64,000 nucleotides of DNA from Collimonas fungivorans Ter331. Lineage in GTDB: Bacteria; Pseudomonadota; Gammaproteobacteria; Burkholderiales; Burkholderiaceae_D. The position numbers were made by a program, and so were the translations under genes. Shown here in pieces: positions 1 through 64,000 of the stretch. The notes below the pieces were generated by a model. The model was not told the DNA's origin and made no database searches. It was given only the letters and a program-made list of their open reading frames with translations. How positions within the stretch are numbered: position 1 is the first letter of the stretch; every line of letters begins with the position of its first letter. Where the stretch lies: assembly GCF_000221045.1 (NCBI RefSeq), contig NC_015856.1, positions 2,474,986 to 2,538,985 of the forward strand, written 5' to 3'.

Positions 1-303
1 TGCCGCATCCTCTTGTCGCACCCACAGGCTGCTGCTGTAATTTGCCTGCTCGCAGCCGGGCACGTCGAAATGAAAGGCGCCTACCACCTGCACCTTGCCG
101 TGTAAAACCGTCGATACCGGATAACCGCAGGTCTGGCTCAACAACAGGTCCGGCTCCTGCCAGTGCTTTAGAAGGTCTTGCGGCTGGCCGAGCCGATGGG
201 GAACATCGTCCACGCCTTCGAGTTGCAGGTAGCGGCGCAGCCCGCTCCAGAATTCATCCAGGCTGCCGGCCGGAAACGGGTACATCGGCAACGCACATCT
301 CAT
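1..303 (-). CDS. PhnD-like substrate-binding protein, C-terminus cut by window edge
   Basis: The first 101 residues are visible and the frame runs off the window. The segment with SQTCGYP at about residues 56-62, preceded by DLLL and followed by VGAFHFD and a GC pair, is the signature of PhnD-type phosphate/phosphonate-binding proteins (periplasmic-binding fold). The ATG overlaps the stop of the upstream permease gene as ATGA, so it is translationally coupled to the osmoprotectant operon. No signal peptide is visible at this start, so it may act in the cytoplasm or be mis-started. The ligand cannot be read from the sequence. Confidence 0.7.
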
Positions 304-1058
304 GCACTGCCTCCGCCATGCAAACCTGCCTGCGGCGTCCAGCGCTGCGACAGCAGGTCAAACAGCTGGTCGGCCACGATGGCCAGCAGCGCAACCAGCA
401 ACGCACCCTGGATCACATAGGCGGTATTGAAGCCGCTCAGGCCGACGATGATCGGCAGTCCCAGCGTCTTGGCGCCGACGGTGGATGCAATCGCCGCCGT
501 GCCGATATTGATCACCACCGAAGTGCGCACGCCGGCCAGTATGACCGGCGCCGCCAGCGGCAGTTCGACCCGGTACAGGATCTGCCAGCGGTTCATGCCG
601 ATGCCGCGCGCAATTTCCAGGATGGCCGGCGAGATCGAGGACAAGCCGCTCATCGCGCCTTGCGCCACCGGCAGCACGCCGTACATGACCAGCGCGATCA
701 GGGCCGGGGTTTCGCCGAAACCGATCAGCGGCACTGCCACCGCCAGCACCGCCACCGGAGGAAACGACTGGCTGATCGCCAGCACCGTTTCCAGGGAAGA
801 GCGGAACGGCCGGCCTGCCGGTCTGGTCACCAGCAGGCCCGCCGCCACGCCGCCCACCACCGCAATCGCGCCCGACAGCAGCACGATGCTCAAATGCGCC
901 AGCACCAGCGTGGTGAATGCATCTTGCATGTACATAGGGCGGGCCAGCTGCGGGAAAACGGCGGCAAACAGGGGCGCCGTCAGCGGCATGCCGAAGGTAA
1001 AAGCCAGCAGCAACAGGCTGCTGACGGCGAGCCAGCGATGGCGCTGGAGCCGGTTCAT
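300..1058 (-). CDS. yehW: Osmoprotectant ABC transporter permease, YehW type
   Basis: This 252-residue integral membrane protein would form one half of the permease channel of a glycine-betaine-type importer. Hydrophobic helices cover most of the chain from residue 8. The EAA-type loop that contacts the ATPase is visible near residues 148-176 ([12 protein letters not shown] followed by ELPLAAP). Length and position match E. coli YehW, the short permease of the yehZYXW operon. It overlaps the ATPase gene by 4 bp (ATGA) and the next gene by 4 bp, so it is part of one transcript. Confidence 0.85.
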
Positions 1059-1987
1059 CGCGGCGCCTCGAGCAGGTCGGAGAAATGCAGCACGCCGGCA
1101 GCCTGGCCTTGTTCGTCGACCACCGGCAGGCTGTGCGCCTTGCGCGTGATGAAGGCGGACAAGGCTTCGCGCAGCGTGCTGCTGCTACGGATCGGTTCGC
1201 CGGGAATCGGGGGCTCGCCGCGTACCCGGCCGGCGATCTTGTCCAGCCCGAGCAGGCGGATGCCGACATCGCTCTGGCCGACAAATTCGCGCACAAACTC
1301 GTTTTCGGGAGTCAGCAGGAAATCGCGCGGCGTGCCTTGCTGCACGATGCGGCCATGGTCCATCAGCACAATCCGTTGGCCTAGCGCCAGGGCTTCGTCG
1401 ATGTCGTGGGTCACCAGCACGATGGTCTTGCCGGACAGCTTGTGGATATTGGCCAGCTCCTGCTGCAGGCTGGCGCGGGTCACCGGATCGAGCGCGCCGA
1501 ACGGTTCATCCATCAGCAGCACGTCGGGATCGGCCGCCAGCGCACGCGCCACGCCTACCCGTTGCTGCTGGCCGCCGGACAGCTGGTCGGGATAACGATG
1601 GCGGAATTTTTCGGGGGACAGGTGCAGCAGTTCCAGCAGTTCGCTGACGCGGTCGTGGATCTTTGCCTTCGGCCATTTCAGCAGGACCGGGACGGCGCTG
1701 ATGTTCTGCTCCACGGTCCAGTGCGGAAACAGCCCGACCGACTGGATCGCATAACCGATACGGCGCCGCAATTGCTCCGGCGAGTGCTCGACCACCGGCT
1801 TGCCGTGCAGCCTGATGCTGCCGCTGTCCGGTTCCAGCAAGCGGTTCAACAGTTTCAGCAAGGTCGACTTGCCGGAGCCGGAAGTGCCGATCAGCACCAC
1901 GAATTCACCGTTCTTGATGGTCAGGGACAGCTCGCTGACCGCTGGCCAGCCGTTGAACGATTTGCGGACTTCGCTGATTTCAATCAT
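1055..1987 (-). CDS. yehX: Osmoprotectant ABC transporter ATP-binding protein, YehX type
   Basis: This 310-residue ABC ATPase would energise uptake by the two flanking permeases. Walker A is GTSGSGKST near residues 34-42, the signature is LSGGQQQR, Walker B is VLLMDEP, and the H-loop is LVTHD. The C-terminal 65 residues form a single CBS-like module ([13 protein letters not shown] to SLPVVDEQG). OpuA-type ATPases use CBS modules to sense ionic strength, so osmotic gating is possible but inferred. It overlaps yehY by 8 bp and yehW by 4 bp. Confidence 0.88.
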
Positions 1988-3185
1988 GGATTTTTCTCCT
2001 GAAGATAGCGATCGCTACCTTGAATAGCGTATCGACCCCGATGGCCAGCAGGATCACCGGGATCACGCCCAGCAGCACCAGGTCCAGCGCGCTGCTCGAC
2101 ATGCCCTGGAACATGAGGACGCCGAAACCGCCGGCGCCGATCAGCGCCGCCACCACCGCCAGCCCGATCGCCTGCACGGTAGTGACGCGGACGCTGGCCA
2201 GGAACACCGGCAACGCCAACGGCAGTTCGACATGGAAAAATATCTGCCAGGGCGACATGCCGATGCCGCTGGCGGCTTCGCGCACGTCGGCCGGCACCTG
2301 CTCCAGCCCGGCCAAGGTGCCGTGCGCCATCGGCAGCAGCGAATACAAGGTCAGCGCCAGCAACGCCGGCGGCAGGCCGACGCCGCCGATGCCTGATTGC
2401 GGAAACAGGCTGCCCAGCAGCGCCAGCGGGCCGATCAGCAAGCCGAACAGGGCAATCGAGGGGATGGTCTGGATGACGTTAAGCACCGGGAACAGCAGCT
2501 TGCGCGCCCGCCGGCTGCGGAAAGACAGGGCGCCAAGCAGGGCGCCGAGCAGCACCGCGGGCAATACCGAAAACAGCACCAGCTGCAGGTGGCGCAGCAG
2601 CGCCAGGTTGAATGCGTCCTGGTGATTCTGGTATTCCTTTAGCAGCGACAGGCTATCCAGGTAACCCGAAGCGAGCAGCGCCGCGAGCGGCGCTGACGCA
2701 AGCAATATCAGCGCTACCCGCGCCGGCAGGCTGAGGGTGAGGCCGCGCAACGCCTCCGCCAGTTGCAGCCAGGCGGTCAGCAGCAACAGCCAGAAAGCGC
2801 CGCCGAACGAGATGCGCGCCAGGGAATCCGCCTCGCCGCTGCGCAGCTGGGCTTCATGCCCGGCCAGAGCCAGCAGGCCGCCGCTGAGCGCCGCCGCTGC
2901 AATGAGCAGGACAATATAGGTAAGGCGGCAGGGCCGCAGCCAAGGCGCCGCCAGCAGCGGCAGGGCCGGCAGCGCCAGCAGCCAGTAGCGCGCGGCAAGC
3001 TGGCTGAGCAAGATGCCCTGGCCGCTGAGCAGCCGATTGGGGGCGTAGGTCAGCAAAGGCAGGTTGGTGGCGGCGACGATCGCGACAATCACCAGCAGCA
3101 GGTGCACCGGGTTATGCAGCTTGAGTGACGGCAGCGCGACGTTGCCCACGCGCCATGGCTGGTTGGCCAGACGCGCCATGGTCAT
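1980..3185 (-). CDS. yehY: Osmoprotectant ABC transporter permease, YehY type
   Basis: This 401-residue polytopic membrane protein is the longer partner permease. The N-terminal 180 residues contain extra hydrophobic helices not present in YehW. The C-terminal half is the BPD_transp_1 domain, with an EAA loop near residues 305-335 (REAASGIGMSPWQ then ELPLALP). Its length is close to E. coli YehY. It overlaps the binding-protein gene by 4 bp and the ATPase gene by 8 bp, which makes a tightly coupled ZYXW operon. Confidence 0.87.
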   Translation of the reverse strand: MTMARLANQPWRVGNVALPSLKLHNPVHLLLVIVAIVAATNLPLLTYAPNRLLSGQGILLSQLAARYWLLALPALPLLAAPWLRPCRLTYIVLLIAAAALSGGLLALAGHEAQLRSGEADSLARISFGGAFWLLLLTAWLQLAEALRGLTLSLPARVALILLASAPLAALLASGYLDSLSLLKEYQNHQDAFNLALLRHLQLVLFSVLPAVLLGALLGALSFRSRRARKLLFPVLNVIQTIPSIALFGLLIGPLALLGSLFPQSGIGGVGLPPALLALTLYSLLPMAHGTLAGLEQVPADVREAASGIGMSPWQIFFHVELPLALPVFLASVRVTTVQAIGLAVVAALIGAGGFGVLMFQGMSSSALDLVLLGVIPVILLAIGVDTLFKVAIAIFRRKIHD

Positions 3186-4111
3186 TTAATAAAACCTTTG
3201 CTGCGCAGGTAATCGCCGGCTATCTTGCGGGCGTCGCGTCCTTCGATGGCGATGCCGGCGTTGAGTTTTTGCAGCGTCGGACTATCCAGCGACAGGAACA
3301 CCGGCTTCAGCAGACCGGCGATCTTGGGATATTTCGCCAGCACCTCGCTGCGGATCACCGCGGTCGGCGCATAGACCGGCTGCACCGACTTGACATCGTC
3401 CAGCGCCACCAGCCCCAGCGCCGCCAGTGCGCCGTCGGTGCCGTACACCATCGCGGCGTTGACGCCGGAAGTCTGTTCCGCGGCGGCCTTGATCGTGGCC
3501 GCCGTATCGCCGCCCGCCAGGGTCAGTAGCTGGTCCTGTTTCAACTTGAATCCGTAGGTGTTTTCAAAAGCCGGCAAGGCGTCCGGGCGCTCGATGAATT
3601 CCGCCGAAGCCGCCAGCTTGAAATGTCCGCCCTGGCTGATCCAGCGGCCGAGGTCGGTCAGCGTCTTGAGCTTGTTGGCCTGCGCCACATCCTTGTGCAC
3701 CGCGATCAGCCAGGTGTTGTTGGCGGGGGACGGCGTCAGCCATGTCAGCTTGTTTTTATCGAGGTCGAGCTTTTTCACCAGCTGGTAACCGGCTTCGGCA
3801 TTTTTCCAGGCCGGGTTTTTTTCATCGGAAAAGAAAAAAGCGCCGTTGCCGGTGTATTCAGGATAGATGTCGAGCTCGCCCGAGATCAGCGCGCCGCGCA
3901 CTACCTTGGTGGTGCCCAGCTGCAGGCGGTTGACGGTCTTGATGCCGTTGGCTTCCAGCACCAGCTGGATCAGGTTGCCCAGCAGCGCGCCTTCGGTATC
4001 GATCTTGGAACCGACCCGGACCGGTTCGGCGGCCTGGGCCATGGGCGAAAACAGGGTAGCGACCAAGGTGGTGGCCAAGGCGGCGCCCAGCAGGCGAGTG
4101 TAAAGACTCAT
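3182..4111 (-). CDS. osmF: Osmoprotectant-binding periplasmic protein, OsmF/YehZ type
   Basis: This 309-residue periplasmic protein should capture a quaternary-amine osmolyte for the YehYXW transporter. The ATG at 4111 is chosen because GGAG lies six bases upstream and a clean signal peptide follows (MSLYTRLLGAALATT to AQAAEPV). An in-frame ATG at 4165 would add 18 residues ahead of the signal and lacks a good ribosome site. The OpuAC-type fold is indicated by VGSKIDTEGALLGN near the mature start and by SGELDIYPEYTGN. It is first of the four transporter genes. YehZ-type systems bind betaine with low affinity, so the true ligand is open. Confidence 0.87.
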   Translation of the reverse strand: MSLYTRLLGAALATTLVATLFSPMAQAAEPVRVGSKIDTEGALLGNLIQLVLEANGIKTVNRLQLGTTKVVRGALISGELDIYPEYTGNGAFFFSDEKNPAWKNAEAGYQLVKKLDLDKNKLTWLTPSPANNTWLIAVHKDVAQANKLKTLTDLGRWISQGGHFKLAASAEFIERPDALPAFENTYGFKLKQDQLLTLAGGDTAATIKAAAEQTSGVNAAMVYGTDGALAALGLVALDDVKSVQPVYAPTAVIRSEVLAKYPKIAGLLKPVFLSLDSPTLQKLNAGIAIEGRDARKIAGDYLRSKGFIK

Positions 4112-4139
4112 GTTGACTCCGTTAGATAGCGATGCCGGT

Positions 4140-5108
4140 TCAGGCAAAGGGATGGATATCGGCAATCACCGGTGTGCCGCGATGGCGCCACAGCAGCGGC
4201 AGGTAGCCGCGCTCGACGAAGCCGTCGCTGCGTTCCAGGTAGGTCTCGCGTTCGGCCAGATAGGCTTGTCGTAGGTGGAACCATGGCAGTCCGGGGTGCA
4301 GGTGATGTACAAGATGGTAATTCAAATTCAGGAACAGCAGGCGCCATGGCCATGCTGCCTCGTTGATTACCGAACGTCCCTGTGTGGCTTCGACCGCCCG
4401 GTGTTCGTAGAAAGAACGCACCATGGTCAGGCTGAGGGCGGGATAAGCGACCGCGAACAGGTAGTACCAGGGGGATATTCCGGCGCCGTGCAGGAATACC
4501 AGCAGCGCCGCCAGCAGCGCCAGGTGCCAGCCCCAGGTAACAATGGTTTTCCGGTTGCGCTGCCGCCATGCGCTGCGGACGGTCTGCGACCATGCCAGTG
4601 CCGGCCCGGCCAGCAGGCGGCCGCCGGAGGTATTGCGGAAACGGCGCAAGGCCCTTCCCAGCGGCCTGCCGCTCTGCAGCGACACGTAATAGGTTTCCGG
4701 ATCGGCGCCAGGCAGCGTCAGTATCTTTTCATCGCGATGATGGGCAAGGTGGCTGTCGCGATATACCGCGTACGGATACCACACTGCCAGCGGCAACTGG
4801 CCGAACAGGGCGTTGAAACCGGCGTGGCGGGTCGGATGGCCGTGTATCAGCTCGTGCTGCAGCGACATGTACCAGGCGCTCAGTGCGATCAGCACAGGGG
4901 TGCCGAGCCACGGGTCCAGTTCGCGCCAATGCAGCACGGTGGCCAGCCAGCCGCCGTAGATCAGGGCGATCAGTCCCCAGGTAGGCAATTCCAGGCGCGC
5001 CAGCCATGCCGCGGCCGGCGTCTTTTCTTCCGCTGGGGCTACAGCCGCGGTCAACAGCTCAGGTTGACCAAGGAAATGGAATTTGGGGTCGTGAGGTAAA
5101 AAGTACAT
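4140..5108 (-). CDS. Membrane fatty-acid desaturase family protein
   Basis: This is a di-iron membrane desaturase/hydroxylase of about 322 residues. The three histidine boxes are all present: HELIHGH near residue 85, HLAHHRD near residue 120, and HLVHHLHP near residue 270. Four hydrophobic spans lie between them. The ATG at 5108 has AGAGAG seven bases upstream; an ATG six codons earlier (5126) is possible. The gene ends 28 bp before osmF on the same strand, so membrane lipid change and osmolyte uptake may be transcribed together. The substrate (acyl chain or another lipid) is not determined. Confidence 0.8.
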   Translation of the reverse strand: MYFLPHDPKFHFLGQPELLTAAVAPAEEKTPAAAWLARLELPTWGLIALIYGGWLATVLHWRELDPWLGTPVLIALSAWYMSLQHELIHGHPTRHAGFNALFGQLPLAVWYPYAVYRDSHLAHHRDEKILTLPGADPETYYVSLQSGRPLGRALRRFRNTSGGRLLAGPALAWSQTVRSAWRQRNRKTIVTWGWHLALLAALLVFLHGAGISPWYYLFAVAYPALSLTMVRSFYEHRAVEATQGRSVINEAAWPWRLLFLNLNYHLVHHLHPGLPWFHLRQAYLAERETYLERSDGFVERGYLPLLWRHRGTPVIADIHPFA

Positions 5109-5223
5109 GCGCGGCTCTCTTTCCATTAGCCGCGAATATATAGTAGGTATATGCCAAGAAAGAACGAATCATTTGGAACAACTATATACGGAATAAATAT
5201 ATGCCCTGGACGCCTGGCGCCGT

Positions 5224-5826
5224 TCAGGCGCCTGCGGCTTTGCTGGCCTGGGGAATGTTCTCCAGTTTCCGCGCCATGCTGAACAATTGCTGCTCGAGGA
5301 GCTTGATCTTTTTTTCCTGAATGATTTCGGTTGCGGATTTTTCCGGGACGGAGAGTGGGACAGGCGGGAATATTTTCTTGATTTCTTCGACCGAGGGTAG
5401 GGGAACAGCCGGCCAGCGGATCAGTTGTATGCCCGCGGCTTCCATGGCGCTGTTTTTTCTGGCGTCGCGTTTTTGCGCCGCTGCGGTGGCGTGGGATCTG
5501 TCATCGATTTCAATGCCCGCAAGGACGTCCAGCGATCCATTGCAGATGACGAAATCCAGGCTTTTCGCACTGATCGTGTTGAACGCGCCGCCCTGTTTTT
5601 TTGCATCGATGCAGCTCGAAAGCGCTACCTGGGCCAGGACCACATAACCCGGAAGGGCATCGATCAGTTTCCAGTACATTTCCCGTTCGTTTGCCGTCAG
5701 CAGCGCCTTGCTTTTGTACTGGTAGCCGGCCTTTGCGTTTTCCGTCCTGCCTTTTTTGCTCGCCAGGGCAGCAATGACAGCCAAGACGATCAAACCGAGA
5801 ATGATTAAACCCAATGCCTTTAGCAT
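5224..5826 (-). CDS. DUF2726 domain protein with N-terminal membrane anchor
   Basis: This 200-residue protein has a hydrophobic N-terminal helix (residues 3-22), then a DUF2726 module from about residue 42 (LLTANEREMYWKL) to residue 140. The module keeps the core pattern of the family: KSLDFVICN, IEIDDRSH and RDARKN, ending in GIQLIRWP. DUF2726 resembles restriction-endonuclease-like folds, and the D and E-x-D residues are compatible with that, but no activity is known here. A GGGGAG ribosome site precedes the ATG. It is probably a single-gene unit. Confidence 0.75.
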   Translation of the reverse strand: MLKALGLIILGLIVLAVIAALASKKGRTENAKAGYQYKSKALLTANEREMYWKLIDALPGYVVLAQVALSSCIDAKKQGGAFNTISAKSLDFVICNGSLDVLAGIEIDDRSHATAAAQKRDARKNSAMEAAGIQLIRWPAVPLPSVEEIKKIFPPVPLSVPEKSATEIIQEKKIKLLEQQLFSMARKLENIPQASKAAGA

Positions 5827-6087
5827 TTGTTCTCCCCTGATGGAATTTTTGCAACTTTATCAGCTTTGGCGAAAAAACAGCAGATTCGTATTCAACTTCC
5901 GCTCCGTGAATGCATGGGAGCCGCTACGCCGTCGGAGCTTTTTATATGGAAATGGTCTACCGGCGTGTGAATGGAATGTTGCGGAATCGGACGTTGCGCC
6001 AATCATGCGAAAATGGGCAAGCTTCGTCAACGGCTTGGCAAAAAAACTGAGCAAGAACCGGGCCAAACATTGGCCCTCAAGGAAAAC

Positions 6088-6525
6088 ATGATGTCTATCG
6101 ACTGGAGCGCATTTACCCCATGGCCAGCGTTGCTTGGCGGCCTGCTGATCGGCCTGGCCGCGGCCATGTTCGTACTGTTGAATGGCCGTATAGCGGGAAT
6201 CAGCGGCATCCTGGGCGGTTTGCTGCAGCCGGCGCGAGGAGATGTCGGCTGGCGCGCCGCCTTCTTGCTAGGGCTGATCGGCTCTCCGCTGGCCTATGCC
6301 TGGTTTGCAACGTTGCCCGCCGTGCAGATTGACGCCGGCTTCGGCGCCTTGATTGCGGCCGGGCTGCTGGTCGGCATCGGCACCCGTTATGGTTCCGGCT
6401 GCACCAGCGGCCACGGCGTCTGCGGCTTGTCGCGCCTGTCGCCGCGTTCGCTGGCGGCCACCGTCGTTTTCATGGGCTGCGGTTTTGTTATTGTCTACGG
6501 GATACGCCACCTGTTCGCCGCCTAA
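6088..6525 (+). CDS. YeeE/YedE sulfur-compound permease, N-terminal half protein
   Basis: This is a membrane protein of about 145 residues with four or five helices. The conserved [14 protein letters not shown] motif near residues 90-103 is typical of the YeeE/YedE (DUF395) family that imports thiosulfate or related sulfur compounds. The Cys residues of this motif handle the substrate in TsuA-type structures. Two ATGs (6088, 6091) follow AAGGA; either may start. The partner half is encoded 10 bp downstream, so the pair forms a split permease. Confidence 0.8.
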
Positions 6526-6535
6526 GGAAAAATCC

Positions 6536-6970
6536 ATGCTCATCATCACATCGTTGCTTGCCGGCCTGGTGTTCGGGCTGGGACTGATCGTATCCGGCAT
6601 GGCGAATCCGGCCAAAGTGCTTGGTTTCCTGGATCTCGGCGGCGCCTGGGACCCGTCGCTGGCGTTCGTGATGGCCGGCGCCATTGCGCTGGGGCTGGCG
6701 GCATTCTCTTTTGCAAAACGCAGAACCAGGTCTTTGATCGGCGCCGAGATGAAACTGCCCGCCGCACGCCATATCGATCGCAGCCTGCTGATCGGCAGCG
6801 CCGTGTTTGGCGCAGGCTGGGGGATGGCGGGCATTTGCCCGGGACCGGCCCTGGTTGATCTCGGCATGGGCGAGACGAAAGCGCTGGTGTTTGTAGCGGC
6901 GATGCTGGCAGGCATGGCGGTGTTCGAGATTGCCGAGAAGCGCCGGCGCGCGACCAGATCGCCGCATTGA
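6536..6970 (+). CDS. YeeE/YedE (DUF6691-like) permease, C-terminal half protein
   Basis: This 144-residue membrane protein is the second half of the split sulfur permease. It begins with [19 protein letters not shown] and carries the family motif [13 protein letters not shown] near residues 93-106, which includes the conserved Cys. An AAGGA sits eight bases before the ATG, straddling the stop codon of the first half, so translation is probably coupled. No rhodanese or sulfurtransferase gene is adjacent, so the sulfur substrate is inferred only from the family. Confidence 0.8.
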
Positions 6971-7219
6971 ATACTGCAGTACCGAGGCTGCTGTTCTGCA
7001 GCCCTTTCTATCGACGATCCACCATGTGTTGACCAGAAAACGCGCCCGCGCATCCAGACGCCGGCGCGCAGACTTGTTCTCGCCAGCGTCATTATCCGGT
7101 AACAAAACGTAGTTACTATCCGGAAAGATTTTTAACGCGTCTTATCAGAAGCGGTGATTCCATCGCTCCTTCGCGCAAATTTTACTTTCCAATCAGGATG
7201 TCGACATGGTGCTGACGCG

Positions 7220-9646
7220 ATGAAACCTGACGTAAGCAAGTGGTCTCGCTCCGGACGCCGCCGCCGCTTGCCGCGGCGCGTATTTAGCCACATGCCTGGC
7301 CACGCATACAGCCGCGGCGCGATACTGCCGATCGGGATTTTTTTCCTGGCGGTGCTGTGCATCGGCATATTTTCCGTCTATAACATGGCGCAGGTGACCA
7401 GCGACAAGCGCCGGCTGGTCAACGCCGCCGATGCGATTGCTTACAGCACCGCCAATATCGCGGCGGAAGGCCTGAACTACACCGCCTATACCAACCGCGC
7501 GATGATCGCCAACTACCAGGCGGTGGGGCAGATGACAGCTATGTGGTCGAACGTCACCATGTCGGACCAGTACTGGAAAAACAATACCAAGGTGATGAAG
7601 GCCACCGCCGCGCTGACCAAATTCATTCCCTACATCGGCGCCGGCCTGTCGAGCGTGCTCAATGCGGTTTCCACCTTCGGCAAGTATTGGGAAAAAATCG
7701 TCGACGGCGTGCGCGTCACCAGCCAGGTGCTGGCCAACGCCGGCACCGCCACCACCTCGCTGACCAACTACGCGATCTTCGCCTCGCAGCAGGTGCACCT
7801 GACTACCACCGTCTCGGCCATGATCGCGATGCAAAAGGACCTGCTGACGGCCAATGCGCCGCGAGCCGAGTATGTGCCGCAGACCATCATGTACCAGGTC
7901 GCCAAGAGCGTGGTGGACTTCGGCAGCATGATCAAGCTGCACCAGCCGCCGCGCAAGTTCATGGGCAGCACCGAGATGAAGACCAAGCTGCCGGACAGCA
8001 CCGGCACCGCCGAGTTCAACCTGGTGCACCGGGTGATGATGCAGGACATGATCAAGCTGACCAGCGCCATGGGCGGCCGCCGCCTGTTTCCTAACGCGGT
8101 CGGCCTGTGGGCGGTGGACGGCTGCAACCTGAGCGGCATCAACGGCATCCTGACCGGGCTCTCGGCCAACGGCCTGGAGCAGATCGTGCCGGCGCTGCAA
8201 GGCAACGTTGCGGCAGACGTCATCGGCCCGGTGATTGAAGCGTTCATGAACACGGTCGGCCTGGTTGTCAGCCCGATCATGTGCCTCTACGAACGCACCG
8301 GCGGCACCCGCATGATCCAGATGCAGGACGGCACTTATGCGTGGAGCAATATCGACATCATGGAGATCAATCCGCACCTGTTCAATATCCACATCCCGAT
8401 GGCCGGCGCGGTGACGATGTCCAAGGTCGGCCGCCAGGGCCTGAACAAGAACCAGGAAGTGCCTGAAGACCTGGCCAAGTTCGTGGACGTGGTGAAAGAC
8501 ACGTCATCCTGGAAGAAATCGTTCTGGGGCGAGGCTACCGGCATCGACGATTGCCTGTATTTCACACTGCCCAACGGCGAGCTCTATGCGCCGCGAATAA
8601 GCGGCGCCTGCGGCTCGCTGTCTGCCGGCGCGGCCAAGAAATACTACGAGCGCGGCGTCATGAATATCGCCCAATCCTCCGGCGAGCGTGCGATGAAGGG
8701 CCAGGCGCAGATCGCCACCGCCAGCCAGGCGCTCAACAACGCCGCCATGGCGACCCTGGACCCGGTGATCAATGCCGCCGGCGCAGGCGTCAATTCCTCC
8801 AGTTCCTCCCAGTCCGCAGTCAATCTGCCGGACGCCAACGCCGGCAACCTGAGCGGCGTGGTGGGCGGCGCCCCGGCCGGCATGCCAGCCTCCGGCGCCG
8901 CGCTCAATGCGCCCAATCCCGGCAGCGCCGATGCGGAAGTGGCGGTGGCGACGGCCATGGCGCAGCAGGCGGTCAACTTCCAGCAGCTGTCCAGCCTGGG
9001 CGGCAATGTCGCCAGCTCCATCTCGAACATGCTGGGCAGCGGTTTTTCGCTGGCCACCTCGGCGTTCGACGATCCGCTGGACGCACCCAACGGTTTTCTC
9101 CAGTTCATCCTCAAGGCCTTGGGCCTGGGCGACCTGATCGACGTCCTCAGCATGCGCACTTCGCGCGGCACCGAAACCCTGTTCCAGAAACCCGGCCTGG
9201 GCGGCGCGGTGGCGGCGGACATGGGCCTGCCGGCGGAGCGTTTCGGCCTGTGGGAAATGCGCGGCGCCAACATGGGCAACTACCAGCTGGGCGACCGCGA
9301 AGCCAGCAACCTGTTCGTGGCCAGCAAGGAAGTACAGGACAACGCCTTGAAGGATGTCGGACCGTCGTTCGTGGTGGCGCTGCAGCAGAACGTCGACAAG
9401 ACGCCGCTGCGCGCGGAAAGCAAATTCAACCTCGGGCGCGCGCCCATGCACGACTACGATACCGAACTCAAGCAGGATTATCTGAAGGCAATCGGCAAGG
9501 CGCGCGTTTATTACCGGGCGCCGGTAGAGCGCTGGACCACGCGCGGCCAGATCGTCTCGCACGCCAACCTGATGTTGCCGTACTGGAACGCACGGCTCGA
9601 AGGCTTGAACTATCCCGAGAAAGCACTGTTTTTCATCATTAACTGA
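7220..9646 (+). CDS. Large TadG-like Flp-pilus-associated protein
   Basis: This protein of about 808 residues has a basic N-terminus, one hydrophobic helix at about residues 34-55 (AILPIGIFFLAVLCIG), then the Tad-type segment NMAQVTSDKRRLVNAADAIAYS. That segment is the usual start of TadG-like proteins (PF13400). The rest is a long extracytoplasmic region with Ala/Gly/Ser-rich stretches near residues 490-600. ATG 7220 is the first ATG in frame; a GTG at 7154 or ATG 7292 is possible, because no start has a clear ribosome site. It pairs with a TadE-like gene 20 bp downstream, while the Tad secretion ATPase and secretin are not in the window. Confidence 0.7.
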   Translation: MKPDVSKWSRSGRRRRLPRRVFSHMPGHAYSRGAILPIGIFFLAVLCIGIFSVYNMAQVTSDKRRLVNAADAIAYSTANIAAEGLNYTAYTNRAMIANYQAVGQMTAMWSNVTMSDQYWKNNTKVMKATAALTKFIPYIGAGLSSVLNAVSTFGKYWEKIVDGVRVTSQVLANAGTATTSLTNYAIFASQQVHLTTTVSAMIAMQKDLLTANAPRAEYVPQTIMYQVAKSVVDFGSMIKLHQPPRKFMGSTEMKTKLPDSTGTAEFNLVHRVMMQDMIKLTSAMGGRRLFPNAVGLWAVDGCNLSGINGILTGLSANGLEQIVPALQGNVAADVIGPVIEAFMNTVGLVVSPIMCLYERTGGTRMIQMQDGTYAWSNIDIMEINPHLFNIHIPMAGAVTMSKVGRQGLNKNQEVPEDLAKFVDVVKDTSSWKKSFWGEATGIDDCLYFTLPNGELYAPRISGACGSLSAGAAKKYYERGVMNIAQSSGERAMKGQAQIATASQALNNAAMATLDPVINAAGAGVNSSSSSQSAVNLPDANAGNLSGVVGGAPAGMPASGAALNAPNPGSADAEVAVATAMAQQAVNFQQLSSLGGNVASSISNMLGSGFSLATSAFDDPLDAPNGFLQFILKALGLGDLIDVLSMRTSRGTETLFQKPGLGGAVAADMGLPAERFGLWEMRGANMGNYQLGDREASNLFVASKEVQDNALKDVGPSFVVALQQNVDKTPLRAESKFNLGRAPMHDYDTELKQDYLKAIGKARVYYRAPVERWTTRGQIVSHANLMLPYWNARLEGLNYPEKALFFIIN

Positions 9647-9666
9647 TATCCGGCCGGAAAGACTTC

Positions 9667-10815
9667 ATGCGCATGCTGCCCACCCGATCCATCGCATCGC
9701 CCAGGCTGCGCCGCCAGCGCGGCCAGGCGCTGGTCGAATCCATCATTGTCTGCAGCCTGTTCATGGTGTTCCTGTTCGGTTTGCAGTGGGTGTGGCGTTT
9801 CGGCGAACTGGCGCAGCTCAATGCCGAAGCCCCGCGCTTCGCGGCCTGGGAGCGCACCGCATACAAGTCCGGCGGCGGCGCCGAGACGCAGGCGCTCTAC
9901 CGCAGCGACAGCGACCTGGCGCCGCAGGTATTCCGCAACGTCTACCTGACGCCGCGTGGCGCGCGCCAGTCGCAAGGCGAGGGCAGCACCGCCTTGATGC
10001 AAGACCATCCCGACTGGATGAGCACGGCAGCGCGCTTTTTTACCGGCACCATGAAGGGCGCCACCTTCGGCACGATTTCCGGCAACGCCTTGAGCGTCAG
10101 CACCAATTCAGACAAGGCGCCGGGCGGGCCGATGGGCTTCGATCCCACCCACAACACGCTGACCAGCCTGAAGCTGGATGACAAACCCTATGAACGGGTG
10201 CAGGTCAACGGCGCCATCGGGCTCGGTGATTTCATCACGGAGTTCCTGCAGCAGCGTTTCGGCATCGCACCCGGGGTCGACAGTGCGGCCGCCAGCGGCC
10301 CCAACATCACCGCGCTGGGCAGCCTGACCATGGTCACCAATTCCTGGTCGGCGCCGGGAGCGGTGGCGATCAAGCGCATGTTTGACGAGCTCAATCCGCT
10401 GGCTTCCAGCAACAATGTCGGCATGGTGCTCAACAACGGCAAGTACGGCAACCTGTCGCAGCTGATCGGCGGCGCCTCCGGGTTCGGCAGCAATTACCGG
10501 GTCGACAAGGTGGGCATCAACCCGGCGCAAGTGTCGACGCTGGTGTCGCAGGGGATGGGTTTTGACTACGGCAGCCTGAAGAACCCGGGCGACCTGATAA
10601 AAATATTCAAACCCACCGACGAATACAAGGAAAGCTTTGTGTTCAAGGCGGCGACCATCGAGCCCGAATATGTCGGCATCATCTGCAAGGCAAAAGTGCC
10701 GAACTCGATCCGGCTGACGCAGTACACCCAGGATGAGCTGTGCCCGTCCGGCACGGTGCGCGCCCGTACGATTTCCATGTTCGACAATCCGGCATGGCGG
10801 TTTGTCGCGCCGTAG
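9667..10815 (+). CDS. TadE-like pilus assembly protein
   Basis: This 382-residue protein begins with basic residues followed by RGQALVESIIVCSLF, the TadE-type N-terminus with the glutamate that opens the transmembrane helix (residues 17-38). The long C-terminal part is secreted and rather hydrophilic, with three Cys near its end. GGAAAG precedes the ATG. It sits 20 bp behind the TadG-like gene, so the two are almost certainly co-transcribed. It is much longer than classical TadE proteins (about 150-200 residues), so the extra region probably has its own role. Confidence 0.65.
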   Translation: MRMLPTRSIASPRLRRQRGQALVESIIVCSLFMVFLFGLQWVWRFGELAQLNAEAPRFAAWERTAYKSGGGAETQALYRSDSDLAPQVFRNVYLTPRGARQSQGEGSTALMQDHPDWMSTAARFFTGTMKGATFGTISGNALSVSTNSDKAPGGPMGFDPTHNTLTSLKLDDKPYERVQVNGAIGLGDFITEFLQQRFGIAPGVDSAAASGPNITALGSLTMVTNSWSAPGAVAIKRMFDELNPLASSNNVGMVLNNGKYGNLSQLIGGASGFGSNYRVDKVGINPAQVSTLVSQGMGFDYGSLKNPGDLIKIFKPTDEYKESFVFKAATIEPEYVGIICKAKVPNSIRLTQYTQDELCPSGTVRARTISMFDNPAWRFVAP

Positions 10816-11229
10816 GGTGACATCTGGAAGGCGATGAGAATTTTAAGAAAATTCATTAATATTCAATGGATTGCAGATGATTTCTATGAATCTAGATTAA
10901 ATTTAGATTGAAATTGAAAAGTCTTTTTATTCAATGGCTTATGTCAATATTCTATGAATTTAGATGAAATATGGGAGCTGCGTTTCTCCGGCCGCACACG
11001 TGGCGAAATATGTGCGGCGTCGTGAAGAATATATATATATATAATTTCCGCAGGGCAAATTTGCCCCTCATCATTCAACGCCAGCCTTCTCCAGGCTGAG
11101 TGAATCTTGATTCAACCGGCACGCCTCAAGATTTTACGGATCGTCTTTCGGCTGCCGCATTGCTGTCTACAAGCCAGGTTTTTCTTTCCCCTGAAAAGGG
11201 CTCAAAAATGATGGTTTTTGGAGAAGAAA
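10816..11229. other. AT-rich intergenic region with direct repeat and palindrome
   Basis: No gene is seen. The region has an abruptly low GC content compared with both neighbours. It holds an imperfect direct repeat (10861-10965, listed separately), an (AT)n tract near 11030-11042, and a perfect 14-bp palindrome GGGCAAATTTGCCC at 11053-11066. It probably carries the promoter and leader of the secreted-protein gene that starts at 11230. Confidence 0.5.
10861..10965. repeat. Two imperfect 37-bp direct repeats, 68 bp apart
   Basis: Copy one covers 10861-10897 and copy two covers 10929-10965. Both begin ATTCAATGG and end TTCTATGAAT(C/T)TAGAT, with a more variable middle of 12 bases. The extra AAATTTAGATTG after copy one repeats the tail again. 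They lie about 260 bp upstream of the large secreted-protein gene and could be binding sites for a regulator. Confidence 0.5.
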
Positions 11230-13209
11230 ATGAATCGGAATTTTAGTGGATTAGCGTTAATTCTCAGCTTCGCCTGTTTTACTTCCAGCCTTGCCGTCGG
11301 CGCCACCGTCACCAGGCAAATACCCAGCAGCGGCACGGTCAAGATCCCTGCCACCACTGTCGGTGTCGACGGATTGTCCTCGCCTGAAACCTCACCGGTA
11401 TTTTCGAACGCGCCAGATCTTGCTGACGGTCCCACCGCTGCGGGTACTGCAGGGTTGACCGGCAAAAGCGGAACGCAAAGCACCACCAGCGTGCTGGCGC
11501 GGGTGGCGAAGTTCAAGATAAACCGCAGTATCGCCAGGACGCAGGGCAAAGGACAGTGGACCGAAGCAGTAGGCAGAGAGGCGCCCGACCGCCGGGTGCA
11601 AGCCAGTTTTGACGGCGAAAATTCACGCAACCAGCGGCTGGCAAGCAACGGCAACCAGTTTTCCATAGAACCGCCGGACCAGGGGCTGTGCGCCGGCAAC
11701 GGCTACGTCATGGAATCGCTGAATGACGTCATGAAGGTCTACAACCGCAAAGGCGTCGCATTGAGCGGCGATATTGCACTGAACGCGTTTTACGGCTATG
11801 CGCCGGCGATCAACCGCCAGGTTACGCCGCGTGTCTTTGGCCCGTCGATTACCGATCCGGCCTGCTATTTCGATCCGGATGTAAGACGCTGGTTTCACCT
11901 GGTGCTGACGCTGGACACCGATCCCGCCACTGGCGCGCAAACCGGCACCAACCATCTCGACCTTGCGGTCAGTTCGTCTGCCGATCCGCTCGGGAGCTGG
12001 ACGGTATACAAGATCGCCGTGCAGGATGACGGTACGCAAGGTACGCCCCAGCATGCAAATTGCCCATGCCTGGGCGATTATCCGCATATCGGCGCAGACG
12101 CCCATGGCATCTACCTGACAACCAATGAATTCCCGTTTTCCGGCGGCTTCAACAGCGCCCAGATATATGCCATATCGAAAAAAGCGTTGATCAGCGGCAG
12201 CACTTCGATACAAGTGGTGCAGCTGGACACGGCCGATTATCTGCTTGAAGGCAATCCGGGATTCACGGTATGGCCGGCAGTGTCGCCGGCCGGCGACTTT
12301 GAACGGAGCAACCGCGGCACCGAATACCTGCTGAGTTCAGTCGCGGTATTTTCCAATTCCGGCAACGACAATCGCCTGAGGGTATGGGCAATCGGCAATA
12401 CCAGGTCGCTGAACGACGCCGCGCCTGCGCTGACGCTTCTGCATAATGTCGTCAGCGTCGACAGCTATGGCGTGCCGCCTGCGATTCCGCAGAAAGCCGG
12501 CAGTGCGCCATTGCGAGACTGTCTGAACGACCGCAGCATGGCGACGCCGGCTGGCGTCGGCTGCTGGAATTACCTGACCAGTGTCCTGCCGGCAGTTCCG
12601 GAAACGCTGGCGGACCTGGATCCGAACGATTCGCGCATGCAGCAAGTGTTTTTCACCGGCGACCGCCTGTATGGCGCGCTCGATACCGTCGTCAATGTCG
12701 CTGGTCAAGAGCAGACCGGCATTGCCTACTACGTGCTCAATCCCGCCGTCTCGGCTGGCCAGGTTGGCGCATCCGTGACCAAGCAGGGCCAGGTGGCGCT
12801 TGCCGGCAACAGCGTTACGCGGCCGGCCATAGCGGCGCTGCCTAACGGCAAAGGCGTGATCGGCTTTACCGTCGCCGGCGCCGATCACTACCCGAGCGCC
12901 GGTTATATCCATTTCAGCCGTGACCGCGGACACAGGGGCGAAACGGTCAAGATCATTGCCAACGGACTCGGGCCAGACGACGAATTCGGCGCCTATAACG
13001 CCTTTGGTACGCCGCGCAGCCGGTGGGGCGATTACGGCGCGGCGGCAGTCGACGGCAACGATATCTGGCTAGGCTCCGAATACATTGCGCATGGCTGCAC
13101 GCTGGCGCAATACGCAAGTCTTGCCGACCCGGTAGCGCAGTTCAGCTGCAACGGTAGCCGCGTCGCCCTGACCAACTGGGCCACGCGCATCAGCAGGGTC
13201 ACGCCCTGA
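11230..13209 (+). CDS. Large secreted protein of unknown function, possible beta-propeller
   Basis: This 659-residue protein has a clear signal peptide (MNRNFSGLALILSFACFTS, cleavage after VGA). GGAGAAG precedes the ATG at 11230; the frame is open further upstream only through a TTG at 11218. From about residue 125 the chain has repeated blade-like segments such as GYVMESLNDVMKVYNR, ACYFDPDVRRWFHL and CLGDYPHIGADAHGIYLT, and many paired Cys. This suggests an extracellular beta-rich, possibly propeller-like, disulfide-bonded protein. I do not recognise a catalytic motif. It stands alone between the Tad pair and a LysR gene. Confidence 0.6.
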   Translation: MNRNFSGLALILSFACFTSSLAVGATVTRQIPSSGTVKIPATTVGVDGLSSPETSPVFSNAPDLADGPTAAGTAGLTGKSGTQSTTSVLARVAKFKINRSIARTQGKGQWTEAVGREAPDRRVQASFDGENSRNQRLASNGNQFSIEPPDQGLCAGNGYVMESLNDVMKVYNRKGVALSGDIALNAFYGYAPAINRQVTPRVFGPSITDPACYFDPDVRRWFHLVLTLDTDPATGAQTGTNHLDLAVSSSADPLGSWTVYKIAVQDDGTQGTPQHANCPCLGDYPHIGADAHGIYLTTNEFPFSGGFNSAQIYAISKKALISGSTSIQVVQLDTADYLLEGNPGFTVWPAVSPAGDFERSNRGTEYLLSSVAVFSNSGNDNRLRVWAIGNTRSLNDAAPALTLLHNVVSVDSYGVPPAIPQKAGSAPLRDCLNDRSMATPAGVGCWNYLTSVLPAVPETLADLDPNDSRMQQVFFTGDRLYGALDTVVNVAGQEQTGIAYYVLNPAVSAGQVGASVTKQGQVALAGNSVTRPAIAALPNGKGVIGFTVAGADHYPSAGYIHFSRDRGHRGETVKIIANGLGPDDEFGAYNAFGTPRSRWGDYGAAAVDGNDIWLGSEYIAHGCTLAQYASLADPVAQFSCNGSRVALTNWATRISRVTP

Positions 13210-13228
13210 GGCATTAACAGGGAAGGAG

Positions 13229-13255
13229 GGGGCCTGGAAGCGTTCGCCAGGCCCC
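13229..13255 (+). terminator. GC-rich hairpin after secreted-protein gene
   Basis: A perfect 9-bp stem GGGGCCTGG / CCAGGCCCC with a 9-base loop starts 20 bp after the stop codon, between two convergent genes. There is no T-run, so it may be a weak bidirectional terminator or an mRNA 3-prime stabiliser. Confidence 0.5.
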
Positions 13256-13311
13256 TGGACCTGTTCGTGATCAGAGGATTGCGCCGGCGCACCTTCCGGC
13301 CGAACGATCAC

Positions 13312-14238
13312 TTATTTGCCAGGTTTTCGCGCTTCGAGCGCGTAGCGCAATTTTGGCGCCTCTTGCTGGATATGGTCCCACAACCGGTTCGCGATCGGCC
13401 CGTGCGGCCGGTCGCGGCGGCGCGCCACCACCAGTTCCTCGGTACGGCCCGGCAGAAGGCGGCCGACAATCGATTGCAGGCGTCCGTCGTGCAACTCGTC
13501 CTCAATCAGGAAGCGCGGCATGTGGCCCCATCCGAGGCCCTGCAGGATGATTTCCTTCTTCATGCCCTGGTCCGCAACCATGCATTGCGGCGCACCTTCG
13601 ATCATGAAGTAGTCTTGTTGCGGTGAATGGCGGGCGGTGTCGCGCATGATGCATTGGGTGAACGCGTGCATCTGGTCCGGCGCGATCGGGCGCTTGATGC
13701 GCTCCGGCAGAAAGCCTGGCGCCACTACCGGGATGAATGGCACCCTGCACAGGTCGACCCATTCAACGCGCGGGTCGCTCTTGTCGATCCAGTGCAGGAT
13801 CAAATCCGCTTCGCCATCGAAGAGGCGTTCCCGCGGACCGCCCACCGCTTCGAAATGCAGGTACAGGCGTGTTCCCGGACACTGGGCGAAGAACCGTCCG
13901 AGCATCCCCAGCGCCTGCGGCCGCGGGCACAGGTCGCCGATCACCACATGGATCTCGCTTTCCTCGCCCATCGACAGCTGGGCAGCGTGGATGCGCAAGC
14001 CGTCCAGTTCGCGCAGCAGCGATTGCGCCCGGCGATGGAACGACAGCCCCGCCTCGGTAGGACGCACGCGATAGCCGCTGCGATCCAGAAGAGCAAGATC
14101 GAGCTGCCGTTCCAGCTTTGCGACGGCGGCGAACACCGCCGGGTGCGAGCGATGCAGCATGGCCGCCGCGGGCTGAAAACCGCCGGAGCGGACTACGGCG
14201 TCGAAGCATTGCAGGTCGTGCAAGGTGAAATCCGACAT
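13312..14238 (-). CDS. LysR-family transcriptional regulator
   Basis: This 308-residue regulator has an N-terminal winged HTH (residues 4-62, TLHDLQCFDAVVRSGGF then LERQLDLALLDR) and a C-terminal effector-binding domain. The gene is transcribed away from an enol-lactonase-like hydrolase gene, with only 105 bp between the two starts and a dyad in that gap. It therefore most likely controls that hydrolase and itself. The effector is unknown; the context suggests an aromatic-degradation intermediate, which is inference. Confidence 0.82.
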   Translation of the reverse strand: MSDFTLHDLQCFDAVVRSGGFQPAAAMLHRSHPAVFAAVAKLERQLDLALLDRSGYRVRPTEAGLSFHRRAQSLLRELDGLRIHAAQLSMGEESEIHVVIGDLCPRPQALGMLGRFFAQCPGTRLYLHFEAVGGPRERLFDGEADLILHWIDKSDPRVEWVDLCRVPFIPVVAPGFLPERIKRPIAPDQMHAFTQCIMRDTARHSPQQDYFMIEGAPQCMVADQGMKKEIILQGLGWGHMPRFLIEDELHDGRLQSIVGRLLPGRTEELVVARRRDRPHGPIANRLWDHIQQEAPKLRYALEARKPGK

Positions 14239-14249
14239 GTCATGTTTTC

Positions 14250-14275
14250 TTACAGAGATTATCGTATCTTTGTAA
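14250..14275. promoter_or_regulatory. Candidate LysR operator dyad
   Basis: TTACAGAGAT-TATCGT-ATCTTTGTAA forms a 10-6-10 inverted repeat with one mismatch, located 12 bp upstream of the LysR start and 69 bp upstream of the divergent hydrolase. Position and size suit a LysR-type recognition site, although the usual T-N11-A core is only approximate. Confidence 0.5.
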
Positions 14276-14343
14276 TATCATAGAAATCGCCCCGCAGCTA
14301 GAATTTGCTTCATTCATCCACCAACAAGAAAGGTGTTTTCACC

Positions 14344-15135
14344 ATGAATGAACTGAATTTCGTTAGCGCCGGCGACGGCGCCCGCATTGCTTATCGCATC
14401 GACGGCGACGCCGGAAAGCCAGTGCTGGTGCTGTCGAATTCCATCGGCACCACGCTGCGGATGTGGGATATGCAGATCGAGCGCCTGTCCGAGCATTTCC
14501 GTGTTTTACGCTATGACTTCCGCGGCCACGGAGGATCAAGCGTTCCGGCCGGCGCCTACTCGCTCGACCGGCTTGGGCGCGACGTGATCGAGCTGCTCGA
14601 TGCGCTCGGGATTGAACGGGCGCACTTCCTCGGCTTGTCGCTGGGCGGCTTCGTTGGGCAATGGCTCGGCATCCATGCGCCCGAGCGGATCGACCGGCTA
14701 ATCCTGAGCAACACCTCATCCTATCTCGGACCGGCAAAGCCGTTTGACGAACGGATTGCCGCCGTGCAGCAGGCGCCGGACATGGCCGAGACCGCCGAGA
14801 TGTTCCTGGGGAACTGGTTTCCTGCACCCATGCTTGCGGCGAAGGACCCCGTCGTCGAGGAATTTCGCAGCATGCTGCTGGCGATAGACAGGCAAGGCCT
14901 GGCCGGCTTGTTCGCCGCGGTCCGCGATGCAGACCTTCGCCGCACAATCGCACTGATCTCCCGGCCGACGCTGGTGATCGCCGGCCGGTACGACACCGTG
15001 ACTGCCGCCAGCCACAGTGAACTGATCGCGGCGACGGTGCCCGGCGCAAAGCTGGTTGTCCTGCCCGCGGTTCACTTGTCGAACGTGGAATACCCTGTCG
15101 AGTTCATGGAGGCGGTGCTCGGGTTTTTGCGCTGA
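14344..15135 (+). CDS. Alpha/beta hydrolase, 3-oxoadipate enol-lactonase (PcaD) type
   Basis: This 263-residue alpha/beta hydrolase has an oxyanion region with SNSIGTTLRMWD (residues 30-41), the nucleophile elbow GLSLGG near residue 96, an acid in AGRYDTVT near residue 217, and the catalytic His in PAVHLSN near residue 240. The early SIGTT-MWD motif is characteristic of PcaD-type enol-lactonases of the beta-ketoadipate pathway. No other pca gene is adjacent, so a related lactonase or esterase is equally possible. Start 14344 is preferred because GAAAGG lies upstream. Confidence 0.75.
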   Translation: MNELNFVSAGDGARIAYRIDGDAGKPVLVLSNSIGTTLRMWDMQIERLSEHFRVLRYDFRGHGGSSVPAGAYSLDRLGRDVIELLDALGIERAHFLGLSLGGFVGQWLGIHAPERIDRLILSNTSSYLGPAKPFDERIAAVQQAPDMAETAEMFLGNWFPAPMLAAKDPVVEEFRSMLLAIDRQGLAGLFAAVRDADLRRTIALISRPTLVIAGRYDTVTAASHSELIAATVPGAKLVVLPAVHLSNVEYPVEFMEAVLGFLR

Positions 15136-15176
15136 ACTGCATTACAAAAAGGCCCACTATCGATCCAGCGGGTATG

Positions 15177-15809
15177 TCAATTTTCCAATTGAAGATTGGC
15201 AAACGCTTCGGCAATCCGCAGGGGAGCAGTGGGGCGGGCGTACATTCTGTCCAGGTAAGTACGCAGTCGCGGGTGTTCATCGATCAGGTGATATTCATTG
15301 GCCCAGTCCATCAGGTACGCCGTCACGCAATCGGCTATGGTGACGGTGTCGCCGACGATGAACTGCCGTCCTGCCATGTGACTATCCAATATGGTCGCCA
15401 TGGCAATGAATTCCTGGCTGGCGACAGGGATTTCCGCAGGTATCCGTTGCTCTTCCGGGTATAACCAGGTATGGCGTGTGATGCGCCACAACGGCTGCTC
15501 CAGTTCTGTCATGGCAAACATTACCCAGCGATACGCTTGGGCTAGTTGCTTGGGGTCGGCAGGAAGCAGCCCTCTATCAGGGTATTTTTCAGCCAGGTAC
15601 ATGACAATCGCCGCGGATTCGGTCAGCACCACATCGCCGTCGACCAGCGCGGGCACCTTACCGGCGGGGTTGATGCGAAGGAATTCCGGACGATGATGTT
15701 CTCCCGCCAGGATATTGACCGGCACAAACTCGAACTCGGCATTGAGCTCGTTTAATGCCCACAGTACGCGAATTGAGCGGGTGGCGGCAAATCCATAGAG
15801 TTTCATCAT
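15177..15809 (-). CDS. Glutathione S-transferase family protein
   Basis: This 210-residue protein has a thioredoxin-like N-terminal domain (residues 1-80, KLYGFAATRSIRVLWAL, with the catalytic Ser in the ATRS turn). The glutathione-contact motif is GKVPALVDGDVVLTESAAI, and an all-helical C-terminal domain follows. It probably conjugates glutathione to electrophiles; theta/beta-like class assignment is tentative. It is transcribed convergently with the hydrolase gene. Confidence 0.8.
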   Translation of the reverse strand: MMKLYGFAATRSIRVLWALNELNAEFEFVPVNILAGEHHRPEFLRINPAGKVPALVDGDVVLTESAAIVMYLAEKYPDRGLLPADPKQLAQAYRWVMFAMTELEQPLWRITRHTWLYPEEQRIPAEIPVASQEFIAMATILDSHMAGRQFIVGDTVTIADCVTAYLMDWANEYHLIDEHPRLRTYLDRMYARPTAPLRIAEAFANLQLEN

Positions 15810-16031
15810 GATATTTCCTCTCAGGCTTAGGTTAGTTCCTAATAACTAGTCGATTGGCGAAGCGCCGAATCGACAGCCTGGTAGTTGATGATTGGATTTA
15901 TTTTTTGAAGGTTTTTTACCATCTTGTCGACTCAACACAGGCGGGCGCCAATCTTGCCGGCTGCGCGTCGTTGCCGTGACCAAGGCGCGTGGCGCGAGGT
16001 CAACCTGCTGACCTCGCGAAAATTCACGCCG

Positions 16032-16895
16032 TCAGGCCTTCTGGGCTGCCGCGAATACCTCGCGTGCGGACGTCGTACCCGCTACGTGCTCCGTACCCTC
16101 GACTCCGAGGTCCATCCATCCTGCGTTCACGGCCTCAAACATTTCTTCGGCAGGTCCGGTGCGGCCCTTCGGGACGCCGAATTGCTCGAACGCTTCCGCC
16201 CATCCCGCACGCGGGACTGCAAAGGCCTTCACGTCGCGATGCAGGACTTCCCCCAATTGCTGCGCGACTTCATCCGCGCTGACCATCGAACCAAGCTCGA
16301 CGACGCGCCGACCCGACCACGCTGGCCCGGTCAATAGGGTTGCGACTTCGGCGCCGATATCGTTCGTCGCGACCATGGTCGATTTCCGGTTTGTCGGGTT
16401 GTAGTAGACCGGCAGCGTTCCGCCTTGGGCGACCTGCAAGCCATAGAGGAAATTTTCGAAGAAACCACCTGCGCGCACAAATGCGATTGGCGATAACAAG
16501 TCGCGGAAACCTTGCTCCAGAAGCGACAAGGAGGTGATCATCCCAAGCCCGCTGGTCCTGTTCGCACCCATCGACGAAAGCGCTACCACCCGCGGCGGCG
16601 CTGCCTTGGCGAGCGCCTTGACATAGTTCTCAATCACGCCCTTGGCTTCTTTGTAATCGGGCGAGGGGGCCCAGACGGCCGGCAACATGACAAACGCACC
16701 TTCGACGCCTTTGAGCGCTCGCTCGATGGCTGCCGAATCATTCCAATCACCGTCAACCAGTTCCACGCCCTGGTTCGCCCAGCTGGACGCCTTCTCGCGA
16801 TTGCGGACTAATGCGCGTACTTGCTTGCCGTGCGCCAACAGATGTTTTGCCGTTGCGCCGCCTACTTTTCCTGTGATTCCCATTACTAAAAACAT
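16032..16895 (-). CDS. NmrA-like NAD(P)-binding protein
   Basis: This 287-residue Rossmann-fold protein of the atypical SDR (NmrA/QOR2-like) group has GITGKVGGATAKHLL at residues 6-20 as its nucleotide-binding loop. SSMGAN stands where a catalytic Tyr would be in classical SDRs. AGGAGA precedes the ATG. It follows the DoxX-like gene by 76 bp on the same strand and probably shares its LysR-controlled promoter. Such proteins act as redox sensors or NADPH-dependent reductases; which applies here is not visible. Confidence 0.75.
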   Translation of the reverse strand: MFLVMGITGKVGGATAKHLLAHGKQVRALVRNREKASSWANQGVELVDGDWNDSAAIERALKGVEGAFVMLPAVWAPSPDYKEAKGVIENYVKALAKAAPPRVVALSSMGANRTSGLGMITSLSLLEQGFRDLLSPIAFVRAGGFFENFLYGLQVAQGGTLPVYYNPTNRKSTMVATNDIGAEVATLLTGPAWSGRRVVELGSMVSADEVAQQLGEVLHRDVKAFAVPRAGWAEAFEQFGVPKGRTGPAEEMFEAVNAGWMDLGVEGTEHVAGTTSAREVFAAAQKA

Positions 16896-16971
16896 GCAAT
16901 TCTCCTGATATCAAGGGACAGAACACTGCCCCGGTTACTAAAATTGAGGGCAGGACACTGCCCCAGCTGAT

Positions 16972-17394
16972 TCAACGGATGAGCGGCAGAATGGCCCGGA
17001 TACGGGGATCGCGCGCGTAGAGGCCGCCCCATGTCAGCGCGCCCAGAAGCAGGGAAATGATTTCCGGCGGCGACCCCAACTCGCCGATGCGGACATGGGC
17101 GCAGATGGCGCCTCCCAAAAAGCCCGTCACTAGAATCGCGCCGAGGACGGCGGTGGCCGGGATGGCGTAAAGGAGGGCGCAGGCGAGGATTATTGGCCCA
17201 ACGACACGAGTCAGGTCCATTGCGAACCCGGTTTCCTGCAACATGCTCGCGATCTGTGTCGGCGCGAAAAGCTGAATAGCGCCGTCTGCCATCAGGGCAA
17301 TAACGACAAGCGCGCTCATTATCCGGCCCGCCCACAAGGCGCGATGCAAGTTCATGGTTTCAGGCGCCTGATGCAGGTTCATGGTTTTGGACAT
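16972..17394 (-). CDS. DoxX-like small membrane protein
   Basis: This is a membrane protein of about 140 residues with four hydrophobic helices in the DoxX-like (PF13564) pattern: GRIMSALVVIALMADGAIQLF, a second helix with VGPIILACALLYAIP, GAILVTGFLGGAI, and a last helix with ISLLLGALTWGGLY. Start 17394 is supported by GGAGAACGACAA before the ATG. The first 12 residues contain a duplicated MNLH(Q/R)A segment. It is the first gene of a pair with the NmrA-like gene, divergent from a LysR regulator. Confidence 0.7.
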   Translation of the reverse strand: MSKTMNLHQAPETMNLHRALWAGRIMSALVVIALMADGAIQLFAPTQIASMLQETGFAMDLTRVVGPIILACALLYAIPATAVLGAILVTGFLGGAICAHVRIGELGSPPEIISLLLGALTWGGLYARDPRIRAILPLIR

Positions 17395-17519
17395 TTGTCG
17401 TTCTCCGATGGGGGATTCCAATATTCGGAGCATACTGTGTCTCTTAAGTGTGATAAACACAGAGAAAATGAACTCACTGTTCTCTCTCTAATGAACAATG
17501 CCATGCCGAGGCACGAAAA

Positions 17520-18425
17520 ATGCAAAATCTCGAACCCATCCTCATTTTCATAACGGTAGCGGAAATGGGGAGCTTCACCCACGCAGCCGATAGCCTGGGG
17601 ATTCAGAAGGGACGGGCCTCAACAGCGGTCCGGAAGCTGGAAGAAGATATCGGTGTCAGGCTTCTGCACCGGACGACGCGTAGCGTGCAGTTGACCGAAG
17701 ACGGGCGGGTATTTCATGCACGTGCCCGCGATCTGCTTGCCGAAGTTGATGATCTGCACTCAATGTTCGCAAGCGATCAAGTCGCGCTGCGCGGGCGCCT
17801 ACGGGTCGATCTGCCGAGCGAGCTGGCGCGCACCACCATCGTGCCGGCCTTGCCAACCTTCATGGCGACTTATCCCGAACTGGAGCTGGAGGTGTCGAGT
17901 ACCGATCGCCAAGTTGACCTGGTTCAAGAAGGGTTCGACTGCGTATTGCGACTCGGTCCCATCGGGGACGAGACGCTGATTGCCCGCCCGCTGGGCAAGT
18001 TACGCATGGTCAATGCCGCCAGTCCTGCCTACCTGGCGCGCCATGGCGCTCCTCGATCGCTAGAGGATCTGCAGCACCAGGAACATCGGGTAGTTCATTT
18101 CGCAAGGACACTTGGCGCAAAACCCTATGGATGGGAGTATCCGCACGGCGACGGCTATGCGAGGCTTCAGTTGCGAGGTGCGCTGCACGTCAACAGCGTA
18201 CAGGCCTACGAAGCCGCCGGCGTCGCCGGCCTTGGCCTGATTCAGGCGCCACTGCTGGGGATTGGCAGTTACTTGGAGAGTGGGGCGTTGATAGAGTTTC
18301 TACCAGACTTTCAGCACAGGCCGCTCGACGTTTCCCTGGTAGTAGCGCATCGGCGCAACCTGTCGCGCCGAGTCCGCGCATTCATGAAATGGCTCGAAAG
18401 TGTGCTCGCGCCGCACCTGGAATAG
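17520..18425 (+). CDS. LysR-family transcriptional regulator
   Basis: This 301-residue LysR regulator carries the HTH at residues 1-60 (LIFITVAEMGSFTHAADSL, KLEEDIGVRLLHRTTRSV) and a type-2 periplasmic-binding-like domain. The RTTRSVQLTEDG motif is typical of the subgroup that controls nearby oxidoreductases. The gene diverges from the DoxX/NmrA pair across 125 bp, which is the probable control region. No effector can be inferred. Confidence 0.82.
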   Translation: MQNLEPILIFITVAEMGSFTHAADSLGIQKGRASTAVRKLEEDIGVRLLHRTTRSVQLTEDGRVFHARARDLLAEVDDLHSMFASDQVALRGRLRVDLPSELARTTIVPALPTFMATYPELELEVSSTDRQVDLVQEGFDCVLRLGPIGDETLIARPLGKLRMVNAASPAYLARHGAPRSLEDLQHQEHRVVHFARTLGAKPYGWEYPHGDGYARLQLRGALHVNSVQAYEAAGVAGLGLIQAPLLGIGSYLESGALIEFLPDFQHRPLDVSLVVAHRRNLSRRVRAFMKWLESVLAPHLE

Positions 18426-18549
18426 CGAAGCGAACTGCTTCGTCCTGCTTTCGAAATCAACATTCTGAATATGCGACCATTGCCCAAAAATAACTTTTCG
18501 TGCTTATACTAACAAGATTGATTTGGAGCATTTATTCTGAAAGAGGGAA

Positions 18550-18783
18550 ATGAAAAAAACAATGCTGATATTAGGATTGGCGGGCGCGTTGGCAACCGGG
18601 AGCGCGGGTGCTGAGGTGGATAAAAATGGATGTCGGAATACGGCAAAGCAAGGCTATATCTGCAAAGCGCAAACAGATGCAACCTGGCAAAGGAAGCGCC
18701 AGCAAGAGCAGGCGAAAAGGAATAAACAAGATTTGGCGGCACAAAAGAAACATACCGGACTTTTGTCATCGGGATCGCATTAG
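18550..18783 (+). CDS. Small secreted basic protein
   Basis: This 77-residue protein has a signal peptide (MKKTMLILGLAGALATGSAGA) followed by a Lys/Gln/Arg-rich tail. Two Cys (in GCRNT and YICKA) lie just after the cleavage site. GAGGGAA precedes the ATG. The family is not recognised. It lies just outside the left attachment site, so it is host sequence. The 170 bp between it and the site hold nothing I can name. Confidence 0.5.
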   Translation: MKKTMLILGLAGALATGSAGAEVDKNGCRNTAKQGYICKAQTDATWQRKRQQEQAKRNKQDLAAQKKHTGLLSSGSH

Positions 18784-18953
18784 TTGTGAGTTCCGTCGCA
18801 CCGAAATGGGTGACGTGCATGAGGTTATTCATGGCTTCCTGCCGTCTGAGCGCCCAGGAATTTCTATCGTTGAGCGTGAGCCGGCAAAGCCTGTTAAGGC
18901 TAAGTCCAGGGCAAAACAAAAGGCTTGATTGCTTCTATTTTTTAACCATCACA

Positions 18954-18985
18954 ACTTCGCATAATTTGTAGAAAGGCATTATGCG
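18954..18985. other. Left attachment site: dif half-site plus inverted XerC arm
   Basis: 18954-18964 is ACTTCGCATAA, identical to the left arm of the full dif at 26679, and the centre TTTGTA follows at 18965-18970. The right arm is then replaced by GAAAGGCATTA. CGCATAAT (18958-18965) is repeated in inverted form as ATTATGCG (18978-18985) with 12 bases between, so this strand could fold into a hairpin as in CTX-type single-stranded att sites. Confidence 0.7.
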
Positions 18986-19008
18986 GGGAAGGACCCCTTT
19001 ACCTCATA

Positions 19009-19380
19009 TCACAACGCGGAGAACAAGCTCCGGCGCGGGGTACAGCGTGACATGAGGGATTCAAAATTTCCGGAAATTTTCTCAACGATTACTGTTGCGG
19101 CGGCTGCGCTTCCCAGCGCAAACTGCATCGAAATCCGTTCCCAATAAGCCCGTTTTGCCGGGTTCTTTTCCCTCGTTTTATGCACTGCTGCCAGTGCGGC
19201 TCGTAGATCGATTTTTGCCATATCTGCGAGCATCGAAATTTCCGCATCGTCAGGCGCTCGGCGCTGACTTCTGAGGTCTGCAATCCTTGCAGTCGTTATC
19301 CCAAGCGCTTGAGCGAGTTTGTAGTCACTTGTCAACCCCTGCTGTTGCTTGGCTGCATCAATTAGTCCGATTTGGTCCAT
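19009..19380 (-). CDS. Inovirus regulator with N-terminal HTH
   Basis: This 123-residue protein has a Cro/CI-like HTH at residues 5-60 (TSDYKLAQALGITTARIADLRSQ), a helical linker and a weak hydrophobic segment (FALGSAAAATVIV). This matches the layout of small regulators found beside filamentous-phage replication genes. A strong AGGAGGT lies five bases before the ATG. It is divergent from the ssDNA-binding gene and faces two inverted repeats that are its likely operators. The gene is the outermost at the left prophage end. Confidence 0.7.
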   Translation of the reverse strand: MDQIGLIDAAKQQQGLTSDYKLAQALGITTARIADLRSQRRAPDDAEISMLADMAKIDLRAALAAVHKTREKNPAKRAYWERISMQFALGSAAAATVIVEKISGNFESLMSRCTPRRSLFSAL

Positions 19381-19412
19381 AACACCTCCTTTTTCGCCAC
19401 TTTACACTACCG

Positions 19413-19473
19413 CTCGCCGTTGACAACACTCGCGTCTGCGAGCTACCTTTCGCACAACTCGCAACCGCGAGCT
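19413..19473 (+). promoter_or_regulatory. Phage 1 promoter with paired CTCGC-N4-GCGAG operators
   Basis: Two dyads, CTCGC-GTCT-GCGAG (19429-19442) and CTCGC-AACC-GCGAG (19458-19471), each followed by CT, lie 29 bp apart. A half site CTCGC is at 19413. A -35-like TTGACA (19420-19425) is 18 bases from TACCTT (19444-19449), so the first dyad sits inside the promoter. This fits repression of the phage early genes by the divergent regulator. Confidence 0.55.
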
Positions 19474-19497
19474 AATTTAAGCGAAAAGGAATTTACC

Positions 19498-19797
19498 ATG
19501 AGCGAAGTACAGAAACAGGCTTTGAAGCCAAATCAAGCGGTAATCATTGGTCGAATTGACAATGTTCGCACCTTCGATGTCCAGGGCAAGCGTACCTTCG
19601 AAACGCGCGTTATCCAGCCAGCACCGGATCAGTTCACTTCCCCCTCCGCAGTTGCTCTCATGTCCCACAACAAGCTCGGCAACTCCGGCGATGACGTCAA
19701 CGTCTTGGTGTCGGTCGCCGGTTTTCGTGACAACTACAAGGACAAGGAACAGAACGCCGTGCAGACGGCGCGCAACACCCTTCGGGTGATCGAGTAA
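19498..19797 (+). CDS. Inovirus ssDNA-binding protein (pV-like)
   Basis: This 99-residue protein begins after AAGGAATTTACC. The segment AVIIGRIDNVRTFDVQGKRTFETRVIQPAPDQF resembles an OB-fold start, and its size and place immediately before Rep match gene V proteins. These coat the single-stranded phage genome and switch replication to packaging. No Cys or other diagnostic motif is present, so the assignment rests on size, position and fold pattern. Confidence 0.7.
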   Translation: MSEVQKQALKPNQAVIIGRIDNVRTFDVQGKRTFETRVIQPAPDQFTSPSAVALMSHNKLGNSGDDVNVLVSVAGFRDNYKDKEQNAVQTARNTLRVIE

Positions 19798-19840
19798 GGC
19801 TTTTGACGTTGGGCTCGTCCCAGTTATCAACAACTCATAA

Positions 19841-20683
19841 ATGGGGTACGCAGTGGGTCAATATCTTCAAGGCGTTGCGCAGTATGAAAAAGATTTTCAA
19901 GGGGTTCAAAAAAAGAATTCCGTTTTTGACAGCTTCGGCGCAAAGCCGTTTGATCCGCTCGAAATGCTGCGTGATGAATTGCGATACAAGCGCCTGCGCC
20001 GAAACATCGGCGTGGCTGCAAAGCTGCACGAAATCAGTGTGGCGGCGGGTCGCAAAAATCATAACGTCATCATGGTCACGTTGACCTACGTTGTTGATAG
20101 CTGGGAGAAAAAGCACATGGGCGCGTATCTAACCCATGTGCGTAATTGGATGTTTCGCCGGACTGGCGAAAAGCTTAAATACGTATGGGTCGCTGAGATG
20201 CAAAAGCGCGGCGTTATTCATTACCACGTTCTGTACTGGATGCCTCGCGGCATAACGATGCCAAAGGCCGATAAGCAAGGCTGGTGGCCGCACGGATCGA
20301 CCAGAACAGAAAAGGCTAATAAGCCTGTTGCATACGCGATGAAATACGCGTCAAAACTGGATTCGAAGGAGGGCTTTCCTGATGGAGCTCACACATATGG
20401 TGTTGGTGGCCTCGTTGAAGCTGATCGTAGTGCTCGGCGCTGGTTTAATTTTCCTGGCTTTATTAAGGCGCGTGCGGCGGTCGGCGATTGCTGGAAGCGA
20501 TCAGCAGGTGGTGGGTGGCTTGAATTGGGAACAGGCCAGTTATGGCCTTCGGAGTGGGGCCTTTGCCTTGTCACGAAGCTCCGGCTGTCTATCGTACGTC
20601 TCCACGACCACGGGCGTCCCCTTGATGTGGGAGGGCCGTTTTCATGGTTGAAATCAAACCTCAAGGTCGAGCAAATAGCTTGA
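19841..20683 (+). CDS. Inovirus rolling-circle replication protein (Rep/pII-like)
   Basis: This 280-residue HUH endonuclease has a metal-binding HYH triad at residues 127-129 in GVIHYHVLYW. The candidate catalytic Tyr residues are Y165 and Y169 in AYAMKYASK, and motif I is NVIMVTLTY near residue 75. It nicks the plus-strand origin to start rolling-circle replication. It follows the ssDNA-binding gene by 43 bp. Two strong hairpins shortly downstream are origin candidates. Confidence 0.85.
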   Translation: MGYAVGQYLQGVAQYEKDFQGVQKKNSVFDSFGAKPFDPLEMLRDELRYKRLRRNIGVAAKLHEISVAAGRKNHNVIMVTLTYVVDSWEKKHMGAYLTHVRNWMFRRTGEKLKYVWVAEMQKRGVIHYHVLYWMPRGITMPKADKQGWWPHGSTRTEKANKPVAYAMKYASKLDSKEGFPDGAHTYGVGGLVEADRSARRWFNFPGFIKARAAVGDCWKRSAGGGWLELGTGQLWPSEWGLCLVTKLRLSIVRLHDHGRPLDVGGPFSWLKSNLKVEQIA

Positions 20684-20979
20684 TGCGCACTGTCTACATG
20701 ACTGAGCTGCGACAGGCTGTTTGCATGCAAATGCGCAGTGCCAATAACTTCGATCCTGATGAGTACATGGCGCATCTGTTCGCAAATCAGGAAGACTTGG
20801 GTGCCGCGTTCGTGGCTCGGCAGCTTGAGTGGGCCGAACAAATTTTGCAAGACCAACTGGCCGATGCATTGCCGGGGGCGCGGCGTTCAGCCGCCCCGGT
20901 GAGCAGCCTTCCACCCGGCGAAGCCGGTGGAAGCGGTCCTACGGAGTCTCTTGTGCGCATACGGGCGCACTGGGAGTGA
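20644..20979 (+). CDS. Hypothetical phage protein
   Basis: This 111-residue protein overlaps the end of rep by 40 bp. It has Arg/Gln-rich helices in the first 80 residues and a Pro/Gly-rich tail encoded by a hairpin region (20908-20970). It has no recognised domain. It is kept because it sits in the compact phage transcript, but the strong secondary structure leaves open that only the DNA matters here. Confidence 0.4.
   Translation: MVEIKPQGRANSLMRTVYMTELRQAVCMQMRSANNFDPDEYMAHLFANQEDLGAAFVARQLEWAEQILQDQLADALPGARRSAAPVSSLPPGEAGGSGPTESLVRIRAHWE
20908..20970 (+). promoter_or_regulatory. Two consecutive hairpins, candidate phage origin or packaging signal
   Basis: The first stem is CTTCCACCCGGC / GCCGGTGGAAG (20908-20919, 20923-20933; one bulged C, loop GAA). 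The second is GTGCGC / GCGCAC (20953-20958, 20965-20970; loop ATACGG). They lie between rep and the coat genes. Filamentous phages keep origin and packaging hairpins as folded single strands; assignment to either is inference. Confidence 0.4.
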
Positions 20980-20982
20980 AAC

Positions 20983-21075
20983 ATGTTTGATGCTGCATCT
21001 GTACAGGATTTACTCGTTGCCGCAGGTTGCGTTGTGACCTTCGCGCTTGGGTGGATAGCGGGAGCACTCTCATGA
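20983..21075 (+). CDS. Small membrane protein, minor coat (pVII/pIX-like)
   Basis: This 30-residue peptide (MFDAASVQDLLVAAGC, then VVTFALGWIAGALS) is essentially one membrane helix after a short acidic start. Its stop overlaps the next ATG (ATGA). Size, hydrophobicity and position just before the major coat gene match the pVII/pIX minor coat proteins at the tip where assembly begins. Confidence 0.55.
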   Translation: MFDAASVQDLLVAAGCVVTFALGWIAGALS

Positions 21076-21182
21076 GTGACCTTGCTGTGATGATCGGGGG
21101 CTTTATGAGCTGCTTTGCCCTCGGTTTTGTAATGGGTCGGACATTGAAACTGTTCCGGCAATTCTTCGATATATCGTCTTAA
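21072..21182 (+). CDS. Small membrane protein, minor coat (pVII/pIX-like)
   Basis: This 36-residue peptide begins with MSDLAVMIGGFMSCFALGF and ends in a basic tail (GRTLKLFRQFF). It is one helix with an acidic start and a basic end, as in filamentous-phage coat proteins. It overlaps the previous small gene by 4 bp and ends 10 bp before the major coat gene. Confidence 0.55.
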   Translation: MSDLAVMIGGFMSCFALGFVMGRTLKLFRQFFDISS

Positions 21183-21192
21183 GGAAAATCAA

Positions 21193-21438
21193 ATGAGCAA
21201 AATTCTTCAAAAAGCAAAGCTGTTGGCAGTCAAAATTGGCGTTCCTGTTGCGGCTCTGGTCGCTACTGGCGCTGCTAACGCGGCTGCTACGCTGGACCCA
21301 TCGGTTGCCGCTGCCTTCACGGCTATTGGCGACAACGCTACGGCGATGTTCGGTTTGGCGATGCCGGTCGTTGCGTCGGTGTTGGGCATGTTCATCGTTC
21401 TGCGTCTGTTCAAGAAATTCGGTAACAAGGCTGCTTAA
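21193..21438 (+). CDS. Inovirus major coat protein (pVIII-like)
   Basis: This 81-residue precursor has a signal peptide ending in AANAA near residue 30. The mature protein of about 50 residues starts with an acidic/amphipathic segment (TLDPSVAAAFTAIGDN), continues through a membrane helix (GLAMPVVASVLGMFIVLRL) and ends with basic residues (FKKFGNKAA). This three-part layout is diagnostic of pVIII. TAAGGAAAATCAA precedes the ATG. A strong terminator follows, as expected for the most abundant phage transcript. Confidence 0.88.
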   Translation: MSKILQKAKLLAVKIGVPVAALVATGAANAAATLDPSVAAAFTAIGDNATAMFGLAMPVVASVLGMFIVLRLFKKFGNKAA

Positions 21439-21508
21439 TTCGTATGCTACGCGCTGCCATCTTGCTTTCTCTTTGCATGGTGACAGCGTACGCGTTCGAG
21501 GTTCATCG

Positions 21509-21567
21509 AAAAGTCTCTTCTCCTATGCTCCCAGGCGCTAGCCGGGGGCATAGGGGAGGGGACTTTT
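21509..21567 (+). terminator. Long hairpin terminator after major coat gene
   Basis: AAAAGTCTCTTCTCCTATGC pairs with GCATAGGGGAGGGGACTTTT through a stem of about 24 bp that includes several G-T pairs, with a short loop around 21533-21543 and a C/T-rich tail. It separates the major coat gene from the adsorption-protein gene, the same place as the central terminator of Ff phages. Confidence 0.7.
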
Positions 21568-21624
21568 CTTCTTCTGAGTGTGATTGCATCATCCCTCCCA
21601 ATCGTGGCCTTTATCGGTGACTGT

Positions 21625-23085
21625 ATGAAACGAATTTTCACCTGTGCGCTGATTTTCTTGTTCGTGGCTGTCTCTGCTCAGGCCGCAACCGCCGGGTATT
21701 CTGGCTATACCGGTGCTGCCAGTATTGTCAATGGAGTGCCAGGCAAGGTTGCTACTGCATCGCTTGGTGCAGTGGTTGATGCTACCGTGTTGGATCAGGT
21801 TGTGGTGGCTACTGAGGCTGGTGCGCGGGTTACTGTGCCTGTCTCAACTACTGCTGCTGTTGCTGCTGAGGGTATCGCTGGGGCTGGCTTAAAACTTGTT
21901 CCTTATCTTGGTGCTGCGCTGACTGCTGCACAAGTCGCTTCCATGTTAAAAAATGCTGGTTTGCGCTATGGCAGTTGCTCGGCTCAGTCTTGGTTCGGGT
22001 TGCCTGCTTATTGCCAACAACCGCCAGCTGCTGACCAGTATCTCTGGCACGGTGGTTTCGGCTCTAATTCTTCAGTCCCATATCCTGATCCCACTTCGGC
22101 GTGTCAGGGTGATATGGCTGCGTTGATCAGGTCCAATTCTACTTGGGCCGGTTGGACTATGACTTTGGGTAGCTCTAGTGGGCCTGATGTTGTGGGTTGT
22201 GTACTAGTTAGTCCCACTGGTGTCGTTGGCTCTTCAAATTTTACCGTTGCTAGTCGGTATCTAAATCCTAATCCCGGTCAGTTGCCGCCGCTTGCGCCTG
22301 CTACTGGCGATGACATAGCTGGCGCATTGAAACTTCAGGCTATTCAGGACAGTAATGCGCGTAAAGCGCTGTATGACGCAATTAAATCTGATCTTGCTGC
22401 TCATCCTGAATATCAGACAGCCGATACCAATCCTGTGCAGCCGTCTACGCCTGCGTCTGTTACCGCCTCGCCTGTAATCAGTCCGACCGTTACGACGCGT
22501 GTTGATACTGTCCCTAAGTCTGACGGTTCGACTGACACTGTAACTACCTCCCAATCAACTACTGTTAATCCAACTACGACCGGAACGACTGTTGGCGATA
22601 TTAAGACCACTTTTCCGAGCACTACGACTACAACGGTTACGACTACTAACAATGTGACCAATCAGACCACCACAAACACTTCTGTTACCAGTAATCCTGC
22701 GCCTTCTCCTGAGTTAAAAATTCCTGATGACTACAACAAGGAAGTCACTCAGAAGCAAGTTGAAAAAGATTTGAACACTGATGCTGCGCCACCAATGGAT
22801 GATCAGCAAAAAGTTATTACTGATGCAAATACAAAGGGTGATACGGATCGCGACAAAATATACGACGACATTAAGTCGGGTCAGCAGGATAAGAGTAGTT
22901 GGTTTTCTTGGGTGTGGTCGCCTCCCGTTGGCGTCTGTGCGCCGATTACCGGCGTTATTGCTGGGTTTCATGTGTCATGGGATTTGTGTCCATCGATAGC
23001 TATCATTCAGGCCATCATCGGTTGGTTGATGGGTATTTTCAGTGCGGCGGAAGTGTACGGCCAGTTGTTCAAACGGGAGGATTGA
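21625..23085 (+). CDS. Inovirus adsorption protein (pIII-like, TspB family resemblance)
   Basis: This 486-residue minor coat protein has a signal peptide (MKRIFTCALIFLFVAVSAQA) and an N-terminal Ala/Val-rich domain. A Cys-containing domain follows (YGSCSAQSWFGLPAYC), then a long Thr/Ser-rich linker at about residues 290-370. The C-terminal module VCAPITG, WDLCPSI and a final membrane helix (AIIGWLMGIFSAAEVYG) make up the rest. The layout is that of pIII-type receptor-binding proteins, and the C-terminus resembles TspB proteins of Neisseria filamentous phages. It should bind the host pilus or surface receptor. Confidence 0.8.
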   Translation: MKRIFTCALIFLFVAVSAQAATAGYSGYTGAASIVNGVPGKVATASLGAVVDATVLDQVVVATEAGARVTVPVSTTAAVAAEGIAGAGLKLVPYLGAALTAAQVASMLKNAGLRYGSCSAQSWFGLPAYCQQPPAADQYLWHGGFGSNSSVPYPDPTSACQGDMAALIRSNSTWAGWTMTLGSSSGPDVVGCVLVSPTGVVGSSNFTVASRYLNPNPGQLPPLAPATGDDIAGALKLQAIQDSNARKALYDAIKSDLAAHPEYQTADTNPVQPSTPASVTASPVISPTVTTRVDTVPKSDGSTDTVTTSQSTTVNPTTTGTTVGDIKTTFPSTTTTTVTTTNNVTNQTTTNTSVTSNPAPSPELKIPDDYNKEVTQKQVEKDLNTDAAPPMDDQQKVITDANTKGDTDRDKIYDDIKSGQQDKSSWFSWVWSPPVGVCAPITGVIAGFHVSWDLCPSIAIIQAIIGWLMGIFSAAEVYGQLFKRED

Positions 23086-23087
23086 TC

Positions 23088-23414
23088 ATGTTAAAACTTG
23101 TCACTTTACTGTTGTCCGGTATACCTGCGATTATCGCGGCGATTATTAGCATGATCGGGCGCAAGCTTGGCACTGCTGCAGCTTCCATTGCTTCGTTTGT
23201 GATCATCACGGCTGGCCTTATTGCCTGCATCAATGTCATTCTTCAAAACGTGTTGGCGTTGATTGCTATACCGCCGTTTATTGCTAACTCTGTTGGATTA
23301 TTCATTCCTGCTGATTGGGTCGCCTGCGTCACGGCTGTGGTGAGTAGTCGTATTTGTCGCGCTGCGTATGACATGGCGTTGATGAAAATCAAGCTTGTGA
23401 ATAACGCGAGTTAA
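23088..23414 (+). CDS. DUF2523 membrane protein (pVI-like minor coat)
   Basis: This 108-residue protein has three hydrophobic helices (VTLLLSGIPAIIAAIIS, SFVIITAGLIACINVI, FIANSVGLFIPADW) and a basic tail. DUF2523 proteins sit between the adsorption protein and Zot in filamentous phages and are taken as the pVI equivalent that caps the virion with pIII. GGGAGG lies just upstream, and the Zot gene begins 2 bp after its stop. Confidence 0.75.
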   Translation: MLKLVTLLLSGIPAIIAAIISMIGRKLGTAAASIASFVIITAGLIACINVILQNVLALIAIPPFIANSVGLFIPADWVACVTAVVSSRICRAAYDMALMKIKLVNNAS

Positions 23415-23416
23415 TC

Positions 23417-24274
23417 ATGGCTGACTATTTGGTGTACGGAAAAAAAGGCAGCGGTAAAAGTCTCGTGGTTGTTGGTCGTATTAAGGATGCTCTGTTGGCG
23501 GGAAAGAAGGTTGCGACTAACTTGAACCTGAAACTGGATAAGCTCCTGCCGATTGGTACTCGGGGAGTGATCTGTTACCGGCTTCCTGATCGTCCGACCA
23601 TTGAGGACATGGAAGCTATCGGCATTGGGTCTGACAAGCTTGATGAGGCTACGTATGGCCTTGTGGTGCTCGATGAAATGGCTACGTGGATGAATTCTCG
23701 GTCTTGGGCTGACAAAGGCCGTCAGGCGCTTCTAGACTGGTTTGTGCATTCTCGAAAAATGCGGTGGGATTCGTACATGCTATGCCAGTCGCCAAATCAG
23801 ATTGATAAGCAGGTGCGTGAATCGCTGGTTGAGCAAACTGTGGCTTGTAAGCGCCTGGACAAAATTAGGATTCCATTTCTTGGTGCGTTGACGAAGCATT
23901 TTTTCGGTGTCGAGCTTAGGGCGCCAAAAATCCATCTAGCCATCGTGAAGTACGGTGTCGGTAACGACGCTGTGTTGAGTGACCGTTGGACATATCGCGG
24001 CAAGAATCTGTATGCGGCTTACGATACCGAGCAAAAATTTAGTCCTACTTATTCGGATGGTATTTTTTCTTACCTGTCGCCGTGGCATGTTGCTGGTCGC
24101 TACTGCAAGCTTTCGATGGGGTGGCGTGACTACATCAAGCGTTTCTTTAATCCGGCGCCTTCAAGGCTTCCTGCTAAGCCTTTGCATCCAGTTGCGCGGC
24201 TTGTGTCGCAATTGCCTGCCTCTGAACGTGTGCGGCATTTTCAACGGTTGGAACAATTGGGGGCTTTCAAATGA
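23417..24274 (+). CDS. Zot-like assembly ATPase (pI) without membrane segment
   Basis: This 285-residue P-loop protein has Walker A GKKGSGKS at residues 8-15 and Walker B LVVLDEM near 82-88, followed by a Zot/pI-type region (SRKMRWDSYMLCQSPNQID). pI proteins drive extrusion of the phage through the inner membrane. Unlike the prophage 2 homologue, no membrane helix or periplasmic domain follows the ATPase domain. These parts may be supplied by the next gene, which overlaps by 4 bp. Confidence 0.82.
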   Translation: MADYLVYGKKGSGKSLVVVGRIKDALLAGKKVATNLNLKLDKLLPIGTRGVICYRLPDRPTIEDMEAIGIGSDKLDEATYGLVVLDEMATWMNSRSWADKGRQALLDWFVHSRKMRWDSYMLCQSPNQIDKQVRESLVEQTVACKRLDKIRIPFLGALTKHFFGVELRAPKIHLAIVKYGVGNDAVLSDRWTYRGKNLYAAYDTEQKFSPTYSDGIFSYLSPWHVAGRYCKLSMGWRDYIKRFFNPAPSRLPAKPLHPVARLVSQLPASERVRHFQRLEQLGAFK

Positions 24275-24657
24275 TGGATTCAGATGACGTGAAATTTGTG
24301 TTTCGTACTTGGCTTTTGCTGGTGCTGATGGCCTGTCTTGTTGGCGTTGCCTTTGCTGATGAGCTGCCGGCCGATTTGCCCGAAGTGCCTGTTAAGGCTG
24401 TGGCGAAGGAAAAGCCTAAGGGGGATACACTTCGCGTTGAAAAGGTCAGCAGGCCATTGAGTGATCAGACTATGATGCCTGAGCAGCTGCTTGTTTATCT
24501 CAGCTCTAAGCGCTCTTTTGCGCCGGCTCCTGGCTGTATGCCTAACGGTTTTTTGACATGCCAAGGGCAGGGCGCTCATGTTGACGGCGTGCCGGCAGCA
24601 ACAGATGAGGGGCGTTATCGTCCTCGCCCTGGAACTATTCGCGGGTATCACGAATAA
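24271..24657 (+). CDS. Membrane/secreted partner of Zot, hypothetical
   Basis: This 128-residue protein has one N-terminal hydrophobic helix (TWLLLVLMACLVGVAFA) and a Pro/Lys-rich exported part with two Cys (PGCMPNGFLTCQG). It overlaps the ATPase gene by ATGA. Position and topology suggest it is the periplasmic piece that in other phages is fused to the Zot ATPase. The 51-bp repeat element begins 3 bp after its stop. Confidence 0.55.
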   Translation: MMDSDDVKFVFRTWLLLVLMACLVGVAFADELPADLPEVPVKAVAKEKPKGDTLRVEKVSRPLSDQTMMPEQLLVYLSSKRSFAPAPGCMPNGFLTCQGQGAHVDGVPAATDEGRYRPRPGTIRGYHE

Positions 24658-24659
24658 AT

Positions 24660-24710
24660 GTGACGTACCAGGTGTGACTAACCCTGGACAAGTCACAGTA
24701 GCTCGGTCAC
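24660..24710. repeat. 51-bp boxed dyad, copy 1
   Basis: GTGAC boxes at 24660 and 24674 are followed by GTCAC boxes at 24692 and 24706. Spacers are 9, 13 and 9 bases, so the element is exactly symmetric in box placement. Spacer sequences differ from the other copies. It lies outside any gene, directly after the Zot partner. Aligned with the reverse complement of copy 3, it matches at 39 of 51 positions. Confidence 0.85.
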
Positions 24711-24718
24711 AATGAGAC

Positions 24719-25588
24719 ATGGAAAATTCAATCTCGCAAGCTGATTTCGCTTTCTGTGACCCATCGATCGTGACTCGGCGCCGGCAGGTCACTCCAGCTC
24801 AGTCACAGCTGGTCTTGTCCATATTTCCCGGTATCGATCTTTTTGGCCTCGGCTTCGAACAAGAAGGCTTTCCAGTCGTACGCGGTCCCGATCCTCTCTT
24901 TGGTGGTGATATTCGCGCTTTTACTATCCCCGGCGGCAAGTTTGACGGCATCATTGGTGGCCCCCCATGTCCTGATTTTTCGAAAGCACGCAGATCTGCC
25001 CCTACCGGCTACGGTCTCGAAATGATTGGCGAATACGTTAGGGTTGTCACTCAGGGGCAGCCGATGTGGTGGTTGATGGAGAATGTTCCAGGCGTGCCTG
25101 ATGTTCGCATTGAGGGTTATTCACACCAGCGGATTGATCTGAATGCCCGTGAGGTCGGTCTGGATCAGAACCGGCATCGGCATTTCCAGTTTGGGCATCG
25201 TGACGGTTTGCTGATTTCTATCGACAGGGGTGCAAAATCGACTCTATTTGAGCCGTGTTGCACGGCATCGGAGGGGAGTCAGATAGGGCGCAGGGACTGG
25301 GACAAATTCTGCCGCCTTCAAGGGTTGAAGGGCGCTCTTCAACTTGACCAGTTGACGCTGTCGGGCAGGTATCGTGCTGTTGGTAATGCTGTGCCGTTGC
25401 CTATGTCTCGCGCTCTGGCACGTGCAATTTTGAATGCTCAGTCTCCTAATGACGTTCGGTTGTGCGGGTGCGGCTGCGGACGGCCCGTTGTCGGCAAGTC
25501 GGTATATGCCATTCCTGCCTGTCGCAAGCGCATGTCTCGCCGAAGTGTGACCGACCAGGCACAGCTGGTGTCCGCCGAGTCACTGTGA
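24719..25588 (+). CDS. Compact DNA cytosine-C5 methyltransferase
   Basis: This 289-residue protein shows the C5-methyltransferase motifs: SIFPGIDLFGLGFEQEGF (I, residue 34), GGPPCPDFS with the catalytic Cys at 84 (IV), MENVPGV (VI, 120), QNRHR (VIII, 150) and RAVGNAVPLP (X, 219). Only about 45 residues lie between motif VIII and the motif IX region, so the target-recognition region is very short. A C-terminal cluster C-x-C-x-C (249-253) plus C268 may bind metal. Copy 2 of the 51-bp element lies inside codons 13-30, so the true start could be later. The recognition site is unknown. It is an accessory gene in the phage. Confidence 0.82.
   Translation: MENSISQADFAFCDPSIVTRRRQVTPAQSQLVLSIFPGIDLFGLGFEQEGFPVVRGPDPLFGGDIRAFTIPGGKFDGIIGGPPCPDFSKARRSAPTGYGLEMIGEYVRVVTQGQPMWWLMENVPGVPDVRIEGYSHQRIDLNAREVGLDQNRHRHFQFGHRDGLLISIDRGAKSTLFEPCCTASEGSQIGRRDWDKFCRLQGLKGALQLDQLTLSGRYRAVGNAVPLPMSRALARAILNAQSPNDVRLCGCGCGRPVVGKSVYAIPACRKRMSRRSVTDQAQLVSAESL
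24756..24806. repeat. 51-bp boxed dyad, copy 2
   Basis: GTGAC at 24756 and 24770 and GTCAC at 24788 and 24802 again have 9-13-9 spacing. The spacers (for example CCATCGATC) are unrelated to copy 1. It lies 45 bp after copy 1 and inside the first codons of the methyltransferase frame. Confidence 0.85.
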
Positions 25589-25635
25589 CTGTGCCGGCGT
25601 GACTGGTCCAGGATCTGTCACACCTGGTCGGTCAC
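25585..25635. repeat. 51-bp boxed dyad, copy 3
   Basis: GTGAC at 25585 and 25599 and GTCAC at 25617 and 25631 have the same 9-13-9 spacing. It begins on the stop codon of the methyltransferase. In reverse complement its first 19 bases differ from copy 1 at only two positions, so copies 1 and 3 bracket the gene as terminal inverted repeats. A decayed further copy may start at 25547 (GTGAC at 25547 and GTCAC at 25579 remain). Confidence 0.85.
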
Positions 25636-25691
25636 ATCAAATAAACATTTCCTTGCGTTAGCGATAAAATGCCTGTCAAACAGGGGGCATT

Positions 25692-26003
25692 ATGGAAATT
25701 TCCACAACTGAGATAGTGATTCTGTTGGTCGGCGCGCTAATGTGGCTAATCGGTTGGCTATACGGTCGTAAGCAAAGCGGTGTGTCTTCGCCGACCCAAA
25801 GCCGTCCATCGCGATTGTCGCCAAATAGACATTTCAAACCTGGGCCGCCTGATCGCACGGATGAGTTATTGCGTGCGTTGTATGGCGAAAAAGCGAAAGC
25901 TGAGCGTCTAATTGAATTTGAAGTGCAGCGGATGCCTGGTATATCTAGGGCGGAGGCTGTAAGTCGTGCGCTAGAACGGTTAATGGATGATCGGCGGCGC
26001 TAA
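25692..26003 (+). CDS. Hypothetical phage protein with one membrane helix
   Basis: This 103-residue protein has an N-terminal membrane helix (IVILLVGALMWLIGWLYG), a basic Ser/Pro-rich linker and a C-terminal helical part (RAEAVSRALERLMDDRRR). AGGGGG stands five bases before the ATG. Nothing ties it to a known family. It is the last plus-strand gene of prophage 1 and converges on the distal regulator. Confidence 0.55.
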   Translation: MEISTTEIVILLVGALMWLIGWLYGRKQSGVSSPTQSRPSRLSPNRHFKPGPPDRTDELLRALYGEKAKAERLIEFEVQRMPGISRAEAVSRALERLMDDRRR

Positions 26004-26015
26004 ATGTGGCTGGGT

Positions 26016-26033
26016 CTGGGCCGCAGGGCCCAG
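26016..26033. terminator. GC-rich hairpin between convergent phage genes
   Basis: CTGGGCC / GGCCCAG (26016-26022, 26027-26033) with a GCAG loop lies 13 bp after a stop codon. There is no T-run. It may end the long phage transcript, or it may be a folded DNA signal. Confidence 0.45.
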
Positions 26034-26126
26034 GTAAGCCACTGAGTTTCACCGATTGGCGAATCTTGAGAGCGTGCTTTGTCGACGGCGACCAGATCCC
26101 GTTGGGCGCTCCCTGCAAAACTGTTT

Positions 26127-26558
26127 TTATCCAGCGACGTACCGTCGCATGTTGAGCCAGCGGCGCTTTTGCGGACTGGGGCGGTTTTCAGGTGGAAGCT
26201 GCTTTTTGCTTCCTCTTGAATACTGCTCAAAGGACCGTAGTCCAGGCTTTGTCCTGTAACTGCTATCGTTGGCGGCCATGATTGACCATCCCAGCTCTGC
26301 GGCGCGTCCTGTGCGGCTCCTGTCGCGTTTTAGACCGTATAAGGCTTCCATGTATCGACTTTCGAGAACAATTAGCCTGAGTGCCCATTGTGGGCAGTAG
26401 GTTTTGCCGGCTTCCCAGTCTGAGATTGTGCGAACGTGTCGGCCTGTGATCTTGGCGGCCGCATCGACTGTAAAGCCGCTCATGAGCCTGGCTGAGACAA
26501 ATTCTGATGGAAAACAATATTTATTTTTTGTGGCGATGCGCTGCTTTTTCATTGACAT
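26127..26558 (-). CDS. Phage regulator with HTH (DUF3653/VapA-like)
   Basis: This 143-residue protein begins after AGGGGTTA at 26558. The segment FTVDAAAKITGRHVRTISDWEAGKTYCPQWALRLIVL, with its central W and C-P pair, resembles the short HTH proteins (DUF3653) known from Neisseria and Xanthomonas filamentous phages. The C-terminal third is basic and probably disordered. Being antisense to the structural genes at the distal end, it probably acts as a second regulator of the phage. Confidence 0.6.
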   Translation of the reverse strand: MSMKKQRIATKNKYCFPSEFVSARLMSGFTVDAAAKITGRHVRTISDWEAGKTYCPQWALRLIVLESRYMEALYGLKRDRSRTGRAAELGWSIMAANDSSYRTKPGLRSFEQYSRGSKKQLPPENRPSPQKRRWLNMRRYVAG

Positions 26559-26589
26559 TAACCCCTGTGTGTGAATAAACAAAAGAAAA

Positions 26590-26612
26590 GGCCGGGATAC
26601 GTTGTCCCGGCC
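26590..26612. terminator. Perfect hairpin near prophage junction
   Basis: GGCCGGGA-TACGTTG-TCCCGGCC is a perfect 8-bp stem, with GTGTTTTC on the plus side and AAAAGAAAA on the other. It sits 32 bp upstream of the minus-strand regulator and 67 bp before the central dif site. It could insulate the regulator from transcription coming across the junction. Confidence 0.55.
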
Positions 26613-26678
26613 GTGTTTTCTATCCTCACCATCTATCCAATATAACGGACTTGCTTGACTGCTATTTAGGGGTCCTAA

Positions 26679-26706
26679 ACTTCGCATAATTTGTATTATG
26701 TCAAAT
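26679..26706. other. Full dif site between the two prophages
   Basis: The left arm ACTTCGCATAA (XerC side), centre TTTGTA and right arm TTATGTCAAAT (XerD side) give the standard 11-6-11 proteobacterial dif layout. The flanking hybrid sites at 18954 and 33482 share the TTTGTA centre and one arm each. This site is the right end of prophage 1 and the left end of prophage 2. Confidence 0.85.
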
Positions 26707-26727
26707 CGCAGATTGCGCAAAGCAAGG

Positions 26728-27006
26728 CTATCGACAGTATTTACACGGCTGAAACGGCTGCTTCTTGGCACTGCACTGTTGCCGACAGCAAGCTAACAAA
26801 TCCAATATTTCCCTCTTACTCACGCCTGCAATCAGCAGGCGTTTTTTATGCACGGCCACCTTTCGATACTCCCGCCGCCGGCGACCATTATTCCAGCTCA
26901 CCTTGCGTAAATTCCGCAAATGCCAATAGGCCTGCCGGATCTCCATCATCATGCGCTCAAGATCACCCTGGGAGATCTGCTCACGTTCGAACAATTCCAG
27001 TTGCAT
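26728..27006 (-). CDS. Inovirus small basic protein, duplicated at 35280
   Basis: This 92-residue protein starts MQLELFEREQIS, has an Arg-rich middle and ends with Cys-containing CCRQQCSAKKQ and CKYCR, which could bind zinc. A close copy (about four residues in five identical) lies at 35280-35561. The family is not recognised. It is the last gene before dif. An intrinsic terminator for the opposite strand is embedded in it at 26823-26847. Confidence 0.6.
   Translation of the reverse strand: MQLELFEREQISQGDLERMMMEIRQAYWHLRNLRKVSWNNGRRRREYRKVAVHKKRLLIAGVSKREILDLLACCRQQCSAKKQPFQPCKYCR
26823..26847 (+). terminator. Intrinsic terminator embedded antisense in a phage gene
   Basis: CGCCTGC-AATCA-GCAGGCG followed by six T on the plus strand lies inside the coding region of the minus-strand small protein. 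The hairpin is kept in the 35280 copy (35380-35398), where the T-run is interrupted by one G. It would stop plus-strand readthrough from prophage 1 or from dif. Confidence 0.6.
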
Positions 27007-27064
27007 AAAATGCAGTGATTGTAATTTGGAAACATTACGGACGCTCGACAGAATTCCTACCCAG

Positions 27065-27949
27065 CTAGAATGGACAGGTATCGATCAACGGCCCATCATG
27101 CGGCGCTGTAGCAATCCAGAAGACTCCCAAACCGTTATTGCACCACGTTTGAGCGCCAGCTAGCCCAAACTCCCGGGCGATCTCAAAACCGATCTGGACG
27201 GCATGCAGCATGGTATGCGCACAGACACGCCAGCTATTCATCACAGGGATCACGATCCCGCGCGACCGGAAATAACGCTTTTGATTTAGGTCACGGCAGT
27301 CCATCAACTTGCCGCAATATTTGGCAATGTACTCAGCCAGCTTGTGAGCGCCGTTACGGCCGAAACCAAACTTACTTGGATCACGTACATTCACTTGTCC
27401 CATTTGCTCACCAGACTGGCCAAGACCGAGTATCGACTGCCACACCGAACGCAGCAGTCTGTAATCCTGTCGACCGCTAACAGCCACATGGAAATGCAAC
27501 GCGCCCCGCTTTTGCTCCTCAATAACCGCGACGTAGTGAAAAGCCTTGTGCTTGCTCAAACGCCTTGTAAAGGCTTTCCAGTGCTTGAGTGCGGTCTCAC
27601 GATCAATCATGTTTTCCCGATACGTCAGCGTCACCATGCGGTCAGCGCCAATCTCCTTGCAGCACAGCCGGACTTTCTGCTTTGCGCGCTTGCCAGCATC
27701 CTCCTCATTGGCTTCACGCTTCTCCGAAGCACCGCGCTTTGCATGCGGCACAGGCAGCGAATCCCGGCCCACAAAAAACTTATCCTTAGTGACTGTTATC
27801 TCAGTCTGACCATTCGCGAAAATGCGCTGGCGCGCCGTGTAGGTGTCTTGCCAGCCGTTACCGTCATCAGTCCACCATTCCGGCTTTTCTTGAGGGGTTG
27901 TTACGAAAGTGCTTGACGATTCGTTCAAATCGGAGTGGAATTGCGGCAT
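27065..27949 (-). CDS. Inovirus rolling-circle replication protein (Rep/pII-like)
   Basis: This 294-residue HUH endonuclease has motif I MVTLTYREN near residue 105, the metal triad HFH at 152-154 in GALHFHVAV, and candidate catalytic Tyr residues Y207 and Y211 in EYIAKYCGK. AGGAGTACCG precedes the ATG. It differs strongly from the prophage 1 Rep, so the two phages should use different origins. A short antisense transcript may cover its start. Confidence 0.85.
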   Translation of the reverse strand: MPQFHSDLNESSSTFVTTPQEKPEWWTDDGNGWQDTYTARQRIFANGQTEITVTKDKFFVGRDSLPVPHAKRGASEKREANEEDAGKRAKQKVRLCCKEIGADRMVTLTYRENMIDRETALKHWKAFTRRLSKHKAFHYVAVIEEQKRGALHFHVAVSGRQDYRLLRSVWQSILGLGQSGEQMGQVNVRDPSKFGFGRNGAHKLAEYIAKYCGKLMDCRDLNQKRYFRSRGIVIPVMNSWRVCAHTMLHAVQIGFEIAREFGLAGAQTWCNNGLGVFWIATAPHDGPLIDTCPF

Positions 27950-28018
27950 TCGGTACTCCTGCTACGACAGGTTTATCGGACGGCCCTGCAAGTGTTTCGA
28001 TCACCTGCAGGGCTTTTT
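27913..28018 (+). ncRNA. Candidate antisense RNA over the rep start
   Basis: On the strand opposite rep, TTGACG (27913-27918) and TGGAAT (27936-27941) are 17 bases apart. They are followed about 70 bp later by a terminator, GCCCTGCAAG / CCTGCAGGGC plus TTTTT (27983-28018). A transcript from about 27948 would be antisense to the rep start codon region and ribosome site, like copy-number control RNAs of rolling-circle plasmids. No plus-strand gene explains the terminator. The promoter match is modest. Confidence 0.4.
27983..28018 (+). terminator. Intrinsic terminator upstream of rep, opposite strand
   Basis: A 10-bp stem with one mismatch (GCCCTGCAAG at 27983-27992, CCTGCAGGGC at 28004-28013) is followed by TTTTTCTTTT. 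It points away from rep, and no protein gene ends here. Confidence 0.65.
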
Positions 28019-28342
28019 CTTTTCTACTTCAAAAACTGAATTTCTGAACACCCTACTTTTTACGGCCGCAAATGACAATCGGCTGGAAACCCTTTATTTG
28101 CCTCATGTTCTTAAGTGTCCCAGATACAAGTTTAGCGGCGCTTCGCGCCGCGCTTGGTGCGCTACGCTCCCCATCGCGACCCGCCCCGCCGCTACCCTAA
28201 AAATCAACACATAAGAACAACATCAAAAGCGGCCTTACAGGGAGCGGTCGACTTAACCGAGGCATCACCAGCACCACACGCTTTCAATAGTCACCAAGAC
28301 GCCATCTCAGTGGTCTATGCGGGCCCTGCGGCCCACACCCCG
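28019..28342. other. Prophage 2 intergenic region, candidate origin
   Basis: No gene is seen between the rep leader and the RHH gene. A GC-rich perfect hairpin GCGGCGC-TTC-GCGCCGC lies at 28135-28151, followed by CGCTTGGTGCGCTACGC-type inverted elements. This is the only long gap inside prophage 2 and is the best place for the plus-strand origin and packaging signal. Confidence 0.45.
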
Positions 28343-28606
28343 CTACCTTTTACGCAATAGCTGCGATCGCAGCAGTTTTTCAATCACGGCGCTCTTGGTT
28401 AAATCCTTAAAACGCAAATACTCATTGAACAGATTCACCAGATCCTCTGGCAAATCCACCGTGAACACAACCCGGCCAGCACGTTCACGTTGTAATCTTT
28501 TTCGCTCTGCGCTTGTCATTGCGCGGCCAGTCGCCGGACGCCCTCGAGGACGTTTCTCAGCCAGCAGATCGATAGTCACAGAATCATGGTGATCCTTCAT
28601 TTTCAC
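28343..28606 (-). CDS. Ribbon-helix-helix DNA-binding protein
   Basis: This 87-residue protein has a central Arg-rich segment (ATGRAMTSAERKRLQRER) followed by VVFTVDLPEDLVNLFNEYLRF. The latter is a beta-strand plus helix-helix pattern of the RHH (Arc/MetJ-like) fold. It is placed after Zot and before rep on the same strand. A GTGAC-AA-GTCAC palindrome lies 35 bp upstream and may be its operator. It probably regulates rep or its own gene. Confidence 0.6.
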   Translation of the reverse strand: MKMKDHHDSVTIDLLAEKRPRGRPATGRAMTSAERKRLQRERAGRVVFTVDLPEDLVNLFNEYLRFKDLTKSAVIEKLLRSQLLRKR

Positions 28607-28640
28607 ACCCAGATATGTTTACTCGAGTCAGAATATTTAT

Positions 28641-28654
28641 CGTGACAAGTCACG
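28641..28654. promoter_or_regulatory. Palindrome CGTGAC-AA-GTCACG
   Basis: This inverted repeat with 6-bp arms and a 2-bp centre sits between the Zot stop and the RHH start. It uses the same GTGAC/GTCAC box as the 51-bp elements of prophage 1, but with a different spacing. Confidence 0.5.
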
Positions 28655-28655
28655 T

Positions 28656-29771
28656 TTATTTAGAACCAGCCGAGCGGCCAGTGCGCTTACCAAGGACTCC
28701 ATAACCATCCTCATCCAGCGTAAAAACGGAAGATCCAGAACCTCTCTCAGATCTTGATAAAGCCGCGGAACCAGCAGGACTAGCTGAAGCAACCTGTTGA
28801 TGATTCTGACCACCGTGATCGTCAAAATCAACAAAGTACCCACGTGCCACAATATCGCGGCAAAGTAGCTCAGGCACGGCCATAGGCGTAGCCTGCTGAG
28901 TAAAACAATCACAACGCTTTTCATTTGCAACACAAGCAACGGGCACAGGCGCCGTAGTCGGTTTCGTAACCTCGTCATACCGTGGCGCCGTCTGCGGCAG
29001 ACCAGTGACACGCGGCACACGCTCAAATAAATACTGCTTCGCATCACCAACAGCATTTAGGTACGACGCTTTCTGGCCAGATGCACCAGCAGGAGCGCTT
29101 GCGCCAGAAGACGAACCGGCAGCACCAGTAGAAGCGGCATCCTCAGCCTTTACGGAACGCTGCTTGTATTTATTAAACGAGTAATAGCCAGCAATCGGCA
29201 CCGCTGCCACAAACAAAATAGCGAGTATCAATTTGGCCGGAATACTGCGTTTAACAGTGTGAACCTCAGCCGATTTATAGAGCCCAAAACTTTCTTTTGG
29301 AAAGGAAAATTTATGCAAGATGGCATTTTTCTGGCCCGACTCTTTATCAGGACTTAAATTGGCAGACGGCCATTCCCAAATGTTAGAACGTTGCAAGCCG
29401 AATTTACGAATAGCATGCAAGTGACGACCGCAGAGATTACGAACAAAATTATCAACCAAACTTGGATGTTGAGTAAGCAGGAAAATATCGTAACCGCTAT
29501 GCCGATGCACAGCTAAATCCTGATAGTACTTAGGGAGCGTCGAACCATTCGGTTTTTTCGGAAAAACAAACTGGGCCTCATCAATGACGATGAAAGAACC
29601 TATCGGAAGTGAAGCCCACTCGTCAGCCTTAAACTCGGTCCACGGCAACAACAAATCCTTGATGCCAGAATAATAGACATCCCTCCCCTCTTTTTCAGCG
29701 AGCGCTTTCAAGTAGGAAATCAGATAAAGCGTTTTGCCATGCCCCGGCAACCCGGTAATGATCGTAATCAT
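28656..29771 (-). CDS. Zot-like assembly ATPase (pI) with membrane anchor
   Basis: This 371-residue protein has Walker A GLPGHGKT at residues 7-14 and Walker B IVIDEA at 61-66. The Zot-type segment RHSGYDIFLLTQHPSLVD follows, with one membrane helix near 180-200 (LILAILFVAAVPIAGYY). An Ala/Ser/Gly-rich periplasmic tail contains Cys residues (CVANEKRCDCF). This is the full-length architecture that drives virion export. It overlaps the DUF2523 gene by 4 bp. Confidence 0.88.
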   Translation of the reverse strand: MITIITGLPGHGKTLYLISYLKALAEKEGRDVYYSGIKDLLLPWTEFKADEWASLPIGSFIVIDEAQFVFPKKPNGSTLPKYYQDLAVHRHSGYDIFLLTQHPSLVDNFVRNLCGRHLHAIRKFGLQRSNIWEWPSANLSPDKESGQKNAILHKFSFPKESFGLYKSAEVHTVKRSIPAKLILAILFVAAVPIAGYYSFNKYKQRSVKAEDAASTGAAGSSSGASAPAGASGQKASYLNAVGDAKQYLFERVPRVTGLPQTAPRYDEVTKPTTAPVPVACVANEKRCDCFTQQATPMAVPELLCRDIVARGYFVDFDDHGGQNHQQVASASPAGSAALSRSERGSGSSVFTLDEDGYGVLGKRTGRSAGSK

Positions 29772-30070
29772 TTGAGCTGCACCTTTTTCAAACTACCCGA
29801 CAGCAATTTCATAGCAAGAGAAATTGAAACCGCAGAAAAAATAATAGTGATTGCCTTATCCAACCACAAATAACCAATCAAACTAAGAGCATCGCCCGGA
29901 ATACTATTGACGCGATCAAAAACGGCCTGCTGCATATAACCGATAGCGACATCAAGACCCTTGTAGGTAACAAATCCGATACCGAGAGCAATCACAGCAC
30001 GCCATACAAGCGATGCCATCGCAGTGGCAAGAGCACCCATCAACGCAGGTAGAAAAACGGCTAAGAACAT
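29768..30070 (-). CDS. DUF2523 membrane protein (pVI-like minor coat)
   Basis: This 100-residue protein has three hydrophobic helices (LPALMGALATAMASLVW, AVIALGIGFVTYKGL, TIIFSAVSISLAMKLLSG). It lies between the adsorption protein and Zot, the same position as its prophage 1 counterpart, and probably caps the virion tip with pIII. It overlaps Zot by ATGA. Confidence 0.75.
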   Translation of the reverse strand: MFLAVFLPALMGALATAMASLVWRAVIALGIGFVTYKGLDVAIGYMQQAVFDRVNSIPGDALSLIGYLWLDKAITIIFSAVSISLAMKLLSGSLKKVQLK

Positions 30071-30073
30071 GAT

Positions 30074-31519
30074 TTACCCCTGAAGAATTGACTTACTAAC
30101 GATTAAATAAGCAACGAGCAACGCACAAGAAACAATCACATATCGCAACGGCAAAAGGTTCTGACAAACAGCGGAAAGATGGATAGGCACATCATGACCA
30201 GCGAATGACAAATTACGATCAGACAAACATAAACCCCCACCCAAAAACCCGCTTTGGTCCAACTTGTCCTGACTTAAATCGACAATGTCACCGGCCTTAG
30301 TTTGATCAATTTGAGATTGCATAGGATCAGCGCCACCGAGCAATTTATTTCCCAAATCTTTAGACGCCGATGCGACCAAATTGGCGCACGTGTCATCCCG
30401 CATCTTGCGCAGAATTGCACCCTGAATAGCATCGCCACTAATAGTTGTATTCGACGTAGCGCCATTGCAACCAGTACCACCTACCTGAGAGTTTGAGCAA
30501 ACATTCAATTCAGGGTGCTTAGCGCAAAAATCATCACCTGGAGGATCACTGTTTGTCGCATCCTTGCCATCGCTCTTTCCGGGCGCGCCATCAGCGTTAT
30601 TTGAGGTGCTTCCCGATACAGTACAACTCTTACCACCGGCAGATGAAACGGTGCACGTAGTAGTGATCGTGGTGGAGCTACCATCCTTGTTGCCGGACGT
30701 AGAACTGTTCGTTGTAGTCGTAGAGCCGTCAGAGTTATTTGTGGTAACAGGAGGCGCGTTCGTAGTGGTGTTTTTGGTATTACCCGAACCAGTACCATTA
30801 CCAGAACACATCGCGGTCCCAGCAGAATCAGAACCAATATTTGATGTACCAGCTGGACAAGAATTATCCGGATTCGGTGATGGTGCCGTCATTGGCTGAT
30901 CGGACTTTGCGGGCTCAGTTGTCGGAACAACCGGTTTCGGAGCAGTTGGTCCCGGAGTATCAGGCGCATAACTGCCCGTACCGCCGTAGTTATATTCATA
31001 ACCGCAATACCAGTTAAACACCCCCGCCACGCTTGTAGGTTGCCCCTGACAGTCGTCATCCAACCCCGTGATGTTGATATCGCACCCATTGATCTTCTTC
31101 GGCCACACATTGGCTTTTTTTCCTGTACCTGCAAACAAGGCATCATGGTGAGATCCGGCAGGATCTGAATAGCACTGAGTCTGCACAGGCGGTCCGCACG
31201 CGCCTTTGGAGTCAACAACATTTGGCGCTGTACAAACACTTCCAGCGACCAAACCAGTTGAAGCGCCATACGTCGTGCCACGCTCAACCCAAGTGCACGA
31301 ACGAGTGTTACCGGTGTTAACCGTCATCACAAAATTAGTCATCAAAGTTGGCTGAGCATAACTCTGACAAGCCGTAACAGCATCCGGATACAAACCATTC
31401 GAACTACCACCACTGGTCGAACCCGTCCAGCTATAGCTAGCATGGGCAAAATTATAAAAACACAGCAGCATCACAATGATGCAAAAACGGGACAGAGCTC
31501 TCAACAGAAAAATATTCAT
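30074..31519 (-). CDS. Inovirus adsorption protein (pIII-like)
   Basis: This 481-residue protein has a signal peptide (LLRALSRFCIIVMLLC to AHAS) and a Cys-rich N-terminal receptor domain (residues 28-175). A long Thr/Ser/Asn/Gly linker follows at about 180-330, then a Cys-containing C-terminal domain and a terminal membrane helix (YVIVSCALLVAYLIVSK). Unlike the prophage 1 protein, the N-terminal domain contains WTGSTSGGSSNGLYPDA. It should decide host range. Confidence 0.8.
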   Translation of the reverse strand: MNIFLLRALSRFCIIVMLLCFYNFAHASYSWTGSTSGGSSNGLYPDAVTACQSYAQPTLMTNFVMTVNTGNTRSCTWVERGTTYGASTGLVAGSVCTAPNVVDSKGACGPPVQTQCYSDPAGSHHDALFAGTGKKANVWPKKINGCDINITGLDDDCQGQPTSVAGVFNWYCGYEYNYGGTGSYAPDTPGPTAPKPVVPTTEPAKSDQPMTAPSPNPDNSCPAGTSNIGSDSAGTAMCSGNGTGSGNTKNTTTNAPPVTTNNSDGSTTTTNSSTSGNKDGSSTTITTTCTVSSAGGKSCTVSGSTSNNADGAPGKSDGKDATNSDPPGDDFCAKHPELNVCSNSQVGGTGCNGATSNTTISGDAIQGAILRKMRDDTCANLVASASKDLGNKLLGGADPMQSQIDQTKAGDIVDLSQDKLDQSGFLGGGLCLSDRNLSFAGHDVPIHLSAVCQNLLPLRYVIVSCALLVAYLIVSKSILQG

Positions 31520-31575
31520 GATCGAAATAAAATCCAGAAAGCACCGCAGACAGTAATGATGACTAGCAAGCCCAT
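31516..31575 (-). CDS. Nineteen-residue membrane peptide
   Basis: MGLLVIITVCGAFWILFRS is preceded by GGGAGGTCCT, and its stop overlaps the adsorption-protein start (ATGA). It is a bare membrane helix. It could be a minor coat peptide or simply a translation-coupling leader that sets pIII expression after the coat terminator. Confidence 0.45.
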   Translation of the reverse strand: MGLLVIITVCGAFWILFRS

Positions 31576-31589
31576 AGGACCTCCCGAGG

Positions 31590-31613
31590 AAAAACGGGAG
31601 CCGAAGCCCCCGT
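31590..31613 (-). terminator. UUCG-tetraloop terminator after major coat gene
   Basis: Read on the minus strand, ACGGGGGC-TTCG-GCTCCCGT followed by TTTTT forms an 8-bp stem with a C(UUCG)G tetraloop. It separates the major coat gene from the adsorption-protein block, equivalent to the hairpin at 21509 in prophage 1. Confidence 0.85.
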
Positions 31614-31639
31614 TCAAGAACGCGCCGACCAACCGAAAA

Positions 31640-31855
31640 TTAACGGAGGATACGACGAATCCAGCCGATAGCAGCGCAGGCCACGATGACACCGAGGACC
31701 AACACGCCATTGGTGCTGACATCCGTTTGAGCCTGTTGAATTGGCGCAGACAGATCGACAGGAGTGGCAGCAGCATGCGCAACCGACGCGCTAACAAACA
31801 GCGCAACAGCAGAAACACCAGCACCGACAGAACGAACAAATTTATGCAGCTTCAT
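31640..31855 (-). CDS. Inovirus major coat protein (pVIII-like)
   Basis: This 71-residue precursor begins at 31855 after GGAGGTAGTGAAA. The signal peptide (MKLHKFVRSVGAGVSAVAL to AHAA) is followed by a short acidic/amphipathic start (TPVDLSAPIQQAQTDVS), one membrane helix (NGVLVLGVIVACAAIGW) and a basic end (IRRILR). A strong terminator follows. It overlaps the upstream minor-coat gene by 14 bp. Confidence 0.85.
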   Translation of the reverse strand: MKLHKFVRSVGAGVSAVALFVSASVAHAAATPVDLSAPIQQAQTDVSTNGVLVLGVIVACAAIGWIRRILR

Positions 31856-32096
31856 TTTCACTACCTCCTTTAACAACACGGGCAACCTGAACGATTCCCC
31901 AAGCAGTCGCCCAGACCGACACCATAGCCGCTGAGACTAAACCGCCATCTTCAGCCGACATCAACAACAAACTGTTGGCAACATCAGCCCCGCTTTGCAC
32001 CACGTAACTACACGTGGTTACATCTGTAATCGACGGATCAAGCTGAAGCACGTATGACCCGTCAGATTGTTGAATTGCGATCGCACAGGTAGCCAT
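31842..32096 (-). CDS. Phage membrane protein, probable minor coat
   Basis: This 84-residue protein has an extracytoplasmic N-terminal part with two Cys (MATCAIAIQ, VTTCSYVV), one membrane helix (GLVSAAMVSVWATAWGIVQVA) and a short charged tail. This type occurs directly before the major coat gene in many filamentous phages. It ends inside the coat-gene leader, and its stop lies 14 bp into the coat frame. Confidence 0.55.
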   Translation of the reverse strand: MATCAIAIQQSDGSYVLQLDPSITDVTTCSYVVQSGADVANSLLLMSAEDGGLVSAAMVSVWATAWGIVQVARVVKGGSENEAA

Positions 32097-32320
32097 CAGC
32101 GGCCCCGAGCACGATCACGCGCATGTTCACGACGTCGCGCCTTGTGTTCTTCCCACGCATCATCATTGGCCTGCTTTTCGATCTGACGCGCAGTCAAAAC
32201 GCGACGAATCCAAAAAATACGAGCAATAGAAACGACGACACCCAACACTAAAAGACCAACCGCCCGCACATTTGACAAGGCAGCGCCAAGTACAGCAGTC
32301 AGATCAATATGAGGAGTCAT
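32096..32320 (-). CDS. Phage small membrane protein with basic tail
   Basis: This 74-residue protein (start 32320) has one membrane helix (AVGLLVLGVVVSIARIFWI) followed by a highly charged Arg/Lys/Glu tail (EEHKARRREHARDRARGR). The frame is open for 56 codons upstream, but this start overlaps the stop of the small gene before it (TGATG), which suggests coupling. It is a probable assembly or minor coat protein. Confidence 0.5.
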   Translation of the reverse strand: MTPHIDLTAVLGAALSNVRAVGLLVLGVVVSIARIFWIRRVLTARQIEKQANDDAWEEHKARRREHARDRARGR

Positions 32321-32430
32321 CAGAAATTCTCGCAGAGCCAGATATGAACCCAACGTTGAGCAAAAATCGACGCTGGCATAAGGGCGTACAGAAACACCAT
32401 CAGCAACGCGTAATGTGTTTCTGGACGCAT
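32320..32430 (-). CDS. Small membrane protein, minor coat (pVII/pIX-like)
   Basis: This 36-residue peptide (MRPETHYALLMVFLYALMP, then ASIFAQRWVHIW) is mainly one hydrophobic helix. It starts 2 bp after the ssDNA-binding gene and shares one base with the next start. This is the same place that holds the small coat genes in prophage 1. Confidence 0.5.
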   Translation of the reverse strand: MRPETHYALLMVFLYALMPASIFAQRWVHIWLCENF

Positions 32431-32432
32431 GA

Positions 32433-32747
32433 TTAAGCAGCCTTAGCAGGCGGAACCGGATCAACAGCAGGCTTCGGCTTCGCGACAAGCGTCATCACCG
32501 CAACCTGCGACTCGATACGCTTTTCGCGAGAGATCGACACTTCGAATTCGACCTCGTACATACCGGGAGAAATTTCCTTGTAGCGCTCTGGCAACATCAA
32601 CTCGCCCACCAGAGGCTCAATCACACCAGTGTCACGATTTGCCTTATGAACGATGCATTGCGCCATGCGCATGTCGTAGTTGATGCCTGTCTTTTTGGAA
32701 ATGCCAGCGTGAGGAACAACGTGCAAAACTTGGATTGTGCTTTTCAT
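32433..32747 (-). CDS. Inovirus ssDNA-binding protein (pV-like)
   Basis: This 104-residue protein with alternating beta-strand pattern (IQVLHVVPHAGISKKTG, MRMAQCIVHK, MYEVEFEVSIS, VAVMTLVAK) fits the helix-destabilising proteins of filamentous phages. It is first in the long minus-strand phage transcript. It is not similar to the prophage 1 protein in sequence, so the two phages are not close relatives. Confidence 0.7.
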   Translation of the reverse strand: MKSTIQVLHVVPHAGISKKTGINYDMRMAQCIVHKANRDTGVIEPLVGELMLPERYKEISPGMYEVEFEVSISREKRIESQVAVMTLVAKPKPAVDPVPPAKAA

Positions 32748-32816
32748 GATTTTTCGCCTCTAGACGGATTGAATTTAAAAAGTGATAAAGTTAAAAATAT
32801 TTACGGAAAGAAACGA

Positions 32817-33011
32817 ATGTTGCTACTACAACTGCTAGGACTACTTGGCGATGCAATCGCAATAGCCTTTGGCATCGCCGTTGCAATATGGGTATACAAA
32901 AAAATGAACCCAGAAAAAAAGCACTGCCCACACTGCGGCGAATCACTTACAAAAGCGGCAAAACACGGAATCAACCCTGATCGCAAAGAACCGACAATCA
33001 ACGAGCCGTAA
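32817..33011 (+). CDS. Small membrane protein with zinc-ribbon-like CPHC
   Basis: This 64-residue protein has one N-terminal helix (LLGDAIAIAFGIAVAIW) and the motif KKHCPHCGESL. Only one C-x-x-C pair is present, so metal binding would need a dimer. GGAAAG precedes the ATG. It is divergent from the ssDNA-binding gene and reads toward the repressor gene. Confidence 0.55.
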   Translation: MLLLQLLGLLGDAIAIAFGIAVAIWVYKKMNPEKKHCPHCGESLTKAAKHGINPDRKEPTINEP

Positions 33012-33058
33012 AGAAACACCGGTTTACCTTTCCAACGGAACTGCTATGATTCGGTTAA

Positions 33059-33112
33059 ATCCAACAATACTGGAATCCAACTAAATTGGATATTAATCCA
33101 AAATATTTGGAT
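33059..33112 (+). promoter_or_regulatory. Paired ATCCAA-N5-TTGGAT operators of prophage 2
   Basis: Two identical-arm dyads, ATCCAA-CTAAA-TTGGAT (33075-33091) and ATCCAA-AATAT-TTGGAT (33096-33112), are exactly 21 bp apart, about two helical turns. A half site ATCCAA is at 33059. They end 16 bp before the repressor start. This spacing suits cooperative binding of two repressor dimers on the same DNA face and negative autoregulation. Confidence 0.7.
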
Positions 33113-33128
33113 CAACAAGGAAAAAATC

Positions 33129-33506
33129 ATGCGCATCAGCAAATACTTAGATCAGCTGCAAAAAGCACTGGACGTGAAAACAGACAAGGACGTAGCCAAA
33201 CTGATGGGGTGGACGCACAGCGTGCCGTCAAACTGGCGCAAGGGACACAGCTTTATGACAAATCAAGCAGCAGCAAGCGTGTCAGAAAAACTAGGCATCC
33301 CAGTAATCGAAGTAATCGCAGCTGTAGAAGCCGACCGGGAAGAAGTGAGCGGACAAAAGTCCTTTTGGACAGATTTTTTTCAGAGGACAGCGGCGACGGC
33401 AGCTAGCGTTGCAGTGTTGGGCGTTGTCACTTTATTTTTGACACCGACGCCCTCACAAGCCACACCACTGCTCAAAGCTAATACCCCCACGATTTGTATT
33501 ATGTAA
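33129..33506 (+). CDS. Inovirus repressor with HTH and C-terminal hydrophobic tail
   Basis: This 125-residue protein has an HTH at residues 5-50 (KTDKDVAKLMGWTHSVPSNWRKG), a middle helix (PVIEVIAAVEADREE) and a hydrophobic C-terminal segment (AATAASVAVLGVVTLFLT). The layout matches the prophage 1 regulator. Its last codons and stop (TAA at 33504) lie inside the attachment site, so integration changes its C-terminal end. It is probably the immunity repressor. Confidence 0.7.
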   Translation: MRISKYLDQLQKALDVKTDKDVAKLMGWTHSVPSNWRKGHSFMTNQAAASVSEKLGIPVIEVIAAVEADREEVSGQKSFWTDFFQRTAATAASVAVLGVVTLFLTPTPSQATPLLKANTPTICIM

Positions 33507-33509
33507 AAT
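33482..33509. other. Right attachment site: dif half-site
   Basis: The centre TTTGTA (33493-33498) and right arm TTATGTAAAAT (33499-33509) match the full dif at 26679 with one change in the arm. The left arm (TACCCCCACGA) does not match and is presumably phage-derived. This marks the right end of the tandem prophage array. Confidence 0.7.
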
Positions 33510-33768
33510 AAATGAACCGGAAGCGTCGCGGTTTATCCATCGTTGGTTTGCACAAAATTGTTCCCGTTTTTGCATAAATTTGTTCCCAGCCCCCTGCGCA
33601 GAAATAATTATGGTGACACACCGCCTATGAGACGGACCCCAGCAACGACTTGACTGGGAAGCTGTTACTGCAGATGCCGCCGATCGACGCACTCCATCCA
33701 CACGGCATCACCGATCACCGGCCATCCATGCGTAACTTTCTGCCCAGTCCCCGGCAACATCTACATTC

Positions 33769-33966
33769 TCACATTGTGTCCATCGACTCATTTTGTTGTT
33801 GTATTAAATACCAGCGGACGCAACGTTCAAACCTCCAGTCATCTTCTCGACCAGCGTAATGCGTTGAATAAAATAGCCAGCCCGCCATGAGCGCCAGCAC
33901 TACACAGGATAAGACGACTATGGGAACGCTCCAACCATGAAAATTTACCGAACTGTCTTGCTTCAT
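33769..33966 (-). CDS. Possible small membrane protein in scar region
   Basis: This 65-residue frame has one clear membrane helix (SVPIVVLSCVVLALMAGWLF) and a basic, Trp-containing tail. The frame stays open upstream into the istA fragment, and no ribosome site is seen at the internal ATG. It may be a real short gene or a chance frame. Confidence 0.3.
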   Translation of the reverse strand: MKQDSSVNFHGWSVPIVVLSCVVLALMAGWLFYSTHYAGREDDWRFERCVRWYLIQQQNESMDTM

Positions 33967-34049
33967 CAAATTAGCAATTTTCAAGTTATCAGCACCACCA
34001 ATGGATGGCGAAAGTAACTCGTTGTTCGTTTGCGCGCTGAATTGACCCA

Positions 34050-34252
34050 CTCCGGTTGACCTCTCTCCATTGTCTGGCGAATGCAGCGACCCGGTCATAA
34101 GACCCCTTGAATCCCAAATCGATGAGCTCTTCGTGGAGCTGCTTGAGACTTCGCCGCTGCTTGCGGGATTTTGCTGCCTCGGTCTTGAGCCAGCCTGTTA
34201 GCTGGAAGGCGTATGGGTCGATGGCGCTGGCAGATTGGCGCTCCGCATAGGC
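34050..34252 (-). pseudogene. istA transposase fragment (IS21 family)
   Basis: One minus-strand frame reads YAERQSASAIDPYAFQ, LTGWLKTEAAKSRKQRR, SLKQLHEELIDLGFKG and SYDRVAAFARQWREVNR in succession. This is the linker region of IstA just before its catalytic domain (family knowledge). The DDE domain and N-terminus are absent. It shows that an IS21-type element was lost here. Confidence 0.75.
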
Positions 34253-34393
34253 GGGCTCGCTGATTTCCGAGCGTAGATAATTTGAGGTTCGGGGATCAAC
34301 GGAACAGCCAACTCAGTTGAGCAGTTCGGACATCGGGCAAGCAACAGGACAGGAGACGATGTATAGTTCAAACAACTTATGGAGGTCGAGGTA

Positions 34394-34747
34394 ATGTCAG
34401 AACATGAAGATTCACTAAGTGGCGAAGAGTCGGTGGTAATCGCATCGGGCGTCGCGGCAAAGTCTGCGACGGGGTGGCGGGATCCCCGAATATTCTCCAC
34501 GCTCACCTGGTTTATATTATTCCTGGCTGCTGTCTCTGTCTGGGGATTCATCGCGGGCGACCGAGTGTCCATCGTTGGTATCGCAATATGTGGTCTCCTC
34601 GCTTTCGTCGGGGGAGTCGTGACGGCTGTGAGGGGATTACCTCTTCAAGGTACCATTCAGATCCTTGCCGGCTTAGTGCTCATTGCGATTCCGGCATACC
34701 TCATTGTACTTGGGAGTGGTTACGCGATAATGGCTGGTGGTGGCTAA
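34394..34747 (+). CDS. Hypothetical membrane protein
   Basis: This 117-residue protein has an acidic N-terminus and three to four hydrophobic helices from residue 36 (STLTWFILFLAAVSVWGF, SIVGIAICGLLAFVGGVV, IQILAGLVLIAIPAYLIVL). GGAGG lies upstream of the ATG at 34394. It has no recognised family. It lies inside the decayed insertion element as an isolated gene. Confidence 0.5.
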   Translation: MSEHEDSLSGEESVVIASGVAAKSATGWRDPRIFSTLTWFILFLAAVSVWGFIAGDRVSIVGIAICGLLAFVGGVVTAVRGLPLQGTIQILAGLVLIAIPAYLIVLGSGYAIMAGGG

Positions 34748-35279
34748 TCGATTTCCATGGATGAAGCGATGAGCGAGCTACTGAGCGACATCGCCTGCGA
34801 CGCGGATGACCGACACTGCTTCTCGGAAAGAGAGGTCCACATGGAAGGAACCGACCGACACTGTTGATGCTCGCGGCTTAACTGACTTCCCTATTCCATT
34901 GCTCCCGAACCCCGTTGTGCCAGCGCAGTCGGAGCTAGGAATTAGCCCTGGTAGTCCCAACCGGAGATCCAGCACCAGCTTGCTGACCGACCAGGTGCAC
35001 TTAGACGTGGACCTGGTGCCGGCCTGCCGACTGGATCCGGACCGACGTCGAGCTGCATGAGTGGGTTGCATCAGCATAGCCGGCGTCAGGTTTTCGCGCT
35101 GGTTGTTCCGGCGGCACCAGCTGCGGAGAGCGGCTGCCGGCAGCGCCTTATCGGTTACGCGAAGCCACCGTCGTCGGCCGCAGATACAACTTTACGCAAC
35201 GGAATTTTGCATAAATCTGTTCCTGGCTTGCCAGAGAGTCACCAGTAACCGTGGGCCGATTGGAACAAAATTTTGCAAA
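34748..35279. other. Gene-free scar sequence
   Basis: No convincing gene is found. A short frame from 34758 begins MDEAMSELLSDIACDADD but stops after about 36 codons. The right end repeats of the IS21-type element lie at 35204-35280. The rest looks like rearranged or decayed DNA. Confidence 0.4.
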
Positions 35280-35561
35280 CTAACGTCCACAATATTTGCA
35301 TGGCTTGAACGGCTGCTTCTTGGCACTACACTTCTGCCGGCAACAAGCTAGCAAATCCAGAATTTCTCTCTTATCCACGCCTGCGATCAGCAGGCGTTGT
35401 TTATGCACGGCCACTTTTCGATACTCCCAACGCCGGCGACCATCATTCCAGCGAACACTTCGTAAATTGCGCAGATGCCAGTACGACTGTCGAATCTGCA
35501 TCATCATGTGCTCCAGCTCAGCCTGACTGATCTGCTCACGCTCAAACAATTCCAGTTGCAT
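35280..35561 (-). CDS. Relic copy of prophage 2 small basic protein
   Basis: This 93-residue protein is the paralogue of the gene at 26728. Start (MQLELFEREQIS), Arg-rich middle and Cys cluster (CCRQKCSAKKQPF, CKYCG) are shared. No rep gene follows it here, and its stop abuts the IS end repeat. It is probably what remains of a third filamentous prophage. The frame is intact, so it may still be expressed. Confidence 0.55.
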   Translation of the reverse strand: MQLELFEREQISQAELEHMMMQIRQSYWHLRNLRSVRWNDGRRRWEYRKVAVHKQRLLIAGVDKREILDLLACCRQKCSAKKQPFKPCKYCGR

Positions 35562-35634
35562 ATCGGCGCAAATGGAAAGATTGCAAATTGGAATCTATGT
35601 TTAAATGGCAATATATTTCAACAAGGGACGCGAC

Positions 35635-36219
35635 ATGGCCAACGACCTGATAATCAAAGGCACTAGCCTGATGCTAGCAGTCGGAATTGTCGGTGGCGCC
35701 GTCTGGCTAATGAGCGGACCAACAACAATGGATAGCATCAACCAGGCTGAAACAAAAAGCGTCGTGCGTACACCGAACCCTGCTGTCAAAGACATGAAAA
35801 ACCGAAGCTATATCGCGAGCATGGAAACCAAGCCAGCGACAGAGCAACCAACGGGAATAATCAAATGCAAATCAGGTGGAAAGACCACCTACTCAGATAA
35901 AAAATGCGCAGGCGCGGAACAGCAGACGGCCATGGTCATCAAGGAAACAAGCGGCGGCTTCGTTAGCCCAAACCAGCAAACGATTGCCGATACGCGCGCA
36001 AGAATCAGGGCAGACATACAACGCCCTGGGATAGTTACGATGGCTGGCGAGTCGACGCAGGCAATAACCAGCAACATGCAGGGCCAGTGCTACTACCTGG
36101 CTGAGGAAATAAAATCTATTGATGCCGCATCTAATATCGGTCAGACATCGCAATCGCAGCAACAGCTGCGAATCCGAAGGCAAGATGTCAGGGCAAGGAT
36201 GTACCGACTTGGGTGTTAG
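35635..36219 (+). CDS. DUF4124-like exported or anchored protein
   Basis: This 194-residue protein has an N-terminal hydrophobic helix (GTSLMLAVGIVGGAVWLM), then a short DUF4124-type motif (GIIKCKSGGKTTYSDKKC) near residues 75-92 and a helical Gln/Arg-rich C-terminus. AAGGGA stands six bases before the ATG at 35635. DUF4124 domains are small beta-rich, disulfide-linked modules of envelope proteins in this order. It may be host or phage in origin. Confidence 0.6.
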   Translation: MANDLIIKGTSLMLAVGIVGGAVWLMSGPTTMDSINQAETKSVVRTPNPAVKDMKNRSYIASMETKPATEQPTGIIKCKSGGKTTYSDKKCAGAEQQTAMVIKETSGGFVSPNQQTIADTRARIRADIQRPGIVTMAGESTQAITSNMQGQCYYLAEEIKSIDAASNIGQTSQSQQQLRIRRQDVRARMYRLGC

Positions 36220-36359
36220 AACCGAACGTCAAAACCGGTTTTTCAGGGGTGAGCCATCCAGGCGGCGTCGGTGCGCCGAAGCATACGAAAATCGGTAAAT
36301 ACCGCATCACCTACCCTCTTTCTTAGTGAGGACCGGTCGCTGTATTTAGCTTCACAGTT

Positions 36360-36503
36360 GTGAAGGCGTTGCGCGTAGGCGTGGTTGGTTGCGGCGGCAC
36401 CGGCAGCGCCGTAGTTTCATTGCTGGCACGGCTAAGTTCACATCCGATCAATGTGATTGGAATTGATTGTTCTGTGATGAACTTGCAAATCAAGCATAAT
36501 TGA
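36360..36503 (+). pseudogene. ThiF/E1-like adenylyltransferase fragment
   Basis: The frame reads LRVGVVGCGGTGSAVVSLLARL, split here as LRVGVVGCGGTG and SAVVSLLARL. This is the nucleotide-binding start of ThiF-family proteins, but it stops 47 codons in. The DFD and Arg-finger parts are missing. CCTC-GATTGAAT-GAGG plus six T just after the stop may act as a terminator. It marks the right edge of the scar region. Confidence 0.6.
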
Positions 36504-36604
36504 GCCCCTGTTCCTCGATTGAATGAGGTTTTTTCGGTATCCGGCACCATTTTTGATTGAGGGGTGCCTGTCGCTTTTAATATTACTTACGACAAAAAAT
36601 TTCC

Positions 36605-38323
36605 ATGAGTCAAGCAAATAACAAGAATACGGTAGCAAATCCCAAAGGCAAGCGCTTCTCCCGGCGTAAATTTATTGGCACTGCCGTCGGCGCCGCAGCC
36701 GTATTGGGCGGCTACTCGGTCCTGTTCGGTGGCCAATTCCGCGCTGCCAAGGCGGATCGCACGGTGGACGTGCTGCTGATCGGCGGCGGCATCATGAGCG
36801 CGACGCTCGGTGTCTATCTGTCCGAGCTGGAGCCTGGCTGGACCTATGAAGTGTTCGAACGCCTGGACAACGTGGCGGAAGAAAGTTCGAATGGCTGGAA
36901 CAACGCGGGCACCGGCCACTCGGCGCTCTGCGAACTGAACTACACCCCGATGGACGACAAGGGTGAAGTGCATATTACCCAGGCGATCGGCATCAACGAG
37001 AACTTCCAGATCTCGCGCCAATTCTGGTCGCATCAGGTGCGCAAGGGCGTTCTGGGCAATCCGCGCGAATTCATCAATTCGACACCGCACATGAATTTGG
37101 TCTTTGGTCCGGAGAACCGTGAATTCATTCGCAAGCGCGTCGCAGCCTTGAAGGCATCGCCGCTGTTCGCTGGCATGGAAATGACGACGGAACCGACCAA
37201 GATTGCTGAATGGATTCCGATCATGATGGAAGGCCGCAAGCCGGACGAGATGGTCACCGCCACCCGTTCGCCGCTCGGCACCGATGTCAACCTGGGCGCG
37301 ATTACCCGCCAGTTCTACAAGCATCTCAGCAGCAATGCGGGCGGCAAGATCACCACCGGATATGAGGTGCGCTCGATCACCCGCAATGAGGATGGCTCCT
37401 GGCGTGTATCGGCTTTCGACATCAAGGATAGTTCCAAGGTCCAGACCGTTGATGCGCGCCACATCTTCATCGGCGCCGGTGGCGCCGCATTGCCGCTGCT
37501 GCAGTTGTCAGGCATTCCTGAGGCGAAGCAGTATGGCGGCTTCCCGGTGGGCGGTGAATTCCTGGTCACGGATAATCCCGCCATTACTTCGCGCCATCTG
37601 GCCAAGGTCTATGGCCTGGCGGATACGGGTTCGCCACCGATGTCGGTGCCGCATCTGGATACCCGCGTGCTGGATGGTAAAACCGTGCTGCTGTTCGGGC
37701 CGTTCGCCACCTGGTCCACCAAATTCCTCAAGAACGGATCGTATTTCGATATCGCGAAGGCAACCACGCCCTCCAATATCATTCCGCAACTTCAAGTCGG
37801 CGCCCATGAGTTTGCGCTCGTCAAATATCTCGCGCAGCAATTGGAGCTGTCCAGGGAAGACAAGATGGCGGCGCTGCGCCGCTACATGCCTGAGGCAAAA
37901 GACGAAGACTGGCGTTTGTGGCAAGCCGGCCAGCGTGTGCAGATCATCAAGAACATGCCCGACAAGGGCGGCGTATTGAAGCTGGGTACCGAAGTCGTGG
38001 TTTCCGAAGATCGCTCCGTGTCTGCATTGCTGGGCGCGTCGCCTGGTGGCTCTACCTCGCCAGCGATCATGCTGTCACTGCTGGAGAAAGTTTTCCCTGA
38101 TCGGATGAAGACACCTGCCTGGCAGAAAAAAATTCGCGAGATCGTTCCCACTTATGGACAAAAGCTCAATGAGAACCCGCAGCTGCTTGCGACGACATGG
38201 GCAAGCACCGCTGAAACTTTGCAATTGACTATCGCATCGCCAAGTTTGGAGGGCTTCGTTCCAGGGACCGCTCCCGTCGAGCACCCTGGACAAGTGAAAA
38301 AAGTGCCAGATATCGCGTTATAG
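36605..38323 (+). CDS. mqo: Malate:quinone oxidoreductase with Tat-like N-terminus
   Basis: This 572-residue FAD enzyme oxidises malate to oxaloacetate and passes electrons to the quinone pool. It has the dinucleotide motif LLIGGGIMSATLGVYLSEL near residue 57, NGWNNAGTGHSALCELNYTP near residue 97, and a C-terminal SPGGSTSPAIMLSLLEKVF. Canonical Mqo is a peripheral cytoplasmic-side protein of about 490-550 residues. Here 50 extra N-terminal residues contain SRRKFIGTAVGAAAVLGG, which looks like a twin-arginine signal or anchor. No strong ribosome site is seen before 36605. Confidence 0.88.
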   Translation: MSQANNKNTVANPKGKRFSRRKFIGTAVGAAAVLGGYSVLFGGQFRAAKADRTVDVLLIGGGIMSATLGVYLSELEPGWTYEVFERLDNVAEESSNGWNNAGTGHSALCELNYTPMDDKGEVHITQAIGINENFQISRQFWSHQVRKGVLGNPREFINSTPHMNLVFGPENREFIRKRVAALKASPLFAGMEMTTEPTKIAEWIPIMMEGRKPDEMVTATRSPLGTDVNLGAITRQFYKHLSSNAGGKITTGYEVRSITRNEDGSWRVSAFDIKDSSKVQTVDARHIFIGAGGAALPLLQLSGIPEAKQYGGFPVGGEFLVTDNPAITSRHLAKVYGLADTGSPPMSVPHLDTRVLDGKTVLLFGPFATWSTKFLKNGSYFDIAKATTPSNIIPQLQVGAHEFALVKYLAQQLELSREDKMAALRRYMPEAKDEDWRLWQAGQRVQIIKNMPDKGGVLKLGTEVVVSEDRSVSALLGASPGGSTSPAIMLSLLEKVFPDRMKTPAWQKKIREIVPTYGQKLNENPQLLATTWASTAETLQLTIASPSLEGFVPGTAPVEHPGQVKKVPDIAL

Positions 38324-38381
38324 TGCTGCGAAGCTCGGTGTAAGCGACATCCACTTACTCACCTATCTGGTTGGCAATGGA

Positions 38382-38407
38382 GATGGGCGTGCACGAAGAC
38401 GCCCATC
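38382..38407 (+). terminator. Hairpin after mqo
   Basis: GATGGGCGT-GCACGAAG-ACGCCCATC is a perfect 9-bp stem 58 bp after the stop. Only a short T-containing tail follows, so termination may be partial. The rest of the 290-bp gap to the receptor gene shows no gene. Confidence 0.5.
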
Positions 38408-38616
38408 TTCAGGGACGCAGCATCAATCGCTGCGAGAGTAGGTATGGGGGGTGGTGCGCAAGCCCCCCTTCCCTGCAGCGCAAAATCGCGTCCAGCGCTC
38501 GACCAACATAGTTTTGCGCTGGATTTCGATTTAACACGGCTAGGCATTACGAGTCCACCACACCTGACTTATGCTCCGTTGCACGCTTGGGCGGTGGAGC
38601 GCCTTAAATCAGGGAA

Positions 38617-40713
38617 TTAGAATTTATATTGTGCCTTCAGCGTGACCGTGCGCTCCGTCCCGGGAGCAACCCAGAGTTGACTGTAAGAGCTGGCGTAGTA
38701 GGTCTTGTTGAACAGGTTGTCGATATTCAACGAGACGCGCAGCTTTTTGGTCGGCTTGTAAGAAGCGATCATTTTGTAGGTGGTATAGGCAGGCAATTTA
38801 AAATTACTGCTTACCGCTACGTCGCCGCTGCGTTCACCGACATAGTTCGCACCGCCACCAAAAGATGCAACGCCGTCGCCAAGTTTGAAGTCCTGAACCA
38901 GGAGCAGGTTGGCGCTATTTTTAGGCACATCCGGCAATGCGCTGCCAACCTTGAATAAATTGTCTTTGGTGATTTTGGTATCGGTGTAGGCATACGCTGC
39001 AGTTAGACGCAAGTTGCGAACGATTTCTCCAGAAACGTCGAGTTCAACGCCGCGGCTTTCGACCTCGCCGGCAGCGACTGAGTAACTAGGGTCCAACGGA
39101 TCCACCGTTAGCACATTCTGTTTCTGAATCTTATAAACCGCCAAAGTGCTGCTGAGTTTGCCGTTGGCCGCATCGTACTTTGTACCGATTTCATAAGAAC
39201 GGCTGCTTTCCGGCGCAAAAGGCAGGCCGCCCGACGTAGTGCCGCTGCTTGGCCGGAAACCTTTGGATACGCTGGCATAGAACGACAGCGTCTTGAGCGG
39301 CTGATAGACGATACCGACGCGCGGGCTGGTCGCGTTGCCGGATTGTTCGGTATTGCGCAAGAAACGCCGGTCATCGAAAGTTTGCGTGTAATTATCGTAA
39401 CGCACCCCGATCAAGGCCTTCCATTGCTTGCTAATGTCGATCTGGTCCTGCGCATACAGGCCATGTGCGCGCTGCTTTTCCTTGGTGCTGATATTAAGCG
39501 TCATGGCCCCCGGCACGGATTGACCATATACAGGATTGTAAATATCAATCGCATACGGAGAGGCCGCAGTTGGATTGGCGCGCATCAAAACGCGATCGTC
39601 GTCGAAGCGATAAGCATCGACGCCGAACAGCAGATTGTTCACCACCGGCCCGGTTGCGACTTTACCGAGTAATTCCAAACGGCCAGAGGTATCGGTGGCC
39701 GAGAAATCACGAAGACGATGCTGGCGCCATAAGGTGCGTCCATCGGCAAGCAATTTGCCGGCCTCTGTCGACAACCCCTGGAGCGAACTTTCGCGATAGG
39801 ACAATCCGCTCTGCAGCGACCAGTCATCGTTGAATTGATGTTGTACGAACAGCTGGTGGCCGAGCGACTTGATGGTGATCGGACCGTCGCTAGGTTCACC
39901 GAGAAAGCGCGAGTTGGGAATCAGGCCGAGCCTTCCGTTAACTGCCAGGACGCCGCGATCAAACGGCGTTCTTTGCTGGACCGCCTCCATTTCATAAGAA
40001 AGAGTGGTATCCGGCGAGATCATCCAGATAAAGGAAGGCGAAATCACATAACTCTCGGAATGCTCGGTATCGCGAAAACTGTTGCCGTTCTGATAGGCGG
40101 CGTTAAGGCGGTAGGCGACCGTTTCACTGAGAGGGCCGGTCAGATCGACCGCGGTTCTGTAAGTACTGTAGTTGCCGATGGATTGCTCAATGGTTTGAGA
40201 CGGTTGAAACAAAGGTTTTTTAGTTGTGATATTAACGGTGCCGCCTGGATCGCCGCGACCATACAGCGCGGAAGCAGGACCTTTCAATATTTCGACGGTG
40301 TTCGTATTGGCAGCATCGCGTTGGCCGTTGTAGCCGCGGCTAGAATTAAAGCCATTGACCAGGAAATCGGAGCCGAAATTCGGATCGCCCGTGAAGCCAC
40401 GCATGGCATAACTGTCCCACAGGCCACCCAGATTGCTTTGACGGGCGATGCCGCTGGCCAGATCCAAGGCGTCGGAAAACTTGACGGCGCCGACATCCTG
40501 CAATAAATCGGCAGTTAATACGCGCGCGCTCTGCGGCAAATCCATCAAGAGTGTATCGGTCTTGGTAGCGCCTGTAGCGGAGATGCTGCGATACGGTTGC
40601 TTTTGGCCGACGACGACTACGTCCGCAGCACTGTCGGCGTCAGCGGCAGAGGCTGCAAGCGGATAGGTAGCCGCAAGAAAAAATGCGAGATGAAAACGTG
40701 GCGAGGCATGCAT
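38617..40713 (-). CDS. TonB-dependent siderophore receptor
   Basis: This 698-residue outer-membrane receptor has a signal peptide (residues 1-23) and a TonB-box-like DVVVVG near residue 30. The plug domain is marked by DLPQSARVLTADLLQDVG and EILKGPASALYGRGDPGGTVN (split: EILKGPASALYG, RGDPGGTVN). The 22-strand barrel ends in the C-terminal VTLKAQYKF with terminal Phe. The plug motif places it in the ferric-siderophore (hydroxamate or catecholate) group. The substrate is unknown. No TonB or sigma regulator gene is adjacent. Confidence 0.9.
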   Translation of the reverse strand: MHASPRFHLAFFLAATYPLAASAADADSAADVVVVGQKQPYRSISATGATKTDTLLMDLPQSARVLTADLLQDVGAVKFSDALDLASGIARQSNLGGLWDSYAMRGFTGDPNFGSDFLVNGFNSSRGYNGQRDAANTNTVEILKGPASALYGRGDPGGTVNITTKKPLFQPSQTIEQSIGNYSTYRTAVDLTGPLSETVAYRLNAAYQNGNSFRDTEHSESYVISPSFIWMISPDTTLSYEMEAVQQRTPFDRGVLAVNGRLGLIPNSRFLGEPSDGPITIKSLGHQLFVQHQFNDDWSLQSGLSYRESSLQGLSTEAGKLLADGRTLWRQHRLRDFSATDTSGRLELLGKVATGPVVNNLLFGVDAYRFDDDRVLMRANPTAASPYAIDIYNPVYGQSVPGAMTLNISTKEKQRAHGLYAQDQIDISKQWKALIGVRYDNYTQTFDDRRFLRNTEQSGNATSPRVGIVYQPLKTLSFYASVSKGFRPSSGTTSGGLPFAPESSRSYEIGTKYDAANGKLSSTLAVYKIQKQNVLTVDPLDPSYSVAAGEVESRGVELDVSGEIVRNLRLTAAYAYTDTKITKDNLFKVGSALPDVPKNSANLLLVQDFKLGDGVASFGGGANYVGERSGDVAVSSNFKLPAYTTYKMIASYKPTKKLRVSLNIDNLFNKTYYASSYSQLWVAPGTERTVTLKAQYKF

Positions 40714-41085
40714 GAAACTCCCTGTTGGAATAGATATCGTGTAGAAGTCCGGTTATTTGCGGGGCCGCGGCTCGCAAAAACATCGTCTTCTGGTATTGAC
40801 TATGAGGGGAATGAAACAAGGACTACTGAGGTAAATGGAAACAGCTGGAATGATACGGGGAAATTTGGGACAACCATATTAAAAAAGAGTTACGGAACTG
40901 AAAAATGCTAAACGGCCAAACCCGCTCTTGAACTGGCTTGAACACGACAGATTATAAACGATAGCGCTGCACGCCCAGTTCGGCAGCTTGAGCAGGATTC
41001 TCACACGCATGCCTGAATTTTCAGCGCCGCCCCTCCTTTCCTTGGCATGCTCGCTTATTTGTTGGATCTTCCTTGAATCACTAAT
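40714..41085. other. Gap upstream of siderophore receptor
   Basis: No gene is seen. It should hold the receptor promoter. I looked for a Fur-type dyad and found none convincing. GCATGCC (41007-41013) and GGCATGC (41044-41050) form an inverted repeat with a 30-base loop just after the end of the lipoprotein gene. Confidence 0.35.
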
Positions 41086-41943
41086 TTAATTTCGCAATAG
41101 CGTCTTAGATTTCCCGGTAACTTCCAACACCACGCGACGATCTGGCTGCAAGCAAGAGATCAGCTCTGCGCGATTTATTTGGTCACATGTTGTTATCGAC
41201 TCTCGCTTGCCCCTCCCTTCAGCGTGCATTAATGCGGGCCGGATTCCTGCGTCAGCAAGATAACTCACCACAGTTTTGGCGCGACTCGATGACAACGCGT
41301 CATTGTAGGCATCTGTGCCAAGACGATCCGTATGGCCAACGACAAGTATTTTCTCGACAGTCATCGTTTTTAATTGTTGAGCGAGTTGATCTAGCTTTAC
41401 CCGCCCTTCCGGCAAAATATCTTTTCTCTCTCCATGGGCGAATCGAAATAATGCATCAGTTGCCAAACTTATTTTTTGCACTTCCACTGGCGGGGCGACG
41501 GCGGCAAGCGCAGGGGGAGCAGCATTAGGCACTGGGTTCAGTATGTTTGCACATTCAGGACGATCCCAATACATAGCTCTGGTTAAGCTGTTCGCATCAA
41601 AATCGACACGATATTGGCATGTGATGAACTCATTTCCTTTCCCTGTACGGAAATTGAAAATGTAATTCCATTGTTTCACTCCAAAGAGCCCTTCGCTGAA
41701 ATGTGGCTTGTCGATTAGCGCATAAAGCTGATTTTTCGACATCCCAGTTCTTATCTTCCGCAGGTTCTCCTCATTTGGAAAAGTGCCCTCTTTAAGCCAC
41801 GCCGTGGATCGAGCAGGAAACTGCACTTGTTGATCACCGCTTGCATCGCTAGTATTTTCAGCGGCGTTATGGCTGGTAGCGCATCCACCCAGCAGCATCG
41901 TCACGAATGTCAGTGCGGCAAGCACTTTATGTTTGTTGTTCAT
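41086..41943 (-). CDS. OmpA-family lipoprotein with BamE-like domain
   Basis: This 285-residue lipoprotein has a lipobox LLGGC (Cys about residue 21). A SmpA/BamE-like module follows near residues 60-125 (RKIRTGMSKNQLYALIDKPHF, WNYIFNF), then a Pro/Ala linker and an OmpA C-terminal peptidoglycan-binding domain (VVGHTDRLGTDAYNDALSSSRA). It would tether the outer membrane to peptidoglycan. It lies 80 bp downstream of the trimeric adhesin gene on the same strand, so it may assist secretion or anchoring of the adhesin. Confidence 0.82.
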   Translation of the reverse strand: MNNKHKVLAALTFVTMLLGGCATSHNAAENTSDASGDQQVQFPARSTAWLKEGTFPNEENLRKIRTGMSKNQLYALIDKPHFSEGLFGVKQWNYIFNFRTGKGNEFITCQYRVDFDANSLTRAMYWDRPECANILNPVPNAAPPALAAVAPPVEVQKISLATDALFRFAHGERKDILPEGRVKLDQLAQQLKTMTVEKILVVGHTDRLGTDAYNDALSSSRAKTVVSYLADAGIRPALMHAEGRGKRESITTCDQINRAELISCLQPDRRVVLEVTGKSKTLLRN

Positions 41944-42024
41944 ATGTCACCCTTTGTTTTTTTGTTGTCCAGGTCCGAAGAACCTGGACAACATGTCGTA
42001 GATTAACGGTCTCCAAGGCGATAA

Positions 42025-45000
42025 TCAGAAGTGGAAGCCAGCGCCGGCGCCGGCGCCAAACTGACCTTGCGTGTTCGTCGTTACTGCAGCTTTGACCACC
42101 CAACGGCCGTTATCCGATACTTTGGAAACCCCTAATGCGAGCGAACTTTGTCCTTGATATGTACCGACTGCAGCAGATGCCATGCCGGCGCCAGCGTAGA
42201 TCGACTGCGTCAGCGACGCCACAGCAATCGCAGAAGCCGCGCCGGCATCAGCATTCTTGCCAATCTGATTGAGATCGTGACGGACGCCAGCAATCTGGTT
42301 GTCCGTATAAGCATTTGCTTGACTGACAGCGCCCTGAAGCTGACCATAGTTGACGGCATCACCCGACGACACGCCATTGGCGACGTTATGGATTGCAACA
42401 GCACTACCGCCACTATTGAGCGTCACACTGGTATCGTTCACCGAGCCATCCGCGTTATTGTCATATTTGACTGCACCCTTGGTTGCGCTATTTAGCTGTC
42501 CCACGTTGACGGCGTCTGTATTAGCCGTACCCGCCGCCACATTGGCAATTTGACGCTCGTTCCCGGCAGATCCCACAGAAACCGTGTTGACGCGATCGGC
42601 AACTGAACCGTTGCCCAAAGCAACCGAGTTATTGGCAGTTGCACTGGCATTGTGGCCAAGCGCAGTGGAGTTCGAGCCGGATGCAACGGCCCCCGATCCA
42701 CCGGCCGCAGAACTGCTGCCTGTAGCCTTGGGAGCCGTGGTTGAGTCAGGACTTACCTGAAACATCCCAGTCGATCCGGTCCCAAGATTATTTGCAAGAT
42801 TCTTGATCTGGTTATCGGTGTATTGGGCAGCCTGGGTCACAGCCCCATCCAATTGTCTGAGATTGACTGCATCGGTAGCTTGCGACCCATCGGCGACATT
42901 TGTCAGCTGGCGTTCAGCACCTGGGGCGCCGATAGAAACCGTACCAGCAGTGTTGTTTTGCACGTTCGAATACGGGCCGACATAGTTTTGGGCGCCGCGT
43001 GTCGCTTGAGAGCCGCTACCCAAGGCAACACTATTGTCGGCAGACGCCGTTGCGCCATTGCCAATTGCAACACTGCTGGTATTGTTTGCAACCGCATTAG
43101 GTCCTGCCGCAAGGCTATTATTTCCGACTGCTTGCGAGTCCGGCTGTGTGGAATTCACATGGAAATACTTGATTCCACCACCGCCATTAATGTTGTTGAG
43201 GCTATTGTTCAAAGTGGTTAAGTTGTTGTCCACGGCGCCCAATGCACTACCCACATTATTGTAATTATTCCCCTGGACCGTATAGTTCGGCGCCGTGACC
43301 TGACCGGTCACCGGATCAAACGTCGAACCACCGCCGAAGTTGTTTGCTATCGACGTCCCAGCCTTGTTCAACTGAGAACCATTGATCGCATCCGTTGATG
43401 CCGCACCCAAGCTGCCTGGTGCAACATTATGCAAAGTCACCGGACCGGTAGCGGCGCCGACCAGGGTCAGATCCTGGGATGGTACGCCACCATTTGGCGT
43501 GGTCGGCGTTGCGGCATCCGAATATTGCACTGGGCCTACTCCGCCTGTGTTCAATTTTACGATCGCCTGATTCGTCGCAAACAACTCACTGCCGTTGATT
43601 GCATCGGTCGATGTCGCCGTCACCCGACCTGCCGCTACATTGGTGATGGTGCGCTCGCTGTTAACGGCGCCAACGCTGATTGTGCTGGTCGGCGCCGTGC
43701 CTGCGACAGTGTAGGTCGTGCCGCCGATCGTCACTCCAGTGGTGGCGACCGCCGCCGCCGTCGCTGATCCCGAACCTAGAGCCACGTCGCCAACGTTTGT
43801 AGCCGTCGCCAGGTTCCCAATGGCTAATGCAAAGTCTGCTGTCGCTCTCGAATTTGATCCTATCGCAACAGACCTTGTTGCCGACGAGAAGGACGTGTCT
43901 CCTAGCGCCAGCGCCTTCGTTCCCGAAGACACAGCGTTTCCCCCAATTGCAGTAGAGGAACTGCCAGTCGCGGTGGCACTCTGGCCGATCGCAATTGCAA
44001 ATCCATTCGCTGGACCGCCATTGGTACTCACATTCCCGACTGCCACCGCATTAGAACCCAGGGCAATCGAATTCCTGCCGCTTGCATTGGTGTTATACCC
44101 TAGCGCTATCGCATAGATATTGCTGGCCGTTGCCTGATTGCCAACCGCCACCGAGCTCACCCCTGCCGCGTTTGCGCCATTGCCATAGGCCGATGCGCTG
44201 ATACCGGAGGCCACGGCCAGAGGCCCTGAAGCCACCGAATCCGCGCCAGTCGCCTGGCTATCCGCCAATATCGAATTGGCGTGGAAATATTTAATGCCGC
44301 CACCGTTGTTAATGTTGGTGACTGTCGTGCCAAGATTCGTGACTGCCGTGTCGGTAGCATACAATTGGCTGCCGTTCACCGCATCGGTGCTGGTGGCGGT
44401 AACGCGGCCCGCCGCTACATTGGTGATAGTGCGCTCGCTAGCCAATGTTCCCACGCTCACCGTACTGGTCGGTGCAATGCCTGCATAGTTGTAAGTGGTG
44501 CCGTTGATGGTGCCGGTTGCTGTCGCCACTGCTGCCGCCGTCGTCGAACCCGCACCCAGCGCTACATCGTTTGCATTGGTGGCGGTCGCGCCGGAACCCA
44601 AGGCTACGCCCTTCACGGCGGATGCCCTAGCGGTATCACCCAACGCAATGCCGCCGGCGGCCGAAACGGTAGATGCATTACCCAACGCCACCGAGCCTTG
44701 GCCTGTCGCTGCGTTGCCGCTACCTTGCGCCAGCGCACCGTTGCCATTGGCGGTATTGTTCGCACCCACTGCGACAGCACCGGTGCCGGTGACTGAATTT
44801 GGATCACCAATCGCTACCGCACCATTGCCGTTTGCTGTCTGCTGACTGCCGATTGCTACCGCGCCGGTGCCGCCAGTCACGTTCGACTTGTAGCCGATCG
44901 CGGTAGAACCCGAGCCGGCGCCGGATGCCACTGACGATGTATCGCCAATTGCTACTGTGCTTGCCGCTGCGGCATTGGTGAAGCTACCCAAGGCTACCGA

Positions 45001-46125
45001 GCTCAGACCAGTAGCTTGCGACTGATTGCCCACCGCTGTACTGCCGAAATTCGACGCTACCGTGCCTATCCCCAAAGCCGTAGCGTTGGTTCCGCTTGCA
45101 GTAGAACCCAGGCCCAAAGCGGACGCCTGGCCACCGGAAGCATTGGCGGTCGCACCGACTGCCGTGGAATTGCCTCCTGATGAGAGCGCATGATTACCGA
45201 TCGCAGTGCTATTGCCGCCCGTCGCCGCGGCGGTCACGCCAATCGCTGTATCCTGCGCTCCAGTTGCTTTTGCCTGGTTCCCGATTGCCGTGGCATCGGT
45301 GTTGGCAGCGACCGCCGCAAAACCGATCGCAATGCTGGTCGTGCCGCTGGAGGCAGCGCTGTGGCCGAAGGCTACACTATCGACGCCCGAAGACACGGCG
45401 TTGCCACCGATGGCCACTGTGTTGCCGCCTGTCGCCGACGCGCCAGCACCCAATGCGACATCATTGGCAATGGTGGCCGAGCCGCTGACGCCAGCAACCG
45501 CGCCGCTGCCCATGGCGATGCCATTGGTGTTGTAAGCAGTGGCAGTTGAACCAACTGCAATGCTATTGGTGCCGGAAGAGATTGCACCTGTGCCAAGTGC
45601 CGTGCTAGAACCGCCTGTGGCCGCCGCAGCGGAGCCGAATGCCGAATCGCCGGTGTTTGTGGCTTTGGAATTCTGCCCGACCGCAGTGGCGTTCGCGCCA
45701 CTGACTACCGCTGCCCAGCCGACTCCAGTACCGTTGTTCCCGGTCACGCTAATCTGCCTGCCTATGCCCACCGAGTTGGTTCCAGTCGCAGTGGACGCAT
45801 CACCGATAGCGACGCTGATATTTTGTGCATTCGCGCCGCTGCCGCCACCAATGGCAATCGAAAATGAACCGGCCGTGGCAGGAGCACTGCCGCCAGTACC
45901 CGTTGCGGAAGAGCCATTTATCTGGTCAATCTGAATCGCTGTGCCGGCAAAAATGGGGGCGCTGAAAGCGAACAGGACCGCAGCTGCAGTCGCGGTCAGC
46001 AAACCTGACTTTCTTGGCGTCTGCCCTGAGCAGCTAGACTTTCCTTTTCCTCGCGTGAGGAGTTCTGACGCAACAATCCGATTGCGAAGCGCTTGACTAT
46101 AAACGATCCAATAAGATTTACTCAT
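42025..46125 (-). CDS. Trimeric autotransporter adhesin (YadA/Hia type)
   Basis: This 1366-residue adhesin begins with an extended signal region (MSKSYWIVYSQALRNRIVAS followed by a hydrophobic core near residues 45-62). GAGGGAAGC precedes the ATG at 46125. A very long head of 14-residue Hep_Hag-type repeats (pattern S-x-A-x-G-x-x-A/N-A) runs to about residue 570. Two head-neck units share GGGIKYFH(A/V)NS near residues 610 and 980. Short coiled-coil stalks (AVNLRQLDGAVTQAAQYTD, DNQI) precede the YadA anchor (last 90 residues, ending GAGAGFHF). It should mediate surface adhesion or autoaggregation. Confidence 0.92.
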   Translation of the reverse strand: MSKSYWIVYSQALRNRIVASELLTRGKGKSSCSGQTPRKSGLLTATAAAVLFAFSAPIFAGTAIQIDQINGSSATGTGGSAPATAGSFSIAIGGGSGANAQNISVAIGDASTATGTNSVGIGRQISVTGNNGTGVGWAAVVSGANATAVGQNSKATNTGDSAFGSAAAATGGSSTALGTGAISSGTNSIAVGSTATAYNTNGIAMGSGAVAGVSGSATIANDVALGAGASATGGNTVAIGGNAVSSGVDSVAFGHSAASSGTTSIAIGFAAVAANTDATAIGNQAKATGAQDTAIGVTAAATGGNSTAIGNHALSSGGNSTAVGATANASGGQASALGLGSTASGTNATALGIGTVASNFGSTAVGNQSQATGLSSVALGSFTNAAAASTVAIGDTSSVASGAGSGSTAIGYKSNVTGGTGAVAIGSQQTANGNGAVAIGDPNSVTGTGAVAVGANNTANGNGALAQGSGNAATGQGSVALGNASTVSAAGGIALGDTARASAVKGVALGSGATATNANDVALGAGSTTAAAVATATGTINGTTYNYAGIAPTSTVSVGTLASERTITNVAAGRVTATSTDAVNGSQLYATDTAVTNLGTTVTNINNGGGIKYFHANSILADSQATGADSVASGPLAVASGISASAYGNGANAAGVSSVAVGNQATASNIYAIALGYNTNASGRNSIALGSNAVAVGNVSTNGGPANGFAIAIGQSATATGSSSTAIGGNAVSSGTKALALGDTSFSSATRSVAIGSNSRATADFALAIGNLATATNVGDVALGSGSATAAAVATTGVTIGGTTYTVAGTAPTSTISVGAVNSERTITNVAAGRVTATSTDAINGSELFATNQAIVKLNTGGVGPVQYSDAATPTTPNGGVPSQDLTLVGAATGPVTLHNVAPGSLGAASTDAINGSQLNKAGTSIANNFGGGSTFDPVTGQVTAPNYTVQGNNYNNVGSALGAVDNNLTTLNNSLNNINGGGGIKYFHVNSTQPDSQAVGNNSLAAGPNAVANNTSSVAIGNGATASADNSVALGSGSQATRGAQNYVGPYSNVQNNTAGTVSIGAPGAERQLTNVADGSQATDAVNLRQLDGAVTQAAQYTDNQIKNLANNLGTGSTGMFQVSPDSTTAPKATGSSSAAGGSGAVASGSNSTALGHNASATANNSVALGNGSVADRVNTVSVGSAGNERQIANVAAGTANTDAVNVGQLNSATKGAVKYDNNADGSVNDTSVTLNSGGSAVAIHNVANGVSSGDAVNYGQLQGAVSQANAYTDNQIAGVRHDLNQIGKNADAGAASAIAVASLTQSIYAGAGMASAAVGTYQGQSSLALGVSKVSDNGRWVVKAAVTTNTQGQFGAGAGAGFHF

Positions 46126-46240
46126 GCTTCCCTCTATTGAAATTAAAGTGTTCCGCTGCAATGAATCAGGGCCATCATCTGGCTGAAATTGACTTGTTGT
46201 GCTGCGCTACAGGAAATGATCGCCGGAAATTTGCCGCGAC

Positions 46241-46750
46241 TTATTGAGCCGCTGCAGATACAGCACCTGCCTGATAGCCCACTGGGGCCCAGTGTTCGTC
46301 TTTCCATATCAGAGAGACGCGTTCCCACGAAGACGCCTTGGGATAGACCGAAACGAAAGTGATCCCGACAAATTCACCCTGAGGCAAACTCGGATTATTG
46401 ATTTGGTGTTCCATCGATTGCCAGATACGGCGGCTGGGTGATGTTCCCAGCCGGATGCGCATATCGTTGACGTATTTGATCCAGGCGCCTTGCTCTGATT
46501 TCAATTTCATCAACGCGTCGCTTTGCTCCCACATCTGATCGACTTGCTGGCTATCGGCTAAAGTCAGCCATTGCCGAGCCGTTTCAATAGCGGCATCAGC
46601 AGACGCGGGTTGCGCCGAAGCGGTAACGGGAACAAGAATGATGGAAAAAATCAGGATGGCCAGCGTGGCCAACGGAGATAGTTTGCGTGGCGCTGTGAAA
46701 CGTAAATCGTTCCAAGCCGTGAGTCCGTTTGCAAAATCCAGTTTATCCAT
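46241..46750 (-). CDS. DUF4019 domain exported protein
   Basis: This 169-residue protein starts at 46750 after GGGGGAGCA. It has a hydrophobic export segment (residues 26-48, LATLAILIFSIILVPVTA) and a DUF4019 domain (TARQWLTLADSQQVDQMWEQ to ERVSLIWKDEHWAPVGYQ). DUF4019 proteins are periplasmic or lipid-side proteins of unknown function. It precedes the adhesin gene by 115 bp on the same strand, so adhesin, lipoprotein and this protein may form one surface module. Confidence 0.65.
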   Translation of the reverse strand: MDKLDFANGLTAWNDLRFTAPRKLSPLATLAILIFSIILVPVTASAQPASADAAIETARQWLTLADSQQVDQMWEQSDALMKLKSEQGAWIKYVNDMRIRLGTSPSRRIWQSMEHQINNPSLPQGEFVGITFVSVYPKASSWERVSLIWKDEHWAPVGYQAGAVSAAAQ

Positions 46751-47358
46751 TGCTCCCCCGCTTGGAATGATTTTTTTGTGCAAATAATTTTATTTGGCTG
46801 CATTAAGGAATGCCCAATGTGCTGCATTGCGTACTTGAGAAATCCCACATTCTCAAGGGGGATGAAGAAAATTTTCTTGACGAAATGAAGATTAGTTTTC
46901 AAAAGATAATTTTTCCAGCGAAACTTCGGGCAATTAACATAAGTTCACAAATAGCGTTGTATAAAGGCACATGAGCCTGGGCGGCGGTTTTAGCGCGGCA
47001 CAAAAATTGCACTTCCGACAGTAATCGAGCTCGCATGGCCGATCGCAGGCAGAAGCAATGCCAACGGCTGCCATGTCCAGATGATAAACAACGTCAATGC
47101 CGGCGCCAGTATCAAATACTGGCTTATCTAGTTGCTTGAAGAGCAGATTCGCCACTTATCGCTGGCCAGCCTCGTTCTGACATGGTCGTGGATATAGTTG
47201 CTTACTTGCTCACCAATTCAACCAGGCATGTGAGCTGGGATAAGCACTCGTAGCTTCGCGACGATTACATCCGATGTAATTGCCGTGCCTCGCGACGGCG
47301 CCTACTCTTTGGCTGTCGCGCCGCCAATCCGGCGACGCTCACCGTCAAGGAAACCTCC
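46751..47358. other. Intergenic region upstream of adhesin module
   Basis: No supported gene is found. It is AT-rich from 46770 to 46950, consistent with the promoter and leader of the DUF4019/adhesin transcript. A minus-strand frame of 73 codons near 46934-47155 lacks a ribosome site and a recognisable product. AAGGAAACCTCC near its right end belongs to the next plus-strand gene. Confidence 0.4.
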
Positions 47359-47916
47359 ATGTCCAGTTACCCCCTTCATACGATCGAGTCCGCCCCTGCG
47401 CAATCGAAGCCCGTACTCCAGCAACTGCAACAGGCGTTCGGCCTGATCCCTAACATCGCGGCTGCGATGGCCGCTTCACCGGTGCTGATCAATGGCTTCA
47501 TCGGCCTGTTCGAGCGCGTGCACGCGAGCACTCTGACGGAACCGCAGATCCAGGCGTTACTGCTGACCAACGCGGTCACGAACGCCAGCGCGTGGGCGGT
47601 CGCATTTCACTCCGCGCTGGCGTTGCGGCAAGGCGTGCCTCCCGCCGATGTCGCTGCAATCCGGCGCGGCGGCCTGCCTACGGGCGCCGGACTGGGAGCG
47701 TTGTCAACGTTGGCGCGCACGCTGATAGAAAAGCGCGGCCGCATCAGCGAATCGGATCAGAGACATTTCTTCGAAGCGGGATTCAGCTCCGAACAGATAC
47801 TGGAAGTCATTGCCGTGGTTGCCGCATCTACCATCACGAACTACACTGGCAGCGTTACCCAGCCGGCGCTCGAGGCACAGTTCGAGGAATTCGCCTGGCA
47901 TGCGCCCGTATCTTGA
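47359..47916 (+). CDS. Carboxymuconolactone-decarboxylase-family protein without CxxC
   Basis: This 185-residue helical protein has the AhpD-like fold pattern (LLTNAVTNASAWAVAFHSALALRQGV). In peroxidase-active AhpD members the helix before His carries C-x-x-C. Here the positions read ASAWAVAFH, so the redox pair is lost and alkylhydroperoxidase activity is not expected. AAGGAAACCTCC precedes the ATG. It is followed 36 bp later by an XRE/MmyB regulator that probably controls it. Confidence 0.72.
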   Translation: MSSYPLHTIESAPAQSKPVLQQLQQAFGLIPNIAAAMAASPVLINGFIGLFERVHASTLTEPQIQALLLTNAVTNASAWAVAFHSALALRQGVPPADVAAIRRGGLPTGAGLGALSTLARTLIEKRGRISESDQRHFFEAGFSSEQILEVIAVVAASTITNYTGSVTQPALEAQFEEFAWHAPVS

Positions 47917-47952
47917 ATCGGTCACATTCGTCCAGCCAGATTAGGAAACCCG

Positions 47953-48816
47953 ATGAGCGTCGCCAGTCCCGGTCCGAAAGCGCCGACCAGCGAATTTGGC
48001 GATTTGCTGCGCTATTGGCGAGACGTGCGCGGCGTGAGCCAGCTCGACCTGTCGCTCGAGGCCGGTGTCTCGCAACGCCAGATCAGCTTCATTGAAAGCG
48101 GGCGCAGCGTACCGGGCCGGCACACAATCCTGGCCCTTGCGCAAACGCTCGATGTGCCGCTGCGCGAACGCAATGCGCTGCTGCTGGCCGCCGGTTACGC
48201 CCCGGTGTATTCGGAGGCGCCGTGGAACGCACAGGAAATGCACAGCGTCGTCCGTGCGCTCGAACGGGTCATGCGCCAGCACGAACCATTTCCCGCGATC
48301 GTGATGGACCGCAACTGGAACGTGCTGATGACCAACGATGCCGCGCCACGCTTTTTCAACCACTTCATCGACATGGCTTCGCGCGAAGGACCGCGCAACA
48401 TGCTGCATCTGATCTTCGATCCGCAAGGCATGCGTCCGTTCGTGGCCGATTGGAACAACGTCGCGCGCAGCTTGCTGCAACGGGTGTACCGGGAATCGGT
48501 CGGTCATGTGATCGACGACGGCACCGGGCGCCTGATCGACGAACTTCTTGCCTATCCCGGCGTGCCGCGTGACTGGAAGGCGCATTATGCGCCAGCCGCC
48601 ACGCCGGCGATGCCGGTCATTCCACTTGGCTTCGTCAGCGAGGGAATAGTTTTTAATTATTTTTCGATGGTGACGAGCATTGGGACGCCGCAAACTGTTG
48701 CCGCGCAGGAGCTGCGCCTGGAATGCATGTTCCCGGCCGACGACGCAACCGAAGCACGGCACCAGCGACTGTTAGCAAGATATTCAAAGGAACGCCGAAC
48801 GGCTAGCGAACTGTAG
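47953..48816 (+). CDS. XRE-family regulator with MmyB-like ligand domain
   Basis: This 287-residue regulator has an HTH at residues 14-70 (LLRYWRDVRGVSQLDLSLEAGVS with QISFIESGRS) followed by an MmyB-like domain (AMPW-type start EAPWNAQEMHSVVRALERVM; NWNVLMTNDAAPRFFNHF). MmyB domains bind small hydrophobic ligands in a PAS-like fold. AGGAAACCCG precedes the ATG. It lies in one unit with the upstream decarboxylase-family gene, the usual arrangement for this regulator type. Confidence 0.83.
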   Translation: MSVASPGPKAPTSEFGDLLRYWRDVRGVSQLDLSLEAGVSQRQISFIESGRSVPGRHTILALAQTLDVPLRERNALLLAAGYAPVYSEAPWNAQEMHSVVRALERVMRQHEPFPAIVMDRNWNVLMTNDAAPRFFNHFIDMASREGPRNMLHLIFDPQGMRPFVADWNNVARSLLQRVYRESVGHVIDDGTGRLIDELLAYPGVPRDWKAHYAPAATPAMPVIPLGFVSEGIVFNYFSMVTSIGTPQTVAAQELRLECMFPADDATEARHQRLLARYSKERRTASEL

Positions 48817-49048
48817 CGAAGGATCCGGATTGCCACCTGTACTACCAAAATCGTCGAAATCCCTCACCGGTTTCTGACCGATAATGACCGCTCTTCGCAC
48901 AACGCAGCGACGTTGAGGATACTTGCGAATACGCTGTATGATCACCCTCGGTGAGCTTTATCGAGCGATCATTCGCGGCGAATGTTTTCCGCAGATCCTG
49001 CGTCAATAATTGTCGACTTCTTTTTCCCACATATGCATATCTTTCAAA

Positions 49049-49867
49049 ATGCAGCACCAAGAATTTGAACCTCCTGAAGAGCTGCGGGATAGCATAAAGT
49101 GCTTTTGGTATAACAAAAGAGACTTCGGCGATGTGGAATCGGATTTTGAAGTGCTGCCTGACGGCTACGCCGAGATTATTTTCTATTTCGGAAGCACCTG
49201 CAGTATTTCCAGCAATGGCGGCTTACGGCCATTGCCGTCGCCATTCATGATGGGGCTGCTCAATCAGCCCATTCTTTTCAGCGCGAAAAACCATCTGGAA
49301 ATCATTGGCGTGAGGTGCTTTCCTTGGGCCGTGTTCGATTTGCTGGGGCTGCCGTCCGGTAAAGACGGCGTGCGCATATTCGAGCATCCTGTCGCCCAGC
49401 TTCAATCCACATTGAATGCGTCCATTCGTGCTGAAAAGATAGATGAAGCGATGGTTCAGGTAACTCGCTATTTCTTGAATATGCGGGCGCAGATTGCTAT
49501 CGACAGCATGCTGTTCAAAGCGGGAGTTGCCATGAACGCGGCAAACGGCAGCATGCCGGTAAGCCAGGTAGCGGCGGCGGCTCATGCGACGGTTCGTACG
49601 CTGGAAAGGAAATTCAAGCAATCTTCCGGCTATAGCGTTAAAGACGTATCCGGCCTGATGCGCTTTGAGCAGCTACGAAACCGATTATGGCTTTGTCCGG
49701 ATTCCAGTCTTGCCGGCTTGGCCCATGAACTGGGCTATACGGACCAATCCCACCTGAGCAGGGAATTCAAGCGCTACAGCGGCACTACGCCGGCGGCATT
49801 CGCGCGAAAGGCAAAAAAAGGAAAACAGGCTGCAGCCAGCGATTTTGTCGCGTTTGTACAAGCCTGA
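49049..49867 (+). CDS. AraC-family regulator
   Basis: This 272-residue protein has an N-terminal sensing domain of the DUF6597 type (PPEELRDSIKCFWYNKRDF, LPDGYAEIIFYFGS). The C-terminal AraC double HTH spans residues 160-255 (VSQVAAAAHATVRTLERKF and LAGLAHELGYTDQSHLSREF). The start is taken at ATG 49049; the frame is open to a TTG at 49010. It lies 53 bp upstream of a flavin monooxygenase on the same strand and probably controls it. Confidence 0.78.
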   Translation: MQHQEFEPPEELRDSIKCFWYNKRDFGDVESDFEVLPDGYAEIIFYFGSTCSISSNGGLRPLPSPFMMGLLNQPILFSAKNHLEIIGVRCFPWAVFDLLGLPSGKDGVRIFEHPVAQLQSTLNASIRAEKIDEAMVQVTRYFLNMRAQIAIDSMLFKAGVAMNAANGSMPVSQVAAAAHATVRTLERKFKQSSGYSVKDVSGLMRFEQLRNRLWLCPDSSLAGLAHELGYTDQSHLSREFKRYSGTTPAAFARKAKKGKQAAASDFVAFVQA

Positions 49868-49916
49868 CGCAGAAGCATTCAAGTATCTTGCCTATCAGTC
49901 ATCCCACATGAAAGCT

Positions 49917-49942
49917 ACGCTTGAAAACCACGCTTGAAAGCA
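49917..49942 (+). repeat. 13-bp tandem duplication at monooxygenase start
   Basis: ACGCTTGAAAACC (49917-49929) is followed directly by ACGCTTGAAAGCA (49930-49942). The ATG at 49908 reads only nine codons before TGA because of this extra unit. Removing one 13-bp copy would join that ATG in frame with the monooxygenase. Confidence 0.75.
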
Positions 49943-51486
49943 AGAAATCCACACAATCCGCACAAAATCATTCCATTCACGATGTAATCATTGCCGGCGC
50001 TGGGCCCGTGGGCCTGTTCCTTGCCTGCGAACTTGCCTTGGCCAAATGCTCCGTCCTGATATTGGAAAAGGCGGAGAATCCGCACTCGCCATTGAAGCAG
50101 CTTCCTTTCGGCATGCGGGGACTCTCGGCGCCAACCATTGAAGCGCTTTACCGTCGCGGATTGCTCAAAGAACTTGAGTTGACAAAACGTCTTAAAGATC
50201 CCCATGGCGCGCCATCTTCCATACAAGAGGCACAACTCCGTCGTCCAGGGGGGCACTTCGCCGGCATTCAATTCCAATATGACAATATTGATGCCTCACA
50301 GTGGGGGCACCGCCTGCCTAACTCGATGGATCCCAGTTTGTTGTCTGAATTGGAGGAGTTTGAATCCGTGCTGGCTCGCCGCGCAGAAGCCTTGGGTGTA
50401 GAAATCAAGCGCGGGCTTGCCATTACCGGCTTTCAGCAAACCGAGGATGGGGTGACGGTCCAGTCAGGCGAGCAATCTTTTAAAAGTCAGTGGTTCGTGG
50501 GTTGTGATGGCAGCCGTAGTGTGGTTCGCAAGGCGGGCGGCTTTGAGTTCGCCGGTACGGAACCGGAATTTACCGGCTACTCTGCACAGCTTGATATTGC
50601 CGATCCGGAGAAACTCAACCCAGGCCGAAACGTGACGCCAAGAGGGATGTACTTCCAATCCCAGCCGGGTTACCTGATACTGCAGGACTTTGACGCCGGG
50701 GCATTTCATCACACAAAGAAACCAGCCACGCTTGAACACGTGCAGGAGGTTGCGCGCCGCATCTCGGATACCGACGTGACCATCAGCGCCCTGCATATCG
50801 TCACCACCTGGACTGACCGCTCACGGCAGGCCACAAGCTACCGCAACGGCAGGATACTTTTAGCTGGCGACGCCGCGCACATCCACTCGCCGTTGGGAGG
50901 CCAGGGACTCAACCTTGGACTGGGTGATGCCATGAACCTGGGCTGGAAGCTCGCCGCAATCGTCCAGAACAAAGCGCCGGAAGGTTTGCTGGAGAGTTAT
51001 CATGCTGAACGCTACCCAATTGGCGCACAGGTCCTGGATTGGTCACGCGCCCAGGTTGCAATCATGAGGCCGGACCCGCATGCCCGCGCGCTCAATGCCA
51101 TCGTCCGTGACCTGATCAATACCCGCGATGGCGCCACCTATTTTGCTGGAAGGGTATGGGGTATTTTCACCCACTACAATCTTGGTGGCGGCCACCCTCT
51201 GGCAGGCTACAGTGTTCCCAATTTTGAGTTCGAAGACGGCACAAGAATCGGCGAGTTGATGCATGACGGCCAAGGGATACTGCTTGATTTCGATATGAAT
51301 GCTTCCCTCGAAACTTTGGCGAATGAATACGGCGGCCGAATCAAGTATGTTCCGGGCCGGGCCAAAGAACAGCTGGGCCTGAGCACTGTACTGATACGCC
51401 CAGACGGGATTGTCGCCTGGGCTTCTGACAACAAGCCTGACGCGCAATCAATCAGGAAAGCGGCTGCTTCCTGGTTTGTCAGATAG
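49921..51486 (+). CDS. FAD-dependent aromatic-ring monooxygenase (PheA/TfdB-like)
   Basis: This flavoprotein of about 521 residues has the dinucleotide motif IIAGAGPVGLFLACELA near residue 24, the DG motif FVGCDGSRSVVRK near residue 192, and the GD motif RILLAGDAAHIHSPLGGQG near residue 314. A thioredoxin-like C-terminus without Cys completes the group A hydroxylase layout. The substrate is unknown, probably a phenol or polyketide-like aromatic. Only a TTG (49921) can start this frame because of a 13-bp duplication, and no clear ribosome site is seen, so expression may be reduced. Confidence 0.78.
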   Translation: MKTTLESKKSTQSAQNHSIHDVIIAGAGPVGLFLACELALAKCSVLILEKAENPHSPLKQLPFGMRGLSAPTIEALYRRGLLKELELTKRLKDPHGAPSSIQEAQLRRPGGHFAGIQFQYDNIDASQWGHRLPNSMDPSLLSELEEFESVLARRAEALGVEIKRGLAITGFQQTEDGVTVQSGEQSFKSQWFVGCDGSRSVVRKAGGFEFAGTEPEFTGYSAQLDIADPEKLNPGRNVTPRGMYFQSQPGYLILQDFDAGAFHHTKKPATLEHVQEVARRISDTDVTISALHIVTTWTDRSRQATSYRNGRILLAGDAAHIHSPLGGQGLNLGLGDAMNLGWKLAAIVQNKAPEGLLESYHAERYPIGAQVLDWSRAQVAIMRPDPHARALNAIVRDLINTRDGATYFAGRVWGIFTHYNLGGGHPLAGYSVPNFEFEDGTRIGELMHDGQGILLDFDMNASLETLANEYGGRIKYVPGRAKEQLGLSTVLIRPDGIVAWASDNKPDAQSIRKAAASWFVR

Positions 51487-51672
51487 ACTAGAACATGTGC
51501 CGCATGCCCAGCCTGTGCTGATTTTGGCGCCGCCGAATTTCACGTACGCGCTGTACGCGTGCGTCCTATCGGTCGAAACGATAGAAATGGAAGAATAATC
51601 GATTTGTGCTATGACCCAGGCACGCCGACAATCAATTCACTAAAAATTGATGACCACTAAACAGGAGACCCG

Positions 51673-52779
51673 ATGACACAACGATTCTGCAACCCCGTCG
51701 CGACCCACTTCGGTCCTGGCAGCCTTGAAGAACTGCCCGGAATCGTCAGCGGCGCAAAAGTGGCAGTGGTGACTTTTCCCGAAGCGCGTTCGTTGGGTCT
51801 TCTTAAAAAACTGGAGGATTTGCTAGGCAAGCAGCTGGTGTGTGTCATCGAAAATGTTCACCCCAACCCGGACGTTTCCCAACTGGCAGAAATGTATAAC
51901 CGGTTCTGGCGGGACGAACACGCATGCGATACGGTTGTGGCGTTAGGGGGCGGAAGCGCTATCGACACCGCCAAGGCCTTGATGGTCGGAACGGAAGGAG
52001 GGAGTTTCGATGAGCTGCTGGCCCTGCTTGCCGACGGCAAGCCTTTTACGCCAAGCAGGGTGAAGACGCTCATTGCCATCCCCACGACCGCCGGCACCGG
52101 CAGCGAAGTAACGCCGTGGGCAACGATCTGGGATGCGGCAAAAAAAAAGAAATATTCGCTGCACCTGGATTGCACCTGGCCCAAAGCCGCTATTGTCGAT
52201 CCGGATTTAATGCTTACCCTTCCCCGGGCAATGACGGTTTCCACGGGACTGGATGCGTTGTCGCACGCGCTGGAATCGATCTGGAACGTCAATGCCAATC
52301 CGATCTCAGACACGCTCGCGATCGGGGCGATCCAAGAGATCATGGCTTGCCTGCCGTTACTTGCCAAGGAGCTCGACAACAAGACGCTGCGATCATCCAT
52401 GGCGCTCGCTGCGATGAAGGCAGGGTTGGCATTCTCCAATACCAAAACGGCCCTCGCTCACTCAATTTCTTACGAGATGACTCTGCGATATGGATTGCCG
52501 CATGGCATAGCCTGCTCGTTCACACTCCCCTTGGTGCTCGGCATGGCATGGGGCGAGCTGCCCGACAGGGACGCAGCCCTGCAGAGAGCGTTCAATGCCG
52601 ATCGAAACACTGCGGTGGACCGTTTACGCGCCTTTCTGCACCAGCTCGAAGTCGGGACCGAATTTTCCGACTATGGCGTTTCGGGGAAAGAAGCGCAGGA
52701 GATGGTGCAGCACGCCATGCAGGGTGCGCGAGGGAAGAATTTTATCGGGGCAAAGGCCGCTGGCTGCGGGCACGGATGA
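51673..52779 (+). CDS. Iron-containing alcohol dehydrogenase family protein
   Basis: This 368-residue group III dehydrogenase has the NAD-binding motif ALGGGSAIDTAKAL near residue 94 and TTAGTGSEVTPWATI near residue 138. Fe ligands are an Asp near residue 191, SHALES, and the H-x3-x-E/H stretch HSISYEMTLRYGLPHG. The motif set resembles phosphonoacetaldehyde or related short-aldehyde reductases, but no phosphonate genes are nearby. CAGGAGACCCG precedes the ATG. The C-terminus (GAKAAGCGHG) is shorter than usual and may be slightly truncated. Confidence 0.82.
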   Translation: MTQRFCNPVATHFGPGSLEELPGIVSGAKVAVVTFPEARSLGLLKKLEDLLGKQLVCVIENVHPNPDVSQLAEMYNRFWRDEHACDTVVALGGGSAIDTAKALMVGTEGGSFDELLALLADGKPFTPSRVKTLIAIPTTAGTGSEVTPWATIWDAAKKKKYSLHLDCTWPKAAIVDPDLMLTLPRAMTVSTGLDALSHALESIWNVNANPISDTLAIGAIQEIMACLPLLAKELDNKTLRSSMALAAMKAGLAFSNTKTALAHSISYEMTLRYGLPHGIACSFTLPLVLGMAWGELPDRDAALQRAFNADRNTAVDRLRAFLHQLEVGTEFSDYGVSGKEAQEMVQHAMQGARGKNFIGAKAAGCGHG

Positions 52780-53100
52780 TCGAAGATCTGCCGACCATGC
52801 CATAAATGCGTAAACTTTGCCCAAGGTTGGATAAGGGCTGCTCTAGTCAGGATCTGCAGGCGAAATGTGAAAATTGTCCGATGTCGGCGCCCTCTTTCAA
52901 CGTAAACTGTAAATGGACCTCATCGCGCGCTACTACCGAAAGCCTTGCCTGTGGAATTGCCATGTTTATCCGATCCCGTCTTTGTTCTCAATGGCGATCT
53001 TAAATCAAATCCTCCGCCAGGCCGTCGCTGCGATGTTTATCCACATGCAATTATGTAAAAGGAAATTTTCAGTCCCTTGTTATCTAATCAGGAGAATTCA
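52780..53100. other. Intergenic region without gene
   Basis: I see no gene. GCGATGTTTATCC-like and CATGTTTATCCG-like segments recur (near 52967 and 53032). The last 20 bases hold the ribosome site of the next gene. Nothing else is supported. Confidence 0.3.
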
Positions 53101-53502
53101 ATGAGCCAGTCACAAGATGCCAAAAAGGTGTTGTTCGTCGGCCAGCAGCCGGAAACGGTTGATTTCTCGGATCCGGCCTTACCGCCGGGTTTCAACGCGG
53201 AGAAAATCCATGCCGGCATCAGTATTGGCATGCAGCAGATGACAGAGCGCGGCTGGCATGCCGATCTCTGCCTGGTGCAGCCGGACGAATCCGGCGCTGC
53301 GGCGCTTGAACGTCAACTCGCCGGCACGGCCTACGACTGCGTGGTGATCGGCGGCGGGATCCGCATTCCTCCGAAGAGCCTGCTGCTCTTCGAAAGGCTC
53401 CTGAACACTGTCCACAAAGCCGCTCCCAAGGCATCCATCGCTTTCAACACAACGCCTCAGGACACTGGGGATGCGGCGGCCCGGTGGCTGCACACTGAAT
53501 GA
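53101..53502 (+). CDS. Conserved hypothetical cytoplasmic protein
   Basis: This 133-residue protein starts after AGGAGAATTCA. It has a Rossmann-like alternation (KKVLFVGQQPETVDF, WHADLCLVQPDES, AYDCVVIGGGIRIPP) and ends TTPQDTGDAAARWL. It looks like a small flavodoxin-fold or NAD-like domain without catalytic residues I can name. It has no operon partner on its strand. Confidence 0.6.
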   Translation: MSQSQDAKKVLFVGQQPETVDFSDPALPPGFNAEKIHAGISIGMQQMTERGWHADLCLVQPDESGAAALERQLAGTAYDCVVIGGGIRIPPKSLLLFERLLNTVHKAAPKASIAFNTTPQDTGDAAARWLHTE

Positions 53503-53544
53503 TTCGTCTGCGGCACGCTTGCCCTCACTGTGCAAGAGCGGAAA

Positions 53545-53940
53545 TCAGGCCGGAATGGTCGCGATCGCATCAATCTCGACCAGCACCTCCGGATGGAACA
53601 GTGTCGCCACGCCGATCAGCGAGCTGGCCGGCGGATGTGCCGTATCGATGAAGCGATCGCGCACGGAACGTATGGTTGGAAGCAATCCGGGCTGGAAATC
53701 GCGGACGTAGATCGTCAAGCGCGCCACATGCCGAAAACTGCTGCCCGAGGCCTTCAGCGTTTCATCCAGATTGGAAAAAACCTGTTCAAGCTGGATCTCG
53801 AGTTCCGGCCCCGCAATCGAACCGTCCGCCCGGAATGGCACATGGCCGGAAAGCAGCAGCAGTTTTCCGCTCTCGATAATCGCAGCTTGCGAAATTCCGG
53901 GGATATTGTTTCCAGGCGGGTTGACTGCGCGGAATGTCAT
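53545..53940 (-). CDS. RidA-family (YjgF/YER057c/UK114) protein
   Basis: This 131-residue protein has the RidA pattern: LSGHVPFRADGSIAG near the start, QLEQVFSNLDETLKASGSS, LTIYVRDFQ, and the C-terminal VLVEIDAIATIP. In true RidA deaminases PARSxxEV supplies an Arg that binds the carboxylate. Here the segment reads PPASSLIGV, so that Arg is missing. It probably belongs to one of the Rid subgroups without imine deaminase activity, or with a different substrate. Confidence 0.82.
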   Translation of the reverse strand: MTFRAVNPPGNNIPGISQAAIIESGKLLLLSGHVPFRADGSIAGPELEIQLEQVFSNLDETLKASGSSFRHVARLTIYVRDFQPGLLPTIRSVRDRFIDTAHPPASSLIGVATLFHPEVLVEIDAIATIPA

Positions 53941-53957
53941 TGGCTGATTTCCTTCGA

Positions 53958-54185
53958 TTAACTATCGGGAATCCTGGTTTCGGCCGCTTCGAGCTGATGT
54001 CGCGTACTCTCAAGCTCTTTTGTTGACAAGACGACACGCAGGTCTTTCGCAATCGCCAAGTAAATATCATAGGCGGCACTAAAGGAAAGTGCGCCCGTCC
54101 TCACCTGATGCTCCAATATCGAAAGGACATTGGCCAACAGCATGTGATCTAAGCTGCTGGCTGCCTCTTGCCTGGTCTGGGCCAT
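53958..54185 (-). CDS. Small helical hypothetical protein
   Basis: This 75-residue, Ala/Leu/Glu-rich and probably all-helical protein (SLDHMLLANVLSILEHQVRTG, ELESTRHQLEAAE) ends in a coiled-coil-like segment. It is 17 bp upstream of the RidA gene on the same strand and probably co-transcribed. The family is not recognised. Confidence 0.5.
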   Translation of the reverse strand: MAQTRQEAASSLDHMLLANVLSILEHQVRTGALSFSAAYDIYLAIAKDLRVVLSTKELESTRHQLEAAETRIPDS

Positions 54186-54288
54186 GATTTGTTCGCCTTG
54201 AAATTGACGATGAGCAATTATGCCAGAAACACAAAGGAAACCGCAGCGTCAATTCCCGGCCGGGCGCACCAGCGCAGTATTCCAGGCG

Positions 54289-55209
54289 CTAAGCAGCAGC
54301 AACCGCACCAAAGATCAGCGACCGGTGCGCTGCCACGCCCGCCATGACGCCGTCGGCAACCGCATGCGCCACGCCGGGAGCCATGCGCGCGGCATCGCCG
54401 CAGCAGTAGACGCCGGCCACGGTGCTGGCCTTCTGGATGTCGGTGCGGATGAACATGCCGGTCATTCCCTCATCAAAAGCGCAGCCCAGCTGCTCTGCCA
54501 GCGGATTGGCGGCGTGGGTCCGACTCATCACGAACAGCCCGGCCATCGACTGGATGCGGCCGTCGCTCAGCACCACATCGGCCTTGCCCGCCATGCGCGC
54601 CACCGGCGTGCGCTCAATCGTCACGCCGCGCTGGACCAGGCTGGCCAGTTGCTCTTCATCCGGCTCGAACGCGCCGTTGAGAAACAGCGTTGTCGTGCCC
54701 CAGTCAGGCAGCATCAAAGCCTGGTGTATCGATAGTGGCCCTGTGGCCAGCACGCCGATGCTGCCTTGATCGAGTTCATAACCGTCGCAGTACGGACAGC
54801 TGAACACACTGCGGCCCCAACGTTCGGCCAGTCCCTCAAGCTGCGGCAATTCGTCGACTACCCCGGTCGCCAGCACCAGCCGGCGCGCCTGCAGCAGCTG
54901 GCCGTTATCCAGCGTCAGGTGGAAGCCGCCTTCGCTGGCGGCCGCTGCCACCGCAGTGCCGTCCCGCCATGTAACGCTGGGGTAAGCCAGCAGCTGGGCG
55001 CGGCCGGCGGCGGCGATGGCCGATCCCTCGCTGCCGTCTTGCGTCAGGAAGCCGTGCGAATGGCTGGCATAGCGGTTGCGGCGCTGGCCGGCGTCTATCA
55101 CCAGCACGCGGCGGCGCGCCCGCGCCAGCTGCAGCGCTGCCGACAGGCCGGCGTAGCTGCCGCCGACGACGATGGCGTCGAACTCATTTCCTGGATGCCG
55201 GGTGGGCAT
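54289..55209 (-). CDS. Thioredoxin-reductase-like NAD(P)/FAD oxidoreductase
   Basis: This 306-residue flavoprotein has an FAD motif VVGGSYAGLSAALQLAR near residue 13, the CxxC disulfide in FSCPYCDGYE near residue 137, and a C-terminal FAD contact VYCCGDAARMAPGVAHAV. This is the TrxB-like fold. The ATG at 55209 lies 26 bp inside the end of the Rrf2 regulator gene, which suggests translational coupling and regulation by that protein. The thioredoxin partner is not in the window. Confidence 0.82.
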   Translation of the reverse strand: MPTRHPGNEFDAIVVGGSYAGLSAALQLARARRRVLVIDAGQRRNRYASHSHGFLTQDGSEGSAIAAAGRAQLLAYPSVTWRDGTAVAAAASEGGFHLTLDNGQLLQARRLVLATGVVDELPQLEGLAERWGRSVFSCPYCDGYELDQGSIGVLATGPLSIHQALMLPDWGTTTLFLNGAFEPDEEQLASLVQRGVTIERTPVARMAGKADVVLSDGRIQSMAGLFVMSRTHAANPLAEQLGCAFDEGMTGMFIRTDIQKASTVAGVYCCGDAARMAPGVAHAVADGVMAGVAAHRSLIFGAVAAA

Positions 55210-55648
55210 AGTTTTCTTCCTTGTGTTTCTTGTATTGAAGGTTGAAGCGCCCCGACAGGTCGGCCAGCGTGACGTCCTTGAAATGCTCGATGAGCAAGGC
55301 TTCAGCCGCGTCAAAAGCGCTCGACAACGATTGGTTAACCACCTTTTCCACCAGGCAGTCCGGATGATCGGCGCGGTGCCCCATCGCAAACACGGTGGGG
55401 GCGCCGACGGCTTCGTAGATATCGTGCAAGGTCACTTTGTGCAGATCGCAGGTGATGGTCCAGCCGCCGCCGTGGCCCCTGCCGGAACCGACGTAGCCGC
55501 GCTCGCGCAGGCCGGCCAGCACGCGCCGCACCAGCACCGGGTTGGTGTCCAGGTAGACCGCCAGTTCTTCGGAGGTGAATGGCCGCTCGCCGTGCGCCAT
55601 ATGCAGCAGCACGTGGAGGATCGATGAAAGTTTGCTGTCTCTTCTCAT
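55184..55648 (-). CDS. Rrf2-family transcriptional regulator
   Basis: This 154-residue winged-HTH protein (KLSSILHVLLHMAHGERPFTSEELAVYLDTNPVLVRRVL, wing SGRGHGGGWTIT) belongs to the Rrf2 family. Only two Cys are present (TCDL and DCLV), not the three-Cys cluster of IscR or NsrR, so an Fe-S cluster is uncertain. It precedes and overlaps the thioredoxin-reductase-like gene and is the likely redox-responsive controller of that gene. Confidence 0.82.
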   Translation of the reverse strand: MRRDSKLSSILHVLLHMAHGERPFTSEELAVYLDTNPVLVRRVLAGLRERGYVGSGRGHGGGWTITCDLHKVTLHDIYEAVGAPTVFAMGHRADHPDCLVEKVVNQSLSSAFDAAEALLIEHFKDVTLADLSGRFNLQYKKHKEENYAHPASRK

Positions 55649-55711
55649 GTAACTAATGATAGTACATAGTCTGAGTTTGTGCAGGCATGGCCGCTGTGTG
55701 CGATTCGAAAA

Positions 55712-56155
55712 CTACTGCGCGGCCTGTCCCTGTTGAGCTTTGCTATGTTCAGCCAGCGCTACCGCTTTATAGTCGTAGGAAGGATAGAACTCCGTCCTGT
55801 AGCTGCCCCAGGCCGTATCTTCGAGCACGCGGTTTACCTCGCGCAGGCGCGAGGCGGGCAAGCGCAGCGTGATGACTTGTCCGATGCCCATCGTTACATA
55901 CCAGCTTACTACCTCTACTCCTGCCGGCGGGAACGCATTGTAAAACCCCTGTTTGGCAAGCTGGGCGTTCAACTCGCCCAGCGGACGCGACTGGTCGTGT
56001 TTCAAGAACACGGTCAGCAACAGCGCATTGTCCGGCGTGGCGGCCGCATTGCCGGCAGCGGGGGCCGCCACCGATTGCGCCATGGCGCCGCCGGCGTGAA
56101 AAGCCGCAGACGCCAGCAATGCGGACATCAACAACGATCTGAATTTTCCTTGCAT
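55712..56155 (-). CDS. Conserved small exported protein
   Basis: This 147-residue protein has a signal peptide (MQGKFRSLLMSALLASAAF to AMAQ). The mature part contains LLLTVFLKHDQSRPLGELN, GVEVVSWYVTMGIGQVITL and VLEDTAWGSYRTEFYPSYDY. It looks like a conserved periplasmic domain of unknown function. It lies 35 bp downstream of the ModA-like gene on the same strand and may be co-transcribed with it. Confidence 0.65.
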   Translation of the reverse strand: MQGKFRSLLMSALLASAAFHAGGAMAQSVAAPAAGNAAATPDNALLLTVFLKHDQSRPLGELNAQLAKQGFYNAFPPAGVEVVSWYVTMGIGQVITLRLPASRLREVNRVLEDTAWGSYRTEFYPSYDYKAVALAEHSKAQQGQAAQ

Positions 56156-56190
56156 GATGTGCTCCTTGTAGTTAACCGCAATCGATTTGC

Positions 56191-56976
56191 TTAAGGCTTG
56201 ACCGCTTCCATTCCTTTTCCCTGCAGTACCCGCGCCGTTTCCGGACTTGCCAGCAAATCCAGCAACGCCTGCGCCGCCGCCGGTTCCTTGCTGGCGGCGC
56301 CGATGGCGGCGGTGTAGACGGTGAAATTCTGGATCTCGGCCGGCAACGGGCCAACTAAAACCACGCCTTTGACTGCTAGGATTTCGCTGATCTGCTGGAA
56401 ACCGAGCGTCGCTTCTTTGTTCAGCAGATGCTCGCCGACGTAGCCGCCCTGCACCTTCACCGCCTTGCGCTCGATTTCATCGGCGATTCCCCATTGCCGG
56501 AACAGCTGCGCCAGGTAGATCCCGCTGGATCCGCCTGCAGCGGGATCGATGTAGGCGACCGATCTGGCGTCGAGCAGAGCCTGCTTGAAACGCTCCACGG
56601 TACTGATGTCCGGCTTCGGCGCGCCGGCCAGCACCATGGCGCCAATGCCGACCCGCGCCAGGTTCACCACGCTGGCAGCGTTCGCTTTCTGCCTGGCGAC
56701 CAGTTGCGCGATCAGGTCCGGCGTCATGATCGCCACGTCGAACGCAGCGCCGCCTTCAATGCGTTTGGCAATGCCGCCGGCGGTATCGTTTTGCAGGATG
56801 ATCTTGTTGCCGGTGCTGGCCTCGAACTGCGGCGCCACGGCTGCAACAACCTGTTTGTATGCGCCGGAGGTGAGCACAGTCAGGTCAGCAGCCGGCGCTG
56901 GCAGCGGCAGCGCGATCGCCGCCACAGTCGCACTGGAAGCGACCCATTTTTTAATTCTGCTGACATTGTTTTTCAC
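56191..56976 (-). CDS. ModA-like substrate-binding protein
   Basis: This periplasmic protein of about 262 residues has a signal segment (VASSATVAAIALPLPAPAA) and then LTVLTSGAYKQVVAAVAPQFE. AAFDVAIMTPDLIAQLV and PAAGGSSGIYLAQLFRQWGI follow, as in molybdate/tungstate-type binding proteins. No ATG fits the start; GTG 56976 or TTG 56988 are the options. No permease or ATPase gene is adjacent, so it may be an orphan sensor or serve a distant transporter. Confidence 0.75.
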   Translation of the reverse strand: MKNNVSRIKKWVASSATVAAIALPLPAPAADLTVLTSGAYKQVVAAVAPQFEASTGNKIILQNDTAGGIAKRIEGGAAFDVAIMTPDLIAQLVARQKANAASVVNLARVGIGAMVLAGAPKPDISTVERFKQALLDARSVAYIDPAAGGSSGIYLAQLFRQWGIADEIERKAVKVQGGYVGEHLLNKEATLGFQQISEILAVKGVVLVGPLPAEIQNFTVYTAAIGAASKEPAAAQALLDLLASPETARVLQGKGMEAVKP

Positions 56977-57193
56977 AATTGATAACAATTCTTGTCTGTA
57001 ATATAATGACCGCGAGAGTTCAGCCTCGCTAATTTACCTGTAAATCAGCTTGTAAATTTTTATCCGCACCGCGGATATCCTTCGCATCGATGCACGCCAG
57101 ACGTCTCTACAGATGTCCAGCCGCAACGATCGCTCCAGATAAGTTTTGCCAGCCGTACCGCCAGCCAACATCTCACTGTTTTAAGGAAATTCC

Positions 57194-57922
57194 ATGAGAA
57201 AACGCTTGCCTCGCCTGTTTCGTACAAGCTCCATCATTGTCGCCGGCCTGCTTACCGGACCGGCACCCGCATCGGCTGTCGACGCCGATCCGGAATTTAC
57301 TGCCGCTGAAAACCGCCTCAAAGCCAAGAATACTTTCGATAGCCTGAGCCGCTCCAAGGCAAGGCGCGCCTTCGATGCCTTGCCGCCAGCCGATCGCGAG
57401 AGACTATTATCGTCGCGAATCAGAAAGGCTGCGCCGGATGCGGCCAAACCCAGGATTTTTCTACGGGACGAGACCGATGACTGCCGCAACATGCCAAGCT
57501 ATAGCGAAAATAGCGTCGGCTTCAGAATCGGCGTGACGCCGAATGGCTTGAAATTCAGCGGCGGACCCAGCGAACCGTTGCGGGCGCCGTATTCATCCAT
57601 GCATAAAGGCACAGGCTTTTGCGATTTTTCCCAGCATGGCATGACGCCGGCAGTCCGGCAAAATGCAGGCGAATACCGGGCCAATTTGCACGGTGCGAAT
57701 ATCCCGCCTCCTTTTAGAAGCCGCCATTCGCCTGCTTCCGCGCTAGGCGAATCGCTGCGCAACCAGCACTATGCCAATGAACAGCAGCGGCAATCGGCAA
57801 ACCCGCCGCCGATGCCCGTGACGACAGATACCTATCGCGAAGGCCGGTCAAACCGGACTCCCCATTTGCCAGGCAGGGTCATCGTTACCACACCTGGCGG
57901 AGGCCTCAGATTCAAGCCGTAG
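57194..57922 (+). CDS. Exported hypothetical protein
   Basis: This 242-residue protein has a basic signal peptide (MRKRLPRLFRTSSIIVAGL to ASAV) and a mature region rich in Arg, Pro and Asn. It contains ENRLKAKNTFDSLSRSKARRAF and GGPSEPLRAPYSSMHKGTGF, with one Cys pair. AAGGAAATTCC precedes the ATG. The family is not recognised. It converges on the efflux operon. Confidence 0.5.
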   Translation: MRKRLPRLFRTSSIIVAGLLTGPAPASAVDADPEFTAAENRLKAKNTFDSLSRSKARRAFDALPPADRERLLSSRIRKAAPDAAKPRIFLRDETDDCRNMPSYSENSVGFRIGVTPNGLKFSGGPSEPLRAPYSSMHKGTGFCDFSQHGMTPAVRQNAGEYRANLHGANIPPPFRSRHSPASALGESLRNQHYANEQQRQSANPPPMPVTTDTYREGRSNRTPHLPGRVIVTTPGGGLRFKP

Positions 57923-57966
57923 CAGCTACGGCCTGATCCGATTCGCTTGGGCGACGCTGACCATAG

Positions 57967-60900
57967 TCAGGTATTTGCGCCTGCTTCCTTGAGCCGGGCG
58001 TCGCTGTTGCGGGTCAGCAGCCTTCTGGCCCAATGCTCGAACTCGTCGATGTAGGTAAACACCACCGGCACCACCAGCAAGCTCAGCGCGGTCGAGGTCA
58101 GCAAGCCGCCGATGACGGCTACCGCCATCGGCTGCCGGAAGCTGGCGTCGGCGCCGAAACCGAGGGCGATCGGGGCCATGCCGGCGATCATGGCGACGGT
58201 AGTCATGACGATCGGCCGGGCCCGCTTGTGGCAGGCGTCTATCAATGCCTCGAACACCGACATGCCGCGGTCGCGCTTGCCGACGATGGCGTATTCGACC
58301 AGCAATATCGAGTTCTTGGTGACGATCCCCATCAGCATGACCAGGCCGATCATCGATGGAATATCCAGTTCGCTGCGCGCCATCAGCAGCGCCAGGAAGG
58401 CGCCGCCCAGCGACAGCGGAATCGCCGACAGGATGGTGACCGGCTGCAGGAAATCGCGGAACAGCAGCACCAGCACGCAAAACACGCACAGCACGCCGAT
58501 GACGATCGCCATCATGAAGCCGGCGCCCAGCTCCGCCGCTATTTCCGCATCGCCGGTCTGGATCAGCTGCACGCTGGACGGCATCTGCTTGACCGCCGGC
58601 AGCGCTTTCGCCGCCGCCAGGGCTTCGCCCAACGGCATGCCGCCGAGATCGGCGCTGACTGTGACGTAACGCCGGCGGTCGTAACGTTCGATTTTCGACG
58701 GTCCGCTTTCCACCGACAAGCTCGCCACCGAAGAAAGCGGCACCAGGCCGTTGCGGCCAAGCACATGCAGGTTGGCAAACGTGGTCACGTCCTGGCGGTC
58801 GGTATCCGGTACGCTGACATTGATATCGACCTGCCGGTTGTCGAGGTTCAGCTTGGCCAGGTTTGCCGAAAAATCGCCGGCCGTGGCGATCCGCACCACC
58901 TGGCCGATAGCGGCGGTCGACACCCCCAGTTCGCTGGCGCGCTGCAGGTCCGGCCGCACGATGATTTCCGGGCGCTCCAGGCTGGCGGTAGAGCTGATAT
59001 TGGCCAAGCTGCCGACGCCGCGCAGCTGCCGCTCCATCGCCTGGGCGGTCGCCTTCAGCGCATTTTCATTGTCGCCGGCAAGGATCAGCTGCATTTTCTC
59101 GCCGGGGCCGCCCGCACCCACTGTGAATCGAGCGCCGGGCACATTCAGCAAGGCCTTCCGCACCGCTTTCTCGATTTCAGTCTGGCGCGGACGTTTGGCG
59201 CGATCGGACAAGGAAAGCGTCAGCGATCCGTTGCGCACTTCGCCAGCCTGCAGCTGTCCGCCGCCGACCACCTGCGACACGCCTACCGTGGTGAAAATGT
59301 TATCAATGCCGCCCACGCTGCCAAGCGCGCCGCGCGCCCGTTCGGCTACCGCCAGCGTATTCTGCAACGAGCTGCCAGGCGGCAGTTCGACATTGACCGT
59401 GGTATACCCGCGGTCGGCCGGCGGCATCAAACCGGTCGAGATGAATGGAATCAGCGCCACCGAACCGACAAAAAACAGGGTCGCCGCCAGCATGGTGGTC
59501 TTGCGATGCGCCATGCACCAGCGCACCGCATGCAGGTACCAGCGCATGATGCGTCCATCCTGCTGTTCAACCGCAGGCTTGGACTTCAGCAGGTAGGCAG
59601 CCATCATCGGCGTCAGGATACGCGCCACCAGCAGCGAAGTGAGGACGGCGATCACCGCGGTCCAGCCGAACTGCTTGAAGAACAGGCCCGCTATGCCGCT
59701 CATCATGGCCGTCGGCAGGAACACCACGACCAGGGCCATGGTGGTGGCCATCACCGCCAGCGCGATTTCCGTGACCGCGTCGCCGGCCGCCTGCAGGATC
59801 GGCTTGCCCATATGCGCATGGCGCTCGATATTCTCGATTTCGACAATCGCGTCGTCCACCAGGATGCCGACGATCACCGCCAGCGCCAGCAAGGTCAGGG
59901 TATTCAGGGAAAAGCCGAACCACGCCATGGCGGCGAAGGCAGGCAGGATCGACAAGGGCAGCGCCGAGGCCGCAACCAGGGTCGCGCGCCAGTCGCGCAG
60001 GAACCACCAGACCACCAGCACCGCCAGGATCGAGCCTTCGTACAGCATGTCCATCGAGCCTTCGTACTGCTCCTTGGTGTAGCCGACGGTTCCCGAAATC
60101 CGCGTGAACTTCAAGGTGCGGTTGCTGGCTTGCAGCTTCTCCAGCGCCGCGCCGACGTTTTTCGCAATCACGGTTTCGTCGTAACCCTTGGCGCGGAACA
60201 CCTTGAAGCCGACCACCGGCTTGCCGTCCAACAAGGCAATCTGGGCGCGCTCGGCGCTGGCGTCGCTGATGGTGGCGATCTGGTCCAGCCTGAGCTTGCG
60301 GCCATTGGCCAGCGTGATCGGGAACGCCGCCAGCTCCGAGGCCTGGTGCACCGTAGCGATCACCCGCGCCGATTGTTCTTCCTGGCCAAACTGCCCGCGC
60401 CCGCCCGACGATTCCTGCTGCATGTTGCGCAACGCCTGGGAGACGTCGACCGCAGTCACGCCCTGCGCCGCCATGCGCACCGGATCGACCGCGACGCGCA
60501 CCTGGCGCGTCAGGCCGCCGACCCGGTCTATGCGGCCGATGCCCGGCACTGCCAGGATCGCCTTGCCAACGGTGTCGTCGACAAACCAGGACAGCGCTTC
60601 TTCGCCCATGTCGGCGGCGATGGCGTACACCAGCACCGCATCGCCGCCGACGGTGACGGCGCTGACGGTCGGCTGCTGCAGGTCGGTCGGCAACTGCGAG
60701 CGTACGCTGTCGACTGAATTCTTGGTGTCGATCAGGGCGTCCGAGAGATTCTTCTCAAGCACGAATTCCACCGTGATCTGCACCTGGCCGTCGGTGATCG
60801 AGGTGCGCAGGTGCTTGAGCCCGCTCATGGTCGCCAGGGCGTCTTCCACCTTGCGCGCCACCTCGGTTTCCAGCTGCGCCGGCGCGGCGCCGGGCTGCGT

Positions 60901-61047
60901 CAGCGTGACATTGATGGTGGGCAGGTCGATATCCGGCAGGTTCTGGATCGGCAACTTATGGAAACCCATGATGCCGGCGATAGTCAGCAAAGCGAACAGC
61001 AGGATCGCCGGGATCGGGTTGCGGATGGACCAGGTGGCGAAATTCAT
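57967..61047 (-). CDS. RND efflux pump inner-membrane transporter
   Basis: This 1026-residue RND (HAE1-like) transporter begins MNFATWSIRNPIPAILLFALL and has the proton-relay helix VGILVDDAIVEIENIERH near residue 400. Large periplasmic loops (GTVGYTKEQYEGSMDMLYEG) and a second six-helix block ending in GGLLTSTALSLLVVPVVF complete it. It pumps drugs or solvents using the proton gradient. Its ATG overlaps the stop of the membrane-fusion gene (ATGA). That partner is frameshifted, so the pump may be without a functional adaptor. Confidence 0.9.
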   Translation of the reverse strand: MNFATWSIRNPIPAILLFALLTIAGIMGFHKLPIQNLPDIDLPTINVTLTQPGAAPAQLETEVARKVEDALATMSGLKHLRTSITDGQVQITVEFVLEKNLSDALIDTKNSVDSVRSQLPTDLQQPTVSAVTVGGDAVLVYAIAADMGEEALSWFVDDTVGKAILAVPGIGRIDRVGGLTRQVRVAVDPVRMAAQGVTAVDVSQALRNMQQESSGGRGQFGQEEQSARVIATVHQASELAAFPITLANGRKLRLDQIATISDASAERAQIALLDGKPVVGFKVFRAKGYDETVIAKNVGAALEKLQASNRTLKFTRISGTVGYTKEQYEGSMDMLYEGSILAVLVVWWFLRDWRATLVAASALPLSILPAFAAMAWFGFSLNTLTLLALAVIVGILVDDAIVEIENIERHAHMGKPILQAAGDAVTEIALAVMATTMALVVVFLPTAMMSGIAGLFFKQFGWTAVIAVLTSLLVARILTPMMAAYLLKSKPAVEQQDGRIMRWYLHAVRWCMAHRKTTMLAATLFFVGSVALIPFISTGLMPPADRGYTTVNVELPPGSSLQNTLAVAERARGALGSVGGIDNIFTTVGVSQVVGGGQLQAGEVRNGSLTLSLSDRAKRPRQTEIEKAVRKALLNVPGARFTVGAGGPGEKMQLILAGDNENALKATAQAMERQLRGVGSLANISSTASLERPEIIVRPDLQRASELGVSTAAIGQVVRIATAGDFSANLAKLNLDNRQVDINVSVPDTDRQDVTTFANLHVLGRNGLVPLSSVASLSVESGPSKIERYDRRRYVTVSADLGGMPLGEALAAAKALPAVKQMPSSVQLIQTGDAEIAAELGAGFMMAIVIGVLCVFCVLVLLFRDFLQPVTILSAIPLSLGGAFLALLMARSELDIPSMIGLVMLMGIVTKNSILLVEYAIVGKRDRGMSVFEALIDACHKRARPIVMTTVAMIAGMAPIALGFGADASFRQPMAVAVIGGLLTSTALSLLVVPVVFTYIDEFEHWARRLLTRNSDARLKEAGANT

Positions 61048-62200
61048 TTGCCCCCCTTGGCTGCCGGCGCGGCGCCGGCACTTGCATCCGCACTGGCAAC
61101 CCGCACGGTATCGCCTTCGTTAAGGAAGCCGGCGCCGAGCACCACCACCTGGTCCGATGGCGCAATGCCTTTGACGACCTCGATGTCGGTGCCCTGGCGG
61201 CGTCCTGTGACCACCGCCAGCCGTTCCACCTTATTGCTGCCGTCATCCTTGAACTTGAGCACATAAGTATGGCCGTCGCGAATGACGATGTTTGCGCCGG
61301 CACCGTCAGCGCATGGGTCGGGCTGAGTGCGATCGATCCGTTTGCATACATGCCGGCCCGCACCGGCTGGCCGTCGGCGATATCGGCATACACCAGCCCG
61401 AGCCGCGAGCCGCTGTCCAGTGAGGGCGCGGTTTGCGGCACCACGGCAGACGCCGTGCCGCCGCCCGGCAGCGCCAGCGCCACCTGCTGGCTGCTCGCAA
61501 TGCGGGCCAGCTGTTCCGCTGTCACTTCGCCGCGCCACTCCAGGCGTCCTTTTAATATCATCCTGAACAATTCCTGTCCGGTCGACACCACCGAACCGGG
61601 GGTAGCGGAACGCGAGCTGATGACACCGTCGTCGGGCGCAAGCACATCGGTATAACGCAGCTGCAGCTGCTTGAACGCCAGCTGCGCGCGCGCCGTCTTG
61701 GCCAGCGTGGTCGATTGCAGCACGTCCTGGTCGCTGATGCCGCCGCTTCCCTGCAGCGAGATTGCGCGCTTGGCGTTGGCTTCGGCCTGCTCGTAAGCGG
61801 CGACCAGCTGCGCTTCTTCGGCACGCAGCAGGTCTGGATTGAGGCGCGCCAGGACCTGGCCTTTCTTGACGCGGTCGCCGACATTGACCCGCACCTGGTC
61901 CAGCTGGTAGCCGCCGATCTGGCTGCCGATGATCGCTTCCTGCCACGGCGCAACGGCGCCGGATGCGTTCAGGGTCTCGGCCCAGCTAGCCTGGGCCGGC
62001 CTGGCGAGCGTCACTGTCAGCGCCGGCGTGGTCTGGACCGGCTTGGCTTCAGCCTTGCCGGATTTCACCATCATGGTGACGCCGGCGGTGGCCGCTACCG
62101 CGACAAAGGCAACCGCGATGGCAATGGCGAGGCCCTTGCGCCGCGGGGAGGATTTGGCAGAGGTTTTATCAAGTACGGCCAATGGTTCGGAGGCATTCAT
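61044..62200 (-). pseudogene. RND membrane-fusion protein, frameshifted
   Basis: This adaptor protein has an N-terminal membrane anchor (GLAIAIAVAFVAVAATAGV) and a biotinyl-lipoyl hairpin (GSQIGGYQLDQVRVNVGDRV, LARLNPDLLRAEEAQLV). A beta-barrel domain runs to TPSL/AGMYANGSIALSPTHALTVPAQ. There the frame breaks near 61294: the natural continuation NIVIRDGHTYVLKFKDDG and the C-terminus ending AAKGGK are in another frame. Inserting one base after GCG restores VPA-x-NIVIRDG. Either the gene is inactivated or this base call is wrong. Confidence 0.85.
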
Positions 62201-62266
62201 GATTAAGGTTTCCTGGTGTATTGCTATCGTATGGTTGTGAAGGCGGCCGTACAGTTAGGTGCGGTA

Positions 62267-63730
62267 TTAGCCCGGGCTGTCGATTTGCCCGGTGGCTTGC
62301 ATCAGGCTGATCCAAGCCTGGCCCTGGTCGCGTTTGGCGGCGATGAAATTTTCTTCGGCGGTCTGGCGCTGGCGCCGGATGTCTTCCAGCTCGAACATGC
62401 TGATGGCCCCGGCCCGCCACTGCGCCTGGCTGGCGCGGAAACTGAGCTGGGCGGCATCGACCGCATCCTGCGAAGATTTCACACGGTCTTCGGCCGAAGT
62501 CTGGAAGGCCAGCGCATCCTCGACGTTCTGCACGACGGTGCGTAAGGTTGCCTGCAATGTCGCGGCCGCTTCCCGGTAGCGTCCGGTGGCGGCATCCACA
62601 TTGGCCGCGCCGGCGCCGCCATCGAATAAAGGAACGGTCAATCCCGGCCCGGCCGACCAGCTGGTGAAATTGACCGAATTGCCGGCGGCGCGCAGCCAAT
62701 TCCCCGACAGCATCGCACTAAGGCTGATGGTCGGCAGCCGCTGCGCGCGCGCCACGCCGATATCCGACCAGGCCGCAGCCAGCGAGCGCTCGGCCGATAC
62801 CAGGCTAGGATGGTCGCGCAGCACCGTCGCCGGCAGCGCCGGCTGCATGGCCGGCGGAGTCGGCATGACATGCGCGACATCGTCCAGGATCGCGCTGCTT
62901 TCCCGCGGATCGGCGCTGGCTGCCGCCGGCGATACCGGCAATAACAGGCGCCGCACCGCTGCCGCCGGCTGTCCGGTCAGCGCTACCAGCGCATCGACGC
63001 TGCGTGTGCACTGTTCCTGCTGGCTGATGCGCGCGGTGCGGGCGTTGGCCAGGTTGGTCAGTGCGCTGAATTCCGCCGAGGGCGCGATATAACCTACCGC
63101 ACGCCGCTTGCGCGTGAGGAGCAGTTCGGTTTCGCGCGAAGCGATGTCGGCATCGCGCACCTGCAGCGAATAAGCGCAGGCGCGCAGGGAAAGACTGTTG
63201 TTGGCCACTTGTGCCGCCAGCGACAGGCGGGCGCCCTGGGCATCCGCCGTGCGCGCATCCAGGCGCCGCTGCGCGGCGGTCACGGACTCGCGGATGCGTC
63301 CCCATAGGTCGATTTCCCAGCTGAAATCGGCGCCGATCGACGAGGAACTCTCGAGCATGGTGGCAGAGCCGCCGCCCAGAGTGTTCTGTGTCTGCGCACG
63401 CGTGGCGTTTGCGTTGCCGTTAACCGCAGGCAGGCGCTGCGCATTGGCTACGCCGGCTGCGGCTTTGGCCTGGTCGACCCTGGCGACTGCCTGGGCCAGG
63501 GTCGGATTGTCGGCAAACGCCGATGCGATCAGGCTGTCGATGGCCTGGTCGCCCAATTGCGTCCACCACTGCCCGCTCGCAGCGACTGCGCTTGCTTTTC
63601 CGGGATGCGGACTGTTTTCCCAGTCGGCGGGAACCGGCGGCTTGGGCGGCGAATAGGCTGGCTGGGTCGCACATGCGCTCAGGACCAGGGCAACTGCCGC
63701 TACGGCGGCAAACATTCTCATTTTTGGCAT
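62267..63730 (-). CDS. Outer-membrane efflux lipoprotein (OprM/NodT type)
   Basis: This 487-residue lipoprotein has lipobox LVLSAC (Cys 20) and TolC-type repeats (WWTQLGDQAIDSLIASAFADNP, RVDQAKAAAGVANAQRLPAVN; second repeat VSAERSLAAAWSDIGVARAQRLPTIS). It forms the trimeric outer-membrane duct of the RND pump. It is first in the operon, 66 bp before the membrane-fusion gene. The ATG at 63730 is weakly supported; 63721 is an alternative. Confidence 0.87.
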   Translation of the reverse strand: MPKMRMFAAVAAVALVLSACATQPAYSPPKPPVPADWENSPHPGKASAVAASGQWWTQLGDQAIDSLIASAFADNPTLAQAVARVDQAKAAAGVANAQRLPAVNGNANATRAQTQNTLGGGSATMLESSSSIGADFSWEIDLWGRIRESVTAAQRRLDARTADAQGARLSLAAQVANNSLSLRACAYSLQVRDADIASRETELLLTRKRRAVGYIAPSAEFSALTNLANARTARISQQEQCTRSVDALVALTGQPAAAVRRLLLPVSPAAASADPRESSAILDDVAHVMPTPPAMQPALPATVLRDHPSLVSAERSLAAAWSDIGVARAQRLPTISLSAMLSGNWLRAAGNSVNFTSWSAGPGLTVPLFDGGAGAANVDAATGRYREAAATLQATLRTVVQNVEDALAFQTSAEDRVKSSQDAVDAAQLSFRASQAQWRAGAISMFELEDIRRQRQTAEENFIAAKRDQGQAWISLMQATGQIDSPG

Positions 63731-63800
63731 ATTCGATGCAATCCATTCCTGCTTTATTCGGGCTTGCTGGGTTTTGTCCGATTGATCTCATTTAATAAAT

Positions 63801-63834
63801 CATATAATAGATCGAACATTCTATCTATTATATG
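63801..63834. promoter_or_regulatory. 34-bp palindrome, probable TetR operator
   Basis: CATATAATAGAT-CGAACATTCT-ATCTATTATATG is a perfect inverted repeat with 12-bp arms and a 10-bp centre. It lies between the efflux operon start (63730) and the divergent TetR gene (63909). Its size and AT-rich arms suit a TetR/AcrR-type repressor that controls both directions. Confidence 0.75.
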
Positions 63835-63908
63835 CAGGAATGCGCCGCCGTCAATTTATGTTAGATTGATCGCTCTATTTTGTATCTTTTTGGTTTTAAG
63901 GAGGCGCC

Positions 63909-64000
63909 GTGCGCAAAATCGACCCGGTAAAACATGAGCAAAAGCGGCGCGACATCCTCGAAGCCGCAGGCCGCTGCTTTGCCAAGGACGGGTTCCGCGG
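63909..64000 (+). CDS. TetR-family regulator, N-terminus only
   Basis: Thirty codons are visible before the window ends: KHEQKRRDILEAAGRCFAKDGF is the first helix and start of the TetR HTH. AAGGAGG precedes the GTG start at ideal spacing. It is divergent from the RND pump and faces the 34-bp palindrome, so it is the likely local repressor. Confidence 0.8.
   Translation, partial: MRKIDPVKHEQKRRDILEAAGRCFAKDGFR

What the first reader, a model, noticed from the sequence alone, without database searches (positions are those of the whole stretch)
24660..25635. Methyltransferase bracketed by a new 51-bp element, GTGAC-N9-GTGAC-N13-GTCAC-N9-GTCAC, in three exact-spacing copies
Seen: twelve 5-bp boxes at 24660, 24674, 24692, 24706; 24756, 24770, 24788, 24802; 25585, 25599, 25617, 25631. 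Box spacing is identical and symmetric in all copies while most spacer bases differ. Copies 1 and 3 are also inverted repeats of each other (39 of 51 positions) around the gene. Such fixed geometry with free spacers suggests selection for protein contacts, or for a folded single strand with two stem pairs and bulges like an integron attC site. The gene could be a mobile cassette in a single-stranded phage, or the boxes may be an operator set.
Basis: partly seen in the sequence, partly recalled or inferred. Interest (0 to 1): 0.85.

Follow-up and report, generated by a model that had tools for sequence, protein, structure and literature searches.

The report
Methyltransferase-linked arrays of restriction sites
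Around a small DNA-methylating enzyme, very different bacterial viruses carry rows of a short tag (GTGAC), each usually followed at a fixed distance by one of many different restriction-enzyme sites, which may be a DNA-level device by which the virus handles host restriction.

Summary
In detail: three exact 51-bp elements, none in 100 shuffles. But the 51-mer is a composite. The basic unit is Y-GTGAC-N4-C, and in the window's clade two units face each other with boxes 32 bp apart. The C at +9 mostly lies inside a palindromic restriction-site-like word (CCWGG, GCWGC, TCGA, CCGG, GCGC, AGCT and others) that differs from box to box. The arrays accompany one family of short phage C5 methyltransferases with a C-terminal Cys finger: 33 of 40 finger-bearing loci have at least 3 units, against 1 of 34 scored without a finger, and that one is a contig that ends inside the finger. 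They occur in inoviruses, tailed phages and a corticovirus. A related Collimonas inovirus keeps boxes but lacks the gene; another has a different gene in the slot. An attC-like fold is not supported. Best explanation: the enzyme's own finger binds GTGAC and places the catalytic domain on the +9 C, so the arrays are cis-acting binding and methylation sites, perhaps autoregulatory and restriction-sensing. Association and anatomy are shown; binding, methylation and purpose are inferred. The listings of ten paper searches show no description.

The parts
24660..24710 (.). 51-bp element, copy 1 (four GTGAC/GTCAC boxes; words CCAGG, CCTGG/CCAGG centre, AGCT)
24756..24806 (.). 51-bp element, copy 2, inside the 5' part of the methyltransferase reading frame (words ATCGAT, GGCGCC, GCCGGC, AGCT)
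25585..25635 (.). 51-bp element, copy 3; its first box supplies the TGA stop codon of the methyltransferase (words GCCGGC, CCAGG/CCTGG centre, CCAGG)
24719..25588 (+). C5-cytosine DNA methyltransferase, 289 aa, catalytic motifs present, short target-recognition region
   Evidence: PF00145 E 3.1e-19; alignment; model mean pLDDT 80.6; best PDB match M.HaeIII
25463..25543 (+). C-terminal Cys-rich finger CGCGCGRPVVGKSVYAIPACRKRMSRR (residues 249-275), proposed GTGAC-binding domain
   Evidence: no Pfam model matched it
24271..24657 (+). left flanking gene (orf128), shared with the Collimonas inoviruses that lack the methyltransferase at this slot
25692..26003 (+). right flanking gene (orf103), shared with the Collimonas inoviruses that lack the methyltransferase at this slot

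Best explanation
The elements are arrays of cis-acting sites for the methyltransferase they surround. The C-terminal Cys finger binds Y-GTGAC in double-stranded DNA and places the catalytic domain on the cytosine four bases further on. That cytosine is usually part of a palindromic restriction-type site. In the window's clade two such units face each other with boxes 32 bp (about three turns) apart; other clades often use direct repeats of 23-24 bp. The likely purpose is control: the enzyme sits on units around its own gene and at neighbouring gene boundaries and represses or tunes expression there. Host restriction or modification enzymes that compete for, or have already methylated, the same words would change that occupancy, so the phage would sense which restriction systems are present. 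Shown here: unit anatomy, fixed register, word lexicon, co-occurrence with the finger, dispersed units in larger phages. Inferred: binding by the finger (my estimate 0.85), methylation of the +9 C (0.65), regulation or sensing as the purpose (0.3).
For: Finger and units co-occur: of 80 methyltransferase loci, 33 of 40 with the canonical finger have at least 3 GTGAC-N4-C units, against 1 of 6 with a variant finger and 1 of 34 scored as without (that one, L093, is a contig that ends inside its finger); Fisher p 5e-13, near-duplicates not removed. C at +9 in 341 of 412 boxes at 41 loci, about 30% in 1520 other GTGACs; locus bootstrap 0.78-0.87, 35 of 40 loci with at least 4 boxes above 0.5. Six-mer palindromes at +7 to +12: 68 observed, 8.7 expected (z 21.5); between offsets 5 and 19 CCWGG starts at 8 or 9 in 103 of 106 cases and GCWGC at 8 in 28 of 34. 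The middle base is W: GCWGC 28 against GCCGC 2. The register also holds in clades with other geometry, 75 of 100. Dispersed units occur in the larger genomes that carry the finger enzyme (43 of 351 GTGACs with a word in register, shifted control 15.4) and not in genomes without it (18 of 564, control 29.6). Catalytic residues are invariant in 16 of 16 aligned sequences. In GXT1010 and L096 the array lies between a terminator-like site and the start of the gene. Precedent seen in passages of PMC3978073: M.SsoII holds a regulatory site with an extra domain while its methyltransferase domain is proposed to sit on flanking DNA, and it represses its own gene.
Against: No binding, methylome or expression data. 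32-bp pairs lie downstream of the gene in 20 and upstream in 12 of the 80 loci (counted), which fits a promoter operator poorly. Promoter-like matches inside copy 1 and just after copy 3 are near chance (4 found in the region, 1.9 expected), and none was found at the GXT1010 and L096 arrays. A single small enzyme cannot itself read a dozen different words, so their intactness needs another reader, which I assume to be host restriction enzymes; no call tests that. Sequence decay at +9 is only weakly in favour of methylation: with T at +9, 18 of 36 become words if read as C, against 2 of 19 for A and 2 of 16 for G, but the stricter test gives TG 5 against CA 3. Seven of 40 finger-bearing loci have fewer than 3 units. 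In five inoviruses only 4 of 81 distant GTGACs have a word in register (control 2.2), and in the nine other-geometry loci 9 of 139 (control 5.6).
Confidence: 0.45

Rival explanations
1. Mobile cassette: the methyltransferase is an accessory gene carried between box arrays that act as its ends, gained and lost by recombination between units or by an unknown recombinase.
For: In Collimonas sp. OK607 (L044, L154) the same left flank is followed by a 37-mer and a 51-mer and the right gene, without the methyltransferase; in L156 the slot between orf128 and orf103 holds a different gene and no array. Cassettes sit beside different genes in inoviruses. A fragment of the gene with units beside it remains in G143, and in L142 a gene that looks internally deleted lies between units (by eye). 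Arrays lie at both gene ends in many loci.
Against: Loss by slippage between short direct repeats would give the same picture. No recombinase, target duplication or constant end sequence was noticed; no systematic search for a recombinase was made. Units are also dispersed singly in larger phages, and mobility explains neither the +9 C nor the restriction-site words.
Confidence: 0.22
2. Protected restriction-site decoys: units concentrate many restriction sites that the tethered enzyme keeps methylated, so host restriction enzymes bind them without cutting.
For: In five inoviruses CCWGG is avoided outside the array regions (39 observed, 91-94 expected) while the arrays concentrate it, for example 6 of the 9 CCWGG sites of L003 in 240 bp.
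Against: 27 finger-bearing loci taken together, the inoviruses included, show no CCWGG avoidance outside arrays (838 observed, 672-844 expected), so restriction would hit other sites. Palindromes in general are somewhat avoided in all groups, also in phages without the finger. Methylated sites are usually poor ligands (recalled).
Confidence: 0.1
3. Operators for another phage or host regulator that recognises GTGAC; the methyltransferase is only a neighbour.
For: Gene-boundary location and helical phasing are typical of operators.
Against: Arrays follow one methyltransferase family through inoviruses, tailed phages and a corticovirus, and almost only its finger-bearing members. Other genes shared by all carriers were not searched for systematically.
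Confidence: 0.1
4. attC-like single-stranded recombination sites of an integron-like system.
For: Dyad symmetry of the 51-mer; arrays overlap stop codons; some copies fold strongly (L020 z -9.86, L038 z -5.07).
Against: The window copies do not fold clearly better than shuffles; direct-repeat clades; only one cargo family among the loci read; the fixed quantity is the 32-bp pair, not the stem.
Confidence: 0.03

Closest known systems
M.SsoII / M.Ecl18kI type autoregulated C5 methyltransferases (PMC3978073, passages seen)
   Same: A C5 methyltransferase with an extra DNA-binding domain; the extra domain holds a regulatory site while the methyltransferase domain is proposed to sit on flanking DNA; represses its own gene.
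   Different: There: N-terminal helix-turn-helix, one 15-bp operator, flanking DNA called non-specific, partner restriction enzyme. Here: C-terminal Cys finger, arrays at both gene ends and dispersed units, a catalogue of restriction-site palindromes in fixed register, no restriction enzyme among the ten window proteins scanned.
CfrBI-type control by methylation of the promoter (described in passages of PMC3978073)
   Same: A methylation site in the regulatory region could report enzyme activity.
   Different: CfrBI has a single own-specificity site; here many different words that one enzyme is unlikely to specify.
Stoperators of mycobacteriophages (PMC9283540, start of abstract in the listing)
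   Same: One phage-protein binding site repeated across a phage genome.
   Different: Stoperators bind a repressor; these units contain restriction-type words and go with a methyltransferase.
Multispecific C5 methyltransferases of SP-beta-like Bacillus phages (recalled, not from a call)
   Same: Phage C5 enzymes that deal with several restriction specificities, including CCWGG, CCGG and GGCC.
   Different: Those carry several target-recognition domains in a longer protein; this family has about 35 residues between motifs VIII and IX and the diversity lies in DNA.
Synthetic zinc-finger/methyltransferase memory circuit (PMC5458116, start of abstract in the listing)
   Same: Zinc finger, methyltransferase and methylation-sensitive control of the methyltransferase operon.
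   Different: Engineered.

Membership tests
Integron attC site / gene cassette | imperfect inverted repeat that folds into a stable single-strand hairpin | tested here: not met
   z -1.12, 0.28, -1.02 for the three window copies; of four stretches from other loci two fold strongly (L038, L020) and two do not (L012, L096); direct-repeat clades exist
Integron attC site / gene cassette | integron integrase and varied cargo | tested here: inconclusive
   one cargo family only among the loci read; genomes were not searched for an integrase
C5-cytosine DNA methyltransferase | PC, ENV and QxRxR catalytic motifs (motif names recalled) and the fold | tested here: met
   invariant in 16 of 16 aligned sequences; PF00145; Foldseek M.HaeIII E 1.2e-12
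Autoregulated C5 methyltransferase (M.SsoII type) | extra DNA-binding domain attached to the methyltransferase | tested here: inconclusive
   C-terminal Cys finger present and co-occurring with boxes; DNA binding not tested
Autoregulated C5 methyltransferase (M.SsoII type) | operator overlapping the promoter of the gene and repression shown | not testable with these tools
   promoter matches near chance or absent; 32-bp pairs more often downstream (20) than upstream (12 of 80 loci)
Autoregulated C5 methyltransferase (M.SsoII type) | part of a restriction-modification pair | tested here: inconclusive
   none of the ten window proteins scanned is a restriction enzyme by Pfam; not searched systematically
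CRISPR-like guide array | repeats transcribed in one direction with spacers matching targets by complementarity | tested here: not met
   boxes lie on both strands and in either orientation to the gene; the constant base is on the box strand, not at a constant palindromic partner; transcription itself not tested
Transposon or MITE ends | constant terminal sequence with target duplication | tested here: inconclusive
   left edge the same and right edge different between window and L044 by eye; no duplication seen

The most novel reading that the evidence does not exclude
The array is the specificity store of a methyltransferase that has almost no target-recognition domain of its own: each unit holds one restriction site in catalytic register, units are gained and lost whole (L096 against L051), and the set of words in the array sets which host restriction systems the phage senses or is shielded from. 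Specificity would then be written in DNA rather than in the protein.
Probability: 0.08. Interest if true: 0.97.

Novelty: categorically new. Interest (0 to 1): 0.8.

Why it matters
A phage gene that travels with a catalogue of restriction sites, each at the same distance from what is probably the enzyme's binding box, has no described counterpart in the listings of the ten paper searches made. If the best reading holds, phages have an operator type that reports which restriction systems a host has; if the boldest reading holds, methylation specificity can be stored in DNA arrays. Both can be tested with one purified enzyme and one methylome. The case also gives a candidate DNA site to a small Cys finger without a Pfam model. 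If the purpose proves to be plain autoregulation, the system would shrink to an unusual variant of M.SsoII-type control.

Tried and rejected
attC-like folding: the window copies fold about like shuffles. RNA guide: box orientation relative to the gene is not conserved and the constant C is on the box strand. Library selected for diversity: word classes per array are not more but slightly less diverse than random draws (28 loci with at least 5 word-bearing boxes; 130 distinct in sum, 137.1 expected, sd 3.8, 4% of shuffles as low). Global protection by word: in 27 loci, word classes present in a phage's own array are neither clearly more nor less avoided elsewhere in it (mean log ratio difference 0.048, 85% of permutations at or below). 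Decay as proof of methylation: favours it, the stricter does not. Genome hits: of 28 genome stretches with the exact 51-mer, 6 hold the methyltransferase, L023 and L044 hold arrays without it, and 20 look by eye like tandem heptamer repeats and were set aside; of 14 viral stretches, 9 hold it and 5 do not, two of which (L008, L009) are of the heptamer kind. For the register statistics I used 41 loci: 35 viral and 6 genome loci. Six finger-bearing loci were left out before that count (L080, L082, L083, L087, with few boxes, and L089, L100 as near-duplicates), so 83% describes loci that mostly have arrays. Boxes on both strands were counted, so a central word shared by two facing boxes counts twice. 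The 16 records were chosen because they carry units or lie in carriers. Near-identical loci were not removed.

Full report
WHAT IS THERE. The three 51-bp elements are exactly as described and occur nowhere else in the 5,186,898-bp host genome. The host is a Collimonas: genomes of its genus hold the same loci as titled Collimonas records; that it is C. fungivorans Ter331 is recalled from the genome size. The elements surround and overlap a 289-aa C5 methyltransferase gene (PF00145) in an inovirus prophage, with a replication protein at 19841-20683 and a Zot/pI gene at 23417-24274. A fourth unit, GTGAC-N27-GTCAC, lies at 25547-25583. In the whole genome the 37-bp pattern has 8 places, 7 of them here, and the reversed control has 3. 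Of 392 genomes of the family, 4 encode a relative at E up to 1e-30, all in the same genus.

THE UNIT. An exact scan of viral contigs gave 14 stretches with the 51-mer and one of 84,980 species genomes 28. A homologous methyltransferase lies in 9 of the 14 and 6 of the 28. Twenty of the other genome hits look by eye like tandem heptamer repeats in which 14 equals twice 7, a coincidence of spacing. Mapping all boxes at 17 methyltransferase loci showed that the constant feature is a GTGAC and a GTCAC 32 bp apart: 83 pairs near the genes, with 46 and 18 bp next (28 and 26), against 34 pairs at all distances from -60 to 60 elsewhere in the same loci, 8 of them at 32. The 51-mer is two such pairs interleaved by 14 bp; interleaves of 16, 17 and 19 bp occur with the 32-bp distance kept (L020, L005, L004).

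THE SPACERS ARE NOT FREE. Over 412 boxes at 41 loci, with both strands read, the base at +9 is C in 341, against about 30% of 1520 other GTGACs, and the base before the box is C or T in about 89%. Resampling by locus gives 0.78-0.87 for C at +9. Around that C usually stands a palindrome. Permuting columns, which keeps base composition at each position, gives 8.7 six-mer palindromes at +7 to +12 where 68 are seen (z 21.5); 5-mers at +8 to +12, 89 against 43.7; 5-mers at +9 to +13, 89 against 41.0. With a fixed list of short words, 265 of 412 boxes have one; many of the rest show other palindromes by eye. The words are CCWGG, GCWGC, TCGA, CCGG, GCGC, AGCT, GGCC, ACGT and longer forms such as ATCGAT, GCCGGC and GGCGCC. 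Between offsets 5 and 19, CCWGG starts at 8 or 9 in 103 of 106 cases. The middle base is W: GCWGC 28 against GCCGC 2. Near-words are few: C?W?G is C.G in 43 of 49 and ?CWG? is C.G in 60 of 69. Four-base palindromes in the registers of GATC (C last) or CATG (C first) are not enriched.

THE ENZYME. The window protein and fifteen relatives (49-86% identity to it) align with the C5 catalytic residues invariant. The stretch between motifs VIII and IX is only about 35 residues, so the usual target-recognition domain is nearly absent (motif names and the comparison are recalled). A C-terminal finger C-x-C-x-C-G-R ... A-C-R-K-R follows; Pfam gave no match for it. The AlphaFold model has mean pLDDT 80.6, with blocks above 90 over residues 241-270; the best solved structures are M.HaeIII and M.HhaI, then other C5 methyltransferases including DNMT3A. 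A profile scan kept the best 80 of 226 viral loci. Of the 80, 40 have the canonical finger, and 33 of these have at least three GTGAC-N4-C units near the gene; of 6 with a variant finger 1 does; of 34 scored without a finger 1 does, and that one (L093) is a contig that ends within its finger. More distant clades (39-50% identity) carry the same unit in other arrangements, most often direct repeats of 23 or 24 bp, some irregular; the C at +9 holds there too (75 of 100). In L086, L089 and L093 24-bp units lie in frame in the linker before the finger.

WHERE ELSE. Carriers include inoviruses (Zot/pI neighbours in L003, L012 and L013), tailed phages (terminase in L014, L152 and L148, portal in L148; in L014 no methyltransferase is held in the locus), the Pseudoalteromonas corticovirus GXT1010 and a Methylomonas plasmid. 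In larger genomes units are also dispersed: record G392 has 15 in 36 kb with 0 of the control pattern (the 16 records were chosen because they carry units or lie in carriers), several of them starting so that the TGA of the box is a stop codon. Away from the gene, GTGACs with a word in register are 43 of 351 in 22 finger-bearing loci (shifted register 15.4; 9 of the 43 are in L061), 4 of 81 in five inoviruses (2.2), 9 of 139 in nine other-geometry loci (5.6), and 18 of 564 in 33 loci without the finger (29.6).

GAIN AND LOSS. Of 15 Collimonas genomes searched for the right-hand gene, 4 have it, at 5 places, the window included. In L154, by eye the same sequence as L044 from Collimonas sp. OK607, the left flank is followed by a 37-mer with one decayed inner box, one base and a 51-mer close to copy 3, and then by the right gene; copy 1 and the methyltransferase are absent. 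In L156 both flanking genes are present with another gene between them, and only a few boxes without a listed word. L155 and L157 have other neighbours and no boxes in the stretch read. G143 keeps a fragment of the gene with units. L096 and L051 share four units in order, and L096 has two more between them. The gene is therefore an accessory one whose arrays can outlive it; deletion between units would explain L044 without a recombinase.

MECHANISM. The box follows the finger through unrelated phages, and the +9 C is constant while the register of the word shifts around it. The simplest reading is that the finger holds GTGAC and the catalytic pocket meets the cytosine four bases on. M.SsoII is a precedent for such a two-site hold (PMC3978073, passages). 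That the words are mostly whole restriction sites, of many kinds, is not explained by the enzyme alone. I take host restriction and modification enzymes to be the other readers, so that the arrays are operators whose occupancy reports the restriction systems of the cell; this step is inference. Results against it: 32-bp pairs lie downstream of the gene in 20 and upstream in 12 of 80 loci; promoter matches are near chance or absent; decay at +9 is weak evidence. In five inoviruses CCWGG is avoided outside arrays, 39 seen against 91-94 expected, and other palindromes too (for example 123 non-lexicon six-mers against 160-164), so the enzyme does not free those genomes from restriction pressure; 27 finger-bearing loci together show no CCWGG avoidance, and palindromes in general are avoided in phages without the finger as well. 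Whether words in a phage's own array are treated differently elsewhere in its genome is undecided.

NOVELTY. Ten searches of open-access full text were made; the listed papers (at most 15 per search, titles and starts of abstracts seen) show nothing on GTGAC arrays, this finger or restriction-site arrays beside a phage methyltransferase. Most subscription papers are not held. The anatomy fails tested features of attC sites and guide arrays and goes well beyond the autoregulated methyltransferases described in PMC3978073. I rate it categorically new on anatomy, with the purpose open; if only autoregulation is found it would be a new variant of a known kind.

Noticed in passing
window 27065-31519 (-): A second inovirus-like region (replication protein PF23343, Zot PF05707) lies next to the first in the opposite orientation.
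   Followed up: no
L021, L022, L024-L027, L029-L035, L037, L039-L043, L045; also L008, L009: The 51-bp pattern also matches what look by eye like tandem heptamer GTGACnn repeats in Chloroflexi, Blastocatellia and other MAGs, sometimes on several contigs of one genome; a different repeat family.
   Followed up: partly
L135 1186-1262, L136 2003-2079, L145 4754-4830: Arrays of GTGAC-N7-GTCAC with period about 20 bp in viral contigs, no finger motif found in the locus.
   Followed up: no
L151 14541-15509 (-); by eye also L142, L090, L005: A second DNA methyltransferase (phrog_56 for L151) lies beside the finger-bearing C5 methyltransferase in tailed phages.
   Followed up: partly
L086, L089, L093, before the finger: 24-bp (8-codon) GTGAC units in frame in the linker between methyltransferase domain and finger, with differing copy number.
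   Followed up: partly
L036 2743-3988: The cassette follows an 87-aa gene and a short frame that resembles, by eye, the start of a zot gene, with the end of a reversed zot gene on the other side; it may have interrupted a zot gene.
   Followed up: partly
L150 (G395) 311-427 and 12501-12614: Two arrays that hold near-identical units in inverted order about 12 kb apart in one viral contig.
   Followed up: no
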